Position numbers and translations under genes: made by a program
Notes under the pieces: model-generated
Database searches by the model: none
Seen by the model: only the letters and a program-made list of their open reading frames with translations
Told to the model about the DNA's origin: nothing
From: Desulfurella acetivorans A63
GTDB taxonomy: Bacteria; Campylobacterota_A; Desulfurellia; Desulfurellales; Desulfurellaceae
DNA: 64,000 nucleotides
Direction of reading: 5' to 3'
Assembly (NCBI GenBank): GCA_000517565.1
Contig: CP007051.1
Location: 953,039 to 1,017,038, forward strand
Shown: positions 1-64,000 of the stretch, in pieces
Layout: each line of letters opens with the position of its first letter
Numbering within the stretch: the first letter of the stretch is position 1

Positions 1-134
1 ACTATATTAAAATCGCTTTTTGATAATAGTTGTTTTTTATAATCTTTATCTATAACATCGTATGGTGGACATATGTAAGAATCAATATTTTTTTCTTTAA
101 ATAATATCCCTTTAAATGGCTCAATAACAGGCAT
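1..134 (-). CDS. DUF1015 family protein, N-terminal part
   Basis: Only the first 44 codons are in the window; the gene runs off the left edge. The N-terminus reads MPVIEPFKGI and a little later CPPYDVI, the paired PFKG / PPYDVI signature that opens DUF1015 proteins (about 400 residues in the family). No biochemical role is established for the family. The ATG is preceded by AGGAGG at good spacing and lies 8 bp past the tsaB stop, so it is the last visible member of the minus-strand string that starts at 10198. Identification rests on the N-terminal motif alone. Confidence 0.75.
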   Translation of the reverse strand, partial: MPVIEPFKGILFKEKNIDSYICPPYDVIDKDYKKQLLSKSDFNI

Positions 135-142
135 AATTCCTC

Positions 143-682
143 CTAATAAATTGGCTTTATATTTTGTAGGCTACATTTTACAAATAAGTTTTTATCTATC
201 CTAAATAAATTTTTTATATCAGGCAATCCATTGTAATTTTGACAATTTTCATTGCAATTATCAAGTCTTTTTACAATATCGTTTATACTATAGCATTGTA
301 TTATTTCACCTATAGATGTTTTTTTCATCACAGCTAAACATTTGCTATCCATACAACTTGCCGCTATTAAATCCATAGAATTTATGCAGTACACTAGACC
401 ACAAAATCCAAAAAACAAACCTTTTATAGTAGAAAGTGTAACTCTAAGACTACTGTATCTTCCTGGACCAATTGTTACATACAATATTTTGATATCAGAA
501 AAACTCAAATTGTTTTTTTTTAATAAGGTATCAAACGAAGAAACAATTGTAACAGAATGTATGGCTTTTTCTATAAAGATAGAATCAATTAATGATTCAT
601 CTCTAAAAAAAGCCATACTAAGTGATTCGCATGATCCATCAATTGCAAATGCAATATTGTTATTTTGTACTAGCGTTTGCAT
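143..682 (-). CDS. tsaB: tRNA threonylcarbamoyladenosine biosynthesis protein TsaB
   Basis: TsaB is the non-catalytic partner of TsaD in making the t6A modification at position 37 of ANN-decoding tRNAs. The protein has an ASKHA-type start (AFAIDGS, where the family has AIDTS) and the family hallmark TIGPGRYSSLRV followed by KGL. At about 179 residues it is shorter than E. coli TsaB (231), losing C-terminal sequence, as in other compact bacteria. I use the ATG at 682; a TTG one codon upstream is also possible. Neither has a clear Shine-Dalgarno sequence, and the start lies inside the 3' end of the secB-like gene (23 bp overlap), which suggests translational coupling. Confidence 0.8.
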   Translation of the reverse strand: MQTLVQNNNIAFAIDGSCESLSMAFFRDESLIDSIFIEKAIHSVTIVSSFDTLLKKNNLSFSDIKILYVTIGPGRYSSLRVTLSTIKGLFFGFCGLVYCINSMDLIAASCMDSKCLAVMKKTSIGEIIQCYSINDIVKRLDNCNENCQNYNGLPDIKNLFRIDKNLFVKCSLQNIKPIY

Positions 683-1124
683 CAATATTTACAAACGGGT
701 TAAAATTTATAGGTGGCAATACTACAGGTGCCAAACCCATCCTAAGTAATGTAGATTGGACAATTTCTCTAAAATACGGCCAGCTATCAACTAAAACAGT
801 GGAATCAGCAAAAATCTTGAAAATCTCGTCATCCATGGGGCCACCTACCTGGAAATCCAAAATATAAACCGGGTTAATTCTTATTAATACTTCTTCAGGA
901 TTATTTTGGAGCGCAACCTTAAAGAAAAACTCCTGAAAAACTCTTACATGATTATCTGCTATAATTTGGTAATATGCATTTTTGTCAATAAAAACTTTCG
1001 ATTCTTCCATTGAAACATTAATTTTTTCATCATCAAAGTTAGCTTCAAGCTTATAAAGTCTAATGCTATGAAAAACCAAATTCGTATTTAGTTTTGCAAA
1101 CCTTTCCTGAATACTATCTGCCAT
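660..1124 (-). CDS. secB: SecB-like protein-export chaperone
   Basis: SecB holds preproteins unfolded and hands them to SecA. The C-terminal half carries the family pattern: a beta strand (VYILDFQVGG), then PYFREIVQSTLLRMGLAPVV, then LPPINFNPFV, which corresponds to the SecB sequence [30 protein letters not shown]. Length (154) matches SecB (about 155). The N-terminal half is divergent, so a SecB-fold relative such as a toxin-antitoxin-associated chaperone cannot be excluded, but there is no toxin or antitoxin gene next to it. The ATG has an AGGAGG site 5 bp upstream and sits 8 bp after the helicase stop. Confidence 0.7.
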   Translation of the reverse strand: MADSIQERFAKLNTNLVFHSIRLYKLEANFDDEKINVSMEESKVFIDKNAYYQIIADNHVRVFQEFFFKVALQNNPEEVLIRINPVYILDFQVGGPMDDEIFKIFADSTVLVDSWPYFREIVQSTLLRMGLAPVVLPPINFNPFVNIDANASTK

Positions 1125-1132
1125 TGTGCCTC

Positions 1133-3067
1133 CTAAAAAATATCATTTTCTGTTAAAATTTTTAAACCATACTTAAAAAAATTTACTTTTAATTCTAATG
1201 GTTTTTCTTTTACATTCAAAATAATTCCTTTGCCAAAATCCTTATGGTTAATGGTTTCTCCAATCCTATACCTTTTAAGTTGAGTTTTGTTGACAGCTAT
1301 CTCTTTCAAAAAACGGGATGGTATAAAACTATTGTGAAAATCAGATAAATAATAACTTAAATATAAAGTTTTCTTAGCCCTTGTAATACCTACATACATT
1401 ATGCGTCTTTCTTCTTCTATAACTGAATCTTGGTATAAGCTTGGCAAAATACCTTCATTTAGCCCAACAATAAAAACATGATCAAATTCTAAACCTTTAG
1501 CTGCGTGGATTGTCATAAGACTTACATTCGGCAAAGATAAATTATTTTCTCCATCTATGCTTTGAGAGTAATCATATAAGCTTGCATTTTCCATAAAAGA
1601 TTCAATATCCATATTTTTTGCAAATTCAATAAGTTCACCAATATTTGATTGTCTTATATCTTGCCTGTAAAAGTTTTTATCTGAAAACACTTCATCAAAT
1701 ACAAACTTTAAACACTCGCTAATATTACCAAATTCAAGTTTTTTTTGCAAAATTTTTACAAATTCAATAAATCTAGCAACTTTTGCATATTTTTTTTGCG
1801 TGAGTGTGCTTGCTGCTATAAATAGGTTTGTATTTAAATCAATTGCTATTTTTTTAATGTCATCTATTGTTTTTAAGCCAATACCTCCAAAATTTCCAAT
1901 GGAACGGATAAAAGAAACATCATCTTTCTCGTTATACGCAATTTTAATAAAACTTAATATGTCTTTTATTTCTTTTTTATCAAAAAATTTGTGAGCACCG
2001 ATTTTTTTATAAGCAATACCAAACTGCATAAAATATTCTTCAAAAATCCTTGATAGGTTATTGTTCCTATAAAGAACTGCTATGCTTGAATTATCATTTT
2101 GCATTAAAATATTTTTTATTTGATTTGATACAAAGTAAGCTTCATCTTTATTTGTTGCAAATTCCTTTATAACAGGTTCTACTCCAGAAATATCAGAATA
2201 AAGATTTTTTCCTATACGTGTTTTATTATGTGTTATGATAGTATTTGCAATGTTAAGTATATTTTTTGTTGAGCGGTAATTTTTTTCCAGTTTTATAATC
2301 TCGCATGGCAAAAAGTCATTGCTAAAAGATAAAATATTATTGATATTTGCGCCTCTGAAAGCATAAATTGACTGATCTTCATCGCCTACTGCAAAAATGC
2401 GATTATCTCCATTATAAAATTCCTTTATTAATTCATATTGTATATTATTTGTATCCTGATACTCATCAATTAAGATAAATTTGAATTGATTTTGAAAATT
2501 TTGCCTTAATTTATCGTTATTTTTTAGTTCTTCTATAAACTTTATCAATATATTATCAAAATCAACAGCATTATTACTTTCAAGTTTTTCTTCATAAATT
2601 TTATAAATCCTTTCAAATTCTTTTGTTGGAAATTCTAAATTTGAAGAATTTTTTATTTTAGAAATATATGATGCAACTTTAGAAGGTTGGAATTTATTTT
2701 TATCTAAATTAAGGTATGTTATAATTTCTTTTACAAGCATTTCTTGATCATGTTTGTCATAGATTGTGTATTTCTTGCCAATTTGGCGCAAAAATCTCAA
2801 TGATAATGCATGAAATGTACCAATGTAGAAATTATCTATACTCGTATCCAAAATATTTGCTACTCTGTCTTTCATTTCATCTGCAGCTTTATTTGTAAAT
2901 GTCAAAGCCAATATTTCCCAAGGTTTGGCTAAATTATTTTTTAAAATATAAGCGATTTTATATGTTAAAGTTTTTGTTTTACCACTGCCGGCACCAGCAA
3001 TAATAAGTAAATTTTTATCACAAATTTCAACCGCTTTTTTTTGTTGATCGTTTAGCGAATCAAACAT
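1133..3067 (-). CDS. UvrD/PcrA/Rep-type superfamily 1 DNA helicase
   Basis: ATP-dependent 3'-5' DNA helicase of the UvrD/PcrA/Rep class, acting in repair and replication-fork clearance. Motifs in order: Q-motif region LNDQQKKAVEI, Walker A GAGSGKT, motif Ia LTFTNKAADEM, motif II LIDEYQDTN, motif III GDEDQSIYAFRGA, motif IV LEKNYRS, motif V TIHAAKGLEFDHVF, motif VI YVGITRAKKTLYL. At 644 residues it lacks the long C-terminal tail of UvrD (about 720) but keeps a small C-terminal module like that of PcrA (YRIGETINHKDFGKGII). The ATG at 3067 overlaps the CLC gene by 8 bp and has AAGGAAG upstream. Confidence 0.93.
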   Translation of the reverse strand: MFDSLNDQQKKAVEICDKNLLIIAGAGSGKTKTLTYKIAYILKNNLAKPWEILALTFTNKAADEMKDRVANILDTSIDNFYIGTFHALSLRFLRQIGKKYTIYDKHDQEMLVKEIITYLNLDKNKFQPSKVASYISKIKNSSNLEFPTKEFERIYKIYEEKLESNNAVDFDNILIKFIEELKNNDKLRQNFQNQFKFILIDEYQDTNNIQYELIKEFYNGDNRIFAVGDEDQSIYAFRGANINNILSFSNDFLPCEIIKLEKNYRSTKNILNIANTIITHNKTRIGKNLYSDISGVEPVIKEFATNKDEAYFVSNQIKNILMQNDNSSIAVLYRNNNLSRIFEEYFMQFGIAYKKIGAHKFFDKKEIKDILSFIKIAYNEKDDVSFIRSIGNFGGIGLKTIDDIKKIAIDLNTNLFIAASTLTQKKYAKVARFIEFVKILQKKLEFGNISECLKFVFDEVFSDKNFYRQDIRQSNIGELIEFAKNMDIESFMENASLYDYSQSIDGENNLSLPNVSLMTIHAAKGLEFDHVFIVGLNEGILPSLYQDSVIEEERRIMYVGITRAKKTLYLSYYLSDFHNSFIPSRFLKEIAVNKTQLKRYRIGETINHKDFGKGIILNVKEKPLELKVNFFKYGLKILTENDIF

Positions 3068-4814
3068 TTAGACTTCCTTGAGCTATTTTGTTGAGTATTG
3101 CTTTTCGTCTTATTATTCCAATGACTTCCATACTTTCAAGAGATTTTACAACTGGGATTGTATTAATTTCTCTAAATCCAATTTTGTTTAAAAGTGTATA
3201 TAAACTTTCTTGAGGCAAAACAACTACAAGGTCGGTGTTAGCCACATCAGCTGCAATTAAAAAATTATTAAGCAGATTTTCGTTTAATATTGTTTTTAAT
3301 ACATGTAGTGTAACTATCCCATATAGCTTATTGTTTTCATCTAATACAAGTATTTCGTTATACTTTTGATTTGCAAATATATCATAGATTTCTTTGAGCG
3401 TCTTATCTTTGCTTACAGTTAAAAATTTTGTTTCCATAAGCTCTTCAACTTTTATGTGCTCTAAAAGGTTGATTTTGTACTCATCAGCATGAACAAGTGA
3501 ATCAACTCTGGTATTAACCTGAGCTTCTTCTAAGTTTACTTTTCTTGTTAATAAAAAAGCGATAGCAACTACCCATAATGCAGGTATAATTAACTCGTAG
3601 CCGCCGGTGATTTCAGCAGTCAAAACAATTGAAGAAATAGGCGTTTTCTCGCAAGCAGCTAAAAATGCAGCCATGCCCACAACAGCAAAACTTGAAGGAT
3701 TAATAACTACAAATATGTCACTTTGCTTTAGTAAACTTCCAATACCCACTCCAAGTAAAGCTCCAATTATTAATAGTGGGGCAAATAAACCAACTGGCGT
3801 TTTGCTTCCTGCTGAAATTGAAGTAGTAAACATTCTTAAAATACCAACAATAAATAAAAAGAAATAGTTTTTTGGATCTGTAAATGCAGCTTCAAGTAAA
3901 CCATAGCCCATACCAGCGCTTGCTGGCAAAAAAATGCCAAATAATCCTACAACAAATCCACCAACAGCTGTTTTTAAATAAATAGGATAATCTATCATAC
4001 TAGCTAATGTTTTTACATGCTTAAATAACTGGATAAACAGTATAGAGCTAATTGCAATAGCTATAGCAAGTATTGTGTATGATACAAGCTCAAGTGGGTT
4101 GTAAAAATACATTGGCGACACACTAAACATATGTTGCCACCCAAACAAAGATGAAAAAACTGAGTAGGCGATAATTGATGAAATCGCGCTAGCCATTAGT
4201 GCTTCATATTCAAAATCTGCTTCTTTGTAAAGAACCTCTGTTGCAAATATTGCAGCCCCCATAGGTGCTCTAAATATTGCACCTATGCCTGCTGCAAGTC
4301 CGCTTACCATTAGTATCCTTTTTTCTTTGTTACTTAAATTAAAAGTATTTCCTAAAAAAGAACCAATTGAAGCTCCGATTTCTGCTGCAGGCCCCTCTCT
4401 TCCGCCGGCAAAACCACTACCAAGTGCTATTGAGCTTGCAAAAAGTTTTACAATTGCGGATTTTGGTCTTATGGTTGATTTATGATGAAAGTATTTTATA
4501 ATTTTATTTACTCCACTTTCTTTATCATTGAATATGTATAATACAAGGCCACTTAAAAAACCACCAGCAGTAATAATTATTAAAAAAATCAATGGTTTAA
4601 AGGGCACATTTTTTAAAGTAAATAAAGATTTTTCATTTGTAGGAAACTTAAATGGAAATCCTGCTATATGATTAAGTAAATATACGCTAAAGAAATTTAT
4701 CATAACAAATAAAAATATTGCACCAAGACCACTAAATATGCCAAGTAAAACATAAATTAACCATTTTCTGGCAATATTATTTTGCAAAAAACTTAAGCTT
4801 GCAATATCTTTCAT
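3060..4814 (-). CDS. CLC-family chloride channel/transporter with C-terminal CBS pair
   Basis: Membrane protein of about 430 residues in the CLC fold followed by two CBS domains (about 445-580), which usually bind adenine nucleotides. Ion-path motifs are visible: KESGV (about 98-102) in place of GSGIP, GGREGP (138-142) with the gating glutamate E140, and GSKTPVGLFAP for the GxFxP loop. Aligning RAPMGAAIFATEV with the E. coli ClcA stretch containing E202/E203 puts valine 194 where exchangers have the internal proton glutamate. That favours passive channel or uncoupled behaviour, though this is inferred from one position. The start codon ATG overlaps the glmS stop as ATGA. Confidence 0.9.
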   Translation of the reverse strand: MKDIASLSFLQNNIARKWLIYVLLGIFSGLGAIFLFVMINFFSVYLLNHIAGFPFKFPTNEKSLFTLKNVPFKPLIFLIIITAGGFLSGLVLYIFNDKESGVNKIIKYFHHKSTIRPKSAIVKLFASSIALGSGFAGGREGPAAEIGASIGSFLGNTFNLSNKEKRILMVSGLAAGIGAIFRAPMGAAIFATEVLYKEADFEYEALMASAISSIIAYSVFSSLFGWQHMFSVSPMYFYNPLELVSYTILAIAIAISSILFIQLFKHVKTLASMIDYPIYLKTAVGGFVVGLFGIFLPASAGMGYGLLEAAFTDPKNYFFLFIVGILRMFTTSISAGSKTPVGLFAPLLIIGALLGVGIGSLLKQSDIFVVINPSSFAVVGMAAFLAACEKTPISSIVLTAEITGGYELIIPALWVVAIAFLLTRKVNLEEAQVNTRVDSLVHADEYKINLLEHIKVEELMETKFLTVSKDKTLKEIYDIFANQKYNEILVLDENNKLYGIVTLHVLKTILNENLLNNFLIAADVANTDLVVVLPQESLYTLLNKIGFREINTIPVVKSLESMEVIGIIRRKAILNKIAQGSLNV

Positions 4815-6604
4815 TCAACAGTTACACTTTTGGCTAGGTTTCTGGGCTGGTCCACATCATTGCCTAAAATATTTGCAATATGGTAGGCAAATAATTGCAA
4901 CGGCACAATATTAACAAAAGCAGAAAAAAAATAAGATGTATTTGGAGCCTGTACAAAATCATCAGCAATATTTGAAAATTTATCAGATAAAAGTATAATC
5001 TTGCCATTTCGAGCTTTCACTTCATTTGCATTTGATATTGTTTTTGAATAAAGCGGCTCAAAGTTTGGTGCTATAACAAAGGTAGGTGTATTTTCATCAA
5101 TTAATGCAATAGGTCCATGTTTTAACTCTCCTGCTGGGTAGCCTTCTGCATGAATATATGATATTTCTTTTAGTTTTAATGCCCCCTCAAGTGCTAATGG
5201 GTAAGATACACCTCTACCTAAGTATATAAAATTTTTAACATTTGAGTATTTTTTTGCTATTTTTTCAACTTCAGTATTTAAACGAGAAAACTCGGTTTTT
5301 AGAATAGATGGTAAACTCATTAGTTCATTTAGGTAAGGCTTTATCTCTATGCCCTTTAGCTGAGCAATTTTTAAAGCAAATAAATAAAGCATTGCAAGCT
5401 GGCAAACAAAGGCTTTTGTAGAAGCAACACTAATTTCTGGCCCAGCAAGTGTATATAATACATAATCGCTTAACCTTGCTATTGTGCTTTCTTGGACATT
5501 GACAATTGATATTGTTTTTACACCAAAGCTTTTTGCAAGGTTTAGAGATTCTTTTGTATCTGCAGTTTCTCCAGATTGTGAAATTGCAATAAATATACTA
5601 TTCTGCGTAAATATAGGTTTCAAATAGCGAAATTCAGATGCAATTTCAACATTCACCGGTATAGACAATAGCTCTTCAAAAAAATACTTTGATGTCAAAC
5701 CTGCATAATAACTTGTCCCGCAAGCTACGATTGTTATTTTATCAGTTTTTTTTAATAATTCTTCATCAATATCCATATTAATTTTATCATTAACAATATG
5801 TGCGTAAATTGTATTTGCTAAAGCTTCGTCTTCCTCGCTTATTTCTTTTAGCATAAAGTGTTTAAAACCACCCTTTTGGGCTGTTTGCAAATTCCAATCA
5901 ACACTTTTTATCGTCCTTTGAACTTTTACTCCGTTATTGTAAATTTCAAATTGACCATTTTTTTCCAAAACTGCTATATCATTTTCTTCTAATACAATAA
6001 ACTGCTTTGTATGTTCCAAAAAAGCACTTAAATCACTTGCCAAAAATAGCTCATTATCTTTTATGCCTATAAGAAGTGGTGATTCTTTTTTCGCAGCATA
6101 AATTTTTTCTTCACCTAAATGTATAAGTGCAATTGCAAAACTTCCTTTTAATATGGAAATTGCTTTTTTTAGAGCTTCAAGTGTATTTATATTTTGGCTT
6201 AAGTAATCAATAAGAAGCAATATTGACTCTGTATCTGTAGCTGAAGTTTTTTTATAACCATTTTTTATCAAAAATTCGTCAATTTCTTTATAATTTTCTA
6301 TAATACCATTATGTACAATTGCAAATTTTTTAGTCGAATGTGGATGAGCGTTTTCTTTGCTTGGTTTACCATGTGTTGCCCATCTGGTATGTCCAATACC
6401 AATTGTACCATTAAGCTCACTTCCTATAGATAAACACTGACTGACTAAATCTGCAACCTTGCCTTTAACCTTAATTACTTCTATCTGCTCATTAACAAGT
6501 GCAATACCAGCAGAATCGTACCCTCTATACTCTAAAGCTGACAAACCATTTAACAATATGCCACTGGCTTTTTTGTTTCCAATATAGCCTACAATTCCAC
6601 ACAT
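4811..6604 (-). CDS. glmS: Glutamine--fructose-6-phosphate aminotransferase (isomerizing)
   Basis: First step of UDP-GlcNAc synthesis: fructose-6-P plus glutamine to glucosamine-6-P. The N-terminus MCGIVGYIGN places the catalytic cysteine directly after the initiator Met. HTRWATHGKPS and HNGIIENY are the class II amidotransferase motifs; two SIS domains follow (CGTSYYAG, ISQSGETADT, VASTKAF), and the protein ends in the canonical PRNLAKSVTVE. Length 597 is normal. It abuts glmU (start at 6604, glmU stop at 6605), so both UDP-GlcNAc enzymes are made from one message. The junction leaves no room for a glmS ribozyme. Confidence 0.97.
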   Translation of the reverse strand: MCGIVGYIGNKKASGILLNGLSALEYRGYDSAGIALVNEQIEVIKVKGKVADLVSQCLSIGSELNGTIGIGHTRWATHGKPSKENAHPHSTKKFAIVHNGIIENYKEIDEFLIKNGYKKTSATDTESILLLIDYLSQNINTLEALKKAISILKGSFAIALIHLGEEKIYAAKKESPLLIGIKDNELFLASDLSAFLEHTKQFIVLEENDIAVLEKNGQFEIYNNGVKVQRTIKSVDWNLQTAQKGGFKHFMLKEISEEDEALANTIYAHIVNDKINMDIDEELLKKTDKITIVACGTSYYAGLTSKYFFEELLSIPVNVEIASEFRYLKPIFTQNSIFIAISQSGETADTKESLNLAKSFGVKTISIVNVQESTIARLSDYVLYTLAGPEISVASTKAFVCQLAMLYLFALKIAQLKGIEIKPYLNELMSLPSILKTEFSRLNTEVEKIAKKYSNVKNFIYLGRGVSYPLALEGALKLKEISYIHAEGYPAGELKHGPIALIDENTPTFVIAPNFEPLYSKTISNANEVKARNGKIILLSDKFSNIADDFVQAPNTSYFFSAFVNIVPLQLFAYHIANILGNDVDQPRNLAKSVTVE

Positions 6605-7942
6605 TTATTTCTCCTCATGGCGTTTTCTATACTCTATAACCCAGTTTTCTTTTACTTGTTGAGGCACTCTTGATAAAACTAAACTGAATGGTGGAGTGTC
6701 TTTTGTAACGGTTGTGCCTGCTGCTATCAAACAATCGTTGCCTATTTTAACTGGTGCAACAAGTTGAGTATCTGAGCCAATAAATACATTGTCACCAATT
6801 AGTGTTTGATGTTTTTTATATCCATCGTAATTACACGTAATTGTACCAGCACCTACATTTACATTTTTGCCTACAATTGCATCTCCTATATAGCTTAAAT
6901 GGCTTGCTTTGGTATTTTCATCCAGAATAGACTTTTTTACTTCAACAAAATTACCTATATGTACATTCTTTTTTATTACATTGTCTGGTCTTAAGTGAGA
7001 AAACGGACCTATAGAGCAATTTTCTTGTATAACCGATCCTGTTAGGACGCTGTAAGGTTTTACAACAACATTGTCTGATATATCACAAGAATCTATAATG
7101 CAACCTGTGTCAATTATACAGTTTTTACCGATTTTTGTGTTTTTTCTTATGTGCACATTAGGATATATAAGCGTATCTTGTCCTATCTGGACATTGATAT
7201 CAATATAAGTTGTATCTGGATCAATAAATACAACACCATTTTGCATATGAGCTTCAATGATGCGCTTTTGCATAATTTTTCTTACATTTGAGTACTCTTT
7301 TTGTGTATTTATGCCCAAAATTTCATCTTTTTCGACTTCAAATAAATCACAATTTTTTGCAAACTTAACTAAGTCTGGCAGGTAATACTCGCCTTGAGCG
7401 TTGTTATTGTCTATTTTTGGTAAATTCGTTAAAGCGAAGTCTTTTTTTAGAAAAAAAATGCCACTGCTTACCAAACTTATCTTTAAAATATCATCATTTG
7501 CATCTTTTTGCTCAACAATTCTAAAACCACTCTCATGCTTTACAATGCGTCCATAGCCTGTTGGATCATCAACTTCTGATACAAGCAATAAACAATCTAA
7601 ACCTCTGGTTGAAAAAAATTCCTTAGCAGTCTTGAGTGTATCAGGTTTAATCAAAGCCGAATCAGCATTTATTACCAAAAAGTCATCACTTATATATTGC
7701 AAAGCAAGTTCACAAGCTTTTGCTGTGCCATTTTGAATTTCTTGCAACGCAATACTGCCAAAAGCAGATAATTCTTGTTCATTTTCTTTGTTTGCTGCAA
7801 TTATAATTTTTTCAAAACCACTGTTTTTTAGCGTATCGACAATGTGTGAAATAATGCTTTTGCCACACAAATCGTAAAAAATTTTACTTTTGGACGTTTT
7901 CATACGACTACTTTTTCCTGCAGCCAAAACTACAGCATCCAT
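6605..7942 (-). CDS. glmU: Bifunctional UDP-GlcNAc pyrophosphorylase / glucosamine-1-P acetyltransferase
   Basis: Makes UDP-GlcNAc from glucosamine-1-P, acetyl-CoA and UTP. The N-terminal nucleotidyltransferase opens with VVLAAGKSSRMK and has QNGTAKA and GYGRIV; from about residue 240 the chain turns into left-handed beta-helix hexapeptide repeats (for example IGKNCIIDTG, IGPFSHLRP) with the acetyltransferase motifs SYIGDA, GAGTITCNYDG and IGSDTQLVAPV. Length 445 is close to E. coli (456). It is followed without a gap by glmS. Its product feeds peptidoglycan and lipid A. Confidence 0.96.
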   Translation of the reverse strand: MDAVVLAAGKSSRMKTSKSKIFYDLCGKSIISHIVDTLKNSGFEKIIIAANKENEQELSAFGSIALQEIQNGTAKACELALQYISDDFLVINADSALIKPDTLKTAKEFFSTRGLDCLLLVSEVDDPTGYGRIVKHESGFRIVEQKDANDDILKISLVSSGIFFLKKDFALTNLPKIDNNNAQGEYYLPDLVKFAKNCDLFEVEKDEILGINTQKEYSNVRKIMQKRIIEAHMQNGVVFIDPDTTYIDINVQIGQDTLIYPNVHIRKNTKIGKNCIIDTGCIIDSCDISDNVVVKPYSVLTGSVIQENCSIGPFSHLRPDNVIKKNVHIGNFVEVKKSILDENTKASHLSYIGDAIVGKNVNVGAGTITCNYDGYKKHQTLIGDNVFIGSDTQLVAPVKIGNDCLIAAGTTVTKDTPPFSLVLSRVPQQVKENWVIEYRKRHEEK

Positions 7943-7953
7943 AAAAACCTCTA

Positions 7954-9471
7954 TTAATGTCTAAAATGTCTTTTTTTTGTAAATATCATAGGTAGATTAT
8001 ACTCATTACATGCTTTAATTACCTCATCATCTCTAATCGAGCCACCTGGTTGAACAAATGCTGTTGCACCAAAAGATTTTGCCAAATCAATATTATCTCT
8101 GAATGGGAAAAAACCATCCGATGCCAAAACACTCCCTTCTAAATTTATACCTAAATCTTTGGCTTTTAAAGCAGCACATTTTACAGCATCAACCCTTGAG
8201 GTTTGGCCCGCACCAATTGCTAAAGCCTGCGAATTTAAAGCAAAACATATTGCATTTGATTTAGCAAACTTTGCCACAAACCAAGCGAACTTCAAATCTT
8301 CAATTTGGTTTTGGGTGGGTTTTGATTGAGTAACAATTTCATAACTAAAATCATCTAAATAATCGCTATCTTGAACAACAAAACCTCCAACTACACTTTT
8401 TATATCTTTATTTTCTTTATATGAATTTATATCAACCTTATCTACTTTAGCTAAAATTAAATTTTTCTTTTTTGACAAAATACTTAATGCTTCTTTTTCA
8501 AAATCAAAAGCAACAATAACTTCATAAAAACGCTCTGTTAATTTTTTTGCCAAATTTGCATCTACACTGCCATTTATTCCAACTATCCCACCAAAAGCAC
8601 TTATAGGGTCACAAAATAGCGCTTTTTCATATGCATCCTGTGGATTATCAGCACAAGCTACACCGCATGGTGTATTGTGTTTGATTATGGTACACATAAA
8701 AGGCTTGTTTAAATAAGTAGATTCTATCATCATCCTGTAAGCAACATCAATATCTAATATGTTGTTAAAAGATATTTCTTTTCCCTGAAGTTGAACCATG
8801 TTTGGCAAACCTTTTTTTAGCGGCACTCTATAGAAATTTGCCGCTTGGTGAGGGTTTTCTCCATACCTTAGAGATTTTTTTAATTTCATACCAATATTCA
8901 GTGTGTCACCTTTATAACCAAATTTTTCAACAATCACAGAATCGTAATAAGAAGTTAAAGCAAAAGCTTTTAAAGCACATTTTTTTCTAAAATCTATATC
9001 TATGTTATCAAAGTTTTCCATTACTCTTGTATAATCTTTCGGATCGACTACAACCAATACTCTTTTATAATTTTTTGAAGCTGCTCTGATAAGTGTAGGG
9101 CCACCTATGTCAATATTTTCTATTAACTCGTTTGTATTGTTTGAGCGCATGGCAACTTGTTCAAAAGGATAAAGATTTACAACAACAATATCTATGGGTT
9201 CTATATTGTGAATTGATAATTCTTCTTTATGTTTTGGATTGCTTAAATCTGCAAGTATACCTGCATGAATTTTATATTGAAGCGTTTTAACACGGCCATC
9301 TAAAATTTCTTCAAAGCCAGTATAATTCTCTACACTTGTTGCGCCTATACCATTTTGTTTTAACAAATTATAAGTTGAACCCGTTGATATTATGGATACA
9401 CCTTTTTCTTCTAGAAATTTTGCAAACTCCACAATACCTGATTTATCATATACACTAATAATTGCTCTCAT
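7954..9471 (-). CDS. purH: Bifunctional AICAR transformylase / IMP cyclohydrolase
   Basis: Catalyses the last two steps of de novo IMP synthesis. The N-terminal MGS-like cyclohydrolase domain begins RAIISVYDKSGI and includes the GRVKTLQYKIHAGIL loop; the AICAR transformylase part has LRYGENPHQAA, the catalytic KHNTPCGVA and ASDGFFPFRDNID. Length 505 fits the family. The start overlaps the upstream SAM hydrolase gene by 17 bp. No other purine gene is in the window, so purH is separated from the rest of its pathway here. Confidence 0.96.
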   Translation of the reverse strand: MRAIISVYDKSGIVEFAKFLEEKGVSIISTGSTYNLLKQNGIGATSVENYTGFEEILDGRVKTLQYKIHAGILADLSNPKHKEELSIHNIEPIDIVVVNLYPFEQVAMRSNNTNELIENIDIGGPTLIRAASKNYKRVLVVVDPKDYTRVMENFDNIDIDFRKKCALKAFALTSYYDSVIVEKFGYKGDTLNIGMKLKKSLRYGENPHQAANFYRVPLKKGLPNMVQLQGKEISFNNILDIDVAYRMMIESTYLNKPFMCTIIKHNTPCGVACADNPQDAYEKALFCDPISAFGGIVGINGSVDANLAKKLTERFYEVIVAFDFEKEALSILSKKKNLILAKVDKVDINSYKENKDIKSVVGGFVVQDSDYLDDFSYEIVTQSKPTQNQIEDLKFAWFVAKFAKSNAICFALNSQALAIGAGQTSRVDAVKCAALKAKDLGINLEGSVLASDGFFPFRDNIDLAKSFGATAFVQPGGSIRDDEVIKACNEYNLPMIFTKKRHFRH

Positions 9472-10198
9472 TTTTACTCCTTATTATAATTTCATCTGAT
9501 ATTTTAGCATTTATAAGTTCTTTTGCACTATTTTTGTAAGCAGCAATCTCTAAAAAACCAAAAGAGCCTTCTATTACAAATAAACCTTCTCTAAACTGTC
9601 CATAATATTGAGCTTTTTTATTTATTACCTTATTATTTAATACTAATTCAAAATTATCTGTTTCTGATTTAATATTTGTAATTATGTTACCAAATTTATC
9701 TATCCATAATATTTCGCCTTTTTGTTCTTTATTGTCAAAAATCACCTCCAAACAATCAAATTTCTCATAATAATCCGTTTTTACCAATTTAATATCGTTA
9801 TTTAGCAATTTGCATACTATTTTTGAAAAAACATCCCTTGCATGAAAAGTAGATGATTTGCTTTTAAATTCTTCATCAATATAAAAAGCTTCAAAATCAC
9901 TATCAAATGTCAAAATACCATTATCTCTACCAACAAAAATATAACTATTCCTTTTAACAACGATAGGTTTTGCCAAAGAACCAACTTGGGGATCAACAAC
10001 AACTAAAAAAATACTTCCTTTTGGAAAATACTCAAATGAATGCTTAAGTATAAACTGAGCACTCTTTAAGCTAAAAGACTCTATCCCGTGAGTTAAATCA
10101 ATGATTTCAACATTACAATTTGACTTTATTACACCTTTTACTATGCCTACATAAGGATCAAAATAGCCAAAATCCGACAAAAACACTACCGTTTGCAT
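9455..10198 (-). CDS. SAM hydrolase (adenosyl-forming), DUF62 / chlorinase-fluorinase family
   Basis: The family splits S-adenosylmethionine; most non-halogenating bacterial members use water and release adenosine and methionine. Diagnostic motifs: FLSDFGYFDPYVGIVKG at the N-terminus, IDLTHGIE, VVDPQVGS, FVGRDNGILT (the usual G-P-DNG motif with Arg for Pro) and a C-terminal half with IDKFGNIITN. Length 247 is typical. It is the first gene of the minus-strand string. No Shine-Dalgarno precedes the ATG, and a promoter -10 hexamer ends 7 nt before it, so the mRNA may be leaderless. Whether the enzyme is hydrolase or halogenase is not decided by motif reading; hydrolase is the default. Confidence 0.85.
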   Translation of the reverse strand: MQTVVFLSDFGYFDPYVGIVKGVIKSNCNVEIIDLTHGIESFSLKSAQFILKHSFEYFPKGSIFLVVVDPQVGSLAKPIVVKRNSYIFVGRDNGILTFDSDFEAFYIDEEFKSKSSTFHARDVFSKIVCKLLNNDIKLVKTDYYEKFDCLEVIFDNKEQKGEILWIDKFGNIITNIKSETDNFELVLNNKVINKKAQYYGQFREGLFVIEGSFGFLEIAAYKNSAKELINAKISDEIIIRSKNESNY

Positions 10199-10205
10199 CT
10201 TTTAT

Positions 10206-10233
10206 ATTTTATACTTAATTAAAAGTTTTTCAA
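10206..10233 (-). promoter_or_regulatory. Predicted sigma70-type promoter for the SAM hydrolase-purH string
   Basis: On the minus strand TTGAAA (10233-10228) is followed after 16 bp by TAAAAT (10211-10206). Only 7 nt separate the -10 box from the ATG at 10198, so the expected start site is at or within a base of the initiator codon. Confidence 0.6.
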
Positions 10234-10252
10234 GTTTATATAAAATACTAAT

Positions 10253-10281
10253 TTGAAAACTTTGTTATTATTTGGTATAAT
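10253..10281 (+). promoter_or_regulatory. Predicted sigma70-type promoter for ispH
   Basis: TTGAAA (10253-10258), 17-bp spacer, perfect TATAAT (10276-10281). The GTG that aligns with the IspH N-terminus begins 8 nt after the last base of the -10 box, again predicting a leaderless message. It points away from the promoter of the SAM hydrolase string. Confidence 0.7.
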
Positions 10282-10288
10282 TACAACC

Positions 10289-11128
10289 GTGAAAATTAGA
10301 ATAGCTGAAAATGCTGGTTTTTGCTATGGTGTAAAAAGGGCTATAAAGATAGCAGACGAAGCTCTAAAAAAAAACGAAATAATTTATAGTTTAGGTCCTA
10401 TAATACATAATCCACAGGTTGTAGGTGAATATGAAAAAAAAGGATTAAAGGTGGTTGAAACCATAGACGAGGCAAAAAATGCTGTGCTTATTCGCTCGCA
10501 TGGTATACCACCGCAAGTATATGAGCAAATAAGCGAAAAAAACTTAGAGTGTATTGACGCAACCTGCCCTTTTGTAAAAGAAGCACAAGATTACGCAAAA
10601 CAATTATATGAAGAAGGCTATTTTGTAGTCATAGTTGGAGATCAAAATCATCCAGAAGTTAAAGCTCATATTGCTTATGCTAACTACAAAGCTCAAGTAA
10701 TAAATTCGATACAAGAAGCAAAAAATATTGAAGCTCAAAAAATAGGTGTCATATCACAAACTACACAATCTATGGATAATTTTGTGTCTATTGTTTCAGA
10801 GTTTGTAAAAAAAGCAAAAGAAATTAGAATATTCAATACGATATGCGATGCAACAGAAAAAAGACAGGAATCAGCTAAAGAGCTTGCAAAAAATTCTGAC
10901 CTTATGATAGTAATAGGTGGCAAAAATTCTGCCAATACACGCAAGTTATATGAAATTTGCCTTAACTTTTGCAAAAAAGTCTACCATATAGAAACAAAAG
11001 AAGAACTAAAAAAAGAGTGGTTTGAAGGTGTTGAAAATGTTGGCATAACAGCAGGTGCAAGCACACCAAGCTGGCTTATAGAAGATGTCATAAAAGCCAT
11101 AGAAAAAATCGAAAATGATATATATTGA
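10289..11128 (+). CDS. ispH: 4-hydroxy-3-methylbut-2-enyl diphosphate reductase
   Basis: Final MEP-pathway enzyme: reduces HMBPP to IPP and DMAPP with a 3Fe/4Fe-4S cluster held by three cysteines. These are seen in NAGFCYGVKRA, DATCPFV and NTICDAT. Substrate-binding motifs SHGIPP, GDQNHPEV and TAGASTP are also present. I start at the GTG of 10289 because KIRIAENAGFCYG is where family members begin; the in-frame TTG at 10253 would add 12 residues and is itself the -35 box. ispG and dxr lie at the other end of the window. The 3' end overlaps the next gene by 14 bp. Confidence 0.93.
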   Translation: MKIRIAENAGFCYGVKRAIKIADEALKKNEIIYSLGPIIHNPQVVGEYEKKGLKVVETIDEAKNAVLIRSHGIPPQVYEQISEKNLECIDATCPFVKEAQDYAKQLYEEGYFVVIVGDQNHPEVKAHIAYANYKAQVINSIQEAKNIEAQKIGVISQTTQSMDNFVSIVSEFVKKAKEIRIFNTICDATEKRQESAKELAKNSDLMIVIGGKNSANTRKLYEICLNFCKKVYHIETKEELKKEWFEGVENVGITAGASTPSWLIEDVIKAIEKIENDIY

Positions 11129-11912
11129 TTTTTTTAAAAATTTAGGGAAAAAAATCCAACAATTAAATAAATTTTTTGGCGAAAAAATAGCGAGCTTTGA
11201 GTTTGAAGAAAATCCCTTTGGTGATGTAAGTGTGTATATTGACAAAAAAGCTCAGGAAATCGTTGTCGAATCAATAATAAAAGAATCAATAAAATGCACA
11301 TTACTTAGTGAAGAAAGTGGATTTTTAGATTTTGGACAAAAGTACCCATTATTTATAGTTGATCCAATAGATGGAAGTCTAAATGCTAAAAGGGGTATAC
11401 CATACAGTGCTTTTTCTATTGCTTATTCTACATCAGATTCAAGCGACTTCATAAATGAAGCGTATGTTTTAAATCTATCAACATCAGATGAGTTTTTTGC
11501 TTCTAAATCTAATGGTGCTTATTTAAACGGTAAACAAATAAAAAAACTCTCACTAAAAAATTACATTGCAGCAATTGAAGGAATAAAGCGACAAACTAAT
11601 TTAGATGATTTAAAAAAAATCTATAAAAGCTTTTATCGTGTAAGATCAATGGGTAGTGTGGCACTAGATTTGTGTTATTTAGCCTGTGGCAGGATAGATG
11701 TTTTTTTTCATATTCAGCCTTCCAGAATCATAGATTTTGCAGCTGCAAAACTTATAGTTGAAGAATCAGGCGGTGTTTTGCTGGAATTTGAATCCAAAAA
11801 CCTGTATAATGTTCCAATAGACCAGGAAAAACACAAACCATTTTGGGCTGTAGCTGAGTTGACAAATATTGATGAGTTTTATAACAAGGTTTTTATGGAG
11901 GAAAGTCAATGA
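11115..11912 (+). CDS. Inositol monophosphatase family protein
   Basis: Mg2+/Li+-sensitive sugar or inositol phosphatase fold. Metal-binding motifs are LLSEESGF (motif with the first Glu), IVDPIDGSLN (DPIDGS) and the C-terminal IDFAAAKLIVEESGG. Length 265 is standard. The true substrate cannot be told from sequence; family members act on inositol-1-P, fructose-1,6-bisphosphate, PAP or NADP. It sits between ispH and the metal transporter, overlapping both (14 bp and ATGA). Confidence 0.88.
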   Translation: MIYIDFFKNLGKKIQQLNKFFGEKIASFEFEENPFGDVSVYIDKKAQEIVVESIIKESIKCTLLSEESGFLDFGQKYPLFIVDPIDGSLNAKRGIPYSAFSIAYSTSDSSDFINEAYVLNLSTSDEFFASKSNGAYLNGKQIKKLSLKNYIAAIEGIKRQTNLDDLKKIYKSFYRVRSMGSVALDLCYLACGRIDVFFHIQPSRIIDFAAAKLIVEESGGVLLEFESKNLYNVPIDQEKHKPFWAVAELTNIDEFYNKVFMEESQ

Positions 11913-12760
11913 AAAAATCATTATTTATTGTTTTATTTGTTTTATTTTTTGTACAAAATGCATTCTCAAAACCACTTGTTGTTACAAGTACCTATATTTT
12001 AAGTGCCCTTACAAAACAAATTGGTCAAAATAAAATTGATACAAGATTCATTGTTCCAGAAAATGCAAACCCACATTTTTTTAATCCAACACCAAAAGAT
12101 GTACAAGAATTATCTAAAGCAAATTTAGTTATTGGCGTGGGTTATGGTTTTGAATTCTGGTTTAATAAAGTAAAAAATAATATAAAAGGTAATACTTTAA
12201 TGCTTTCGGACTATTACACAAATCCTATTGAAAAAAAAATATTAAAAGGACAAATAATTGCAAACCCACACATTTGGCTTGATATGAATTTTGTCAAAAA
12301 TACTGCTGTATTTGAAATTGCAAAAAATTTGTGCAAAATTGATTCAAAAAATTGTCAATTTTTTATGCAAAACGCTAAAGTCTTAAGCCAACAAATATCG
12401 CATATTCAGACAAATTATGAAAATCTATTTAAAAATAAAAATATATGTATTGTAGAAGTTGACCCTGCATTTGATTATTTTCTTTCAAGCTTTGGTCAAA
12501 AACCATGCGCTAAAATGCTCCAAGAAGGCTCTGGTGAGCTTTCAATAGGAAATTTTAAACTTTTAGAAAATTGTAAATGCAAAAAAGGTATTGTAATTTA
12601 TGCTTTTAGGTCAAAACAAGCTCAAGCGATAGCCAAAGAAAAACATTACAAACCAGTATACTTAAGTCCACTTGGAAACTCAAAAGACAATAATCAAGAT
12701 AGCTATACAAAACTACTTGAGTACAATTTAGAAAAATTAAAAAGTGCTATAAATGATTGA
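11909..12760 (+). CDS. Metal ABC transporter substrate-binding protein, cluster A-I (ZnuA-like)
   Basis: Periplasmic metal-capturing lipoprotein-like or soluble binding protein with a clear signal peptide (hydrophobic LFIVLFVLFFVQNAFS, cleavage near residue 20). Two histidine ligands of the ZnuA/MntC family are conserved, in NPHFFNPTPKD and NPHIWLD. The other two positions are altered: the family's third histidine (consensus HDAFGYF) reads VDPAFDYF, and the final acidic ligand of LDPLG reads LSPLG. The metal may therefore not be ordinary zinc; Mn, Fe, Ni or Zn remain possible. A Shine-Dalgarno GGAGG precedes the ATG, which overlaps the previous stop as ATGA. Confidence 0.85.
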   Translation: MKKSLFIVLFVLFFVQNAFSKPLVVTSTYILSALTKQIGQNKIDTRFIVPENANPHFFNPTPKDVQELSKANLVIGVGYGFEFWFNKVKNNIKGNTLMLSDYYTNPIEKKILKGQIIANPHIWLDMNFVKNTAVFEIAKNLCKIDSKNCQFFMQNAKVLSQQISHIQTNYENLFKNKNICIVEVDPAFDYFLSSFGQKPCAKMLQEGSGELSIGNFKLLENCKCKKGIVIYAFRSKQAQAIAKEKHYKPVYLSPLGNSKDNNQDSYTKLLEYNLEKLKSAIND

Positions 12761-13520
12761 AATTCAAAATGTCAGTTTGGTTTACGATAAAAAACTTGTC
12801 CTTGACAATATTAATGCTGTTATTAAAACTTCAGAATTCGTAAGCATAATTGGACCGAATGGAGCAGGCAAAACTTCTTTAATTAAAATTATGCTAGGGC
12901 TAATTAAACCAACAAGCGGAAAAGTCTTGATTGAAGGAAAAGAACCTAAAGAGTATATTGCAAAAAACAAAGTATCGTATCTACCGCAACAAACAAGTAT
13001 AAATTGGTCTATGCCTCTTAGGGTAATCGATATTATGCTTATAGAAAATCTCAAACCATTTAGTGTTTTTAAAAAACCAGATAAACATAAAATTGAACAC
13101 GCAAGATTGATGCTTGATAGATTTGGGATTTTAGATATTGAAAATAAATACTTAAAAGAATTATCTGGTGGCCAAAAACAAAGAGTAGAACTGGGAAGAT
13201 GTCTACTTAAAAAACCGCAACTTTTAATTTTGGATGAACCAAATACTGCTCTTGATGCTGTATTTAATGAAAAAATGTACAATATTTTGGTTGAAGAAAA
13301 ACAAAAAAATAATACAACTATCATTTTAGTTAGCCATGATATAGGTGCTGTAAGTAGGTTTGTGGATAGGATTATGTGTTTAAATGTAAAGCTTCACTGT
13401 AGCGAAAAACCAGAAAATATAGATTACTCAAAACTTGTTTCTGTATTGTATGGCTCTGACACAAATATTGTAGTACATTCAAATGGGTGTGAATCATGTC
13501 AATTTTACAAAACCAAATAA
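12753..13520 (+). CDS. Metal ABC transporter ATP-binding protein (ZnuC-like)
   Basis: ATPase of the metal importer. Walker A GPNGAGKTS, Q-loop LPQQTSINWSMP, signature LSGGQKQRVELGR, Walker B LLILDEPNTALD and switch histidine ILVSHD are all intact. At 255 residues it is usual in length. The C-terminal tail ends in a short Cys-containing sequence, GCESCQFY, that could bind metal. It overlaps its neighbours on both sides (8 and 25 bp), so the three transporter genes are co-translated. Confidence 0.92.
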   Translation: MIEIQNVSLVYDKKLVLDNINAVIKTSEFVSIIGPNGAGKTSLIKIMLGLIKPTSGKVLIEGKEPKEYIAKNKVSYLPQQTSINWSMPLRVIDIMLIENLKPFSVFKKPDKHKIEHARLMLDRFGILDIENKYLKELSGGQKQRVELGRCLLKKPQLLILDEPNTALDAVFNEKMYNILVEEKQKNNTTIILVSHDIGAVSRFVDRIMCLNVKLHCSEKPENIDYSKLVSVLYGSDTNIVVHSNGCESCQFYKTK

Positions 13521-14311
13521 TACTGGATGTTTTTATTAAATCAATGATTGTAGGCATAAGTTTATCAATATTGTTATCTATTTTAAGTTATTTTATAGTT
13601 TTACAACGATTAAATTTTTTAGGTGTTGGTATATCACATTCTGTTTTTGGAGGTCTTGCTTTTAATTATCTTTTTGGATTAAGCACGCTTCTTTTACCAA
13701 TTGGGTTTGCTACTCTAACTGCCTTATTAATTGGTATTTTATACAGAAAAGGCTTAAGCAAAGATAGTGCCATAAATGTAATGTTTGTATTTACAATGGC
13801 TTTGGGCGCTGTAGTATTGAGTTTTTCTTCAGGGTACTCAGCAAATATACTTGGCATGCTATTTGGCGATATACTTGCAATAAACACAAGCGATATAGTT
13901 TATTCCATAATACTTCTGTCTATTGGGTTAATACTATTTAGTGTATTTTTTTCACACATGCAACTTATTACATTCAATGAAGAGTTAGCGAAAATAAACG
14001 GCATAAATGTTGATTTATTTTATTATCTTTTTTTGATTTTTTTGGGAATCGTAATTGTATTAAGTGTAAAATTAATAGGCATAATACTTGTTAATGCCTT
14101 TTTGGTATTGCCAGCTCTAAGCGGTATGAATATGGCAAGAAGCTATAAAAGCGTCCTTTTGTGGTCGATTTTATTTTCTATTATTTCATGTATAAGCGCT
14201 ATTTTTATCTCATATTATCTAAACACTCCATCTGGAGCTACAATTGTAATAACATTTTTTATTTTATGGCTATTCAGTTCAATATTCAATAAAATCACAA
14301 GGAGGCTATAG
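13496..14311 (+). CDS. Metal ABC transporter permease (ZnuB-like, ABC-3 family)
   Basis: Membrane permease with about eight hydrophobic segments and the ABC-3 family landmarks: LQRLNFLGVGISHSVFGG near the N-terminus, a conserved LFGDILAI and VKLIGIILVNAFLVLPAL in the second half. Length 271 fits. The stop codon is directly followed by the NifX-like gene at 14312, whose Shine-Dalgarno AAGGAGG lies inside the end of this gene. Confidence 0.92.
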   Translation: MSILQNQIILDVFIKSMIVGISLSILLSILSYFIVLQRLNFLGVGISHSVFGGLAFNYLFGLSTLLLPIGFATLTALLIGILYRKGLSKDSAINVMFVFTMALGAVVLSFSSGYSANILGMLFGDILAINTSDIVYSIILLSIGLILFSVFFSHMQLITFNEELAKINGINVDLFYYLFLIFLGIVIVLSVKLIGIILVNAFLVLPALSGMNMARSYKSVLLWSILFSIISCISAIFISYYLNTPSGATIVITFFILWLFSSIFNKITRRL

Positions 14312-14650
14312 ATGAAAATCGCTGTACCTGTAAAGGATAATTCTCTGGAAATTTTTCCAAGAACTGGTCAAGCTCCTTACTTTGCAATATTTAATGATTC
14401 TAAATTTAGCCATTTGGTAAAAAACACTATTGAAGAACACGATGAAGAAAATGCCTCAATAGACCATGTAGAATTTCATAGAAAGCAAGTGGAAGCACTT
14501 GGTGACATTGATGCCGTTTTGGTTTTAAAGATAGGTAAACACATTAAACAGGCACTTGAAGAAAAAAATATACAGATAATCGAATTCCCAAATAGTAATT
14601 TCAAAAATGCAAAAGACCTTATAGAAGCCTATTTTAACAATAAAAACTAA
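14312..14650 (+). CDS. NifX/NifB-type dinitrogenase cofactor-biosynthesis domain protein
   Basis: Small single-domain protein (112 residues) that starts MKIAVPVKDN and has the RNase H-like fold pattern of the NifX/NifY/VnfX group (Dinitrogenase Fe-Mo cofactor domain): a variable metal/cofactor loop, then IDAVLVLKIGKHIKQALEEKNI. The middle is rich in His and acidic residues (EEHDEENASIDHVEFH), suggesting metal or cluster binding. No nitrogenase genes are nearby. Being last in the metal-importer operon suggests a role in handling the imported metal, but this is inference. Confidence 0.7.
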   Translation: MKIAVPVKDNSLEIFPRTGQAPYFAIFNDSKFSHLVKNTIEEHDEENASIDHVEFHRKQVEALGDIDAVLVLKIGKHIKQALEEKNIQIIEFPNSNFKNAKDLIEAYFNNKN

Positions 14651-14665
14651 TAATCAAAATTATAC

Positions 14666-14716
14666 TTGACATATGTCCAAAAAGATTTATATTTTTTTAT
14701 GGGCATATGACCATAA
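14666..14716 (+). promoter_or_regulatory. Promoter and paired palindromic operators of the DUF134 cluster
   Basis: TTGACA (14666-14671), 16-bp spacer, TATATT (14688-14693). Two palindromes centred on CATATG overlap it: a 15-bp one (14666-14680, core GACATATGTC) covering the -35 box, and a 20-bp near-perfect one, TTATGGGCATATGACCATAA (14697-14716), over the start site and running into the Shine-Dalgarno. Centres are 34 bp apart, about three helical turns. The layout is that of a repressor-controlled promoter, most simply autoregulation by the DUF134 protein. Confidence 0.65.
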
Positions 14717-14726
14717 AGGAGGCTGA

Positions 14727-15038
14727 GTGAGGGGCCGTTGGCGCAGAAGGTTTATAGAGTATAAACCTCAAATTAAATGCTTTAAGCCATGTGGTGTACC
14801 TTTTAATGAGCTACATGTAAATGTGCTTTTGCACGATGAACTTGAAGCTTTAAGGCTTGCTGATTATGAAGGTTTATACCAGGAAGAATGTGCACAGCGT
14901 ATGAATATTTCTCGTACTACATTTGGAAGAACAATAGAAAGTGCAAGAAAAAAGGTTACAGATTGTCTATTATATGGCAAAGCTTTAGTTATTGAAGAAG
15001 GAGGTGATACTAATGAGAGTGGCAATACCAACCAGTGA
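14727..15038 (+). CDS. DUF134 family putative DNA-binding protein
   Basis: 103 residues beginning with an Arg-rich MRGRWRRR, then CFKPCGVPFNEL, and the DUF134 core LHDELEALRLADYEGLYQEE leading into a helix-turn-helix, ECAQRMNISRTTFGRTIESA, similar to sigma-70 region 4. The family is predicted to regulate transcription; direct evidence is scarce. GTG start at 14727 has AAAGGAGG 5 bp upstream. Its 3' end overlaps the next gene by 26 bp, in keeping with a regulator-effector pair. Confidence 0.85.
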   Translation: MRGRWRRRFIEYKPQIKCFKPCGVPFNELHVNVLLHDELEALRLADYEGLYQEECAQRMNISRTTFGRTIESARKKVTDCLLYGKALVIEEGGDTNESGNTNQ

Positions 15039-15348
15039 TGGCAAAAATATATCAAAGCATGTGGCGCTAAGTAAGTACTTCAATATTTATGAAAACAATC
15101 AATTGGTTTCTCAAATCCAAAACCCGCTTATTGAAAATATAAAAGAGTCAGTACCACTCCACTCACACAATGGCAGGGGTTTAGGTGCTGGAAGAATTAT
15201 ACCATCTTTGCTTGCAAGGCAAAATGTAGGTGCGTTTTTAGCAAGAGAAATTGGAGATGGAATGAGGTACAATTTAGAGCAGTCTGGAATAAAGTGCATT
15301 GAAACACAAGAAAAAAACATTGATGAAGCATTAAAAATGATTAATTAG
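15013..15348 (+). CDS. NifX/NifB-type cofactor-binding domain protein
   Basis: About 111 residues starting MRVAIPTSDGKNISKHVALSKYF, the typical start of MTH1175-like small Fe-Mo-cofactor-domain proteins. A Gly/His-rich loop, LHSHNGRGLGAGRIIP, probably forms the cofactor or cluster site; the second half is AFLAREIGDGMRYNLEQSGI. The ATG at 15013 is chosen over an upstream in-frame ATG because GGAGGTGAT lies 5 bp before it and the family begins there. A second NifX-like protein is encoded at 14312, but the two are not close in sequence. Confidence 0.82.
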   Translation: MRVAIPTSDGKNISKHVALSKYFNIYENNQLVSQIQNPLIENIKESVPLHSHNGRGLGAGRIIPSLLARQNVGAFLAREIGDGMRYNLEQSGIKCIETQEKNIDEALKMIN

Positions 15349-15358
15349 GAGGTGTAGT

Positions 15359-15595
15359 ATGCCATTTGGAGATGGAAGAGGGCCACTTTGGGCTAATGAT
15401 AGCACATATGCGCCAAGATGGTATGGAAGAGGTTTAGGCAGAGGCTTAGGTAGGGCAAGAGGTTTTTGGACAAGAGGATATGGCTGGGGTTACCGATCAG
15501 GCTTTGGCGCCAACTATGATAAAGAATTTTTAGAAGAAGAAAAACGCTATCTTCAAGATCGCTTAAAGGAAATTGACTCTTTGCTTAACCGCTAA
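15359..15595 (+). CDS. DUF5320-like small Gly/Arg/Trp-rich protein
   Basis: 78 residues: the N-terminal half (MPFGDGRGPLW, then Gly-Arg-Leu-Gly and Gly-Trp-Gly-Tyr repeats) is low complexity; the C-terminal half is a charged helix (EFLEEEKRYLQDRLKEI) that may pair as a coiled coil. This is the usual architecture of DUF5320, which is commonly found beside DUF134 and NifX-like genes. No function is known. Shine-Dalgarno TAGGAGGTG precedes the ATG. It closes the small operon and is followed by a strong terminator. Confidence 0.75.
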   Translation: MPFGDGRGPLWANDSTYAPRWYGRGLGRGLGRARGFWTRGYGWGYRSGFGANYDKEFLEEEKRYLQDRLKEIDSLLNR

Positions 15596-15603
15596 ACAAA
15601 CTT

Positions 15604-15631
15604 CTAAAGAAGGCTTTAAAGCCTTCTTTAG
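15604..15631. terminator. Bidirectional terminator between convergent genes
   Basis: A perfect 28-bp palindrome: 12-13 bp arms around the centre TTTAAA, with a GAAGGC/GCCTTC core and T- or A-rich flanks on each side. It serves the DUF5320 gene on the plus strand and includes the stop codon of the GH57 gene on the minus strand. Confidence 0.85.
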
Positions 15632-17561
15632 AGTAAATCAAATTTTATACTAAACATTGGAACATCACATTTAATAAATAGGCAGGTTTGCTGGTAAAGC
15701 TTTTCTATCCCGCTTTCAGATAAAGAAACACTATATACTGGAACTAGTAAAACTTTAGATGGTGTAAAATTTAGATTGAAGTAGATTTTTCTATAATTAT
15801 CAACTAACAAAATATTATCCGATTCTTCTTCGATAAAAGAATCCATACTGTATTCTTTTTCATTTATAATTATCTGCTTATCAAAAAAGGCACTTAAAAA
15901 AGTAAAATTAAGCTCTTGGTAAAGTATATGTTGATCTTGTGTTTTGTAAATATCAACCATAAAACTTGCATTATTTATAGTATAAACTTTTCTTATGCCA
16001 AATTGTTTGTTTTCTAAATGGATGCTGTAATCCAATGCAGTGGTATTATATTTTAGAATACCATTAATTTGATTAAAAGAACTTTCAAAAATTTCCTTTA
16101 ATGTTAATTCTTTGTCTACAAAATGATCCACCAGTGTATACCTATTATTTTTGTCATAAAAAATAAAGTTTTCTATACCACTTTCTTTGGCAAAAATTTC
16201 TGAATGTATACTTTCAACACCAGAATTTTGTTTTTTATAATCAATTTTTGTATGATAGAATTCTTTATGTCTTTTTATTGTATTTGTGATATTAAAATTA
16301 AAAGGTTTTATGTCAAACTCAAAAATTGAACCACTATAATTAGGTTTAACAAAAACATTAAAAATACTATTGCTCAAAACATGTTCAACACAATAATCAT
16401 TATCTATATCAGCTGAAGTAACAGGATTTTCAAAATTAGCCGCAGATATAATATTTTCGTAAACTGCATTTCTTAAGTGTGGCATATATAATCCACCAAA
16501 AATACCATGCCAATAAGCGTCATTGCATTGTGCATCAAAAAATTGTTCAGTTTTTTGTTTATTTTTTGAATCCAAAAATTGCTTTGCAAATAATACGCGT
16601 TTATGCATATTATTTGCTTCATCATATTTTGCCAAAAAATTACGCCATGTACCACCTTGTATGAAATGTTTTTTAGAATCATACAAATTCATAGATTTAA
16701 TTTTGTCCATATAATCATTGTATTGCTTTTGAGCCTCAAAACCTAAAGCCCACTCACCAAGTTCAGTGTATGAACCAGTGGGTGGGTTAGCTCTTTTTAT
16801 TAAACCAGTGTAGCTTTTAAAAAAATCTTTTGGCAAAACAAACTCTACAACATTATTAATTTGATTTAAAAAATTTTCAAGCCAAGCGCTTTTGTAAACC
16901 CACTCGTATGTACCAGGCCATATACCAAATTTTTCACCATCATCTGCAAATACAAAAAATGCTTCATCATTAAAATTATTAAAGTAATCAATTGTTTCTT
17001 GGGGTTGCCTAAAAGGTATAGTATAGCGTAAAACTTCATTTGATGCCAAAAGTTTAACTTTTGAAAAAACATTGTCTGCCACAAATACTGTATTTAGAAC
17101 CTCACTTTCTTGGATACCACAGCGCTTTAAATGTATATCATCTATTACTACATACTCAAGTGGATCAATGACACTCGGTAAATTTGGTTCCCAAGCGCGT
17201 TCAGCAAGCCATATTCCAGAAGGCTTGCAACCAAATAAATCATAAACCAAATTATTCATGTACTCAATTTGAGCTTTTGATGAATCAAAATCCCAAACAG
17301 GCAAAATACTTTCTGAGAAGCTCCCACCAAGTATCTCAACCCTGCCCTTAAATACCATATCCCTGATAAGACCTATAAAATCAGGCTTGTTTTTTGCAAG
17401 CCACCTTAAAAGCGGTCCAGAGTAGTGAATGGCAAACTTAAAATTATCAAATTTAGAGGCTACTTCAATAAATGGCAAATAAGCTTTACTAAAAGCTTCC
17501 TCAAATACACTATCAAAATTGCCTATAGGTTGGTGATTGTGTACTACAAAGATAAATTTCT

Positions 17562-17565
<4 letters not shown>
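15628..17565 (-). CDS. Glycoside hydrolase family 57 protein (amylase / 4-alpha-glucanotransferase type)
   Basis: GH57 (beta/alpha)7-barrel enzyme acting on alpha-1,4-glucans. Conserved regions in order: HNHQP (residues 8-12), GRVEILGGSF, WLAERAWEP with the nucleophile Glu, FADDGEKFG with the acid/base Asp, then a helical region with a WRNFLAKY motif. The 645-residue length and a C-terminal beta-rich domain (about 400 onward) match the Thermococcus litoralis 4-alpha-glucanotransferase subgroup. Starch or glycogen remodelling is the likely role; there is no glycogen synthase gene in the window. The gene overlaps holA by 4 bp. Confidence 0.85.
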
Positions 17566-20010
<2,445 letters not shown>

Positions 20011-20047
20011 TTACCCCTATTTTTTCAACAAAATTAATCATATAAAT

Positions 20048-20075
20048 ATTATACCACAAGATTGTTTTTTTACAA
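20048..20075 (-). promoter_or_regulatory. Predicted promoter of pyrG-holA-GH57
   Basis: Minus strand TTGTAA (20075-20070), 16-bp spacer, TATAAT (20053-20048). It lies between the phoR stop and the pyrG start and gives a leader of about 35 nt containing the Shine-Dalgarno. Confidence 0.55.
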
Positions 20076-20078
20076 AAA

Positions 20079-21299
20079 TTATTCATTTTTTTTAGGAAAT
20101 TTTATTCTAAATAAACTTCCAACACCAACTGTACTTTCCAAATCAATTGAACCATTATAGAGTAATACCAGATGTTTTACAATAGCAAGTCCAAGACCGC
20201 TACCTTTACTTTTTATTTTATAAAATCGCTCAAATATTTTTTCCTGATGGCTTTTTTCTATACCAATGCCGCTATCTTCAACTTCAAAAATATAATAACT
20301 ATCATCTTCGTAGCATTTTAGTTTTATATAACCTTCTTTTGTGTAAAAAAACGCATTATCAAGTAAATTATTTAAAATTGTTTTTAAGTGATACTCGTTA
20401 AAATGTATTGTTTTAATTGAACATTCTTTTATAAATTCAATACTTTTGCTATTTAATAAATGGTTGATGTTAAGCTCTGAAAGTAGAGCCTCTACATTTA
20501 TATCTGTTAAAACATCGTTGGATTGCTTGAAATGTTCTATTTCAGCTAACTGTAAAATATTGTTTATCAAATCATTTAGATTAAGTGCATTTTTATATAT
20601 ATACTTTAGAAATTTGTTCTGATCTTTTTTATCTATATCTTTATTTAATAACAATGTTTCTGCATAACCAACAATACTTGTAATTGGAGTTTTTAATTCA
20701 TGAGAAGCATTAGAAAAAAAGTTCATTTTCATTGCCTGGTAGGATTCTTCCTTTGTTACATCTTCAATTATTATTATGTAACCATTTTCTATAGAAATTT
20801 TATTGAATTTTAAAATTTTATGCTCAAATTCAACTTTTTGAAAATTCTCTTTTATAAACTTATCAAAAAGTGCCAATACTTTATAATTTTTCCAACCATC
20901 AATTATAGATTGCCCCTGCTCTATATTGCAACCGAAAATAAAAGAAATGTAGCTATTTGACAATATAACGGTATTTTTGCTATCAACAAGCAAAACGCCA
21001 AGTTTGATGTTTTCTATAACTTTTAAAAGATTAGACCTATGAAGACTAAGTTTATCGATTTTTTGAGATTGCCTTTCGATAATCTTGCTAACAATAGGAA
21101 AAACCCTAAAAAAATCATTACCATGATTTTGAAAACTTTCTTGTATTAAATGACTAAATCCTTCTATAAGTACAATCGTTAAAATAATGTATAAAATTAA
21201 GCTTAATAAAAATAAATGAAAAAAATGAAAAAAAACTAAACTAATAAGAAAATTTAATAATAGAATTAAAAAAAATAAAAATTTATAAAATAAGGCCAT
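20079..21299 (-). CDS. phoR: Phosphate regulon sensor histidine kinase PhoR-like
   Basis: Membrane histidine kinase of 406 residues. Two adjacent hydrophobic stretches fill about residues 3-45, with almost no periplasmic loop, as in PhoR proteins that sense Pst/PhoU status instead of an external ligand. A PAS domain follows (about 80-175), then HisKA with FFSNASHELKTPITS carrying the phospho-accepting His, and HATPase_c with NNLLDNAFFYT, DSGIGI, FERFYK and GSGLGLAIVKHL. It overlaps phoB by 17 bp and sits at the 3' end of the pst operon, which fixes its role. Confidence 0.9.
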   Translation of the reverse strand: MALFYKFLFFLILLLNFLISLVFFHFFHLFLLSLILYIILTIVLIEGFSHLIQESFQNHGNDFFRVFPIVSKIIERQSQKIDKLSLHRSNLLKVIENIKLGVLLVDSKNTVILSNSYISFIFGCNIEQGQSIIDGWKNYKVLALFDKFIKENFQKVEFEHKILKFNKISIENGYIIIIEDVTKEESYQAMKMNFFSNASHELKTPITSIVGYAETLLLNKDIDKKDQNKFLKYIYKNALNLNDLINNILQLAEIEHFKQSNDVLTDINVEALLSELNINHLLNSKSIEFIKECSIKTIHFNEYHLKTILNNLLDNAFFYTKEGYIKLKCYEDDSYYIFEVEDSGIGIEKSHQEKIFERFYKIKSKGSGLGLAIVKHLVLLYNGSIDLESTVGVGSLFRIKFPKKNE

Positions 21300-21951
21300 A
21301 ACCTACTTTTGGCTTTGATTTAATTATATCTGCTTTAGTACCTAATTTTTTACGCAAAGAAGATATATGAACATCAACTGTTCTTGTTTGTACTTGACTA
21401 TCGTAACCCCAAACTTTTGTAAATAATTCTTCTCGCGAAAAAATTTTATTGGGGTTTGATAAAAAAAGTCTCAGAAGTTCGAATTCTTTGGTTGTTAAAT
21501 CAAGAATTTTATTGTCTAAATACGCACTAAATGTATTTAAGTCTAGCTCTATACCGTTAAATATCAGTTTGTTATCTTTCTTTTCAATTCTTCTTAATAA
21601 TGCTTTTATCTTAGCTATTAAAACTTTTACAGAAAATGGCTTGACAATATAATCATCTGCTCCGTCTGCAAGCAATTTTGTGATTATGCTTTCTTGCGAT
21701 TTTGCACTCAAAATAATTACAGCAATATCTTTGTACTCATTTTTAGATTTTAATAATTTAAGAAAATCTTCCCCCTGTAAACCAGGAAGCATAAGATCCA
21801 ATATTATAACATTGGGTATGAAATCCTTTAAAAGAAGCATTGCGTAATTAGCATCATCTGCAATAACTGTTTTGAAACCCTCTTTATTTAAATTAAACTC
21901 GATTAAGTGAGATATTGTTTCTTCATCTTCTACAATTAGTATATTAAACAT
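21283..21951 (-). CDS. phoB: Phosphate regulon response regulator PhoB-like (OmpR family)
   Basis: 222 residues: receiver domain with acidic pocket VEDEE, phospho-acceptor Asp in VIILDLMLPGLQG, and the conserved Lys in VKPFS; then a winged helix (about 125-222) ending in TRTVDVHISSLRKKLG, the DNA-recognition helix and wing. It is placed between phoU and phoR, 4 bp after the phoU stop. The likely targets include the 11-bp-spaced repeats upstream of pstS. Confidence 0.93.
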   Translation of the reverse strand: MFNILIVEDEETISHLIEFNLNKEGFKTVIADDANYAMLLLKDFIPNVIILDLMLPGLQGEDFLKLLKSKNEYKDIAVIILSAKSQESIITKLLADGADDYIVKPFSVKVLIAKIKALLRRIEKKDNKLIFNGIELDLNTFSAYLDNKILDLTTKEFELLRLFLSNPNKIFSREELFTKVWGYDSQVQTRTVDVHISSLRKKLGTKADIIKSKPKVGYGLIL

Positions 21952-21954
21952 TTC

Positions 21955-22614
21955 TTACAAATCTTTGATGCGTTTGTGCTTAAAAATTTCACCTGTTGCT
22001 ATATAAAGTGATAATTCTGCAATATTTGTAGCTTCATCTGCAATGCGCTCTATAGCGCGTGCTATAAAAATCATTGGTATAGTCAAAATTGAAGCATTTT
22101 GCTCATTTGTTATCTGTGCCATCTCTTTAATTATAGATAACTCACATTTATCAACATAATCATCGCTTTTTATAACAGAAATAGCTTTAGTATAATCTTT
22201 AGAAAAAAAGGAATCAAGTGCTGTTTCAAGCATAATAATAGTCTTGTCTTTCATATTGGAAATTTCACTCGTATCAACTCTAAAATCTACAAAATCAATT
22301 TTTTCTACCCATTCTGCAATATTTGTAGCATTATCAGCAATACGCTCCAGAAATGTATTGATTTTTAAAGCAGATAAAACAATCCTTAGATCTTCAGCTA
22401 AAGGCCACCTTAGGGCTATTAAGTTTGCACAAAACTCATCTATATCATTATCCAAAGCATCAACTTCATCATCAAGTTCTTTTACTTTTTGAGCCAACTC
22501 CAGGTCTTTATTTATCAATGAATCAATAGAGTAAATAAACATACGTGTAGCTGCCTGTGCCATATTTGAAATTTTTACCCTCAATTGTCTTAAATCTTCA
22601 TCTAATAGTCTCAT
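21955..22614 (-). CDS. phoU: Phosphate signalling complex protein PhoU
   Basis: Dimer of two three-helix bundles that links the Pst transporter to PhoR. Seen here: RQLRVKISNMAQAA at the start, ALRWPLAEDLRIVLSALKI in bundle one and RAIERIADEATNIAE in bundle two (the E/DxxxD metal-site motif; the matching one in bundle one is FLERIADNATNIAEW). Length 219 fits. AGGAG precedes the ATG, and it follows pstB by 8 bp. Confidence 0.95.
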   Translation of the reverse strand: MRLLDEDLRQLRVKISNMAQAATRMFIYSIDSLINKDLELAQKVKELDDEVDALDNDIDEFCANLIALRWPLAEDLRIVLSALKINTFLERIADNATNIAEWVEKIDFVDFRVDTSEISNMKDKTIIMLETALDSFFSKDYTKAISVIKSDDYVDKCELSIIKEMAQITNEQNASILTIPMIFIARAIERIADEATNIAELSLYIATGEIFKHKRIKDL

Positions 22615-22622
22615 ATATGCTC

Positions 22623-23402
22623 CTATCCAAACCTACCCATAATGTAGTCTTGTGTTTTTTTATCTTTTGGGTTTGTAAACATTATATTTGTTTTATCGTA
22701 CTCAATAACTTCACCATCCATTAAAAAAAGTGTATATTCAGATACACGAGCTGCCTGTTGCAAATTATGTGTTACTGCTATAATAGTCAACTTTTTCGAA
22801 AGTTCAACCATTAAATCTTCAATTTTTGATGTTGATATAGGATCAAGTGAAGCGGTAGATTCATCAAACACCAAAACTTCAGGGTCAACTGCAATTGCAC
22901 GTGCAATGCACAATCTTTGCTGCTGACCACCGGATAAATTTGTGGCAAGCTTATCAAGTCTATCTTTTACTTCATCCCAAAGAGCAGCATCTTTTAGAGC
23001 TTTTTCTACTCTATCTTTTAATTCTGTTTTATTTTTGATACCTTTTAATTTTAAACCAAATGCAATATTTTCGAAAATTGACATAGGAAAAGCGGTAGGC
23101 TTTTGAAAAACCATACCAACTCTATCTCTTAATTCTATCAAATCTATTTTGGGATCCAAAATATTTGTATCATCAATAAAAATTTCACCTTCGTATCGAT
23201 TATTTGCATATAAATCATGCATGCGGTTAAAACACCTTGCAAGCGTAGTTTTGCCGGATCCAGATGGTCCAATGAGTGCCAAAATCGTGTTTTCTTTCAC
23301 GCAAAAATTTAGATCTTTTAAAGCAATCTTGTTGCCATAATAAAAATTAAAATTCCTTACATCAATTTTTTGTTTCCCATCGATTTTACAAATATATTTC
23401 AA
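22623..23402 (-). CDS. pstB: Phosphate ABC transporter ATP-binding protein PstB
   Basis: ATPase of the high-affinity phosphate importer. Walker [10 protein letters not shown], the PstB-specific [10 protein letters not shown]-loop [13 protein letters not shown], signature [14 protein letters not shown], Walker [14 protein letters not shown] (the family usually has LMDEP; here the Asp-Glu is kept and Pro is Ser), and switch VTHN. Length 259 is typical. The start codon overlaps the pstA stop by 4 bp. Confidence 0.96.
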
Positions 23403-24232
23403 CGACTAAACCTCCAATAAGAAAACAATCTGCTTGCAATATTAAATAACAAAACGCTAAAAGTCAAAATTATTGCGGCAGCCCATGCTAAATGATGCCA
23501 GCTATCATATGGTCCCATAGCGTAATCATACATTGTTACAGTTAGAGTTGCTATAGGTTTGTTTAGTTTGTAACTTTCAAAATTACTGTTAAATGATGTA
23601 AACAAAAGCGGAGCCGTCTCACCTAAAATTCGCGATATAGCAAGCAATATAACACTCACTATACCAACAATAGCTTCTTTTGCTACAACTTTAAAAATTA
23701 CTATGTACTTTGGTGCCCCAAGTGCATAAGCTGCTTCTCTTAACTCATTTGGCACAAGCTTTAATATATTATCTATAGAGCTTATTACAATTGGTATCAT
23801 AAGCAAAGCAAGCGCAATAGAACCTGCAATAACAGAAAAGCCACCCATTGGCACAACGACCAACGCATAAACAAAAATACCTATTATTATGGAAGGAATA
23901 CTTGTCATGGCATCAGAAACATTCCTAATAATATTAGATAAAAAACTATCTTTGCCATATTCACTCAAATATATACCACCAAGTATGCCAGTTGGTATAC
24001 CAAGCAGTGATGCTAAACCTACAACTTCCAATTGGCCAAAAATAGCAAACTTTAAACCACCACCTTCATCTCCAGGTGATACAGCATTTTGTGTAAATAC
24101 AGACCAGTTAATATAATGAAAGCCTTTTTCAATTAAACTGACAATTATCCAAAACAAAAAAAATAATCCAATAAATGCACTAATTGTAGAAATAGATAAT
24201 CCAATATAATTTTTTATTTTGCGTTTTCTCAT
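23399..24232 (-). CDS. pstA: Phosphate ABC transporter permease PstA
   Basis: Membrane permease of 277 residues with about six hydrophobic helices. The cytoplasmic EAA loop is visible as [14 protein letters not shown], and PstA hallmarks include [35 protein letters not shown] and [13 protein letters not shown]. It follows pstC with 1 bp between the genes and overlaps pstB. Confidence 0.95.
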
Positions 24233-24233
24233 T

Positions 24234-25160
24234 TTAATTCCCCGTTTTTCTCAAAAAAAACATTTTTGATCCAATAATCAAAAGAAAACTCAACAAAAAT
24301 AAAATAAGAGCCAATAAATACATTGAGGATAAATATAAGTGAGAACTTGCTTCTGTAAACTCATTTGCAATCGTTGCAGTAACTGTAGTGGTTGCAGACA
24401 TTAATGATGTAGGAAGGCTATCCTGATTTCCTATAACAAATGTTACAGCCATAGTTTCACCTATTGCCCTACCCAAACTTATAAGCACAGCACCAATAAT
24501 AGCACTTTTTGAATATCTAAACATAACCTTTGAGATAGTTTCCCATTTTGTTGCTCCAAGCGCATATGCAGACTCTTTAAGTAAATCTGGCGTTATCTTT
24601 AGCGCATCTCTAGCCAATGCTGCAGTAAATGGTATAATCATTATTGCAAGCACAACACTGGCCGTAAATAGACTAACACTTGAAGAATACCCATAAAAAT
24701 ATTGGCCAATAACAGGCAGTTTTGCAAGTGTAGAATTAAATAAAGGTTGTACATATTTTTCAATCAATGGACCTAAATAAAATAGACCCCAAAAACCATA
24801 AATTACACTAGGAATAGCTGCAAGCAATTCTATAGCTATCCCAATTGGTGTTTTTAAAAAATTTGGACAAATTTCAACTAAAAAAATTGCTATGCCAAGC
24901 GCTATAGGTATAGCAATAATAGCTGAAATAACTGTTGTTAGAAATGTGCCAACAAGCGCAATTAGACCTCCAAACTTATCAAATGCTGGAGACCATACGT
25001 TGCTTGTTATAAAGCTAAAAAAACCAAAGTGGCTTATCGCATCCTTTGAATTTATATAAAGGACTAAAAATAAACCCGCAATAACTAGTAAAGTAAAATA
25101 TGCAAAAAACATGGAAATATGTTTTAAAAAAAAGTCAATAATAATAAACTTTTTTTTCAT
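24234..25160 (-). CDS. pstC: Phosphate ABC transporter permease PstC
   Basis: Permease partner of PstA, 308 residues, about six membrane helices. Landmarks: FGGLIALVGTFLTT, IAIELLAAIPSVIYGFWGL, the EAA loop LLKESAYALGATKWE and GRAIGETMAVTFVIGN. AGAGGAAT precedes the ATG. A 52-bp gap to pstS contains no obvious hairpin. Confidence 0.95.
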   Translation of the reverse strand: MKKKFIIIDFFLKHISMFFAYFTLLVIAGLFLVLYINSKDAISHFGFFSFITSNVWSPAFDKFGGLIALVGTFLTTVISAIIAIPIALGIAIFLVEICPNFLKTPIGIAIELLAAIPSVIYGFWGLFYLGPLIEKYVQPLFNSTLAKLPVIGQYFYGYSSSVSLFTASVVLAIMIIPFTAALARDALKITPDLLKESAYALGATKWETISKVMFRYSKSAIIGAVLISLGRAIGETMAVTFVIGNQDSLPTSLMSATTTVTATIANEFTEASSHLYLSSMYLLALILFLLSFLLIIGSKMFFLRKTGN

Positions 25161-25212
25161 TAATTATTCCTCTTTATTTATTTTAATTTTAAGGTTAACA
25201 TCACGTAAAATT

Positions 25213-26223
25213 TTATAATTTATTTTCATTTAAATACTTAATTATTTTATCTTTTGTGTTTTTTGGCAGTGGAATATAGCCCAAACTTTCAGCAGCTTTG
25301 TCACCATGGGCAAAACCCCATTTGAAAAACTCAGCTGCTTCTTTGTGTGGTAATGTAGGTTTTTTAGGAATAAGCACAAATGTGCCAGATACTATAGGCC
25401 ATGTGTTTACACCAGGCTGATATGCTAGAGATTGACAAAAACCGTTTTGAGGAGCCCACTGTGCTTTTGCTGCAGCTTCTTTGAAGGCTGCTATGCTTGG
25501 TATAACCCATTTACCTGCTTTGTTTTGCAATTCTACGCTTGTTAGATGATTTTGTAGCCAGAATGCATACTCAACATAGCCAATCGAGCCTTTTATCTGC
25601 TTTACATAGTTTGACACACCCATATTGCCTTTTCCGCCAACGCCTACTGGCCAGTTTACAGATAGGCCGTAATGAACTTTTTCATTCCAAGCTTTGCTAA
25701 TCTGACTTAGCCAGTAAGTAACATTCCAGTTTGTACCAGAACCATCTGCTCTATGGACTACAGTAATAGGAATATGCGGCAATCTCAAGCCAGGATTATC
25801 TTTTTCGATTTGTGGATCATTCCAATATTTAATCTCTCCCATAAAAATTTTTGGTACAACTGCATTTGATAGTTTAAGCTGATTGTCTTTCAAGCCAGGA
25901 ATATTTACAACTAGCACTATACCGCCAACCAAAGAGGGAAACTGTAGTAGATTTTTTTTATTTAACTCTTGCTCTGATAAACACATATCTGTGCCACCAA
26001 ATGCCACTACACCCTGACTTACCTGCTGTATGCCTGCACCTGAGCCTACACCTTGATAATTCACTTTATTACCAGTAGCTTTCTCGTACTCATAAGCCCA
26101 TTTTGTATAAACTGGATATGCAAATGTAGAACCGGCTCCGTTAATATTTGTAGCATAAGAATTACCAAACCACGAAAAAACCAAAAACAATGTAGCAAAA
26201 AAAATACTTTTAAAATAACTCAT
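25213..26223 (-). CDS. pstS: Phosphate ABC transporter substrate-binding protein PstS
   Basis: Periplasmic phosphate receptor. Signal peptide at residues 1-24 (FFATLFLVFSWFGNSYA), then the PstS landmarks NGAGSTFAYPVYTKWA, YQGVGSGAGI, FGGTDMCLS, HRADGSGTNWN and the C-terminal TWPIVSGTFVLIPKKP. I start at the ATG of 26223, which has AGGGGGG upstream and begins the signal peptide; an in-frame ATG-like extension to 26259 would put 12 charged and polar residues before it. It is the first gene of the pst-pho operon, behind the Pho box. Confidence 0.95.
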   Translation of the reverse strand: MSYFKSIFFATLFLVFSWFGNSYATNINGAGSTFAYPVYTKWAYEYEKATGNKVNYQGVGSGAGIQQVSQGVVAFGGTDMCLSEQELNKKNLLQFPSLVGGIVLVVNIPGLKDNQLKLSNAVVPKIFMGEIKYWNDPQIEKDNPGLRLPHIPITVVHRADGSGTNWNVTYWLSQISKAWNEKVHYGLSVNWPVGVGGKGNMGVSNYVKQIKGSIGYVEYAFWLQNHLTSVELQNKAGKWVIPSIAAFKEAAAKAQWAPQNGFCQSLAYQPGVNTWPIVSGTFVLIPKKPTLPHKEAAEFFKWGFAHGDKAAESLGYIPLPKNTKDKIIKYLNENKL

Positions 26224-26263
26224 ACGCCCCCCTACAAAGCAAATTTTTATCTGCTGCAAACGT

Positions 26264-26318
26264 ATTGTATATTAAAAGTTGTTAATTAAACATCAAAGAA
26301 TTGTAAAATTTTTGTAAA
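26264..26318 (-). promoter_or_regulatory. Pho box and promoter of the pst-pho operon
   Basis: Reading the minus strand, four hexamers occur at exact 11-bp steps: TTTACA (26318-26313), TTTACA (26307-26302), TTGATG (26296-26291) and TTAACA (26285-26280). Ten bases later comes TACAAT (26269-26264), a good -10 box, and there is no -35 consensus. This is the geometry of PhoB/PhoP-activated promoters, where direct repeats replace the -35 region and end about 10 bp before the -10. Confidence 0.75.
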
Positions 26319-26321
26319 GTT

Positions 26322-26789
26322 CTATTGCAAGGATTTAATTATTTCAATAAAATCACTTTCGCTAATTTTGCCAGGTACTCTAACCCTTGGAATACCTTTT
26401 TTGTCTATAAAAATACTTGTAGGTGTTGCAAAAATCCCTCCAAGAGGCGTAGTTTGTGAATAATTTCCCCAATAAAGAGGGTACTTAACGCCAAATTGAG
26501 AAGCAAAAGCTCTAATTTGATCAACATGATCAAAAGAATCAACACCAATTACTACCACATTCTTTTGGTTTTTTCCATATAATTCATAAAGCTTATTTAA
26601 TGTTGGCACTTCTTTTTGACAATAATAGCAACCAACATCAAAAAAGGTCATTACAACAATCTTACCTTTAAAATTGTCAACATTTGTTTTTTGACCATTT
26701 ATGCCTACTAATTCCAGATTAAACGCAAACGCATTACTTGTTATAATTAAAAAGATTAACAAAGTAAAAAAAATTTTTTTGAAATTCAT
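26322..26789 (-). CDS. TlpA/ResA-like periplasmic thioredoxin
   Basis: Membrane-anchored or secreted thioredoxin-fold protein. Hydrophobic signal (FFTLLIFLIITSNAFA), then the TlpA pattern KGKIVVMTFFDVGCYYCQKEVP with redox motif CYYC, VVIGVDSFD, the cis-Pro region FATPTSIFIDKKG and a short C-terminus. At 155 residues it is a compact member. The start at 26789 has GGGAGG upstream; a longer in-frame reading to 26825 would place non-signal residues first. Partner could be cytochrome or disulfide maturation; none is adjacent. Confidence 0.88.
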   Translation of the reverse strand: MNFKKIFFTLLIFLIITSNAFAFNLELVGINGQKTNVDNFKGKIVVMTFFDVGCYYCQKEVPTLNKLYELYGKNQKNVVVIGVDSFDHVDQIRAFASQFGVKYPLYWGNYSQTTPLGGIFATPTSIFIDKKGIPRVRVPGKISESDFIEIIKSLQ

Positions 26790-26855
26790 AATGGATCCTC
26801 CCTTTCTAAATATGAAAGGTATCACAAATAAATAGAAAAATCAATTACTGATTTC

Positions 26856-27758
26856 TTATTGTTTTTTTTGTTCACTTAGGTTCATTAACCAATATACAAT
26901 TCCCAAAACCAGTACAAGCAAACCAAGTATAGCCACTTCTTCTGACTTTTGGGGTTCAAGTGAAAATATTAAAATTTTTCGCAAAAGAGCTGCCATTGCA
27001 AGACTTATAAATACATTTAAAGCAAATTTTTTACCCTTTAATCTTTTGACTTCTTCTTCTAAAAGCTCTCTTACAGTCCACAAAATTAACATAGCACCAA
27101 GTATGTTAATTACCGTATGTTCAAACGAAGAATTAGAATTAAGTAAAAATTTAAATATATCGGATACAAACAAGAAAAATATCAATAGACTTGTCAATAC
27201 AAGCAAACTAACTAAACCGACATCAAAAAAATACGATAATCTCGAGCTCAACCTAACTATATTAGTTTCTATTTTGCTTTTTGCAACATAGAATTGATTT
27301 TCATCAATATATGAACTTGTCATTATATCTAAATTTATATCTAGTATTTTATCAATTGATAGTTTAAGTTCTTCTTGTCTATGATATACATCATAATTTT
27401 CTAATACAATGCTGTGTAAAAAAGATCTAATAAAATTCATAGTAGCACTTACATAATGTGAAGGTAGTCCTATTTGAGCATGCACTTCACCTATTTTTTT
27501 AATCTTTCTTAAATAATCTTCATTGAATTGTGCATTAAATAAATCCAAAAACCATAATTTTAATTTCTCTTTATGACGATTTTTAATTTCTTCGCTTGAT
27601 AAAAATTTGCTATAGTCATCAAAATTAGATATAAATTTATGAAGTTCTTCTACAAAACTATTAGCATTTTTCTTTGCCAAATCTTTTAAGCTTGCTAAAT
27701 TTGATATGTCATCATCCGTCAAGTTATATATTTGAATAATCTTTTCCAAAGTTCCCAC
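26856..27758 (-). CDS. Protoglobin / globin-sensor domain fused to PsiE-like membrane domain
   Basis: Residues 1 to about 160 are an all-helical globin of the protoglobin/globin-coupled-sensor type: LTDDDISNLASLKDLAKK, and EVHAQIGLPSHYV with H93 at the place of the proximal heme ligand (HemAT has HVRIGL). Residues about 175-295 form four hydrophobic helices with the PsiE family pattern: LWTVRELLEEEVKRLKGKK, LAMAALLRKILIFSLE and LGLLVLVLGIVYWLM. PsiE is phosphate-starvation inducible in E. coli, and this gene lies close to the pst operon. Function of the fusion is unknown; O2, NO or redox sensing at the membrane is a reasonable guess. GTG start; no Shine-Dalgarno. Confidence 0.75.
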   Translation of the reverse strand: MGTLEKIIQIYNLTDDDISNLASLKDLAKKNANSFVEELHKFISNFDDYSKFLSSEEIKNRHKEKLKLWFLDLFNAQFNEDYLRKIKKIGEVHAQIGLPSHYVSATMNFIRSFLHSIVLENYDVYHRQEELKLSIDKILDINLDIMTSSYIDENQFYVAKSKIETNIVRLSSRLSYFFDVGLVSLLVLTSLLIFFLFVSDIFKFLLNSNSSFEHTVINILGAMLILWTVRELLEEEVKRLKGKKFALNVFISLAMAALLRKILIFSLEPQKSEEVAILGLLVLVLGIVYWLMNLSEQKKQ

Positions 27759-27766
27759 ACGGTTTA

Positions 27767-27794
27767 ATTATTGTAAAAAAAATGGATTTGTCAA
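27767..27794 (-). promoter_or_regulatory. Predicted promoter of the globin-PsiE gene
   Basis: TTGACA (27794-27789), 16-bp spacer, AATAAT (27772-27767), then only 8 nt to the GTG start at 27758. No Shine-Dalgarno lies between, so this is another possible leaderless start. The spacer also contains TTTACA, so the exact -10 is uncertain. Confidence 0.5.
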
Positions 27795-27835
27795 TATTTT
27801 AGCTGCCCGCTGTAATTGCAGGCAGCTAAAATATT
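27793..27835 (-). terminator. Hairpin terminator after the SCP2-like gene
   Basis: Perfect 15-bp arms (AATATTTTAGCTGCC and its complement) around a 13-base loop. It begins one base after the stop of the SCP2-like gene and overlaps the -35 box of the globin-PsiE promoter. Confidence 0.75.
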
Positions 27836-28327
27836 TTAAGGGCATGATTCGCTATAAGGAACTTTACCTAAACCTATCAAAAAAGCTTTAAAAGGTGCAA
27901 TAAATTGCATTGCTTCGCCTTTTGACCCTATAAAAGTCATTTTAGAAAACATTCCTATATTCATAAAACCAAAATTACCTGCTGCTAAAGATTTCCAATT
28001 TTGAGTTGTAGCATACATTGTAAACTCTGGATGGGGGTCTTTTTGAGCACCACCATAAATACATACTGCTTTTCCGTTTTCATTTTTAATTTCGACTTCT
28101 GAAATTATTTTTGGGTTACAATCTTGCCTATAAAAAGCTATGGTTTTGTAACCTTTTTCCTTATTAACATTGTATTTCGACCATTCTGCCATGGTAGTCT
28201 GCAGATGCTCGTTCCAATAAGAACAAAATTCTTTTGTCCAACTAGCACTCATCCAGGGTTGTTCCGCTAAAGATAAAGAACATGAAATCAACAAAATAAA
28301 TGCACTTAACACAAATCCTTTAAACAT
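27836..28327 (-). CDS. Secreted SCP2-like (sterol-carrier fold) protein
   Basis: About 163 residues with a signal peptide (GFVLSAFILLISCSLSLA, cleavage near residue 21). After it come WMSASWTKEFCSYWNEHLQT, a beta-rich core (KTIAFYRQDC, GKAVCIYGG) and TMYATTQNWKSLAAGNFGFMNIGMFSKMTFIG, which resembles the SCP2 lipid-binding pattern in which the last helix covers a hydrophobic tunnel. Four or five cysteines remain in the mature chain. Ligand and role are unknown. ATG at 28327 has GGAGGTG upstream; a reading from 28339 would start before the ribosome site. Own promoter and terminator: single-gene unit. Confidence 0.6.
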   Translation of the reverse strand: MFKGFVLSAFILLISCSLSLAEQPWMSASWTKEFCSYWNEHLQTTMAEWSKYNVNKEKGYKTIAFYRQDCNPKIISEVEIKNENGKAVCIYGGAQKDPHPEFTMYATTQNWKSLAAGNFGFMNIGMFSKMTFIGSKGEAMQFIAPFKAFLIGLGKVPYSESCP

Positions 28328-28367
28328 CAACACCTCCAAAAAATGATAAATTTATTTAACTAGATTA

Positions 28368-28395
28368 ATAATATATAACTAAATAATCTTGTCAA
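28368..28395 (-). promoter_or_regulatory. Predicted promoter of the SCP2-like gene
   Basis: TTGACA (28395-28390), 16-bp spacer, TATTAT (28373-28368); leader of about 35 nt to the ATG. Confidence 0.6.
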
Positions 28396-28425
28396 TAAAA
28401 AAATACAAATAATTCCAAATTATAT

Positions 28426-29424
28426 TTAAAGTTTTGGTGGTTTTGACTTGTTTGTAAAAAACCACTTAAGAGATCTTAGTAAATCAAACAAAAAAGGCAC
28501 ATAGAAACTAATAATCTTAATAATATTTTTTGGATAGAAAATTATTCTAAAACCTTTTTTATCTTCTTTATGTAGCCTTTTTACAAATGTTATAAATGCA
28601 CTTTTATTTTTTGCCAGCAGAATTTTACTAAGCATTTTGTTGTATCTATCTAAAAGCATTGTATTTTTCCATTTTAAAAGTTGTTTTTTATCAAAACCAA
28701 GTCCAAGAGCATATCTATATGGAGATTTAATAAATTCTAAACTATCAAAGAGTTTATCTATATCAGATAACATAGAAACATTATTTTCATGGAGCCTCCA
28801 TGTTGCAATAACTTTATTCGACAAGATAACATTTCCAAGAAGACATAATCTTAAAAAAGATTCTACGTCTTCATTTATAATATCATGTTTATAAAAACCA
28901 ATTTTTACAGCAGCCTGTCTTAAATAAAGCGTTGCTGAATGAAAATAAGGTATTTTGTTCCAGTTTAAAAAAACATAAAAACCATTTATGCATGTTTCTT
29001 CTTTGCGCTTATATGTAATTTTTGAATCATCAAAAACAGTTTCAGCAAGTGCCATTACCATAACTATATTTGCGCATTCCTGTTTGTGATAAAAATTTAT
29101 CTGGTTAACCATAAAAGAAATTGCATCAGTTGCAATTAAATAATCGTCACCATCTAAATTTAGCACATATTCACCTGTTGCATATTCATACAAAAGTTTT
29201 CTATGATTTGCTACCCTGCCAATGTTTTTTTCATTTCTATAATACTTTAGGCGTTTATCATTATATTCTTTTACAATTTGACGCGTATCATCCAAAGATG
29301 CATCATCTGAAACTATAACTTCTAAATTTGGATAATCCTGATTTAAGGCAGAATCAATTGCTTGTTTTATATATTTTGCCTGATTGTATGCTGGTATGGC
29401 AATTGTAACTTTTGGTTTATCCAT
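28426..29424 (-). CDS. Family 2 glycosyltransferase
   Basis: GT-A fold glycosyltransferase with N-terminal KVTIAIPAYNQAKYIKQAIDS, VIVSDDASLDDT and the metal-binding LNLDGDDYL (DxD). The C-terminal part is basic and helical and would attach to the membrane. Sugar donor and acceptor are not predictable. It is last in the manC-flippase operon, overlapping the flippase by 8 bp, so it probably adds a residue to the same surface polysaccharide. Confidence 0.9.
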   Translation of the reverse strand: MDKPKVTIAIPAYNQAKYIKQAIDSALNQDYPNLEVIVSDDASLDDTRQIVKEYNDKRLKYYRNEKNIGRVANHRKLLYEYATGEYVLNLDGDDYLIATDAISFMVNQINFYHKQECANIVMVMALAETVFDDSKITYKRKEETCINGFYVFLNWNKIPYFHSATLYLRQAAVKIGFYKHDIINEDVESFLRLCLLGNVILSNKVIATWRLHENNVSMLSDIDKLFDSLEFIKSPYRYALGLGFDKKQLLKWKNTMLLDRYNKMLSKILLAKNKSAFITFVKRLHKEDKKGFRIIFYPKNIIKIISFYVPFLFDLLRSLKWFFTNKSKPPKL

Positions 29425-30664
29425 TTTTTATCCTCAAAATTTTGTTTAAAACTAATATAAATAATATAAATTCGGTAAGCGAAAACGCAATACTTGCCCC
29501 CAAATCTTTTAAAAAGTATCCAAGAATTAAGCAAATTATTATATCAAATATTGATACAAATACAATGCTTTTTGTAAAATACCTTTCAAAGTTTAAATTT
29601 ATAAGCCCAATCGTACCAAATAAATAATTAAAACTACCAAATAATATAACAAAACTTAAAACTCTCATATCGATTACAGCTTCAGGCATAGGCTTTGCAG
29701 AAATAATCTTTATTATAAAGCCTGAAAATACAAAAACAAATAGCATTATTAAAAATAAAATCAAAACATAGTATCTTGCGATAGAAAATAAATTTTTAAC
29801 AGCATCTTTTTTTGATATATTGTGATATTTTTTTGATAGATGAGGATATAGGCTTTGACCAATAGGACTCATTAAAGCTTGCAAACTCATAACAATTTTT
29901 GAAGTTAAAGCATAATAACCCACAGCTGTATTTGTAGACACAAGACCCAAAAAAAAAGTATTTGCATTTCTATAAATGTTTGTTGACAATAATGCCAAAA
30001 ATAAATGCCAGCCTTCTAGCAATTGATGTTTTATATTTTCAAAACTGAAAGTCAAACTAATATTAAATTGTTTTATGGCAATATAAAAAGCTATTAAACC
30101 ACCAATTAAAAAACCTAATGAATTGATTAATGGTACATATAAATAATCTTTTTCTTGTTTAATAAAAACAAATATGCACAGTGTAAAAATAAGTTTTATA
30201 AATATATTGATAAGTGTAATATACTTCATTTTTTCTAAACCTTGAAAAAGCCAAACTGGAAACAACATTTGCCCAATTAGCACTAAAAGTGAAAAATAAA
30301 ATATCTCATATTCATTATAAAATTTTTTGAAACTAAAGATTATAATTGTAGAAATAATCATACTAAAAATCACGAAAGCTAACTTTACATACAAAACAGA
30401 TGAAAAAATTTCTGAAATTTTTTTAGAATCATTACGGTTTATCGATATTAGTTTAGTCGCAGATAAACTGAATCCATAATCTGTAAAAATAACAAAATAT
30501 GCGGCAAACGACTGAGCAAATGCAACGAGACCATATTTATCAATACCAATCGTCCTTACCAGGTAAGGGATAGTGATAAAAGGCAAAATATAGTTAGCAC
30601 CTTGCATTAAACCTAAAAAAATTATATTTTTAAAAACTAACTTTTTATCTTCGCTTAAACGCAT
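29417..30664 (-). CDS. Wzx-type polysaccharide flippase
   Basis: 415 residues with 12 or so hydrophobic segments of the polysaccharide-biosynthesis (MATE-like) flippase family: NIIFLGLMQGANYILPFITIPY at the N-terminus, GIDKYGLVAFAQSF, and FPVWLFQGLEKMKYI in the middle. It moves lipid-linked oligosaccharide across the inner membrane. No wzy polymerase gene is nearby, so the glycan may be short or the polymerase sits elsewhere. Confidence 0.9.
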   Translation of the reverse strand: MRLSEDKKLVFKNIIFLGLMQGANYILPFITIPYLVRTIGIDKYGLVAFAQSFAAYFVIFTDYGFSLSATKLISINRNDSKKISEIFSSVLYVKLAFVIFSMIISTIIIFSFKKFYNEYEIFYFSLLVLIGQMLFPVWLFQGLEKMKYITLINIFIKLIFTLCIFVFIKQEKDYLYVPLINSLGFLIGGLIAFYIAIKQFNISLTFSFENIKHQLLEGWHLFLALLSTNIYRNANTFFLGLVSTNTAVGYYALTSKIVMSLQALMSPIGQSLYPHLSKKYHNISKKDAVKNLFSIARYYVLILFLIMLFVFVFSGFIIKIISAKPMPEAVIDMRVLSFVILFGSFNYLFGTIGLINLNFERYFTKSIVFVSIFDIIICLILGYFLKDLGASIAFSLTEFILFILVLNKILRIKNG

Positions 30665-30673
30665 TTTATCAAA

Positions 30674-32050
30674 TCAGCATCTCTTAAAATCGTCTTCAAC
30701 CCTTATAATATCATCTTCTCCTACATACTCACCAACTTGAGCTTCTATAATTACCAAATCAATTTTACCGGGATTTTCTAATCTATGAAGCTCGCCAATT
30801 TTGATATATGTAGATTCATTTGGTCTTAATATAAATTCTTTATCACCAACACTCACCTGGGCTGTACCAGACACAACAATCCAATGCTCGCTTCTGTGTA
30901 AATGTTTTTGCAAAGAAAGCCTTTTTTGCGGTTTAACTACAATTTTCTTTATTTTGTAAAATCGGTTTTGTTCTAATAACGTATAATTGCCCCATGGTCT
31001 GTATACAGTTAAGTGAGCATCTGTTAATTCTGAGTTTTTAGTTTTAAGCATAGAAACTATATCTTTTACTTTCTGACCAGAACCCTTTTTCGATATAAGT
31101 AAAGCATCAGCAGTATCAACAATAATTAAATCTTCTACGTCTATTGCTCCTATTGTTCTTGAATTTTCTTCTATAATAAGGTTATTTTTCGAATTTATAA
31201 GTATTGAATTATTTCTTGTATTACCATTTTGATCTTTTTCTAAAACCTCATAAAGACTATCAAAACTACCCAAGTCGTTCCAGTCTATGTCAAAAGGCAC
31301 AATTTTTAATTTTTTACTTTTTTCTGCTACAGCATAATCTATACTCTTCGATTCAATTTTTAGCATATCATCAATTTTTATTCTTACAGGAGAACAATTT
31401 TTTGCATTTTTCCATGCAGTATAAGATAACTCAAAAATTTCTTTTTCGTGCAGATTTAACTCTTCCAGATAAGTTTTTGCTTTAAAACAAAATATTCCAC
31501 TATTCCAAAAGTAATTACCGTCTTCAATGTATCTTTTTGCAGTTTCTAAATCTGGTTTTTCTTTAAATTCTAAAACATTAAACCCATCAGCTTTTATATA
31601 TCCATAACCAGTATTTGGGCTTGTTGGCTTTATGCCAAATGTCACAATATAATCCAACTTAGCAAGTTCTTTAGCTTTTTTTAAACTTTCATAATAATTA
31701 TTAGACGCTTTAATGTAATGGTCAGCACTTGAAACGAGCACAAGTTGATCTTGTTCAACCATAAAACTAGCAAAAGCAACTGCTGGTGCAGTGTTTTTGC
31801 CAACTGGCTCAAGTATAAACTCCACATTATTCATACTTAAACCGATCTCTTCAATTTGATCAAGCGCTAAAAAATAATGAGATTCATTTGTTACAAATAT
31901 AAATTTTTCAGCAAATTCTTTATTTCTCAATACAGTTAGTTGAAATAAAGATTTATTATCGAAAAGCTTTATAAACTGTTTTGGGTAAAGGCTTCTGCTA
32001 AGTGGCCAAAGCCTGGTACCAGAACCACCACACAAAACTACATTTACCAT
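30674..32050 (-). CDS. manC: Mannose-1-phosphate guanylyltransferase / mannose-6-phosphate isomerase
   Basis: Makes GDP-mannose. N-terminal nucleotidyltransferase: VVLCGGSGTRLWPLSR, YPKQF, EPVGKNTAPAVA and FKEKPD; C-terminal cupin (about 345-458): RPWGNY, QKHLHRSEHWIVVSG and the metal-site region. Length 458 is that of the AlgA/ManC type. GGGGAGG precedes the ATG. First gene of the three-gene polysaccharide operon. Confidence 0.93.
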   Translation of the reverse strand: MVNVVLCGGSGTRLWPLSRSLYPKQFIKLFDNKSLFQLTVLRNKEFAEKFIFVTNESHYFLALDQIEEIGLSMNNVEFILEPVGKNTAPAVAFASFMVEQDQLVLVSSADHYIKASNNYYESLKKAKELAKLDYIVTFGIKPTSPNTGYGYIKADGFNVLEFKEKPDLETAKRYIEDGNYFWNSGIFCFKAKTYLEELNLHEKEIFELSYTAWKNAKNCSPVRIKIDDMLKIESKSIDYAVAEKSKKLKIVPFDIDWNDLGSFDSLYEVLEKDQNGNTRNNSILINSKNNLIIEENSRTIGAIDVEDLIIVDTADALLISKKGSGQKVKDIVSMLKTKNSELTDAHLTVYRPWGNYTLLEQNRFYKIKKIVVKPQKRLSLQKHLHRSEHWIVVSGTAQVSVGDKEFILRPNESTYIKIGELHRLENPGKIDLVIIEAQVGEYVGEDDIIRVEDDFKRC

Positions 32051-32082
32051 AAACCTCCCCTTTTTATCAAAATTTCCAAAAC

Positions 32083-32112
32083 ATTATAGAAATTGTGATA
32101 CTAAAAAGTCAA
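32083..32112 (-). promoter_or_regulatory. Predicted promoter of the manC operon
   Basis: TTGACT (32112-32107), 18-bp spacer, TATAAT (32088-32083), leader of about 25-30 nt with the Shine-Dalgarno of manC. Confidence 0.6.
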
Positions 32113-32120
32113 ATTATTTG

Positions 32121-32840
32121 TTAAAATAGTCCTAGTATATTTTTTAATTCTTTAATATTTGATTTACTTACAGGTATGCGAGTTTTATTTGCATCTTTAA
32201 CTACAAGCCAGTAAGTGCTTTTAAACCATGGTATAATTTCTAATACATATTCCAAATTTACAATATAGCTTTTTTGAACTCTATAAAATTGAGAAAAATT
32301 TTGTAATTTTTCTTCAAGATGTTTCATAGAACTTTTAAAAATAAAAGTGTCTTCTTTTGTGAAAATTTCAACAAACCCTTCTTGAGATCTGGCAAATACA
32401 ATTTCAGAAAAATCTAATAGATAAATTTTGCCTTTTTTTTCAACAGGTATTTTATTAATTTTTTTATTCTGCAATTCGTTTTTTTTGACAAAATTTTTAG
32501 CTTTTTCTAAAGCTTTTTGCAATCTAGAAGCACTGATTGGTTTTAGCAGGTAATCAATAGCATTTAATTCAAAAGCTTCAACTGCATAATTATCATAGGC
32601 TGTCGTAAAAATTATAGCAATATTTTGATTTTCCAACATTTTTAAAAGTTCTAAACCATTTATTTTTGGGATATTTATATCAATAAATACAATATCTGGT
32701 TTCAAGTTTTTTGCTAATTTTAGACCTTCAATACCATTTTGAGCACAACCTACAATTTCAATATCATTAAATAAATGCAATAGATAAGCCAACTCATCAA
32801 TTGCTGGTTGTTCATCTTCTACAATTAAAGCTTTAAGCAT
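32121..32840 (-). CDS. LytTR-type response regulator
   Basis: 240 residues: receiver with VEDEQPA, phospho-acceptor Asp in IVFIDINIPKINGLELL and Lys in LLKPIS; then a LytTR DNA-binding domain (about 140-240) with KIYLLDFSEIVFARSQEG and FYRVQKSYIVNLEYV. I start at the ATG of 32840, where receivers normally begin (LKALIVEDE); a TTG at 32855 is the alternative. It overlaps the sensor kinase gene by 8 bp and is its cognate regulator. Confidence 0.92.
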   Translation of the reverse strand: MLKALIVEDEQPAIDELAYLLHLFNDIEIVGCAQNGIEGLKLAKNLKPDIVFIDINIPKINGLELLKMLENQNIAIIFTTAYDNYAVEAFELNAIDYLLKPISASRLQKALEKAKNFVKKNELQNKKINKIPVEKKGKIYLLDFSEIVFARSQEGFVEIFTKEDTFIFKSSMKHLEEKLQNFSQFYRVQKSYIVNLEYVLEIIPWFKSTYWLVVKDANKTRIPVSKSNIKELKNILGLF

Positions 32841-34560
32841 GAGCGATCTCTGCAAGTGGCATTAAAAAGTGCACATTTGTGCCCTTACCTTCTCTTGTGT
32901 TTATATGAAGCCGCGATATATTGCCAAAAATAGACACAAGACGTTCATTAACATTTTTTATCCCTATTCCAGCACTATTTTGAGACTGAATATCGTTTTT
33001 ATAATTAGTATCAAACAAACGTTGTAGTTTTTCTTGATTTATACCGGGTCCATTATCAGTTACGCTGAAATGAATATATGAACCTTTCCTTTTGATTTTT
33101 ATATTTAAAATTAGTTTTGATGAGATTAAAGGCATAGAATGTTTTATTGAATTTTCAACGAGAGGTTGCAAAATAAATGCAGGTATTTTTTCATTAAGCA
33201 AACTTTCGTCAATTTCTTCTTTAATCTCAATTTTACTACCAAAGCGAGCTTTTTCAATATAAAGGTATGATTTTATAATTTCTAATTCTTTTTCAATCGT
33301 AATAAAAGAACCAATATTTTTAAGGTTATATCTAAGATATTCGCTTAAATTAATCAAAATTTCTCTAGCTAATTGTGGATTTGTTCTGATAAAAGATATT
33401 ACTGTGTTAAGCGTGTTAAACAAAAAATGTGGATTCATTTGAGAAGCAAGCGCAATTAGCTTTGCTTGAGAAGCTAGTTTTTTCTGCTCTTCAACTTGAG
33501 CTATTTCAATCTGATAAGAAATTAGCTGAGCAAGTCCTTTTGCAAGCTCTATATCTGTACTTGAGATAACTTTTCTGTTAACCTTCTTTTTCGCTCTATA
33601 TAACTTTAAAGTGCCTATCGTATTATTAAAACATTTTAATGGAACAATTACAACACTATTTAACTGACACGTCTTGATTGAGCAACCTATTTCTTCTTTT
33701 GTCATTGCTATATTAATCTCTCCATTTAATATGCTGTTTTTCGTGGCACTTGTTTGAATTGGCATAGAGCTTTTGTGATGGTCATCCCCAACTCCAACAT
33801 GTGCAAGTATTTTACTAGTATCTGTCAAGGCTACCGCATCCAAATCCGTTGACTCGTAAATAATTTTTGCTGTATTGTATGCAGATACCTCATTTAATCC
33901 GTTTCGCAAAAAAGGTAGTGTTTTGTTTGCTATCTCAAGGGATAATTTAGCAAGGGCTGCAGAGATATTTTCTTTTTCATCGAGGACAGATTTTACAATC
34001 ATCATAAATACAGTTATACCAATAGCATTTGTAACTGTCATTGGCATACCTATATCATTTACTAAATCAAGCGCTTTCGAATATGGTTTTGCAAATAACA
34101 AAATTATGCCCATTTGCATACTTTCTCCCAGTACACCAGCAAATAAAGCCAACTCCCAAGGTATATATTCACCTTTGTAGTATTTGCGTATAAGACCGCC
34201 AAGTAATCCCTCTAAGGCAGTAGAAATTCCGCATGTTGTAGCTGTAAACCCGCCAAGTGTTAATCTATGCAATCCGGCAATCAATCCAGCACCAAATCCC
34301 ACAATAGGTCCACCGATCAACCCTCCTACCATGGGACCAATAACTCTTGAATTAGCTATTGCATCTTTTATGGGCACTCCAGTATAAGTACCCAAAATAC
34401 CAATACCAGCAAATATTAAAATTGCAAGAAGCAAATCAGTTTTTTTAACTTTTGCATTGTATAGAATATTCTTAAAAAATGAGGCTTTCGATAAAAAAAA
34501 TGCCAATATTGCAATGATACTTAAGCGTTCAAACATTGTTAAAAGCAATGAATTTATCAT
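32833..34560 (-). CDS. LytS-family sensor histidine kinase (5TM, GAF, His_kinase)
   Basis: 575 residues. N-terminal 5TM-LYT membrane domain (1-190) with TGVPIKDAIANSRVIGPMVG and GGLIGGPIVGFGAGLIAGLH; a GAF domain (about 200-335) with CSIKTCQLNSVVIVPL; then the LytS-type phosphoacceptor region ASQMNPHFLFNTLNTVISF and an ATPase domain with NSIKHSM, DNGPGI and GIGIKNVNERL. Such kinases sense small metabolites (pyruvate for BtsS) or membrane state. The GAF cysteines may bind a ligand or cluster. AGGGG upstream of the ATG; promoter at 34577-34605. Confidence 0.92.
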   Translation of the reverse strand: MINSLLLTMFERLSIIAILAFFLSKASFFKNILYNAKVKKTDLLLAILIFAGIGILGTYTGVPIKDAIANSRVIGPMVGGLIGGPIVGFGAGLIAGLHRLTLGGFTATTCGISTALEGLLGGLIRKYYKGEYIPWELALFAGVLGESMQMGIILLFAKPYSKALDLVNDIGMPMTVTNAIGITVFMMIVKSVLDEKENISAALAKLSLEIANKTLPFLRNGLNEVSAYNTAKIIYESTDLDAVALTDTSKILAHVGVGDDHHKSSMPIQTSATKNSILNGEINIAMTKEEIGCSIKTCQLNSVVIVPLKCFNNTIGTLKLYRAKKKVNRKVISSTDIELAKGLAQLISYQIEIAQVEEQKKLASQAKLIALASQMNPHFLFNTLNTVISFIRTNPQLAREILINLSEYLRYNLKNIGSFITIEKELEIIKSYLYIEKARFGSKIEIKEEIDESLLNEKIPAFILQPLVENSIKHSMPLISSKLILNIKIKRKGSYIHFSVTDNGPGINQEKLQRLFDTNYKNDIQSQNSAGIGIKNVNERLVSIFGNISRLHINTREGKGTNVHFLMPLAEIAHA

Positions 34561-34576
34561 ATAAAACCCCTATTGA

Positions 34577-34605
34577 ATTATATATAAATTAAAAAATTAA
34601 ATCAA
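34577..34605 (-). promoter_or_regulatory. Predicted promoter of the LytS-LytTR operon
   Basis: TTGATT (34605-34600), 17-bp spacer, TATAAT (34582-34577); the leader is about 10-15 nt and includes AGGGG. Confidence 0.6.
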
Positions 34606-34684
34606 ATATTTAAAAAAGGTTATTTTAAAAAAACCTCTTTAAATACTTTTAAAAATCTATATACTTACAAACTTGAGGTATTAA

Positions 34685-34753
34685 ATGCCTTTTGCGAATT
34701 TTATGTGGTTTGATTTTTTTATAAATTTGATGGTATCTAAAAACAAAAAATGA
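34685..34753 (+). CDS. Small ORF of 22 codons translationally coupled to tonB
   Basis: ATG at 34685 has GAGGT 5 nt upstream, a better ribosome site than tonB itself, which has none. The peptide MPFANFMWFDFFINLMVSKN plus KK is hydrophobic and aromatic with a basic end, like a tiny single-span membrane peptide. Its TGA stop overlaps the tonB ATG as ATGA, the coupling geometry used by most neighbours in this genome. It is too short to assign a family. Alternatively it is only a device to load ribosomes for tonB. Confidence 0.5.
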   Translation: MPFANFMWFDFFINLMVSKNKK

Positions 34754-35625
34754 AATTTTTATCTTTTGCATTTTCTCTAATACTGCATATTTTGCTTATA
34801 ATTTTAATATATCTAATTATTTTTCATATTAATAAAAAACCAGTAGCTAAACTTTCACCACCACTCTACCATGTAGATATAATACAATTACCGAAACAAG
34901 AACAAAATACGCAAGAAAAACAACCCCATATAATAGCTTCAAATATTAACAAAAAAGCAAGCTCAAAAATATACTCAAAAACAGAAAAAATACCATTAAA
35001 AAGCCTGCCTCAAACTAAAATGCAAAGTATGCCTCAAAAAACACAAACGCAAGAACAAAAAACTCCTAAAATAACCGAAACTCAAAACAAAGAAATTGTT
35101 AAAAACAACTTAGGCAATCAACAGTCAAAAGCTAATATGCCAAGTAAGCAAAATGTACAGCATTCCACTCCATATAAAATTTTTGGCAATTTATTTTCAC
35201 AATCAAATAAAAACACACCAAACATTAACCCAACACAAAATTATCAAGGTACAAGTAATGTAAGAGAATACGAAAGCCAAAACGCCAGGCAGGCAACTAT
35301 TGAAATTGGAACAGAATCAATAAAGTATGTATCTTATATGAAATTACTTAAAGACAAAATTCAAAATGTGTGGGTGTATCCAGAGCAAGCTCGCCTTAAA
35401 AACCAGCAAGGAACATTACTTGTAGAATTTGGTATAAATAAAAATGGTTCCTTAGCTTATACGAAAGTTATACGTTCAAGCGGCTACCCTATTTTAGATG
35501 AAGTTGCAATTAAAGCAATCAAAGAAGCATCACCTTTCAATCCGCTCCCAGAAAGATTCGGTGTAGATAGGCTAAATATATACGCTACTTTTACTTATGA
35601 GCTTGTTTATCACTATGTTCAATAG
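34750..35625 (+). CDS. TonB-family energy transducer
   Basis: 291 residues: N-terminal membrane anchor (FAFSLILHILLIILIYLIIF), a long Lys/Gln/Pro-rich periplasmic spacer (about 40-185), and a C-terminal TonB domain (about 195-291) with YPEQARLKNQQGTLLVEFGI, SGYPILDEVAIKAIKEASPF and PLP. ExbB/ExbD genes are not adjacent. The sequence before the ATG lacks a Shine-Dalgarno, so translation probably depends on the small ORF upstream. The last 35 bp overlap the 3' end of the RNase H gene on the other strand. Confidence 0.88.
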   Translation: MKFLSFAFSLILHILLIILIYLIIFHINKKPVAKLSPPLYHVDIIQLPKQEQNTQEKQPHIIASNINKKASSKIYSKTEKIPLKSLPQTKMQSMPQKTQTQEQKTPKITETQNKEIVKNNLGNQQSKANMPSKQNVQHSTPYKIFGNLFSQSNKNTPNINPTQNYQGTSNVREYESQNARQATIEIGTESIKYVSYMKLLKDKIQNVWVYPEQARLKNQQGTLLVEFGINKNGSLAYTKVIRSSGYPILDEVAIKAIKEASPFNPLPERFGVDRLNIYATFTYELVYHYVQ

Positions 35626-36172
35626 CAGATTTTGCCAGTTTATCAGCTTGAGAATTTAAGTTTCTATTTATATGTTTAATTTCAAAATGCTCAAATTTAT
35701 CAATTAGAGATAAAACTTTTTGGTTTAGTCTTTTAAGGTGGTCTTGCTTTACAGCATATTTACCTAGCACTTGCTTTACAATAAGCTCTGAATCGGAAAA
35801 AACTTCTATTGATTTTACGCCTAAATCCAATCCAATCTCCAATGCCCTAATAAGGGCAGTGTATTCTGCTTCGTTGTTTGTTTTTTCACCAATGTATTCA
35901 CTTACTGTTTTAATAATCTCTCCATTTTGCATGAAAACTATACCAATACCAGCGCTACCTGGATTATTACTTGAAGCACCATCTATAAAAACTGTAAGAG
36001 TTGTATCGAGATTGCTTAATTGATTTTTTTTGGCAAGGTAGTTGCATTTTTCAAGTTCTTCACATATTTGCTTTATCTTGCCAAAAAAATCATCAATTGA
36101 AATACCGAAGTAATCAGCAGTTTTTTCTACAGATTTAAATTCGCAAAATTTTTTTAATAGATTTAAATTCAT
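35591..36172 (-). CDS. RNase HI-type nuclease with N-terminal helical extension
   Basis: C-terminal RNase H fold (about 58-190) with the four acidic catalytic residues in VFIDGASSNNPG, KTNNEAEYTAL, VFSDSELIVKQ and LNSQADKLAK, and the VLSLIDKFEHFEIKHINRN strand before the last. The first 50 residues are not the usual hybrid-binding domain; they look like a small helix-turn-helix (SVEKTADYFGISIDDFFGKI). Degrades RNA in RNA:DNA hybrids. Overlaps the zinc-ribbon gene by 4 bp and tonB tail-to-tail. Confidence 0.85.
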   Translation of the reverse strand: MNLNLLKKFCEFKSVEKTADYFGISIDDFFGKIKQICEELEKCNYLAKKNQLSNLDTTLTVFIDGASSNNPGSAGIGIVFMQNGEIIKTVSEYIGEKTNNEAEYTALIRALEIGLDLGVKSIEVFSDSELIVKQVLGKYAVKQDHLKRLNQKVLSLIDKFEHFEIKHINRNLNSQADKLAKSAIEHSDKQAHK

Positions 36173-36873
36173 TCTTTTTTGTAAAGTATTCTACCGCAAT
36201 TTGGACAATAAACAATTTCATCAGTTTCTTCTACAAGGACCGATATTTGGGGAGGTAGCTTAATAAAACAACCATAGCAGGTCTCATTTTCCACATTTAC
36301 AACAGCACTACCTTTTGCCCAAAGTGATATTTTATTGTATTTTGCTAATAAATGAGGATTTATATCGTTTAACATAATTTCTTTTTCTTTATTAATTTGC
36401 TCGATTTTATTATCAATATCCTTTTTGAATTCAGCTAATTGAGCATCGAAATATTCTAACTTTTGTTTTACTTCGTCTATTTGTTGTTGAATCTCGCTTA
36501 TTTTTTTATTTTTTTCATCTACTATTGTTTGTATTTCTAAAATTTTATCTTCCAAAATGCTTTTATTTGTTTTTGTAATAGTTATCTCGCTAGATAAAGC
36601 TTCTGATTGCTTTTGATTTTGAACCGAATTACTTTTTTCGTCAAGCTTTTCTAATAAAGCTTCTTTTTCTTCTAATAAATTTTTTTTAAATTTTAAATCC
36701 TCAAGTATCTCATTTAACTCATCTTGGAGCTGTTCCATATTCAATGTATGAGTAGTTATCAGTTCTTCCAAATTTTCCCTATCCTGAAGCCTTTTTGCAA
36801 ACTCTGATTCAAGCTGATAAATTTGTTTATCATATTCTTGAATCTTTAAAAGCATCTCAATATCAGCATTCAT
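36169..36873 (-). CDS. Coiled-coil protein with C4 zinc ribbon (DUF164 / FlgZ-like family)
   Basis: 234 residues. Residues about 5-170 are a long two-stranded coiled coil rich in Glu, Lys and Gln; the C-terminus is a zinc ribbon with two Cys pairs, CYGC and YCPNCGRILY. This is the family of Helicobacter pylori HP0958 (FlgZ), which binds RpoN and flagellin mRNA, and of Chlamydia CdsZ. In H. pylori its gene is also beside a nif3 homologue. Start at 36873 has GGAGGTGTTA upstream; earlier in-frame codons overlap nif3 and lack a ribosome site. Confidence 0.85.
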   Translation of the reverse strand: MNADIEMLLKIQEYDKQIYQLESEFAKRLQDRENLEELITTHTLNMEQLQDELNEILEDLKFKKNLLEEKEALLEKLDEKSNSVQNQKQSEALSSEITITKTNKSILEDKILEIQTIVDEKNKKISEIQQQIDEVKQKLEYFDAQLAEFKKDIDNKIEQINKEKEIMLNDINPHLLAKYNKISLWAKGSAVVNVENETCYGCFIKLPPQISVLVEETDEIVYCPNCGRILYKKE

Positions 36874-36884
36874 TAACACCTCCT

Positions 36885-37646
36885 TTATATATAATCCCAA
36901 GGGATACGATCATTGGTACTCTTCAAAATCTTGACATTTAAATTTTTCAAACATTCAAAAAGGATATCCACAGACCATATTTCGGTATAAAAATGAGTTG
37001 CATCAATCATATTAATGCCATTTTCTTGTGCAAAAATAGCACTGTGGTGCTTAACATCACCAGTTATAAAAACATCAATATCGTAACTTTTAAGCTTATA
37101 AATATAATCTGCACAGCTCCCAGAACATATGGCTACTTTTTTTATGGGTTTGTTATGAGATGATACATACTTTAAAATTGGGATACCAAGGGTTTTTTTA
37201 ACATAATCAATAAATTCACTAAATGTCTGTTCTTTTTCGATTTCGCTTATAAAAACAGGCTTGAGATTTTCTAACATGAAAGAGTTTTTTAATTGGAGTT
37301 TTTTACATAAATAGTTATTTAAACCTAATGGTGCAATATCTAAATTTGTATGAGCAGCATAAATACTTATTCTATCTTTTGTAGCATTATATAATACATT
37401 CTCTGGATAAAAATTATAATCAAAATTTTTAAGCGCCTGCAAAAATAAAGGATGATGTGAAATAATTAAATTACAATTGTTTTCTTTGGCTTCTTCAACA
37501 GTTTCTTTCCTTATATCCAAAGACAACAATATTCCACTTAGTATATCATGCTTGAATAAAACTTGAAAACCTGAATTGTCCCAACTTTCCTGGAAGGATA
37601 AAGGAAAATAACTTTCTAACGCTTCAATAACTTCAATAATAAACAT
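36885..37646 (-). CDS. NIF3-like dinuclear metal-centre protein (YbgI/DUF34)
   Basis: 253 residues. Metal-binding motifs: ISHHPLFL near residue 60, AAHTNLDIAPLG at about 100, VFITGDVKHHSA near 200 and ATHFYTEIW near 218. The family is widely conserved; GTP cyclohydrolase-like activity has been reported for one member, but the general role is unsettled. The ATG lies 10 bp after the 3' CCA of the tRNA(CAU) gene in the same direction with no Shine-Dalgarno. A GTG inside the tRNA at 37667 is the only longer reading and is rejected. Confidence 0.9.
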   Translation of the reverse strand: MFIIEVIEALESYFPLSFQESWDNSGFQVLFKHDILSGILLSLDIRKETVEEAKENNCNLIISHHPLFLQALKNFDYNFYPENVLYNATKDRISIYAAHTNLDIAPLGLNNYLCKKLQLKNSFMLENLKPVFISEIEKEQTFSEFIDYVKKTLGIPILKYVSSHNKPIKKVAICSGSCADYIYKLKSYDIDVFITGDVKHHSAIFAQENGINMIDATHFYTEIWSVDILFECLKNLNVKILKSTNDRIPWDYI

Positions 37647-37655
37647 CAAACTTTT

Positions 37656-37731
37656 TGGTGGGCCCACTAGGACTCGAACCTAGGACCAACCGGTTATGAG
37701 CCGGTGGCTCTACCAACTGAGCTATGGGCCC
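37656..37731 (-). tRNA. tRNA with CAU anticodon (elongator Met or Ile2)
   Basis: 76 nt with encoded CCA. Acceptor stem GGGCCCA pairs with TGGGCCC; D arm AGCTCAGTTGGTAGAGC; anticodon stem ACCGG/CCGGT with loop CTCATAA (CAU at 37698-37696); T arm CCTAG/CTAGG with GTTCGAGTC. The GG-CAU-AACC loop context resembles tRNA-Ile2, in which TilS converts C34 to lysidine, as much as elongator Met, so identity is left open. It is not initiator (acceptor base pair 1-72 is intact G-C). Confidence 0.95.
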
Positions 37732-37742
37732 AAGCTGAGATA

Positions 37743-37770
37743 ATTATAATAAGCAATAATTTTTTGTCAA
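37743..37770 (-). promoter_or_regulatory. Promoter of the tRNA(CAU)-nif3 operon
   Basis: Perfect TTGACA (37770-37765), 16-bp spacer, perfect TATAAT (37748-37743), ending 11 nt before the mature tRNA 5' end. It is probably also the promoter for nif3, the zinc-ribbon gene and the RNase H gene. Confidence 0.75.
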
Positions 37771-37833
37771 GAATTTTTCTCTATATTCATAAAATAATTA
37801 AAAATTTAATTTTTATGTATTAAGTAAATTAGG

Positions 37834-37873
37834 CATTTACATCTCTTTACGTAAATGTAAATAAAATTTGACA
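37834..37873 (+). promoter_or_regulatory. Inverted repeats and -35-like element before the crotonase genes
   Basis: ATTTACAT (37835-37842) and ATGTAAAT (37855-37862) form an 8-bp inverted repeat with 12 bp between, and contain the palindrome TTTACGTAAA (37846-37855). TTGACA follows at 37868-37873, but the matching -10 (TAATTA at 37891) is poor. An operator for a dimeric repressor is likely; the cognate protein is not in the window. Confidence 0.4.
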
Positions 37874-37914
37874 AAATAAATTTTTTATAGTAATTAGTGC
37901 AAAAGGAGGTAAAT

Positions 37915-38700
37915 ATGAATTTTAACTTTTTTGAAGTACAACGTTTAGGTAATATTGAGCTTATTTCGTTTCTTAATGAAAAACACGCAAGTGCTCAAAC
38001 ATGGGAGTTTTTTACTGAACTTGTTGATTTGGTAAATGAAATAGAAAATGACAACAATATATTGATAGCAATATTTACAGGTAAAGGCAATCATTTTAGT
38101 TCTGGTTTAGATTTTAACGATTTTTTGAATCGTTTTGGATATTTAATTGGTAATAATAGCGAAAAATTATACGAAATAATAAAAACAATGCAAAAAGGCA
38201 TGAATTTAATGTTTGATGGCAATAAAATTTATATAGCTGCAATTAATGGCTATTGCATAGGTGGAGGACTTGACTTCATAAGTGCTTGCGATTTTCGGTT
38301 TTGTTCCAGTGACGCAGTTTTTTGTTTGAAAGAAACGCAACTAGGCATAATAGCAGACCTTGGATCATTGCAAAGACTACCTTACATAATAGGATTTAGC
38401 AATACAAAACAACTTGCACTAACAAGCGAAAATATTGATTCTGAAATAGCTTTAAAAATAGGGCTTGTGAGTGAGGTATTTGAAAATAAAGAAAAAATGA
38501 TTAGTGAAGTAATAAAATTTTCACAAAATATAGCAAAAAATCCAAAAAATGCTATTTTTGGTTCAAAAAAGTATATTAACAATCTCTTAAAAAGTACAAT
38601 TTTTACCCAATTGGATGACATTGCTAGATTTAACGCAAATAATTTAAACCTTAAAAATATAAAAAATAATTTGCCTAATATATTTAAAAAGGAGAGTTAA
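37915..38700 (+). CDS. Crotonase-fold protein, dienoyl-CoA isomerase-like
   Basis: 261-residue enoyl-CoA hydratase/isomerase family member. Oxyanion-hole segments FTGKGNHFSSGLDF and INGYCIGGGLDFISACD are intact. The active-site stretch reads LKETQLGIIADLGSLQRLP, matching delta(3,5)-delta(2,4)-dienoyl-CoA isomerase (KEVDVGLAADVGTLQRLP) with both its Glu and Asp, and not the hydratase pattern PEITLGI.PGAGGTQRL. It probably shifts double bonds in unsaturated acyl-CoAs. AAAGGAGGT precedes the ATG at 37915. Followed 2 bp later by the second crotonase. Confidence 0.85.
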   Translation: MNFNFFEVQRLGNIELISFLNEKHASAQTWEFFTELVDLVNEIENDNNILIAIFTGKGNHFSSGLDFNDFLNRFGYLIGNNSEKLYEIIKTMQKGMNLMFDGNKIYIAAINGYCIGGGLDFISACDFRFCSSDAVFCLKETQLGIIADLGSLQRLPYIIGFSNTKQLALTSENIDSEIALKIGLVSEVFENKEKMISEVIKFSQNIAKNPKNAIFGSKKYINNLLKSTIFTQLDDIARFNANNLNLKNIKNNLPNIFKKES

Positions 38701-38701
38701 A

Positions 38702-39415
38702 ATGGAAAGATTTTTAATAAAACAAAAAGAAAAAATAGCCTATATAATTATGAATAATAAAGAAAATAAACATGATATTGTATTTGCGAATGAATTTTTA
38801 GAAGCACTAAATTATTGTATATCTGATAAAACAATAAATTCAATAATTATAACTTCAAGTGATGAGAAAAACTTTTCTCAAGGAATAGATGTTGACTGGG
38901 TACATAAAAATTTGAAAGAAAAAAACTATGACATAGTAAAAAAATTTTTATACAAAATTAATGAAATTTTTGAAAAAATAATATTTTCTTGCGTACCAAC
39001 TATTGCTCAAATTAATGGTCACGCCTTTGGCAATGGCGCATTGCTTGCATGTGCATGTGATTTTAGATTTTCAAGAAAAGATAAAGGTTTTTTTTGTTTT
39101 CCAGAAGTTGATATTGGCATACCCTTTTTGCCTTCAATGATAGAATTTTCCAAAAAAGCAATAAATTATCAATTCTACCAGCAAATCGTATTTACAGGTA
39201 AACGCTGCATTGCCGATGAACTTGAAAAGGAAGGTGTAATATTAAAAGCAGCAGCAAGTCTTGAAGAGTTAGAACTCACAACATTTGAGTTTGCTAAAAC
39301 ACTAAACAAAAACAGATCAATTTACCAAAAACTTAAAAACAGAATTTTTGCAAACATAAAAGAAGCCTTTGAAAAAGACAAACAATACATTGAAAACTTG
39401 GATATCTTTGTTTAA
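38702..39415 (+). CDS. Crotonase-fold protein, enoyl-CoA isomerase-like
   Basis: 237 residues, smaller than its neighbour. Oxyanion-hole parts SSDEKNFSQGIDV and INGHAFGNGALLACACDFR are present. The catalytic segment FPEVDIGIPFLPSMIEF resembles delta(3)-delta(2)-enoyl-CoA isomerases (SEVDIGL) with a single Glu. N-terminal core is reduced (no typical LNRP). The pair could process unsaturated or aromatic-ring-derived acyl-CoAs; no dehydrogenase or thiolase is adjacent, so the pathway is unknown. The stop lies one base before the 3' end of tRNA-Gly on the other strand. Confidence 0.82.
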   Translation: MERFLIKQKEKIAYIIMNNKENKHDIVFANEFLEALNYCISDKTINSIIITSSDEKNFSQGIDVDWVHKNLKEKNYDIVKKFLYKINEIFEKIIFSCVPTIAQINGHAFGNGALLACACDFRFSRKDKGFFCFPEVDIGIPFLPSMIEFSKKAINYQFYQQIVFTGKRCIADELEKEGVILKAAASLEELELTTFEFAKTLNKNRSIYQKLKNRIFANIKEAFEKDKQYIENLDIFV

Positions 39416-39416
39416 A

Positions 39417-39492
39417 TGGAGCGGATGACGGGACTCGAACCCGCGACCTCAAGCTTGGGAAGCTTGCACTCTACCAGCTGAGTTACATCCGC
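39417..39492 (-). tRNA. tRNA-Gly (CCC)
   Basis: 76 nt with encoded CCA. Acceptor GCGGATG/CATCCGC with discriminator T; D arm AACTCAGCTGGTAGAGT; anticodon stem CAAGC/GCTTG with loop TTCCCAA (CCC at 39459-39457); T arm CGCGG/CCGTC-type with GTTCGAGTC. The U73 discriminator is usual for bacterial tRNA-Gly. Confidence 0.95.
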
Positions 39493-39511
39493 AAATTAAA
39501 CTACATAAACA

Positions 39512-39539
39512 TATATATAATATATACTTTATTTGTCAA
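39512..39539 (-). promoter_or_regulatory. Promoter of tRNA-Gly
   Basis: TTGACA (39539-39534), 16-bp spacer in an AT run, TATATA (39517-39512). It is back-to-back with the promoter of the DUF445 gene; the two -35 boxes are 5 bp apart. Confidence 0.6.
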
Positions 39540-39544
39540 GTAAT

Positions 39545-39573
39545 TTGATTTTATAAAACAAGTATTGTATAAT
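39545..39573 (+). promoter_or_regulatory. Promoter of the DUF445-ychF-ribF-ubiD operon
   Basis: TTGATT (39545-39550), 17-bp spacer, perfect TATAAT (39568-39573). Eight bases later comes the ATG at 39582, with no Shine-Dalgarno: a third strong leaderless candidate. Confidence 0.65.
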
Positions 39574-39581
39574 TTTGCGCC

Positions 39582-41123
39582 ATGAATGATAAAAAAAAGC
39601 TCGCCAATATTTTTCTTTTGAGTTCTATTGCTGTTTTTTTGATATGCCATATATTTGCAACTCAAAATCTAGTAATATATATTTTACAAAAAGTTTCAGA
39701 AGCTGCCGTTGTTGGAGGTTTTGCTGATTGGTTTGCTGTAAGTGCACTTTTTAGGCATCCACTTGGCTTAAAAATTCCACATACAAATATTATAGAAAAC
39801 AATCGTCAAAAACTTATAGATTCCATATCAAAAACTGTGAGTGATACTTGGTTATCAAAAACTTATCTTACAGTTCAAATCAACAATATAAATCCTAGCG
39901 ATATAATACTCAATCTATCAAAAAAACAACGCCATATCAATTCTTTAAAAAATTTTATAAGAAAATACATACTAAAAATTTTAGCTTTTACATATACCAA
40001 ACAGTTTGATTCTGTGCTTCAAAAATACGTAGATACCTATATATACAAATTAAACCTTTATGATTTTTTTCAAAAAAACGCTAAAAATTTTTTTGAAAGT
40101 AATCTTTATCAAGAACTCTATAATTCTATAAGTACTAAAATAAAGCATTACATAACAAACATAAACAACAAAACAATTTGTGAATTAATTATTAAAGAAA
40201 TAGATACTAATGTCGAAACAAAACTTTCTCAAACTTTAAAAAATATTGTCGACAAGAAATTGGATAGTATAATAGAAAATTTATGTGATTTTTTAGAATT
40301 ATTAATAGAATATAATGCTGATACAATATCTAATTATATAGAAAATTTTATCGAAAGTTATAAAAATAAAACAATTTCGAAAGATATTATAATAACATTA
40401 CTTGAAGGGTTTAATATTATAGATAAAAAAGCGCTCTCGCAGGATCTAATAGAACAACTTAAATCCCTTATTTTAGAAATAAAACAAAATAAAACCAATA
40501 AAATCAGACTTAGTATTAAAAATTACGCTACAAATCAAATATACGAAAACCAAACAAAAATTCATTCTTACATAATAGAATTTCTATATTCTATATTAAA
40601 TCAAAATATAGATAAATTTAAAAACTATATTGTTAAGTATTTAGATAACGAAAATGCCTCAAGAAAAATTGCAAAATGGATTAACTGGTTTATTGATAGT
40701 GATATACTGTCAGAATTTTATAAACAAAATGAATTTAACATAAAAATGCTTATTTCAATCAAAATTCAAAAAAGTATAAAAAATGCTATAATACAAAACA
40801 AATCACTTATAACAAACAAAATAAACTTTGATAAGAACTTTAATTATATTTACAATTATTTAATAAATCAGCTTTTGCAACATAAAAATGAGTTTAATAA
40901 TTTTGTAAAGAAAAAACTTATATACATTATGAAACAAAATCACTATTTGATTGGAAAAACTGTTAAACAATACTTAAATAACTTACAGCATGAACAATTA
41001 ATCAATCAAATAGAATCAAAAGTTGGCAACGATTTACAATATATAAGAATAAATGGCTCAATTGTAGGTTCAATTATAGGATTTGTAATAGCAATAGCAA
41101 GTTTAATAATAAAAAAAATTTAG
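39582..41123 (+). CDS. DUF445 family membrane protein
   Basis: 513 residues. N-terminal hydrophobic segment (IFLLSSIAVFLICHIFA) followed by the family signature VVGGFADWFAVSALFRHPLG and IPHTNIIENNR; a long, Lys/Asn/Ile-rich helical body with repeated SKTV/ISTKI-like segments; and a C-terminal membrane anchor (GSIVGSIIGFVIAIASLII). The family (YjiN-like) has no established function; it may tether to or deform membranes. First gene of a plus-strand operon, 9 bp before ychF. The amino-acid bias to Asn, Ile and Lys is stronger than in neighbours, as expected for a fast-evolving helical protein. Confidence 0.88.
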   Translation: MNDKKKLANIFLLSSIAVFLICHIFATQNLVIYILQKVSEAAVVGGFADWFAVSALFRHPLGLKIPHTNIIENNRQKLIDSISKTVSDTWLSKTYLTVQINNINPSDIILNLSKKQRHINSLKNFIRKYILKILAFTYTKQFDSVLQKYVDTYIYKLNLYDFFQKNAKNFFESNLYQELYNSISTKIKHYITNINNKTICELIIKEIDTNVETKLSQTLKNIVDKKLDSIIENLCDFLELLIEYNADTISNYIENFIESYKNKTISKDIIITLLEGFNIIDKKALSQDLIEQLKSLILEIKQNKTNKIRLSIKNYATNQIYENQTKIHSYIIEFLYSILNQNIDKFKNYIVKYLDNENASRKIAKWINWFIDSDILSEFYKQNEFNIKMLISIKIQKSIKNAIIQNKSLITNKINFDKNFNYIYNYLINQLLQHKNEFNNFVKKKLIYIMKQNHYLIGKTVKQYLNNLQHEQLINQIESKVGNDLQYIRINGSIVGSIIGFVIAIASLIIKKI

Positions 41124-41132
41124 GAGTAGTAA

Positions 41133-42197
41133 ATGGCTTTAGAATGCGGTATTGTAGGACTACCAAATGTTGGAAAATCAACTACATTTAATGCACTTTC
41201 AAAAGCAACTGCCAAAAGCTCTAATTTTCCATTTTGCACCATAGAACCAAATGTCGGCATAGCTATAGTCAAAGACGAGCGCATTGATGCGTTGGTAGAT
41301 TTAGTTAAGCCAGCAAATGTAGTATACCCTACTGTAAAATTTGTTGACATAGCCGGACTAGTAAAAGGCGCAAGCAAAGGCGAAGGTCTTGGTAATCAGT
41401 TTTTATCTCACATAAGAGATGTAAATATAATAGTACACTTAGTAAGATGTTTTGAAGATGAAGATATTATACATGTAGAGGGTTCTATTGATCCAAAAAG
41501 AGATATTGAAATAATAAGCACAGAACTTATCTTATCAGATTTGCAAATTATAGAAAATAGGCTATCAAAAGCAAAAAAAGCAAACAAACAAGAAGCTTTT
41601 ATTTTGGAAGAAATAAAAACTAAATTGGAAAAGGGTGAAAAATTGATTAATTTAAAAACAGAAGAAGAAAATATTGCCAAAGAATTAAAGCTTATCAGTG
41701 CAAAAAAAGTTATTTATGTGGCAAATGTTGATGAAAAAAGCATAAATGGCAATAAATATACAGAAATTGTTGAAAAAATAGCAAGCCAAGAAAAAGCACC
41801 ATTTATGATTATCTCAAGCAAAATAGAAGAAGATCTAGCACAAATGGAAGATGAGGAAAAAAAAGAATACCTAGAAATGCTGGGATTAAAAGAATCAGGT
41901 CTTGAAAAATTATCAAAGCTTAGCTATACATTACTTGATTTGATAACTTTTTTTACTGCCGGGCCAAAAGAAGTTAGAGGCTGGCCAATAAAAAAAGGCA
42001 CGACAGCAAAAAAAGCTGCAGGAGAAATTCATTCTGATATTGAGCGTGGCTTTATCAGAGCAGAAATTACAAGTTTTGACGATTATATAAAAAGTGGCGG
42101 TGAAAAACAGGCTAAAGAAATGGGACTTGTAAGGCTTGAAGGCAAAGATTATGTAATTCAAGATGGTGATATAGTTTATTTTAGGTTTAATGTATGA
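41133..42197 (+). CDS. ychF: Redox-regulated ATPase / Obg-like P-loop protein YchF
   Basis: Obg-family nucleotide-binding protein associated with ribosomes. GIVGLPNVGKSTTFNAL (P-loop), DIAGLVKGASKGEGLGNQFL (switch II), and ANVDE in place of the NKxD guanine motif, which explains the family's preference for ATP. A coiled coil follows (about 120-200), then a C-terminal TGS domain (about 275-354) with FFTAGPKEVRGW and IHSDIERGFIRAE. Length 354 is close to E. coli (363). Overlaps ribF by 4 bp. Confidence 0.97.
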   Translation: MALECGIVGLPNVGKSTTFNALSKATAKSSNFPFCTIEPNVGIAIVKDERIDALVDLVKPANVVYPTVKFVDIAGLVKGASKGEGLGNQFLSHIRDVNIIVHLVRCFEDEDIIHVEGSIDPKRDIEIISTELILSDLQIIENRLSKAKKANKQEAFILEEIKTKLEKGEKLINLKTEEENIAKELKLISAKKVIYVANVDEKSINGNKYTEIVEKIASQEKAPFMIISSKIEEDLAQMEDEEKKEYLEMLGLKESGLEKLSKLSYTLLDLITFFTAGPKEVRGWPIKKGTTAKKAAGEIHSDIERGFIRAEITSFDDYIKSGGEKQAKEMGLVRLEGKDYVIQDGDIVYFRFNV

Positions 42198-43141
42198 AAC
42201 CAGTTGTAATTAGAAACCTAAATGACTTTCCAAAGCTGAGCTATACAATAGTAGCGCTTGGTAATTTTGATGGTATACATTTAGGTCACCAACAACTTTT
42301 AAAAAAAATTGAAGAAATAAAGCAAAAAACAAATGGAAAAACCGTTGTATTTACATTTTATCCACACCCACTAAAGATTATAAAACAGTATAATAATGCT
42401 TTCATTATGCAGTCGTTTAGAGAAAAATACGAAATCTTGTGTAAATTTGATGTTGATTACATTTTTTGTGCACGTTTTACAAAAGAATTTGCCATGCTTC
42501 ACCCACAAGCTTTTGTTAAGAAATACCTTTGTGATGGTTTGAAAGCTAAAGAAGTATGCGTAGGCTATAACTATACATTTGGAAAACTTGCTTTGGGAAA
42601 CACACTTTCTTTAAAGGAATATTCTCAAGAATATGGTTTTAAATTGCATATAATTCCTGCTTATAAAATTGACAATATTACTGTAAGTAGTTCAAAAATC
42701 CGAAAATTTCTCCAAAATGGCCAAATCGAACTTGCAAACCAATTTTTAGGCAGACTATACAGCATAAATGGAATTGTCAAAAAAGGCAAACAAAGGGGAA
42801 AATCGCTTGGCTTTCCAACTGCAAATATCTATTTTAATCGTCCACTTTTATTAAAAGAAGGTGTTTATGCAGGTTTTGCTAAAATAGATGATACTTATTA
42901 TAAAGCAGCCATAAATATAGGCTCAAACCCAACATTTTCTGATCAAATCGTTCATCTTGAAGCCTATTTAATCGATTTTGATGGTGATTTATACAATAAA
43001 CGAATCAATATATACTTTGTAAAATATATAAGGCAGGAAATAAAGTTTGATTCAAAAGAAAAACTTTTAGAACAAATAAAAAGCGATGTGGAAATTATAA
43101 ATTCAAGTTGCAATGAAAATACGCTTGCTTGTGTTTTTTAG
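42194..43141 (+). CDS. ribF: Bifunctional riboflavin kinase / FAD synthetase
   Basis: Makes FMN and FAD. N-terminal FAD synthetase part: ALGNFDGIHLGHQQLL, TFYPHPLKI and KYLCDGLKAKEVCVGYNYTFG, with ISSSKIRKFLQNG-type motif (TVSSSKIRKF); C-terminal flavokinase domain (about 180-310) with GKSLGFPTANI, GVYAGF and NIGSNPTF. Length 315 is normal. It lies directly before a UbiD gene, whose prenyl-FMN cofactor ultimately needs FMN. Confidence 0.95.
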   Translation: MKPVVIRNLNDFPKLSYTIVALGNFDGIHLGHQQLLKKIEEIKQKTNGKTVVFTFYPHPLKIIKQYNNAFIMQSFREKYEILCKFDVDYIFCARFTKEFAMLHPQAFVKKYLCDGLKAKEVCVGYNYTFGKLALGNTLSLKEYSQEYGFKLHIIPAYKIDNITVSSSKIRKFLQNGQIELANQFLGRLYSINGIVKKGKQRGKSLGFPTANIYFNRPLLLKEGVYAGFAKIDDTYYKAAINIGSNPTFSDQIVHLEAYLIDFDGDLYNKRINIYFVKYIRQEIKFDSKEKLLEQIKSDVEIINSSCNENTLACVF

Positions 43142-43150
43142 GAGGTTAAA

Positions 43151-44593
43151 ATGATTTTTAAAGACTTACAAGACTACATAAATGCCCTTGAGAAAAAAAA
43201 AGAACTCTTGAGAGTAAAAATAGAAACAGACCCAATATACGAGATGGCTGAAATCGCAGATAGGCTTGTTAAACAAAATGGCAAAGCAGTTTTATTTGAA
43301 AAACCAAAAGGTTCAAAAATACCTGTTGCGATGAATCTTTTTGGAACAATAGATAGAACACAATTTGCTTTAGGTGTTGAAAGCTTGGATGAATTGTCTC
43401 TAAGAGTAAAAGAGCTTATAAATATAGAAATTCCAACAAATTTTTGGGATAAACTAAGAAATATAATGAAATTCAAAGAACTTTCACATTATCTGCCAAA
43501 AATTGTTAAAAATGCACCTTGCCAGCAAGTTATTGAGGATGATGTAGATTTATTTAAATATCCGATCCTCAAAACATGGCCTCAAGATGGGGGAAGGTTT
43601 ATTACACTTCCACTTGTTTTTACCAAAAACCCCATTACAAAAAAGCAAAATTGTGGCATGTATAGAATGCAAGTATTTGACAAAAATACGACAGGTATGC
43701 ACTGGCATATACACAAAGATGGTGCTTACCATTTCAGCTACTACAAAAAAAATAAAATAAAAATGCCGGTTTGTGTATGCATAGGTGCAGATCCTATAAC
43801 AATATATTCTGCTACTGCGCCTCTTCCAGAAGATATAGATGAAATGCTTTTTGCATCTTTTTTAAGAAAAGAAGGTATTGAGCTTGTAAAATCTTCACTT
43901 TGGGATGATATTTATGTACCTGCAAATGCAGAAATTGTTTTAGAAGGCTATGTTGACCCAGATGAGTTAATGCTTGAAGGTCCTTTTGGAGACCATACTG
44001 GATATTATTCTTTGGCTGATTACTATCCGGTTTTTCACATACAACGTATAACAAGAAAAAAAAATCCTATTTATCCTGCAACAATTGTAGGAAAACCACC
44101 CATGGAAGATGCATACCTAGGAAAGGCCACTGAACGCTTATTTCTACCAATCATACAAAAAATCTTGCCAGAAATTGTAGACATAAATTTGCCAATTGAA
44201 GGAATATTTCATAATTTTGCCTTTGTTTCAATAAAAAAGCAATTTCCTGGTCACGCATTTAAAGTAATAAATGCACTTTGGGGTTTGGGTATGATGAGTT
44301 TAACTAAAATTATTGTTGTATTTGATGATAATGTAGATGTGCAAAATATATCAGAGGTTATATGGAGACTGGGAAACAATATTGACCCACAAAGGGACAT
44401 AATTTTCACAAAAGGACCTATTGATGTACTTGATCATGCATCAAATATAGCTCAAATGGGATCTAAAATGGGAATAGATGCAACAAAAAAATTAAAATCA
44501 GAAGGTTTTCTAAGAGATTGGCCAGACGATATAGAAATGCCAAAAGAAATAAAAGATCTCGTTGATAAAAAGTGGAGCAAATATTTTAAATAA
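43151..44593 (+). CDS. UbiD-family prenyl-FMN-dependent decarboxylase
   Basis: 480 residues. UbiD landmarks: FKDLQDYINALEKKKELLRV at the start, the prFMN/Mn-binding region NCGMYRMQVFDKNTTGMHWH, IGADPITIYSATAPLP, and LEGPFGDHTGYYSLADYYP. The length and SATAPLP match the menaquinone/ubiquinone branch (UbiD or MqnL) and not the phenol carboxylases. ubiA lies elsewhere in the window (57546), so a quinone role is likely but not proven. The UbiX partner is not present here. AGGAGG precedes the ATG. Confidence 0.9.
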   Translation: MIFKDLQDYINALEKKKELLRVKIETDPIYEMAEIADRLVKQNGKAVLFEKPKGSKIPVAMNLFGTIDRTQFALGVESLDELSLRVKELINIEIPTNFWDKLRNIMKFKELSHYLPKIVKNAPCQQVIEDDVDLFKYPILKTWPQDGGRFITLPLVFTKNPITKKQNCGMYRMQVFDKNTTGMHWHIHKDGAYHFSYYKKNKIKMPVCVCIGADPITIYSATAPLPEDIDEMLFASFLRKEGIELVKSSLWDDIYVPANAEIVLEGYVDPDELMLEGPFGDHTGYYSLADYYPVFHIQRITRKKNPIYPATIVGKPPMEDAYLGKATERLFLPIIQKILPEIVDINLPIEGIFHNFAFVSIKKQFPGHAFKVINALWGLGMMSLTKIIVVFDDNVDVQNISEVIWRLGNNIDPQRDIIFTKGPIDVLDHASNIAQMGSKMGIDATKKLKSEGFLRDWPDDIEMPKEIKDLVDKKWSKYFK

Positions 44594-44604
44594 AAGAGGT
44601 ATCT

Positions 44605-44958
44605 ATGAGACCTGACATGATAAAAAATGCACACGATTTAATAGCTGATATGGAAAAAAATTTTAAAGAAATCGACTTTCAATCAAAAGATACAGGCGAA
44701 TCATTTAAAAACTTTTTAGATAAAGTATTTAAAGACAACCACCTTGACACAAAAACAAAGGCTTTAATAGCCATAGCGCTATCTGTCCTAAAGCAGTGCA
44801 AGTGGTGTATAACATACAGTGTTAATTTAGCTTTAGAAAATGGCGCAACAAAAGAACAGATACATGAAGCTGGGTGGGTTGCGGTTTCCTTTGGCGGATT
44901 CAGTGCTTATACCTATATGCAAATATTAACTAAAAGTCTCAATGACCTTGCAAAATAG
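44605..44958 (+). CDS. AhpD-like / carboxymuconolactone decarboxylase family protein
   Basis: 117-residue all-helical protein with the AhpD redox motif in LKQCKWCITYSVNLALENGA (CKWC plus His/Tyr region) and a C-terminal SFGGFSAYTYMQ. Family members are alkylhydroperoxidase partners or decarboxylases; the CxxC favours redox or peroxidase activity. The last 20 bp overlap the radA 3' end on the opposite strand. Last gene of the operon. Confidence 0.85.
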   Translation: MRPDMIKNAHDLIADMEKNFKEIDFQSKDTGESFKNFLDKVFKDNHLDTKTKALIAIALSVLKQCKWCITYSVNLALENGATKEQIHEAGWVAVSFGGFSAYTYMQILTKSLNDLAK

Positions 44959-46219
44959 CTTTTAAAAGAGACTCAACATTTGGTGTATTTTCTTGTAAAA
45001 ATAACTTTATATTTGAGCTGTTGAGTTTTTTGCGCAATACATCCGGCAATTTGATTTTTCTAATATTTCCCAAAAGATCAATTTCACCCAAAAATACATA
45101 GTTTTTTTGTATGATTATCTTTTTTAAAGATGATATAATACTTGCAGCTACAGCCATATCTACAAGTGTATTATTAATTTTAAAACCACCTATAACATTT
45201 AAATAAACATCATATTCTAAACTGGAAATCCCAAGGCGCTTTTCTATTACCGCCAAAAGCATATTTAAACGGTTTAAATCAAAACCCACGCTTGTCCTTC
45301 TTGGCATACCAAAAGGACTTCTCACACATAGTGCTTGGATTTCAACAAACATTAGGTAAGAACCTTCTAAAATTGCACCAATTGCTTTGCCTTCAGATTC
45401 TGTTGCATCTTCTATGTATGTTAAAAATTCATCTTCAATTATTTTTAAACCGTTTTGAGTCATTTGAAAAATTACAACATGCTCTGTGCTTGCAAAACGA
45501 TTTTTTGTAGCTCTAAGCAACCTGTGATTAAACTTTTCATCACTTTCAAGATAAAATACAGCATCAACTAAGTGTTCAAGTGCCTTTGGACCTGCAATTA
45601 TGCCCTCTTTTGTTATATGACTTACTATAATTAGCGTTTTATTGTATTCTTTGGCTGTTTCAATAAGCTTTTGTGCACACAATCTAACCTGATTTATGCT
45701 GCCTACATATGAATCAACATCATTTGAGTAAATCGTATGAATGGAATCAATTATAAATATATCAAAATCCTGATTTAAAGCAAAGATAATTTCATCCAAA
45801 TCGTTTGATTCTAAAACATGTATCTTACTATTTAATCTATTTGCTTTCAATCTTAACTGATTTGCTGATTCTTCTGCACTAATATACAATACGTTGTGAT
45901 TATTTTCTAATAGATATTTGGATAATTGTAGCAATAGTGTAGATTTTCCAATTCCAGGAGAACCTGCTACCAAGTAAACACCGCCAGATACAAAACCACC
46001 TCCTAAAAAATCATCGATTTGCTTATAGTTGGTTTTGTAATTAATGGTTTCCTTTAAATCTATCTCGTCTAATTTAACGATATTTAAACTGTGACTTTTA
46101 TGCTTATTTTGTATTTCTTGTTTTAGCGTGTTCCATTCGCCACAATTTGGGCATTTCCCTGACCATTTTGTAGTTTTAAATCCACAATTTGAGCATACGT
46201 AGTAAGTTTTTTCTTTCAT
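44939..46219 (-). CDS. radA: DNA repair protein RadA
   Basis: RecA-like branch-migration protein. N-terminal C4 zinc finger (CSNCGFKTTKWSGKCPNCGEW starts the protein), Walker A GSPGIGKSTLL, a KNRFAS motif where most RadA have KNRFGS, and a C-terminal Lon-protease-like domain without the catalytic serine (LNVIGGFKINN, MAVAASIISS). Length 426 is slightly short of E. coli (460). Overlaps ugd by 4 bp. Confidence 0.95.
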   Translation of the reverse strand: MKEKTYYVCSNCGFKTTKWSGKCPNCGEWNTLKQEIQNKHKSHSLNIVKLDEIDLKETINYKTNYKQIDDFLGGGFVSGGVYLVAGSPGIGKSTLLLQLSKYLLENNHNVLYISAEESANQLRLKANRLNSKIHVLESNDLDEIIFALNQDFDIFIIDSIHTIYSNDVDSYVGSINQVRLCAQKLIETAKEYNKTLIIVSHITKEGIIAGPKALEHLVDAVFYLESDEKFNHRLLRATKNRFASTEHVVIFQMTQNGLKIIEDEFLTYIEDATESEGKAIGAILEGSYLMFVEIQALCVRSPFGMPRRTSVGFDLNRLNMLLAVIEKRLGISSLEYDVYLNVIGGFKINNTLVDMAVAASIISSLKKIIIQKNYVFLGEIDLLGNIRKIKLPDVLRKKLNSSNIKLFLQENTPNVESLLKAILQGH

Positions 46220-47517
46220 CTACCGATACTAAAACAAGTTTTTGCATATTTTTTTAGAATATTTTTTTCCCAGATGTTTCTTCCATCAATAACAATTTTA
46301 TCTCTAAAACGTTTAAAATCAATGTTTTTAAACTCATCCCATTCAGTTACAAGAATTAATATGTCGCTTTTATCCAATGCCTCATATTTATCTTTTTTAA
46401 TAATTAAATTTTTATTGGCAATAGGCAAACTTTTCACTATTGGATCATATGCAAATACAATTGCATTATTTTTTAACAATTCATTTATGATATTAAGTGA
46501 AGCAGCTTCTCTAATATCATCTGTATCTGGTTTAAATGCAAGTCCCCATAAAGCAACTTTAGCACCATTTAAATCAATATTGGATTGTTTTAATATTTTA
46601 ATAGGCTTAATTTTTTGATTTTCATTTACTTGCATCACAGCATCTAAGATAGATGAGTCAACATTGTATTTTCTAGATGTGTGTATTAAAGCTTTTACAT
46701 CTTTTGGAAAACAAGAACCACCAAAACCTAAACCCGCTTTCAAAAAATATGGACCTATGCGTTTATCTAAACCCATACCTTTTGAAACTATTTCTATATC
46801 TGCGCCAATTTTTTCACTTAGATTTGCTATTTCATTTATAAACGAAATTTTTGTAGCTAAAAATGCATTTGATGCATATTTTATCATTTCAGCAGTTGGA
46901 AGGTTAGTTATTATCATTGGTGGATTAAGTGTTGAATACAAAGAAGCAGTTTTAAGGGCTATATCCTTATCATCTGATCCTATAACTATCCTATCGGGGT
47001 TCATGAAGTCTTCTACTGCTTTTCCTTCCCTTAAAAATTCTGGATTTGAAACAACGCAAAAATGTTTTTGCGGCTCTTTTAAGCCTTTTTTTAACAACTC
47101 ATTTTCAAGTAATTTTGTAGCCCACCTACCTGTGCCAACTGGTACTGTAGATTTATTTACAATTATCTTAAAATCGTTTTCGTTTATATAAGATGCTATA
47201 GTTTTTAGTGCATCTTCAACAAAACTTAAGTCTGCAGAGCCGTCTGGTAAAGAAGGTGTACCAACTGCAATGAAAATAAAATCAGAATTTTTAATAGCAT
47301 AACTATAGTCTGTTGTAAACTCTATATTGTCAGATTCTTCCGCTAATGCCACAATTTTATCAAGCTGAGGTTCATAAATTGGTATCTCGCCTTTTTTTAA
47401 TTTTTCAATTTTTTCTTTATTTATATCAAGACAAATAACTTTATGACCAAGATATGCAAAACAACTGCCTGTAACTAAACCCACATATCCCGTACCCAAA
47501 ATAGATATTTTTTCCAT
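46216..47517 (-). CDS. UDP-glucose 6-dehydrogenase (nucleotide-sugar dehydrogenase)
   Basis: Oxidises UDP-glucose to UDP-glucuronate for surface polysaccharide. Rossmann motif ILGTGYVGLVTGSCFA, VGTPSLPDGSADLS, NPEFLREGKAVEDFMNPDRIV, the catalytic GFGGSCFPKDVKAL with Cys, and ALWGLAFKPDTDDIREA in the C-terminal domain. 433 residues. The ATG at 47517 is preferred: GAAGGTGA lies 5 nt before it. A closely related sugar dehydrogenase (GDP-mannose) is excluded only by weak specificity cues. Confidence 0.93.
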   Translation of the reverse strand: MEKISILGTGYVGLVTGSCFAYLGHKVICLDINKEKIEKLKKGEIPIYEPQLDKIVALAEESDNIEFTTDYSYAIKNSDFIFIAVGTPSLPDGSADLSFVEDALKTIASYINENDFKIIVNKSTVPVGTGRWATKLLENELLKKGLKEPQKHFCVVSNPEFLREGKAVEDFMNPDRIVIGSDDKDIALKTASLYSTLNPPMIITNLPTAEMIKYASNAFLATKISFINEIANLSEKIGADIEIVSKGMGLDKRIGPYFLKAGLGFGGSCFPKDVKALIHTSRKYNVDSSILDAVMQVNENQKIKPIKILKQSNIDLNGAKVALWGLAFKPDTDDIREAASLNIINELLKNNAIVFAYDPIVKSLPIANKNLIIKKDKYEALDKSDILILVTEWDEFKNIDFKRFRDKIVIDGRNIWEKNILKKYAKTCFSIGR

Positions 47518-47544
47518 AAAAATCACCTTCTATATATAAAAAAT

Positions 47545-48387
47545 TTATTTTATTAATTTTAAAACAAACTGCGGCAGAGCAAAACAAGCTTTATGAATTT
47601 GACTATTGTAGTATTTATATGAATTTGCATTTTTTTTGTATAATTCTTCATTAAAATAATCGTGCAAATCTATGTTTTTGTAGCCTATCGAAAATAACCA
47701 CATACCCGAAGGATATGTTGGAATAAATGCACAATAATTGAGCGTGTTTGATCCAAAAGCTTTTTGCATATTTCTTCTTGATTTCAAAAACCAATCAGGG
47801 TTGTAATATGGATTTTCGGCTTGTGCAACAACTATGCCATCATTATTTAAAATATTATAAACATTACTGTAAAATTCTCCACTAAACAAACCTTCCGCTG
47901 CTCCAAATGGATCTGTAGAATCAATAATAACTAAATCAAATTTTTCATTTGTATTTTTAACAAATTCTACACCATCGCCAATAATTATCTCAACGCGCTT
48001 GTCATTATAACCACAAGCAGTAAAATCTAAAAATTTCTTAGAGTTTTCCACTACAACTTCATCTATTTCGACTTCTATAATTTTATCAAAATCATATTTT
48101 GTTAACTCTCTAGCAGTTCCACCATCACCGCCACCAATAATTAATGCTTTGTTTCTATTCTTTAGTGACATTACAGCAGGGGCACTAATCATTTCATGAT
48201 AAACAAACTCATCTTTTTGTGTAAGCATAACAAGACCATCAAGTAGCATTACTTTACCAAACTCGTAAGTATCAATAATATCAAGCCTCTGATATTTACT
48301 GATTTGAGTCTTTAATATTTCTTTTACCTTGAATGTTAACCCAACATTGTTGCCATATTTTTCTGTAAACCATATTTCTGGATCCAT
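47545..48387 (-). CDS. speE: Polyamine aminopropyltransferase (spermidine synthase)
   Basis: Transfers aminopropyl from decarboxylated SAM to putrescine. Motifs: WFTEKYGNNVGLTFKV at the start, LMLLDGLVMLT-type MLLDGLVMLTQKDEFVYHEM, the SAM loop IIGGGDGGTARELTKYD, VVENSKKFL and the catalytic Asp region IIDSTDPFGAAEGLF. Length 280. GGAGGTGGC precedes the ATG. A strong terminator of the icd-oor operon lies 17-50 bp upstream. Confidence 0.95.
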   Translation of the reverse strand: MDPEIWFTEKYGNNVGLTFKVKEILKTQISKYQRLDIIDTYEFGKVMLLDGLVMLTQKDEFVYHEMISAPAVMSLKNRNKALIIGGGDGGTARELTKYDFDKIIEVEIDEVVVENSKKFLDFTACGYNDKRVEIIIGDGVEFVKNTNEKFDLVIIDSTDPFGAAEGLFSGEFYSNVYNILNNDGIVVAQAENPYYNPDWFLKSRRNMQKAFGSNTLNYCAFIPTYPSGMWLFSIGYKNIDLHDYFNEELYKKNANSYKYYNSQIHKACFALPQFVLKLIK

Positions 48388-48409
48388 GCCACCTCCATTG
48401 ATTAAAATA

Positions 48410-48436
48410 AAAAAGAAGGGTTATACCCTTCTTTTT
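48410..48436 (-). terminator. Rho-independent terminator of the icd-oorDABC operon
   Basis: 11-bp arms AAAAAGAAGGG / CCCTTCTTTTT around a 5-base loop; on the minus strand it is followed by TATTTTAAT. It separates the oxidoreductase operon from speE. Confidence 0.88.
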
Positions 48437-48454
48437 TATTAAAAGTGTAAATTT

Positions 48455-49021
48455 TTACTTTCCTTTTTCTGCTTTAAGTTTTTTTGCTATTTCAATGCCT
48501 GTCTCATATGCTTTCATGTTGAGATCTAAAAATGCAGGCGGTACTCTATCTGCTATGGCTTTTTTTACATTTTCTTTATCAAGAATGCCAGTTAATTCCA
48601 CTGTCATACCTACTGCCAGTATATTCGCTGTAACTACATTCCCTATATCATATTTAGCAGTTTTTACGATTGGATAACCATAGACATCCCATTTTTTATG
48701 GTCTTCTTCCGGTATGTTAACAAGTCCGCTATCCACCAATACTATAGCACCTTCTTTTAAATCTTTTTTATACATATCGTATGTTCTCTGATCAAGTGCC
48801 AGCAAAAAATCAATATGTGTTGCTTCTGCAAATTGAATTGGCTCGTCTGAAATTATTACATCAGCTTTTGTTGGACCGCCTCGAACTTGAGATGTATATG
48901 TAGGAACCTGCGTAGCATACTTATTTTCATAATAGACTGCTGCTTCTGCAATTATAGTACCAGCAAGCATGTTGCCCTGTCCGCCTATACCTACAAACCT
49001 TAACTCATAATGCAATCCCAT
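48455..49021 (-). CDS. korC: 2-oxoglutarate:ferredoxin oxidoreductase, gamma subunit
   Basis: 188-residue gamma subunit of the ferredoxin-linked 2-oxoacid oxidoreductase: RFVGIGGQGNMLAGTIIAEA at the N-terminus, TYTSQVRGGPTKADVIIS in the middle. It completes the four-gene order delta-alpha-beta-gamma seen in Helicobacter oorDABC. In the reductive direction the complex makes 2-oxoglutarate from succinyl-CoA, CO2 and reduced ferredoxin. 11 bp separate it from beta. Confidence 0.93.
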   Translation of the reverse strand: MGLHYELRFVGIGGQGNMLAGTIIAEAAVYYENKYATQVPTYTSQVRGGPTKADVIISDEPIQFAEATHIDFLLALDQRTYDMYKKDLKEGAIVLVDSGLVNIPEEDHKKWDVYGYPIVKTAKYDIGNVVTANILAVGMTVELTGILDKENVKKAIADRVPPAFLDLNMKAYETGIEIAKKLKAEKGK

Positions 49022-49032
49022 ATCAATCTCCT

Positions 49033-49854
49033 TTAAGCCTTTGCTTGAGCTTTTTCGATAAGCTCTTTGTAGCTTTGTGTATATTCTTTCTTTGTAGGAT
49101 CGTCTACAAAAATTCCTGTTATGTATTTGCCCTCAAGCTCTTCTTTTGAAAGTTTTGCGGCTTTTGCTTGGCTTACCGTAACGCTTTTTATATAATCAAC
49201 AAGCTTTACTGGATCTCCAAACTTGTTTCTCCTACCCCATTGTATATGGCAATTTGATAATGCATCAATAACACTTGTTCCTTTGTGCTCAAGCGCCTTT
49301 TTTATATAATTTTTAAGCATCACAGGCTCTGCGACCGAACCTCTTGCTACAAATGTTGCACCTGCGCCTTTGGCAAGTTCTACAACGTCAAATGTAGGAT
49401 CAATATTTCCTCTTGGCATAGTCGAAGCTTTCGTACCAGTTGGTGTTAATGGTGAATACTGTCCACCAGTCATACCGTAAATCCAGTTATCTACTACTAT
49501 CAGTGTAATATCTATATTTCTCCTACAAGCATGTATAAAATGATTGCCACCGATAGCTGTCATATCACCATCACCTGAAAACACTATAACATGCATATCT
49601 GGATGGCACATCTTTATTGCTGTTGCAGCAGGGATTGCTCTTCCGTGCAATGTATGAAATGTGTGAAAATTTACGTATCCAGGACCCCTTGCAGAACATC
49701 CAATACCAGATACCATTGCAATGTCGTTATTATCCCATCCAAGCTCATCAATTGCAGTAAGTAAAGCTTTCAAAACTGTACCATTACCACAGCCAGGACA
49801 CCAGTACAATGGTAATTTATCCATTCTTAGGTATTTTGAATAATCAACACTCAT
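49033..49854 (-). CDS. korB: 2-oxoglutarate:ferredoxin oxidoreductase, beta subunit
   Basis: Thiamine-diphosphate and Fe-S binding subunit. PLYWCPGCGNGTVLKAL supplies the first cysteine pair; VSGIGCSARGPGYVN adds another cluster ligand; GDGDMTAIGGNHFIHACRR is the ThDP/Mg2+ motif. Length 273 fits OorB/KorB and not the longer pyruvate enzyme. Start overlaps the alpha gene by 4 bp. Confidence 0.95.
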   Translation of the reverse strand: MSVDYSKYLRMDKLPLYWCPGCGNGTVLKALLTAIDELGWDNNDIAMVSGIGCSARGPGYVNFHTFHTLHGRAIPAATAIKMCHPDMHVIVFSGDGDMTAIGGNHFIHACRRNIDITLIVVDNWIYGMTGGQYSPLTPTGTKASTMPRGNIDPTFDVVELAKGAGATFVARGSVAEPVMLKNYIKKALEHKGTSVIDALSNCHIQWGRRNKFGDPVKLVDYIKSVTVSQAKAAKLSKEELEGKYITGIFVDDPTKKEYTQSYKELIEKAQAKA

Positions 49855-50993
49855 TTAGATACCTCCTCAATTTTTTCGAGTATCTGCTGAGGCCTAATAG
49901 GAACTCCAGCGGCTTGCAAAACAGTAAATATTTCAGAGTTTCCTTTTGAGGCTCTTTGAACTTCGTATAGCATCTGACCTAAATTTATTTCACTTACTAT
50001 AATTTTTTTAAATTTTTTACTTAGATCAAATACTTGAGCTTCAGGGAAAGGCCATACCGTAATTGGTCTAAACATACCTACTTTAATACCTTTTGACCTA
50101 GCCTCATCAATTGCAACTCTTGCTGCTGTTGCATTTGTACCATAAGCTATTACAAGGACATCAGCATCATCTACTCTATAATACTCAAAACTTTCAATGT
50201 CTTTTATATTGTTCATTATTTTGTTTATCATTCTTTCTTCATCTTCTTCAACTTTTTTTGAATCGACTGTTGGAAAACCCGTTTTATCTTTGTTTAAACC
50301 CGTCATATGAAATTTATATTTTCTCCAGTTTTCTTTATTTGGAAGAGGTGGAATTATACCAAAGCGTTCAACGTCATAAGGATAATATTCTTCTGGTGGA
50401 ACAGTTGGTTGCGTTCTTTCAATAATCTCAAAATTTGATATATCAGGAATTTCAACCCTGCCGTGTAAATGTGCAAGTACAGCATCTGTTAACAATAATA
50501 CAGGTGTTCTGTATTTTTCTGCTAAATTGAATGCCCTGATTGTTTCCGTATAAGTCTCTATCAAAGTTGATGGAGCAATAGCAATTATCATATGATCGCC
50601 ATGTGTTCCCCAACGAGCCTGCATGTAATCAGCTTGAGAAACACGTGTTGGTAAACCCGTAGATGGCCCACCCCTCATTACATCAACAACAACGAGAGGT
50701 AATTCCATCATACAGGCAAGGCCTATTCCTTCTTGTTTTAAAGATAAACCTGGACCACTGGTTGCAGTCATAGATTTATAACCAGCATAACTTGCGCCAA
50801 TTGCAGCAATTACACTTGCAATTTCATCTTCAAATTGCATAAATACGCCACCTACTTCAGGCATCCTTTTAGATAAATGTTCTGGTATCTCACTTGAAGG
50901 TGTTATAGGATATCCTGCATAAAACCTGCAACCAGCAGCTATTGCTGCTTCTGCTACTAATTCATTGCCGTTTGCTATTTCTACGTTAGACAT
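49851..50993 (-). CDS. korA: 2-oxoglutarate:ferredoxin oxidoreductase, alpha subunit
   Basis: Pyrimidine-binding and CoA-handling alpha subunit. GCRFYAGYPITPSSEI, QFEDEIASVIAAIGASYAG, TATSGPGLSLKQEGIG and VDVMRGGPSTGLPTRVSQAD are the KorA/OorA signatures. Length 380 matches the separately encoded alpha of the 2-oxoglutarate enzyme. 2-oxoglutarate specificity is inferred from family branch and the icd neighbour. Confidence 0.94.
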   Translation of the reverse strand: MSNVEIANGNELVAEAAIAAGCRFYAGYPITPSSEIPEHLSKRMPEVGGVFMQFEDEIASVIAAIGASYAGYKSMTATSGPGLSLKQEGIGLACMMELPLVVVDVMRGGPSTGLPTRVSQADYMQARWGTHGDHMIIAIAPSTLIETYTETIRAFNLAEKYRTPVLLLTDAVLAHLHGRVEIPDISNFEIIERTQPTVPPEEYYPYDVERFGIIPPLPNKENWRKYKFHMTGLNKDKTGFPTVDSKKVEEDEERMINKIMNNIKDIESFEYYRVDDADVLVIAYGTNATAARVAIDEARSKGIKVGMFRPITVWPFPEAQVFDLSKKFKKIIVSEINLGQMLYEVQRASKGNSEIFTVLQAAGVPIRPQQILEKIEEVSK

Positions 50994-51004
50994 TTTTCCT
51001 CCCT

Positions 51005-51277
51005 TTATTTGGACTTTGTTACAATATTACCCTTACTATCTTTAAATGTTATCTCAAGACCAATATCTACCACATCAATTGCAAAATGAGGACAGGCGTT
51101 TTCGCAAAATTTACACCTAATACAATCTTCAGGCCTTACTACCTTGCACATTGAACCAGTCCAAACATGCAAATCTTCTACAAGCTCAAGCACATTTTTT
51201 GGGCATACTTTAACGCATATGCCACAAGCAGTACATAAAGCTTCGTTTACAACAACAGGTAATCGTTCTTCTGTCAT
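51005..51277 (-). CDS. korD: 2-oxoglutarate:ferredoxin oxidoreductase, delta subunit (2[4Fe-4S] ferredoxin)
   Basis: 90 residues with two CxxCxxCxxxCP motifs: CTACGICVKVCPKNV and CIRCKFCENACPHFA. It carries electrons between the beta subunit and soluble ferredoxin. First of the four oor genes, 18 bp after icd. Confidence 0.92.
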   Translation of the reverse strand: MTEERLPVVVNEALCTACGICVKVCPKNVLELVEDLHVWTGSMCKVVRPEDCIRCKFCENACPHFAIDVVDIGLEITFKDSKGNIVTKSK

Positions 51278-51295
51278 CTTTTTTCTCCTTTAAAA

Positions 51296-53530
51296 TTAAA
51301 TTGAATCTATTATAGAATTTAATGTTTTGCTTGGCCTCATTGCCATCGATAATTTATCTTCATCTGGAAAATAGTAACCATTTATATTAGCAGGTTTGCC
51401 AGCTGCTGCTTTTAGTTCTTCTATAATCTTTGACTCGTTATCGCCCAATTCTTTGGCTGGCTTTGAAAATTTAGTTTGCAATTCTTTATCTTCTGTTTGT
51501 TGGGCCAAACTTTCAGCCCAATACTTAACAAAATAATAATGCTGGCCCCTGTTATCTAGCTCACCTGGCTTTCGTCCTGGCCATTGTTTGTTTTCTAAAA
51601 GTTTAGTTAGAGCAGTCTCGGATGTATCAGCCAAAATTTTTGACTTTTTATCTCCATATTTTTCTTCAAAAAATCTCAAAGCTGTTGTAATAGCAGTAAA
51701 TTCTGCTGTTGAGTCCCATCTTAAATGCCCCTGTTCGATAAATTGCTCAACATGTTTGGGGGCAGAACCACCAGCACCTGCTTCAGATACCCTTCCGCCA
51801 GCAAGCAATGGTATAATGGAAAGAACTTTTGCGCTTGTGCCTACTTCCAAAATTGGGAAAAGGTCAGTTAAATAATCCCTTAATACATTGCCTGTAACAG
51901 CTATAACATCCTCACCTTTTCGAACTTTAGCTACTGTAAATTTCATTGCCTCCTGAGGCTTTAATATACGTATATCCAAACCAGTTGTATCGTAGGCTTT
52001 TAGATATTCATTAACTTTTTTGATTAATTGTGCATCATGAGCTCTGTTTTCATCAAGCCAGAATACAGTAGAATTCTTGGTCTGTTTTGCTCTTTCCACT
52101 GCTATTTGTACCCAGTTTTTAACTGCAGCATCTTTTACCTGGCATCCTCTCCAGATATCCCCTTTTTTAACTTTGTGTTCAAATAAAACATTGTTGTTCT
52201 CATCTACGACTTTAAAAATTCCATTTGATGGAGCCATAAAAGTTTTGTCGTGTGAACCATATTCTTCAGCTTTCATAGCCATAAGTCCAATGTTTGTAAC
52301 TGATCCCATTGTTGTCCTGTCGAATTGGCCGTTTATTTTGCAGTCTTCAATTATTTCTTTATACATTGTAGCGTAACATCTATCTGGTATAACCACTTTA
52401 ACATCATTTTGTTTTCCATCTGGACCCCACGCTTTACCACCATCCCTTACTATTGTAGGAAGAGAAGCATCTATTATTACAAGATTTGGCATATGGAGGT
52501 TGGTAATACCTTTGTCTGAATCAACCATAAATAATGGTGGATTTTTTTCATATACAGCTTGAATGTCCGCTTCAATTTCTTTTTGCTTATCTTCTGGCAA
52601 TTTCTTAATTTTCAAGTAGATATCTGCAACACCATTGTTTGGATTTACACCAATTTCCTTGAATGTTTGTTCATGTTTTGCAAAAACGTCTTTATAATAT
52701 TCTTTTACAGCAAAACCAAACATCACAGGATCGGATACTTTCATCATAGTCGCTTTAAGGTGAAGTGACCAAAGTATTCCTTCTTGCTTTGCTTTAGCTA
52801 TTTCTTCTCCAAAGAATTTTTGCAAAGCTTCTACATCCATAAATGTTCCGTCAAAAACTTCCTTTTCCTGTAATGCCACTTCTTTTAGTGTCTGGGATTT
52901 ACCAGTTTCATCAATAAATTCGATTTTTACTTTCATTGGTTTATCTGTTGTAATTGATTTTTCATGTTCGTAAAAGTCACCGCCATTCATATGCGCTACA
53001 TGTGTTTTAGAATCTTTGCTCCACGGCTTTAATGGTAAACCCATAGAATCCGGATACTTTTTAGCGCTTTCTTTGACCGCTTTGGATATAGCTCTAATAT
53101 TATTGCCTTCCCTTAGTACAGGATTTACTGCACTTCCTAATACTTTTGAATAAGTTTCTTTTATTTTCTTTTCTTCCTCTGTCTTTGGATCTTCAGGGTA
53201 ATCCGGCACATTGTAACCTTTATTTTGTAATTCTTTAATAGCGGCAACCAATTGTGGAACAGAAGCGCTAATGTTAGGTAATTTTATAACATTAGTATCT
53301 GGCAATTTAACCAACTCTGCAAGCTCACCCAAATCATCTGGGACCCTTTGATCTTCTTTTAAGTATTCAGGAAAATTGGCAAGTATCCTACCCGCTACCG
53401 AGATATCTTTGATCTCAACATCAATACCCGCAGCTTTTAAAAACCTTTCAACTGCTGGTAACAACGAAAACGTTGCCAAATAAGGCGCTTCATCAACCTT
53501 TGTCCAATAGATCTTAAATTTGTCAGACAT
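51296..53530 (-). CDS. icd: Monomeric NADP-dependent isocitrate dehydrogenase
   Basis: Large 744-residue single-chain IDH (family II, as in Azotobacter and Corynebacterium), not the common 400-residue dimer. Landmarks: [19 protein letters not shown] at the start, [50 protein letters not shown] and AHDAQLIKK. As first gene of an operon with 2-oxoglutarate:ferredoxin oxidoreductase, it would work with it at the isocitrate/2-oxoglutarate/succinyl-CoA segment, in either TCA direction. AGGAGGG precedes the ATG. Confidence 0.96.
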
Positions 53531-53610
53531 AGACCCTCCTAAATTAAATTTATATTCTATTTTTATAATACTTGCTTTACTCTAGCCCACCCCCCTTAAA
53601 ATTTTAACGC

Positions 53611-53639
53611 ATTTTATATGAAATATTATATAATGTCAA
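53611..53639 (-). promoter_or_regulatory. Promoter of the icd-oorDABC operon
   Basis: TTGACA (53639-53634), 17-bp spacer, TAAAAT (53616-53611). The leader of about 75 nt contains the palindrome TTAAAATTTTAA (53607-53596) and, unusually for this genome, a G-rich stretch GGGGGGTGGGC before the Shine-Dalgarno. Confidence 0.7.
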
Positions 53640-53706
53640 GCTTGCTATCACGGCTTCTTCTTCACTAATAAATAGAACATATAAAATTTTCTATTATTTA
53701 CAAATT

Positions 53707-54462
53707 TTATGATTGAATTTTAAGTCTATTTAATAAAGTATTAAAAGCCTTTAATTCTAACGAATCATCCAATTTTTGTAAAGTAACATTTGAATCGTAT
53801 TTATTTTCAAGTGCTTTTAAAATTATATAATCAGTCAAATGAGGGTTTTTTGGCAACAATGGTCCATGTAGGTAACAAGCAATTACATTTTTGTAAATGA
53901 CACCTTCTGTTTTATCAAATCCATTATTACCGAAACCAATTTTCACATAACCGAATGGTTCAACACCTTTTCCTAAAAAAGTTTGACCGCTATGATTTTC
54001 GAACCCAATAATTTTTTTATTTCCAAGTTTGAGCTTTTTATTTGTTTCTATTACTACGTTGCCAATCATACGTTTTGGCGAGCTTTTAGTATATACATCT
54101 AAAATCCCAAGACCTTCAATTTTATTGCCATTTGAATCAATATAGTACTTACCCATCAATTGATAAGAACCACAAATTAGCAAAAAAACCTTACTTTTCT
54201 CAACTTCATTATTTAAAAAATCTATTTTTTGCTGGCTAAAATTATTTGAAACAATTTCTTGAGCTATATCTTGCCCGCCTCCCCAAAAATATATATCAGA
54301 TGGATAAATGCTATCATAAATATCACAATAGTGTATAAAAGCTTCAACACCTCTCCATTCGCAACGCTTTTTTAAAGCCAAAATGTTACCACTATCCCCA
54401 TATGTGCTCATTGTATTTGGAAAAAGAAAGGTAATATCTAAAGAAAGCTCTTTATTGTTCAT
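53707..54462 (-). CDS. gatD: Class I glutamine amidotransferase, GatD-like
   Basis: Lipid II isoglutamine synthase amidase partner of MurT. Nucleophile Cys97 in LLICGSYQLMG, DSGNILAL and WGGGQDIAQEI in the N-terminal half, conserved His in ACYLHGPLLPKNP. Length 251 matches GatD (about 243). It overlaps murT by 11 bp. Cobyric acid synthase is excluded by the missing N-terminal domain and the neighbour. Confidence 0.85.
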   Translation of the reverse strand: MNNKELSLDITFLFPNTMSTYGDSGNILALKKRCEWRGVEAFIHYCDIYDSIYPSDIYFWGGGQDIAQEIVSNNFSQQKIDFLNNEVEKSKVFLLICGSYQLMGKYYIDSNGNKIEGLGILDVYTKSSPKRMIGNVVIETNKKLKLGNKKIIGFENHSGQTFLGKGVEPFGYVKIGFGNNGFDKTEGVIYKNVIACYLHGPLLPKNPHLTDYIILKALENKYDSNVTLQKLDDSLELKAFNTLLNRLKIQS

Positions 54463-55816
54463 AAAAACTTTTATAACCTAGCTTACTTAAATAATTTTTT
54501 AACTCAATTAAAGCTGTGTATGTTAAAAATACATGGAAAGTTCCATTATTTGACTGCTCAATTTTATCAAAAAGCTCCTTATATGTATCAAAAAAAACAT
54601 AATTTTTCACACCAATATCAGCATATTTTATCCTCAATGCCATATCAAACATGCGAGTACCACCAAACATCAAATCGTTTATTTTGTTATTTAATAGATC
54701 AAAATTCACATCCCAGATCCAAGAAACATCTCTACCATCAGCTATGTTATCATTGAGAATGAATATAAAATTTTTTTTATTATCATCAATGCTTGATTCT
54801 AAAGCTTGTGTAAAACCAACAGGATTTTTTACCAAAATTAAAAAAATCTCTTTGTTCTTATAATTAATGAGTTCATACCTTCCAAATGTAGATTTAAAAT
54901 CCGAAATATTTGCACATAACTCACCTATATTATAACCTAGCTCTATACACGTCAAAAATGATGCTGCAATGTTATAAATGTTGTATTTTCCTTGCAATGG
55001 CATTGTGGTAAAATATTTTTTTTCACGATAATTTACTTCTATCTTTGTTGAGTCCTGAAAAATTTTTCCAGACAAATCTGGTTCAGGCCTTTTAAAGTCG
55101 CAATTTGTACAAAAATAATCCCCAATGTGAGAAAAATATCGTTTTTTATAATCCAATCTGCCTCCACAAATTGGACAAAACAAAACATCTTTAAGATTGT
55201 CCTGTGTGATTTTATAATCGGTTAAACCAAAATAAGAAACTTTTAGATCTTTTTTATAAAATAAAGAAGCAACGGAAGGATCATCGGCATTAGCAATGTA
55301 ATGCACATGAGGATTATTATGGATTAAAGCACTCCATCTCTTTCTAATTGTCTCTATTTCCCCATATCGATCCAACTGATCTCTAAATAAATTTAGCATA
55401 ACAATATAATTTGCTTTTATATCCTGAGTTATCTTTTCTAAAGCAAATTCATCACACTCAAAAACAAAGTAATCAAATTCTTGAGTAAATTTTTTATTTA
55501 ACGATAGATGTGGTACGATTGAACTAATAATTCCTCGCTTTAAGTTAGAACCGGCATGATTATTTATAACTTTTTTATTTTCTTTTGTTAATAAATGAAC
55601 TATCAAACCAGATGTTGTTGTTTTCCCATTTGTCCCAGTAATTAAAATACAATTTTCTAATTGAGAACTTATTGTTTTTAAAAAATCTGGATTTAACTTT
55701 TCGACAAAATATCCCGGTAGTGCAGTAGCACCTTTATTCAATATGCCAGCTAATTTTACAATTGCTTTTGCACTTATCAAAGATAAGACATAATTAATAT
55801 CATTAATTGGTAACAT
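54452..55816 (-). CDS. murT: Mur ligase family protein, MurT-like (DUF1727)
   Basis: ATP-dependent ligase that, with GatD, amidates the alpha-carboxylate of D-Glu in lipid II. Central Mur P-loop ITGTNGKTTTSG (about 58-69), an inserted zinc ribbon CPICGG...YFCTNCDF (about 215-245) typical of MurT, EFDYFVFECDE and a C-terminal DUF1727 domain (about 315-450) with VKNPVGFTQALES. Length 454 fits. No Shine-Dalgarno precedes the ATG; the upstream hairpin ends 14 bp before it. In a diderm context this pair is not typical. Confidence 0.87.
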   Translation of the reverse strand: MLPINDINYVLSLISAKAIVKLAGILNKGATALPGYFVEKLNPDFLKTISSQLENCILITGTNGKTTTSGLIVHLLTKENKKVINNHAGSNLKRGIISSIVPHLSLNKKFTQEFDYFVFECDEFALEKITQDIKANYIVMLNLFRDQLDRYGEIETIRKRWSALIHNNPHVHYIANADDPSVASLFYKKDLKVSYFGLTDYKITQDNLKDVLFCPICGGRLDYKKRYFSHIGDYFCTNCDFKRPEPDLSGKIFQDSTKIEVNYREKKYFTTMPLQGKYNIYNIAASFLTCIELGYNIGELCANISDFKSTFGRYELINYKNKEIFLILVKNPVGFTQALESSIDDNKKNFIFILNDNIADGRDVSWIWDVNFDLLNNKINDLMFGGTRMFDMALRIKYADIGVKNYVFFDTYKELFDKIEQSNNGTFHVFLTYTALIELKNYLSKLGYKSFYEQ

Positions 55817-55829
55817 TAATAATCAAATT

Positions 55830-55851
55830 TGGGTGAGCGATAACTCACCCA
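55830..55851 (-). terminator. Hairpin after the Asn-Ala-Thr lipoprotein gene
   Basis: 8-bp stem TGGGTGAG / CTCACCCA with a 6-base loop, followed on the minus strand by AAATTTGATTATT. It may attenuate read-through from the lipoprotein gene into murT, for which no separate promoter is visible. Confidence 0.65.
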
Positions 55852-55860
55852 TTAAACCAA

Positions 55861-56175
55861 TTAACAACCTTCAACTTTCGGTTTTGCAGCTTTTGATGAA
55901 GATGACTTACTTGCTGCTGGTGCAGCTTCTTTTTTCATCTCTTTGCTGCTTGATTTTGTAGCGTTAGTAGAAGTCGTTGCATTTGTAGCGTTAGTAGAAG
56001 TCGTTGCATTTGTAGCATTAGTAGCATTAGATGGAGCAGTAGTTGCATTTGTAGCATTAGTTACATTTGTTGTGTTTGTAGCATTTGTAGCTTGCTTTTT
56101 CTGGCAAGATGCCAAAGTTAAACTGCTTGCTAGGAATGCTGCCATCAACGCAATCTTAATACCTTTTGAATTCAT
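55861..56175 (-). CDS. Lipoprotein with Asn-X-Thr repeat region
   Basis: 104 residues. Lipoprotein signal (IALMAAFLASSLTLASC, lipobox LASC, Cys24). Residues 29-73 are made of Asn-X-Thr triplets: eleven sequons, mostly NAT, with TAPS and TST spacers. A Lys/Ala/Ser-rich tail ends in VEGC with a C-terminal cysteine. No family recognised. AGGAGG precedes the ATG; a promoter lies at 56211-56238. The repeats also show as DNA repeats (55955-56008). Low complexity means homology cannot be trusted; a linker, a glycosylation substrate or an adhesin-like tether are all possible. Confidence 0.75.
   Translation of the reverse strand: MNSKGIKIALMAAFLASSLTLASCQKKQATNATNTTNVTNATNATTAPSNATNATNATTSTNATNATTSTNATKSSSKEMKKEAAPAASKSSSSKAAKPKVEGC
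55955..56008. repeat. Tandem 27-bp direct repeat inside the lipoprotein gene
   Basis: Two perfect copies of a 27-bp unit (55955-55981 and 55982-56008), encoding nine residues per copy (Asn-Ala-Thr/Thr-Ser-Thr pattern). Flanking sequence holds shorter degenerate copies of the GTAGCATT element. Copy number could vary by slippage without shifting frame. Confidence 0.9.
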
Positions 56176-56210
56176 GTTCCAAATACCTCCTAAAAAATAT
56201 TTTACATAAT

Positions 56211-56238
56211 ATTGTAGCTCTTAATATTTTAATGTCAA
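56211..56238 (-). promoter_or_regulatory. Promoter of the Asn-Ala-Thr lipoprotein gene
   Basis: TTGACA (56238-56233), 16-bp spacer, TACAAT (56216-56211); leader of about 30 nt with AGGAGG. Confidence 0.65.
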
Positions 56239-56255
56239 GTATATTTTGACTAAAT

Positions 56256-56594
<339 letters not shown>

Positions 56595-57002
56595 TTAACC
56601 CCCTTGGTATAGTTTAACAATTAATTCCACTTCACCTTTTGGAATATTTAATTGGTTTGATATTTCTTCAATTGATAGCTGCTTATTAAACATTTGTATA
56701 ATTTTTTCTTTAGTATCATTTTCAAATGTTTTTATTTTAACACTTTTTATTAATTCTGTAAGTACAGTATTTTTTTGGCGTACATCATCCAATACTTTTA
56801 CAAGACTTGCCTGTTGAGATTCAATTTTCTTATTAGCCAATTCTATCATATTTTTTTGCTGATTTAACAAATCTTTGATAGACATAATTAATGATGAATA
56901 AGATCTGTTAAGTTTGGAATCAATATATTTTTGCCAAATCAAATATGCCATTACGATAATATCAAACAATACCTGAAGAATAATAAAAATATTTTCTTTC
57001 AT
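56595..57002 (-). CDS. Membrane-anchored coiled-coil protein with C-terminal HTH-like segment
   Basis: 135 residues. N-terminal membrane helix (IFIILQVLFDIIVMAYLIW), a coiled coil (about 35-95, LNQQKNMIELANKKIESQQ), and a helix-turn-helix-like C-terminus (KEKIIQMFNKQLSIEEISNQLNIPKGEVELIV). The layout recalls DUF2802/DUF6115-type proteins, whose role is unknown. It overlaps the PilZ-like gene by 4 bp. Confidence 0.6.
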   Translation of the reverse strand: MKENIFIILQVLFDIIVMAYLIWQKYIDSKLNRSYSSLIMSIKDLLNQQKNMIELANKKIESQQASLVKVLDDVRQKNTVLTELIKSVKIKTFENDTKEKIIQMFNKQLSIEEISNQLNIPKGEVELIVKLYQGG

Positions 57003-57553
57003 AATTCTAATTGCTTTGATTTCAGCCTTTCTCTGTCTAATAGTAACCCATAATATATAATTAATTCTTGATTGTTTTTGTTTATATCTAAAAATTTAGC
57101 TTTTGCGCAAGAATTCCCATTTTTTTGAAAAACATCTGTAATTTTAGCTGTCGCTTTTATTTCATTATGAGAAGAAATAGGTAGAAAAAAAGAAATAGAT
57201 AAAAAATCACCTACTTGCAAAGAATTATTATTGATAAAATTAATCTCACTTGCACTAACAGAACAAGTATAGGTTTTATTATAATTAAGAAATTTTTCTT
57301 TTTCTTTGCCGTCACGCAAAAGTGTAATTAAATAATTTAATTTTGCATCGATTTCTTTCATCATAACAACAAATGCTTTATTTAGACTATCAAATGAAGA
57401 ATCAATATTATTTTGTGCCATCAAAAAATTAAAACTATCGTCATGACTTTCTACTCTATAAATTTCTTCTTTTTCTTTTTGCAATTGCTCTTGCGTAATT
57501 TTAGTATAGTAAATAACAAACTTTGATTCTATTAAACGATAATCATCAGACAT
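56999..57553 (-). CDS. PilZ-like domain protein
   Basis: 184 residues. N-terminal half is helical (EQLQKEKEEIYRVE). The C-terminal half (about 95-184) is a beta-barrel with NKTYTCSVSASEINFI, LQVGDFLSISFFLP and SCAKAKFLDI, laid out like PilZ domains. The usual RxxxR and D/NxSxxG c-di-GMP residues are not clear, so ligand binding is uncertain. ATG at 57553 has GGAAGG upstream; a longer reading would start inside ubiA. Confidence 0.55.
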   Translation of the reverse strand: MSDDYRLIESKFVIYYTKITQEQLQKEKEEIYRVESHDDSFNFLMAQNNIDSSFDSLNKAFVVMMKEIDAKLNYLITLLRDGKEKEKFLNYNKTYTCSVSASEINFINNNSLQVGDFLSISFFLPISSHNEIKATAKITDVFQKNGNSCAKAKFLDINKNNQELIIYYGLLLDRERLKSKQLEL

Positions 57554-58394
57554 TTGCAAACCTTCCCAATAAAAAAGCAACAATCAACACTATGCTAATA
57601 TAACTATTTATGTTAAAAAAAGCAATATTAATTTTCTTTAAATCTTTAGGATCAACCAAAAGATGTTCAATAACTAATAAACCAAAAACTATAAAGGCAC
57701 CAATATAGGTAAAATAATTCAATTTATAAACATACATTGTTAAAAGTAAAAAAACAAATGCAATCAAATGGAATAAAGCTGCTAATATCCGCGCAATATT
57801 TGGACCAAATTTTACTGGTATTGAATAAACACCATTTTTTAAATCAAACTCAAAATCTTGTAAAGAATAAAGTATATCAAAACCCCCAATCCAAAAAGCA
57901 ACAAATAATGCTAGATAGAAAATATTTAAGTCCAAATATCCTGCTGCAGCTACAAACCCACCTAAAGGAGCAATAGCATCTGTTACACCTAAATAAATAT
58001 GACATAACCATGTAAACCTTTTTGTATAAGAATAGGTAATTAAAAAAAACAAAGCAACAAATGATAATTTAAAAGCTAAAAGATTAAGTAAGTAAGCAGA
58101 TATCTCAAATATACAAATAGAAATAATAGTAAATAACCATGCTTCTTTTAGTTTAACCACACCACGTGGTAACTCTCTATTTTTTGTTCTAGGGTTTAAA
58201 CTATCAATTTTATAGTCAATAATCCGATTTAATGTCATTGCAACACTTCTTGCACTAATCATAGCTATAGTTATTAAAATAGTTATTTTTAAATTGTAAT
58301 GATTTGATAATAACATACCAATATAAGCAAAGGGTAAAGCAAAAATACTATGTTCAAATTTTATCATTGATAAAATTTGCTTTAATTTACTCAT
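57546..58394 (-). CDS. ubiA: UbiA-family prenyltransferase (4-hydroxybenzoate/menaquinone-type)
   Basis: 282 residues, about eight membrane helices. Two Asp-rich motifs: NRIIDYKIDSLNPRTKNRELPRG and DILYSLQDFEFDLKNG, binding prenyl diphosphate through Mg2+. GVVKLKEAW and FGPNIAR match 4-hydroxybenzoate octaprenyltransferase-like proteins of the futalosine menaquinone branch (MqnP-type). Overlaps the next gene by 8 bp. Confidence 0.88.
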   Translation of the reverse strand: MSKLKQILSMIKFEHSIFALPFAYIGMLLSNHYNLKITILITIAMISARSVAMTLNRIIDYKIDSLNPRTKNRELPRGVVKLKEAWLFTIISICIFEISAYLLNLLAFKLSFVALFFLITYSYTKRFTWLCHIYLGVTDAIAPLGGFVAAAGYLDLNIFYLALFVAFWIGGFDILYSLQDFEFDLKNGVYSIPVKFGPNIARILAALFHLIAFVFLLLTMYVYKLNYFTYIGAFIVFGLLVIEHLLVDPKDLKKINIAFFNINSYISIVLIVAFLLGRFANV

Positions 58395-58920
58395 TTATAG
58401 CTTTCCAATACTTAATGTAATATTCAATACCTGAAGTCAAAGTTGTAATAACCGTAATATAAAGAAAAATCATACCGATCTCAAAAAAAAATTTATTTTG
58501 ATAACCTACAATTAAAAAACCTAAAGCAATAAACTGGCTAAAAGTTTTAACCTTACCTTGAATAAGGGCAGGTAATATAAAATTTTTTGCTGCAAGTTGC
58601 GCTCTCAAACCTGTTACGGCAAATTCTCTAAAAATTATTATTAAAACAAGCCAATATGGTATATTTATAATTTTAATCATGGCAACAAACAAACTTATAA
58701 CAAAAATTTTATCTGCAAGCGGATCTAGCAATTTACCTAAATTACTTACAAGTTTCTTTTTTCGCGCTAAATAACCATCAAGATAATCACTTATGGCACC
58801 TATTAAAAAAAGTACCAAAGCAGTGTAATTATGATGAAACTCAAGTAAAAGTATAACAGGAATTGTTATAATAATTCGTGTTATTGATAAAACATTTGGA
58901 ATACTTTTATAAACTACCAT
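58387..58920 (-). CDS. pgsA: CDP-diacylglycerol--glycerol-3-phosphate 3-phosphatidyltransferase
   Basis: Membrane enzyme of phosphatidylglycerol synthesis. The CDP-alcohol phosphotransferase signature is complete: SDYLDGYLARKKKLVSNLG followed by KLLDPLADK. N-terminus IPNVLSITRI. Length 177 matches E. coli PgsA (182). Overlaps ubiA by 8 bp. Confidence 0.94.
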   Translation of the reverse strand: MVVYKSIPNVLSITRIIITIPVILLLEFHHNYTALVLFLIGAISDYLDGYLARKKKLVSNLGKLLDPLADKIFVISLFVAMIKIINIPYWLVLIIIFREFAVTGLRAQLAAKNFILPALIQGKVKTFSQFIALGFLIVGYQNKFFFEIGMIFLYITVITTLTSGIEYYIKYWKAINE

Positions 58921-59546
58921 GATACACTTGGAATATTTGTAAAAATTCCGTTTCTCTCCACTATCTTCATTGGTTTTTTATTAGACTTAAGACTCTTTAA
59001 GTTATTATAAACCATAACCGGAGTTGACCCATCAAAATATGCCATTACGGTTTTTACATAACTAATTGTTTCAGCAAATGGTGGGATACCATTGTATTTA
59101 TCTACATTGTTTGGTCCGCAGTTATAAGCTGCTGCAGCTAAAGCGTAATTACCAGAATATTTGTCAAGCAAAAACTTTAAGTATTTCACACCACCATAAA
59201 TATTTTGCTCTAAATTATAAGGATTAATATTTAACAATGAAGCAGTGGATGGAATTATTTGCATAACACCAATAGCACCTTTATTTGAAATAGCTGAATG
59301 ATTTAAACCTGACTCTGCCATAGCGATCGCTAAAACAAACCTTTCATTAACACCATACTTTTGAGCAGCTTTTTCTAAAAGATCTTTAATGAAAGATTTT
59401 TTATAATTGGGATTATTAATAACATTACTAAAAAAAGTTGGTCTATTTTTATACACAATTTGACCATCTTCTATTGTGGCATAAATATTTGATGCAAAAG
59501 ATACTTTATATAATAAAATAATGCATAAAAAAACTGCATACTTCAT
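58914..59546 (-). CDS. Soluble lytic transglycosylase (SLT domain)
   Basis: 210 residues: signal peptide (VFLCIILLYKVSFA), then an SLT/goose-lysozyme-like domain with catalytic Glu in AIAMAESGLNHSAI, GAIGVMQIIPSTA, YGGVKYLKFLLDKY and ALAAAAYNCGPNNV. Cleaves peptidoglycan to 1,6-anhydroMurNAc ends. Overlaps the TPR gene by 4 bp. Confidence 0.92.
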   Translation of the reverse strand: MKYAVFLCIILLYKVSFASNIYATIEDGQIVYKNRPTFFSNVINNPNYKKSFIKDLLEKAAQKYGVNERFVLAIAMAESGLNHSAISNKGAIGVMQIIPSTASLLNINPYNLEQNIYGGVKYLKFLLDKYSGNYALAAAAYNCGPNNVDKYNGIPPFAETISYVKTVMAYFDGSTPVMVYNNLKSLKSNKKPMKIVERNGIFTNIPSVSW

Positions 59547-61237
59547 TTTAATACTTTTATTATTTTTTTTGCTGTTTCATTGTGAGGTTCCCTCTTTAAA
59601 ACTTCAATTGCAATTTTTTTTGCTTTGGATTTATAACCCAGGGCTTCATAAACTTTTGCAAGATGCAAAGCAATTGTGCTTTCTGGTTTTTTAAGTAACC
59701 TATTTGCTCTTTCTAGATAATACTGTGCCAGTTTAAATCGTTTTTCCTTGAAATATCCCCAACCTAAACTATCTAAATAATATGGATTATTTGGCTGTAG
59801 TTTTAAAGCTTTTTTAACCATGTCTATACCAGCTTTAACATCGATATTTTCATCTATATACAAATAACCTAAATAATTTAACACTTCTGGATCATTTGGG
59901 TTAATTCTTAAAGCTTCATTTAAGAAATGTATAGTTTTTTGTTTATCATGTTTTTTATTGTAATATACATCGGCTAGATAAAAATATATTTTTTCTTTAT
60001 CTTTTATTACTTTAGTTGAATTTTTAAGTGCATCAATCAATCTATCCCAATCTTTTTGCTGATTCAATATATAAAAATACGTTTTGTATAGTTCTTCGTT
60101 TGGGTTTAGTTCAATAGCTTTTTGAATTGTCTCTATAGCTTTTTGAGGTTCTTTTAGCTCAAGGTAGCAAAGAGCTTTTTTGGCTTGAGCATCTGTATAC
60201 AGATCACTGGCAAAATCAACATTAGATAGCTCAAGCAACGCTTGTTTATAATTTTTTAAACTAAAATAAGCTACACCTAAAAAATACCTCAAGGTTGGCG
60301 AATGTTCTATATCTGGATTATTACTTAAAAGATCAACAGTTTCTTTATAATTTTTGTTTTGCAAAAGTAAATAAGAAAGTCTTTCAAGATTTATCTGAGA
60401 TCTATCTAAATTATAAGCTTTTTTGTAGTATTCTATTGCCTTTTTTAAATCCTTGTCAATTGAATAATAAATACTTGCTAAAGCAGTATAAACATAAACC
60501 TCTTCTTCTTTATTCTTGTTTGGCAATTTTAGAAAATCCTCATAATATTTTAATGCTTTATTGTAATTGTTTTGTTGAGCATATAAATCGCCTAAAGCAA
60601 TGTATGCTTTTGGATATTTATAGCTTGCTGACATTTGTAGATAATTTAATGCATTGTTATCAAGATTAAATTTATAGTAAATTTGAGAAATATAAAAATA
60701 AACCTCTCCTTTATCAGCAAATTGCCTTGCCTGCATTAAATAATTTATAGCATTGTTAATATTGCCAATTTGAGCATATAGTATAGCAATGTTTTTGTAT
60801 ACATCAAATGTTTTAATGCCCGATTTAACTAAAACATCAATTGCTTTTTGATATTGTTTTTGAATAACATAAACATCAGAAAGCAATAGATACAATTGAT
60901 TATCTTTTGGATATTTTTCTATTGCTGTTTGCAAAACTTCCTGGGCTTTATTAAAATCTTGAAATCTTATTAGCAAATTTACAAATTCAATAAAAAAATG
61001 TTTTTTAGGATTATCTTTTAAAAATAATTCGTATTCTTTTATACCTTCTTTTATATTATTATTATAAAAGTATGTAAACGCCATTATGTAATGATAATCG
61101 CTTGTATTTGAATATTGGTTTAAATCCAATTCTTTGATATTGTAAGATGTATTAACAGAAGGCACAGTAGCACAAGAGGAAAGCACTAAAATAATCGCGC
61201 TAAAGCAACAAAATACTTTAATATTCTTTTTTAACAT
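59543..61237 (-). CDS. TPR-repeat lipoprotein
   Basis: 564 residues. Lipoprotein signal (VFCCFSAIILVLSSC, lipobox LSSC) and then about 14 tetratricopeptide repeats through to the end, for example YPKAYIALGDLYAQQNNYNKALKYY and SPTLRYFLGVAYFSLKNYKQALL. An envelope scaffold or secretion/assembly factor of the BamD/PilF type is likely, but the partner is unknown. ATG at 61237 is preferred; a TTG at 61246 is possible. Overlaps the ispG 3' end. Confidence 0.82.
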   Translation of the reverse strand: MLKKNIKVFCCFSAIILVLSSCATVPSVNTSYNIKELDLNQYSNTSDYHYIMAFTYFYNNNIKEGIKEYELFLKDNPKKHFFIEFVNLLIRFQDFNKAQEVLQTAIEKYPKDNQLYLLLSDVYVIQKQYQKAIDVLVKSGIKTFDVYKNIAILYAQIGNINNAINYLMQARQFADKGEVYFYISQIYYKFNLDNNALNYLQMSASYKYPKAYIALGDLYAQQNNYNKALKYYEDFLKLPNKNKEEEVYVYTALASIYYSIDKDLKKAIEYYKKAYNLDRSQINLERLSYLLLQNKNYKETVDLLSNNPDIEHSPTLRYFLGVAYFSLKNYKQALLELSNVDFASDLYTDAQAKKALCYLELKEPQKAIETIQKAIELNPNEELYKTYFYILNQQKDWDRLIDALKNSTKVIKDKEKIYFYLADVYYNKKHDKQKTIHFLNEALRINPNDPEVLNYLGYLYIDENIDVKAGIDMVKKALKLQPNNPYYLDSLGWGYFKEKRFKLAQYYLERANRLLKKPESTIALHLAKVYEALGYKSKAKKIAIEVLKREPHNETAKKIIKVLK

Positions 61238-62294
61238 ACTCTTCAACCTGATCTACAAAACTATCGAGCAATTCGCTTTCTCTAACTTTTTTAACAATTT
61301 TACCATTTTGGATAATTAAACCAAAATGCCTGCCGCCAGCTATTGCTAAATCTGCTTCTTTAGCTTCGCCTAATGCGTTTACAACACATCCCATAATTGC
61401 CACCTTTATTGGTTTTTTAATATGTGCTAATCTTGCCTTAACCTGTTTTGTTAACTCAATTAAATCTATTTCTATTCTACCACAAGTTGGACAAGAAATA
61501 AACTCTATTGATTGTTTTTTTCTTAAACCCAAAGCATTTAAAATTTCAAAAGCAACATCAATTTCTTTTTCTGGACTATCCGTTAAAGATATTCTTATTG
61601 TATCACCAATACCTTCTCTTAATAAAACGCTAACGGCACAAGTTGATTTTATTATACCTTCAAAATTACCCCCTGCTTCTGTAAGGCCTATGTGCAAGGG
61701 ATAATCGACCATAGAAGATATTTTTTCGTAAGCTAAAATAGTATCTTCCACGTTTGAAGATTTTATTGATATTTTAAAGTTAGTAAATTCCATATCCTCA
61801 AGCCTTACAACCCAATTGTAAGCACTTTCAACTAAAGCATCTGCACACACATGATTATATTTTGTTAGCAAATTCTTTTCCAGAGACCCGCTGTTAACAC
61901 CTATGCGCAATGGTATATTGTGGTTTTTTGCAGCTTCAACAATTGATTTTACTTTATAAAAGCTCCCAATGTTGCCAGGGTTAATTCGAACACAATCGGC
62001 ATTATTTTCAATTGAACAAATGGCAAGCTTATAGTCAAAATGCACATCAGCAATAATTGGTATTGGACTTTTTTGTTTTAATACAGACAATGCCTTACAA
62101 GCCTCTTTGTCTACTATAGCACATCTTACTATTTCGCAACCTTTTGTGTATAACGAATTTATTTGTGCAAGTGTTGCATTAATATCTCGTGTATCAGTAT
62201 TTGTCATAGATTGGACACTTATTGGCTCAAAACCACCTATCGCAACATTTCCAACGTATATTTTTTTTGTTTTTTTTCTTTGAATAAAACTCAT
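61218..62294 (-). CDS. ispG: 4-hydroxy-3-methylbut-2-en-1-yl diphosphate synthase
   Basis: Fe-S enzyme of the MEP pathway converting MEcPP to HMBPP. TIM-barrel part with SVQSMTNTDTRDINATLAQI, CIRINPGNIG-like VRINPGNIGSF and GLTEAGG; Fe-S domain with FISCPTCGRIEIDL and IAIMGCVVNALGEAKEADLAIAGG. Length 358 corresponds to the short bacterial form. Overlaps rseP by 4 bp. Confidence 0.95.
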   Translation of the reverse strand: MSFIQRKKTKKIYVGNVAIGGFEPISVQSMTNTDTRDINATLAQINSLYTKGCEIVRCAIVDKEACKALSVLKQKSPIPIIADVHFDYKLAICSIENNADCVRINPGNIGSFYKVKSIVEAAKNHNIPLRIGVNSGSLEKNLLTKYNHVCADALVESAYNWVVRLEDMEFTNFKISIKSSNVEDTILAYEKISSMVDYPLHIGLTEAGGNFEGIIKSTCAVSVLLREGIGDTIRISLTDSPEKEIDVAFEILNALGLRKKQSIEFISCPTCGRIEIDLIELTKQVKARLAHIKKPIKVAIMGCVVNALGEAKEADLAIAGGRHFGLIIQNGKIVKKVRESELLDSFVDQVEEYVKKEY

Positions 62295-63373
62295 CTTTTA
62301 ATTACATTGTGCGTTGTAACATTTTTTGGTATAAAAAATCGTTTTATATCATTGTAAAATGCAAAAACCATTAATACTATCAAAAGCGCTATGCCAACCT
62401 TTTGAGCAGCAATCTGGAATTTTTCACTTACAGGCTTTTTTCTTATTGCTTCGATTGTAAAAAACATTAAATGCCCACCATCCAATACAGGTATTGGAAA
62501 CAAGTTTAATAATCCAAGATTTATACTTATAATACTAGCAAATATCAAAAATGCGCCAAATCCAGCTTGTGCAGCTTTACTTGCAATATCAACTATCATT
62601 ATAGGCCCCCCAACCTCAGAGGATGGTATAAACCCACCAATAAGCCTAATAATACCTTCAATAGTCAATTTTGTAATGTAAATTGTTTTTTCGATACCCA
62701 AATATAAAGATTTCCATATGGGATATCTAACAAGTGTTGTTTCACCAGAAGGTAAAATTCCTATAACATTAATTTTTTCTTTGTATCCCAAAGGATTTTT
62801 TACAATTTCTGTCTTTGGTTTAATATTTACTTTGACTATTTTACCATTCCTTTGAATAACAATATCTAAATTATTGTGAGTTTTAATTATTTTAGACATA
62901 TCTTCCCATGTAGTTAATTTTATATTATTAATTTCTAAAATTTTATCTTTTGGTTGTAAGTGTGCATAATAAGCTGGAGAATCTTTCAAAACTTTTCCAA
63001 TTTGTGGCGACAAAGTTTGAATGCCGATAGAATAGGCAATAGCAAAAAACAAAACTGCAGAAAGTATATTAAAAAAAGGACCAGCAAATACTATCAACAT
63101 TCTTTTATAAACACTTTGAGCATAAAACGCACCTTCTTTATCATTTTCGTCAATACTATTGGGTTCTTCACCTTTCATTTTTACATATCCGCCAAGTGGT
63201 ACAGCTGATATTACAAACTCTGTTATTTTGGTTTGTTTTTTTAATAGGACTGGTCCAAAACCAATAGAAAATCTTTCTACCTTTACTCCACTTAATACTG
63301 CAACAATAAAATGTCCAAATTCATGTATTATAATCATAACGACTAGCGCTAATATGCCATATATTATATACAT
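62291..63373 (-). CDS. rseP: Site-2 protease RseP-like (M50 zinc metalloprotease)
   Basis: 360 residues. Zinc site HEFGH (17-21) in the first membrane helix, GPVLLKKQTKITEFVISAVPLGGYV, one PDZ domain (about 115-190) instead of the two of E. coli RseP, and the second catalytic motif LDGGHLMFFTIEA. Cleaves membrane-bound substrates in stress signalling. The sigmaE/RseA partner is not in the window. Start overlaps the dxr stop as TAATG. Confidence 0.93.
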   Translation of the reverse strand: MYIIYGILALVVMIIIHEFGHFIVAVLSGVKVERFSIGFGPVLLKKQTKITEFVISAVPLGGYVKMKGEEPNSIDENDKEGAFYAQSVYKRMLIVFAGPFFNILSAVLFFAIAYSIGIQTLSPQIGKVLKDSPAYYAHLQPKDKILEINNIKLTTWEDMSKIIKTHNNLDIVIQRNGKIVKVNIKPKTEIVKNPLGYKEKINVIGILPSGETTLVRYPIWKSLYLGIEKTIYITKLTIEGIIRLIGGFIPSSEVGGPIMIVDIASKAAQAGFGAFLIFASIISINLGLLNLFPIPVLDGGHLMFFTIEAIRKKPVSEKFQIAAQKVGIALLIVLMVFAFYNDIKRFFIPKNVTTHNVIKR

Positions 63374-64000
63374 TAAGACCTCCTTAAACTCTCTATTACT
63401 TTTTCAGTTTCTTTCTTAATTAGCTGTGTTTGATCTTGTAGATCAAAAATATTTTCAGGCATTTTATCCTCAAAATCCTCCATAATTTTTTTAATTATTT
63501 TTGAAATATCCGTAAATTTAATCTTATTTTGCAAAAAATACTCAACACATACCTCATCAGCTGCATTTAATAGTAAACCACAATTTTTATCTTTTTTTCT
63601 AAATGCATCTTGCGCCAAAGCTAAAAGCTCAAATTTATCTAAATCTGGTTTTTCAAAAGTCAAAGTCCCTATATCAATAAGTGAAATTTTATTTTCAAAC
63701 TCAATTCTATCTGGTTTATATAAAGCGTAGGCTATGGGCAACTTCATATCTGGCTGAGCCATTTGAGCAATAATGCTTCCGTCGATGAGTTCTACTGCTG
63801 AGTGAACTATACATTCTTTATGAACAACAACTTCAATTTGTTTGCTATCCACATCAAAAAGCCATCCAGCCTCTATAATCTCAAAACCTTTATTCATCAT
63901 AGTTGCTGAATCAATTGTAATTTTTGCACCCATATTCCATTTTGGGTGATTAAGAGCCATTTCTTTTGTTATACTCTCAAATCGTTCCTTATCAGTTAAC
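63373..64000 (-). CDS. dxr: 1-deoxy-D-xylulose 5-phosphate reductoisomerase, C-terminal part
   Basis: The second MEP-pathway enzyme, cut by the window edge; the frame stays open from the ATG-like codon at 63960 through to 64000. Motifs: ALNHPKWNMGAKITIDSATMMNKG, the catalytic EIIEAGWLF, and the C-terminal NAADEVCVEYFL. The catalytic loop with SGGxF lies beyond the edge. It overlaps rseP by one base. The dxr, rseP, ispG order is known in other bacteria. Confidence 0.94.
   Translation of the reverse strand, partial: LTDKERFESITKEMALNHPKWNMGAKITIDSATMMNKGFEIIEAGWLFDVDSKQIEVVVHKECIVHSAVELIDGSIIAQMAQPDMKLPIAYALYKPDRIEFENKISLIDIGTLTFEKPDLDKFELLALAQDAFRKKDKNCGLLLNAADEVCVEYFLQNKIKFTDISKIIKKIMEDFEDKMPENIFDLQDQTQLIKKETEKVIESLRRS

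Follow-up and report, generated by a model that had tools for sequence, protein, structure and literature searches.

A putative membrane-anchored globin-coupled sensor of the GsGCS type, with its distal histidine at E7, in Desulfurella acetivorans

What does a globin do when it is joined to a PsiE-family membrane domain and encoded next to a phosphate-transport operon? This question is raised by one gene in the window, the 64,000-nucleotide stretch of Desulfurella acetivorans A63 DNA that we analysed. A sequence-only reading had described the product as a protoglobin fused to a PsiE-like domain and proposed a heme sensor tied to phosphate physiology. The gene and its two domains lie as follows.

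26856..27758, minus strand: globin-coupled sensor gene, Protoglobin-PsiE (intact ORF of 300 aa; relatives' starts aligned)
27294..27749, minus strand: Protoglobin domain, residues 4-155 (Pfam, sequence match to 2w31, Foldseek)
26871..27215, minus strand: PsiE-family membrane domain, residues 182-296, four predicted helices (Pfam, model helices, hydropathy maxima)

Fusion, fold and membrane half

The reading frame is intact on the minus strand, from a GTG start codon at 27758 to the end of the stop codon at 26856, and the ATG or GTG starts of close relatives (M/V-E/D-T) align with this GTG. Profile search recovered both proposed domains above the curated Pfam cut-offs: Protoglobin (PF11563) at the N-terminus with 93 bits against 25 (E 2.5e-26), and PsiE (PF06146) over residues 182-296 with 72.3 bits against 23.9 (E 5e-20). 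Since both E-values are far past chance and the domains recur jointly in 43 of 43 Pfam-scanned homologs, including those closest to 2w31, we consider the fusion real. The host genome (1.82 Mb) has a single Protoglobin copy and a single PsiE copy, both in this frame. NCBIfam holds no model for the 300-aa protein, and we found no paper in the open-licence literature that names both Protoglobin and PsiE, in agreement with the earlier remark that no role had been described.

The best solved relative by sequence was 2w31 (6.6e-27), which is the globin part of GsGCS, the globin-coupled sensor of Geobacter sulfurreducens. The family profile scored 183.6 bits against it, far above HemAT, DosC or AfGcHK. 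An AlphaFold model of the whole protein reached a pLDDT of 80.8, with values of about 90-95 across most of the globin, and Foldseek aligned the predicted globin half with 2w31 at a TM score of 0.94.

The four-helix membrane domain had been called correctly: the PsiE match is accompanied by four membrane helices in the models, and hydropathy peaks near residues 189, 225, 258 and 285, the second peak being weak. Modelled alone, this half reached a pLDDT of 73.7, and a PDB fold search with that model gave no match at E below 1. Structure prediction of the junction, which had been suggested as a check, gave a single helix, residues 125-206, that bridges the globin and the membrane domain, but pLDDT is just 56-58 at the junction itself (residues 151-170), so that the continuous helix is weak evidence and is taken as a suggestion. 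Invariant residues of the membrane half are Leu186, Gly221, Leu224, Trp227, Glu231, Phe250 and Arg260; Glu231 and Arg260, present in 76 of 76 homologs, have counterparts in E. coli PsiE. Family homologs show no conserved His or Cys in this half, which makes a bound redox cofactor unlikely. Lys/Arg residues are more numerous in the C-terminus and in the charged loop that joins helices 2 and 3 than in the remaining loops, consistent with a globin on the cytosolic side.

Heme pocket and spread of the family

Three histidine codons are relevant to the putative heme pocket.

27480..27482, minus strand: His93, candidate proximal (F8) heme ligand (75/76 homologs)
27573..27575, minus strand: His62, distal histidine at the E7 position (Geobacter has His66, E11, instead; alignment with 2w31 and homologs)
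27639..27641, minus strand: His40, B10 position (homolog and DosC alignment)

His93, already singled out as a candidate for the proximal ligand, aligns with His93 (F8) of GsGCS, and Trp69 is invariant (76/76). The GsGCS globin domain of crystal structure 2w31 is reported to be bis-histidyl with HisE11 as the sixth ligand (Pesce 2009, as cited in PMC4476040). The window protein has Leu at residue 66 (E11) and carries its distal His62 one turn earlier, at E7, in place of the HisE11 of bis-histidyl GsGCS. Across the 76 homologs, the distal histidine was found at E7 in 40, at E11 in 22 and at position 61 in 8, while 6 had none. A new detail of the family is that its members place the distal histidine at E7 or E11; E7 is the commoner in this sample, and HisE11 is a trait of the Geobacter protein rather than of the class. 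No homolog (0/76) had histidine at both positions, an exclusivity not statistically shown with only 3-5 independent contrasts; in a quick tree the E7 and E11 proteins fell mostly in separate clades, so the pattern rests on few independent events. At B10, 59 of 76 homologs carry Tyr, as does DosC, whose Tyr43 stabilizes O2 (PMC5549716). Together with the distal-histidine position, His40 suggests that the window protein may differ from its relatives in ligand preference.

We cross-matched by hand globin and PsiE searches of 292 genomes. At least 21 of the 292 carry both domains in one reading frame, and most remaining PsiE matches are stand-alone proteins of 100-210 aa. The distribution check that the sequence-only reading had asked for thus removes the impression of a rare architecture: the fusion is widespread across phyla, is one of the two main PsiE-family architectures in this sample (stand-alone PsiE being the other), and matches the class of the Geobacter globin structure. 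A scan of the same genomes by name returned 21 close relatives, mostly from metagenome genomes, among them one named Candidatus Acididesulfobacter. The sister family within the window's order has stand-alone PsiE in place of the fusion.

In a Geobacter-like family, recognized solely by 55-65% identity to 2w31 and sampled without G. sulfurreducens itself, 57 of 76 genomes gave matches, most of them with reading frames of roughly 300-400 aa; both domains are present in the best matches. The nearest sampled relatives of the crystallized Geobacter globin (57-65% identical) are Protoglobin-PsiE fusions of about 300 aa. The fusion class is therefore very probably the one from which 2w31 was cut, and we infer the PsiE half of GsGCS from these relatives. 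The 2009 Geobacter paper reportedly described a C-terminal transmembrane domain. The window protein falls within a well-supported clade of 22, together with proteins of other phyla. Its homologs from the same class share no more than about 30% identity with it and are placed elsewhere in the tree; horizontal transfer seems likely.

Promoter, neighbours and the pst operon

The pst operon is indeed close, 0.6 kb downstream on the same strand and beyond a TlpA-like gene. The sites considered here are listed in order along the window.

26302..26318, minus strand: Pho-box-like 11-bp direct repeat TTTACAAAAATTTTACA upstream of pstS (sole TTNACA-N5-TTNACA match in the window)
26322..26825, minus strand: TlpA/ResA-like thiol-disulfide protein gene, downstream neighbour (domain match)
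27767..27794, minus strand: promoter-like TTGACA-16-AATAAT, 8 nt before the start codon (promoter scan)
27794..27834, minus strand: perfect 14-bp inverted repeat, terminator-like, between the upstream gene and the Protoglobin-PsiE gene (read from sequence)

Sites found by the promoter scan were no more numerous than in shuffled sequence, so the argument for a promoter is the conservation of its TTGACAAAT box, kept in two congeners, and not the match itself. In the window (27759-27766) and in several relatives (L025-L029, L004, L005), other families included, 6-8 nt separate a -10-like hexamer from the start codon, which suggests that the Protoglobin-PsiE mRNA is nearly leaderless. The terminator scan did not call the 14-bp inverted repeat; at the same place a congener has a hairpin followed by a T run.

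Among about 60 neighbourhoods, pst adjoins the fusion gene in just two, that of the window and that of congener G001, and the remaining neighbourhoods have no pst genes beside it; in a second congener the contig ends inside the fusion gene. The adjacency is a local arrangement, seen in the window's genus only. The TTTACAAAAATTTTACA repeat before pstS is kept in a congener, and no TTNACA direct repeat lies 5' of the fusion gene, which, as far as a motif that is a guess for this lineage can tell, gives no sign of Pho control. With a promoter of its own before the fusion gene and TTTACAAAAATTTTACA only before pstS, transcription of pst appears to start separately. On the evidence of the neighbourhoods, the promoter and the Pho-box-like repeat, we reject a phosphate link as a family trait, and the proposed tie of the heme sensor to phosphate physiology is not supported.

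The TlpA/ResA-like gene stands between the globin gene and pstS in the window's genus only; its listed GTG start is probably too early, and further in, at 26789, there is an ATG that has a Shine-Dalgarno sequence. Upstream, 27836-28339 encodes a small secreted-looking protein with a sub-threshold SCP2 match (E 0.01), kept in congener G001 (78%); in congener G002 (L058) no copy turned up next to the fusion gene. We also looked for a conserved operon partner and rejected it: in the roughly 60 neighbourhoods neighbours were clade-local, none family-wide. They comprise lysine-biosynthesis genes, purH/purD, NDK, a SpoU methylase and a pyridine-nucleotide oxidoreductase. The last, of 479 aa, is a possible clade-specific redox partner: in nine related genomes from metagenomes (L002:4322-5758, L004, L005, L008, L009, L010, L013, L022, L076) its gene adjoins that of the globin-PsiE protein and is transcribed divergently from it. 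In two related genomes (L063:6497-9107, L064:6875-9496; Pfam scan of L063), genes for a receiver-GGDEF response regulator and for a hybrid histidine kinase precede the fusion gene, a possible signalling context.

Possible function and known relatives

Judged by its sequence, the window protein is a genuine, intact, membrane-anchored globin-coupled sensor of the GsGCS type, with the distal histidine at E7 rather than E11. We give somewhat better than even credence to a heme sensor that acts on its own PsiE membrane unit. The analysis shows the two domains, their wide co-occurrence, the conserved ligand positions, the membrane helices and the absence of a phosphate linkage beyond the genus; we infer that the protein binds heme, how the heme is coordinated, the dimer, the ligand, the signal path and the output. 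The globin would be a cytosolic, probably dimeric heme domain with His93 proximal and His62 distal. At rest it would be six-coordinate, and NO, O2 or a redox change would most likely drive the switch to and from a ligand-bound or reduced form. Helix H, the last of the globin, would relay the movement to the first membrane-spanning helix of the PsiE domain; this four-helix domain, the presumed output unit, could change membrane permeability or contact partners through its conserved cytosolic Glu/Arg surface. This reading draws on the two domains above cut-off and their constant co-occurrence, the bis-histidyl closest solved relative, the conserved His93, Trp69, distal-region histidine and Glu231/Arg260, and the 125-206 helix. 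Against it stand the low pLDDT at the junction and the lack of a conserved partner gene that would mark an output pathway in the neighbourhoods.

Alternatively, the activity might reside in the globin itself, which would detoxify NO or transfer electrons, with PsiE as an anchor that holds it at the membrane near the respiratory chain or quinone pool. Hexacoordinate globins have been discussed as electron-transfer proteins (PMC3520999) and the fusion is common in the Geobacter-like family, but there is no fused reductase domain, no reductase neighbour conserved across the family and no conserved His or Cys for a redox cofactor in the membrane half, and a mere anchor would leave the invariant Glu/Arg unexplained; we regard this as unlikely. 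That the protein acts on Pst, PhoU or PhoR, and in this way ties phosphate uptake to the sensing of gas or redox state, seems very improbable to us. The same-strand position beside pst-phoU-phoB-phoR in the window and G001 speaks for it, as does PhoB regulation of E. coli psiE, yet pst is absent from all other neighbourhoods, the adjacency may stem from one inherited arrangement in the genus, and the gene has its own promoter, a preceding inverted repeat and no Pho-box-like repeat, the latter being conserved before pstS. Lowest of all we place a heme-free globin fold that senses another signal or only dimerizes: such domains exist (RsbR, PMC2867796), and 7o0i, an anti-anti-sigma factor, distantly matches the window globin, but the family has retained the proximal histidine, Trp69 and mostly the B10 Tyr, and 2w31 binds heme.

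The sensor reading has a bolder form, which we think improbable: PsiE domains would be signal-driven membrane units, perhaps ion or proton conductors, and in the globin fusions such a unit would be gated directly by the heme switch, with the distal histidine at E7 or E11. If true, this would be a gas- or redox-gated conductance in one protein and would offer a function for the whole PsiE family. Because its input can be controlled with gas and redox, a heme-tagged PsiE is a handle on what PsiE does, and the distal-histidine difference between clades is a natural comparison of heme coordination. A new phosphate-sensing circuit is not supported by the fusion.

Compared with GsGCS, the window globin is 33% identical, superposes on 2w31 with an rmsd of 1.5 A and shares His93 at F8, but has His62 at E7 where GsGCS has His66 at E11, and His at B10 where GsGCS has Tyr. 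E. coli PsiE belongs to the same Pfam family (PF06146), with four membrane helices and matching Glu and Arg positions; its alignment with the window membrane half is weak though full length (hhalign probability 77.6, 20% identity). It lacks a globin and is regulated by PhoB and CRP, the regulation from which the family name PsiE derives (PMC4415409), whereas no Pho-box-like repeat precedes the fused gene. The PsiE-like protein of tLST/LHR orf14, compared by description only, is named as PsiE family (PMC7010813, PMC8290217), has no globin described and is located in a stress-resistance island; chlorine resistance depends on the oxidative-stress module of that island (PMC8290217, PMC7010813). 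HemAT, DosC and AfGcHK share the globin fold and proximal histidine with the window protein, and DosC has its distal Tyr43 aligned with His40; they signal through a chemotaxis, diguanylate cyclase or kinase domain, whereas the window protein would do so through a membrane domain.
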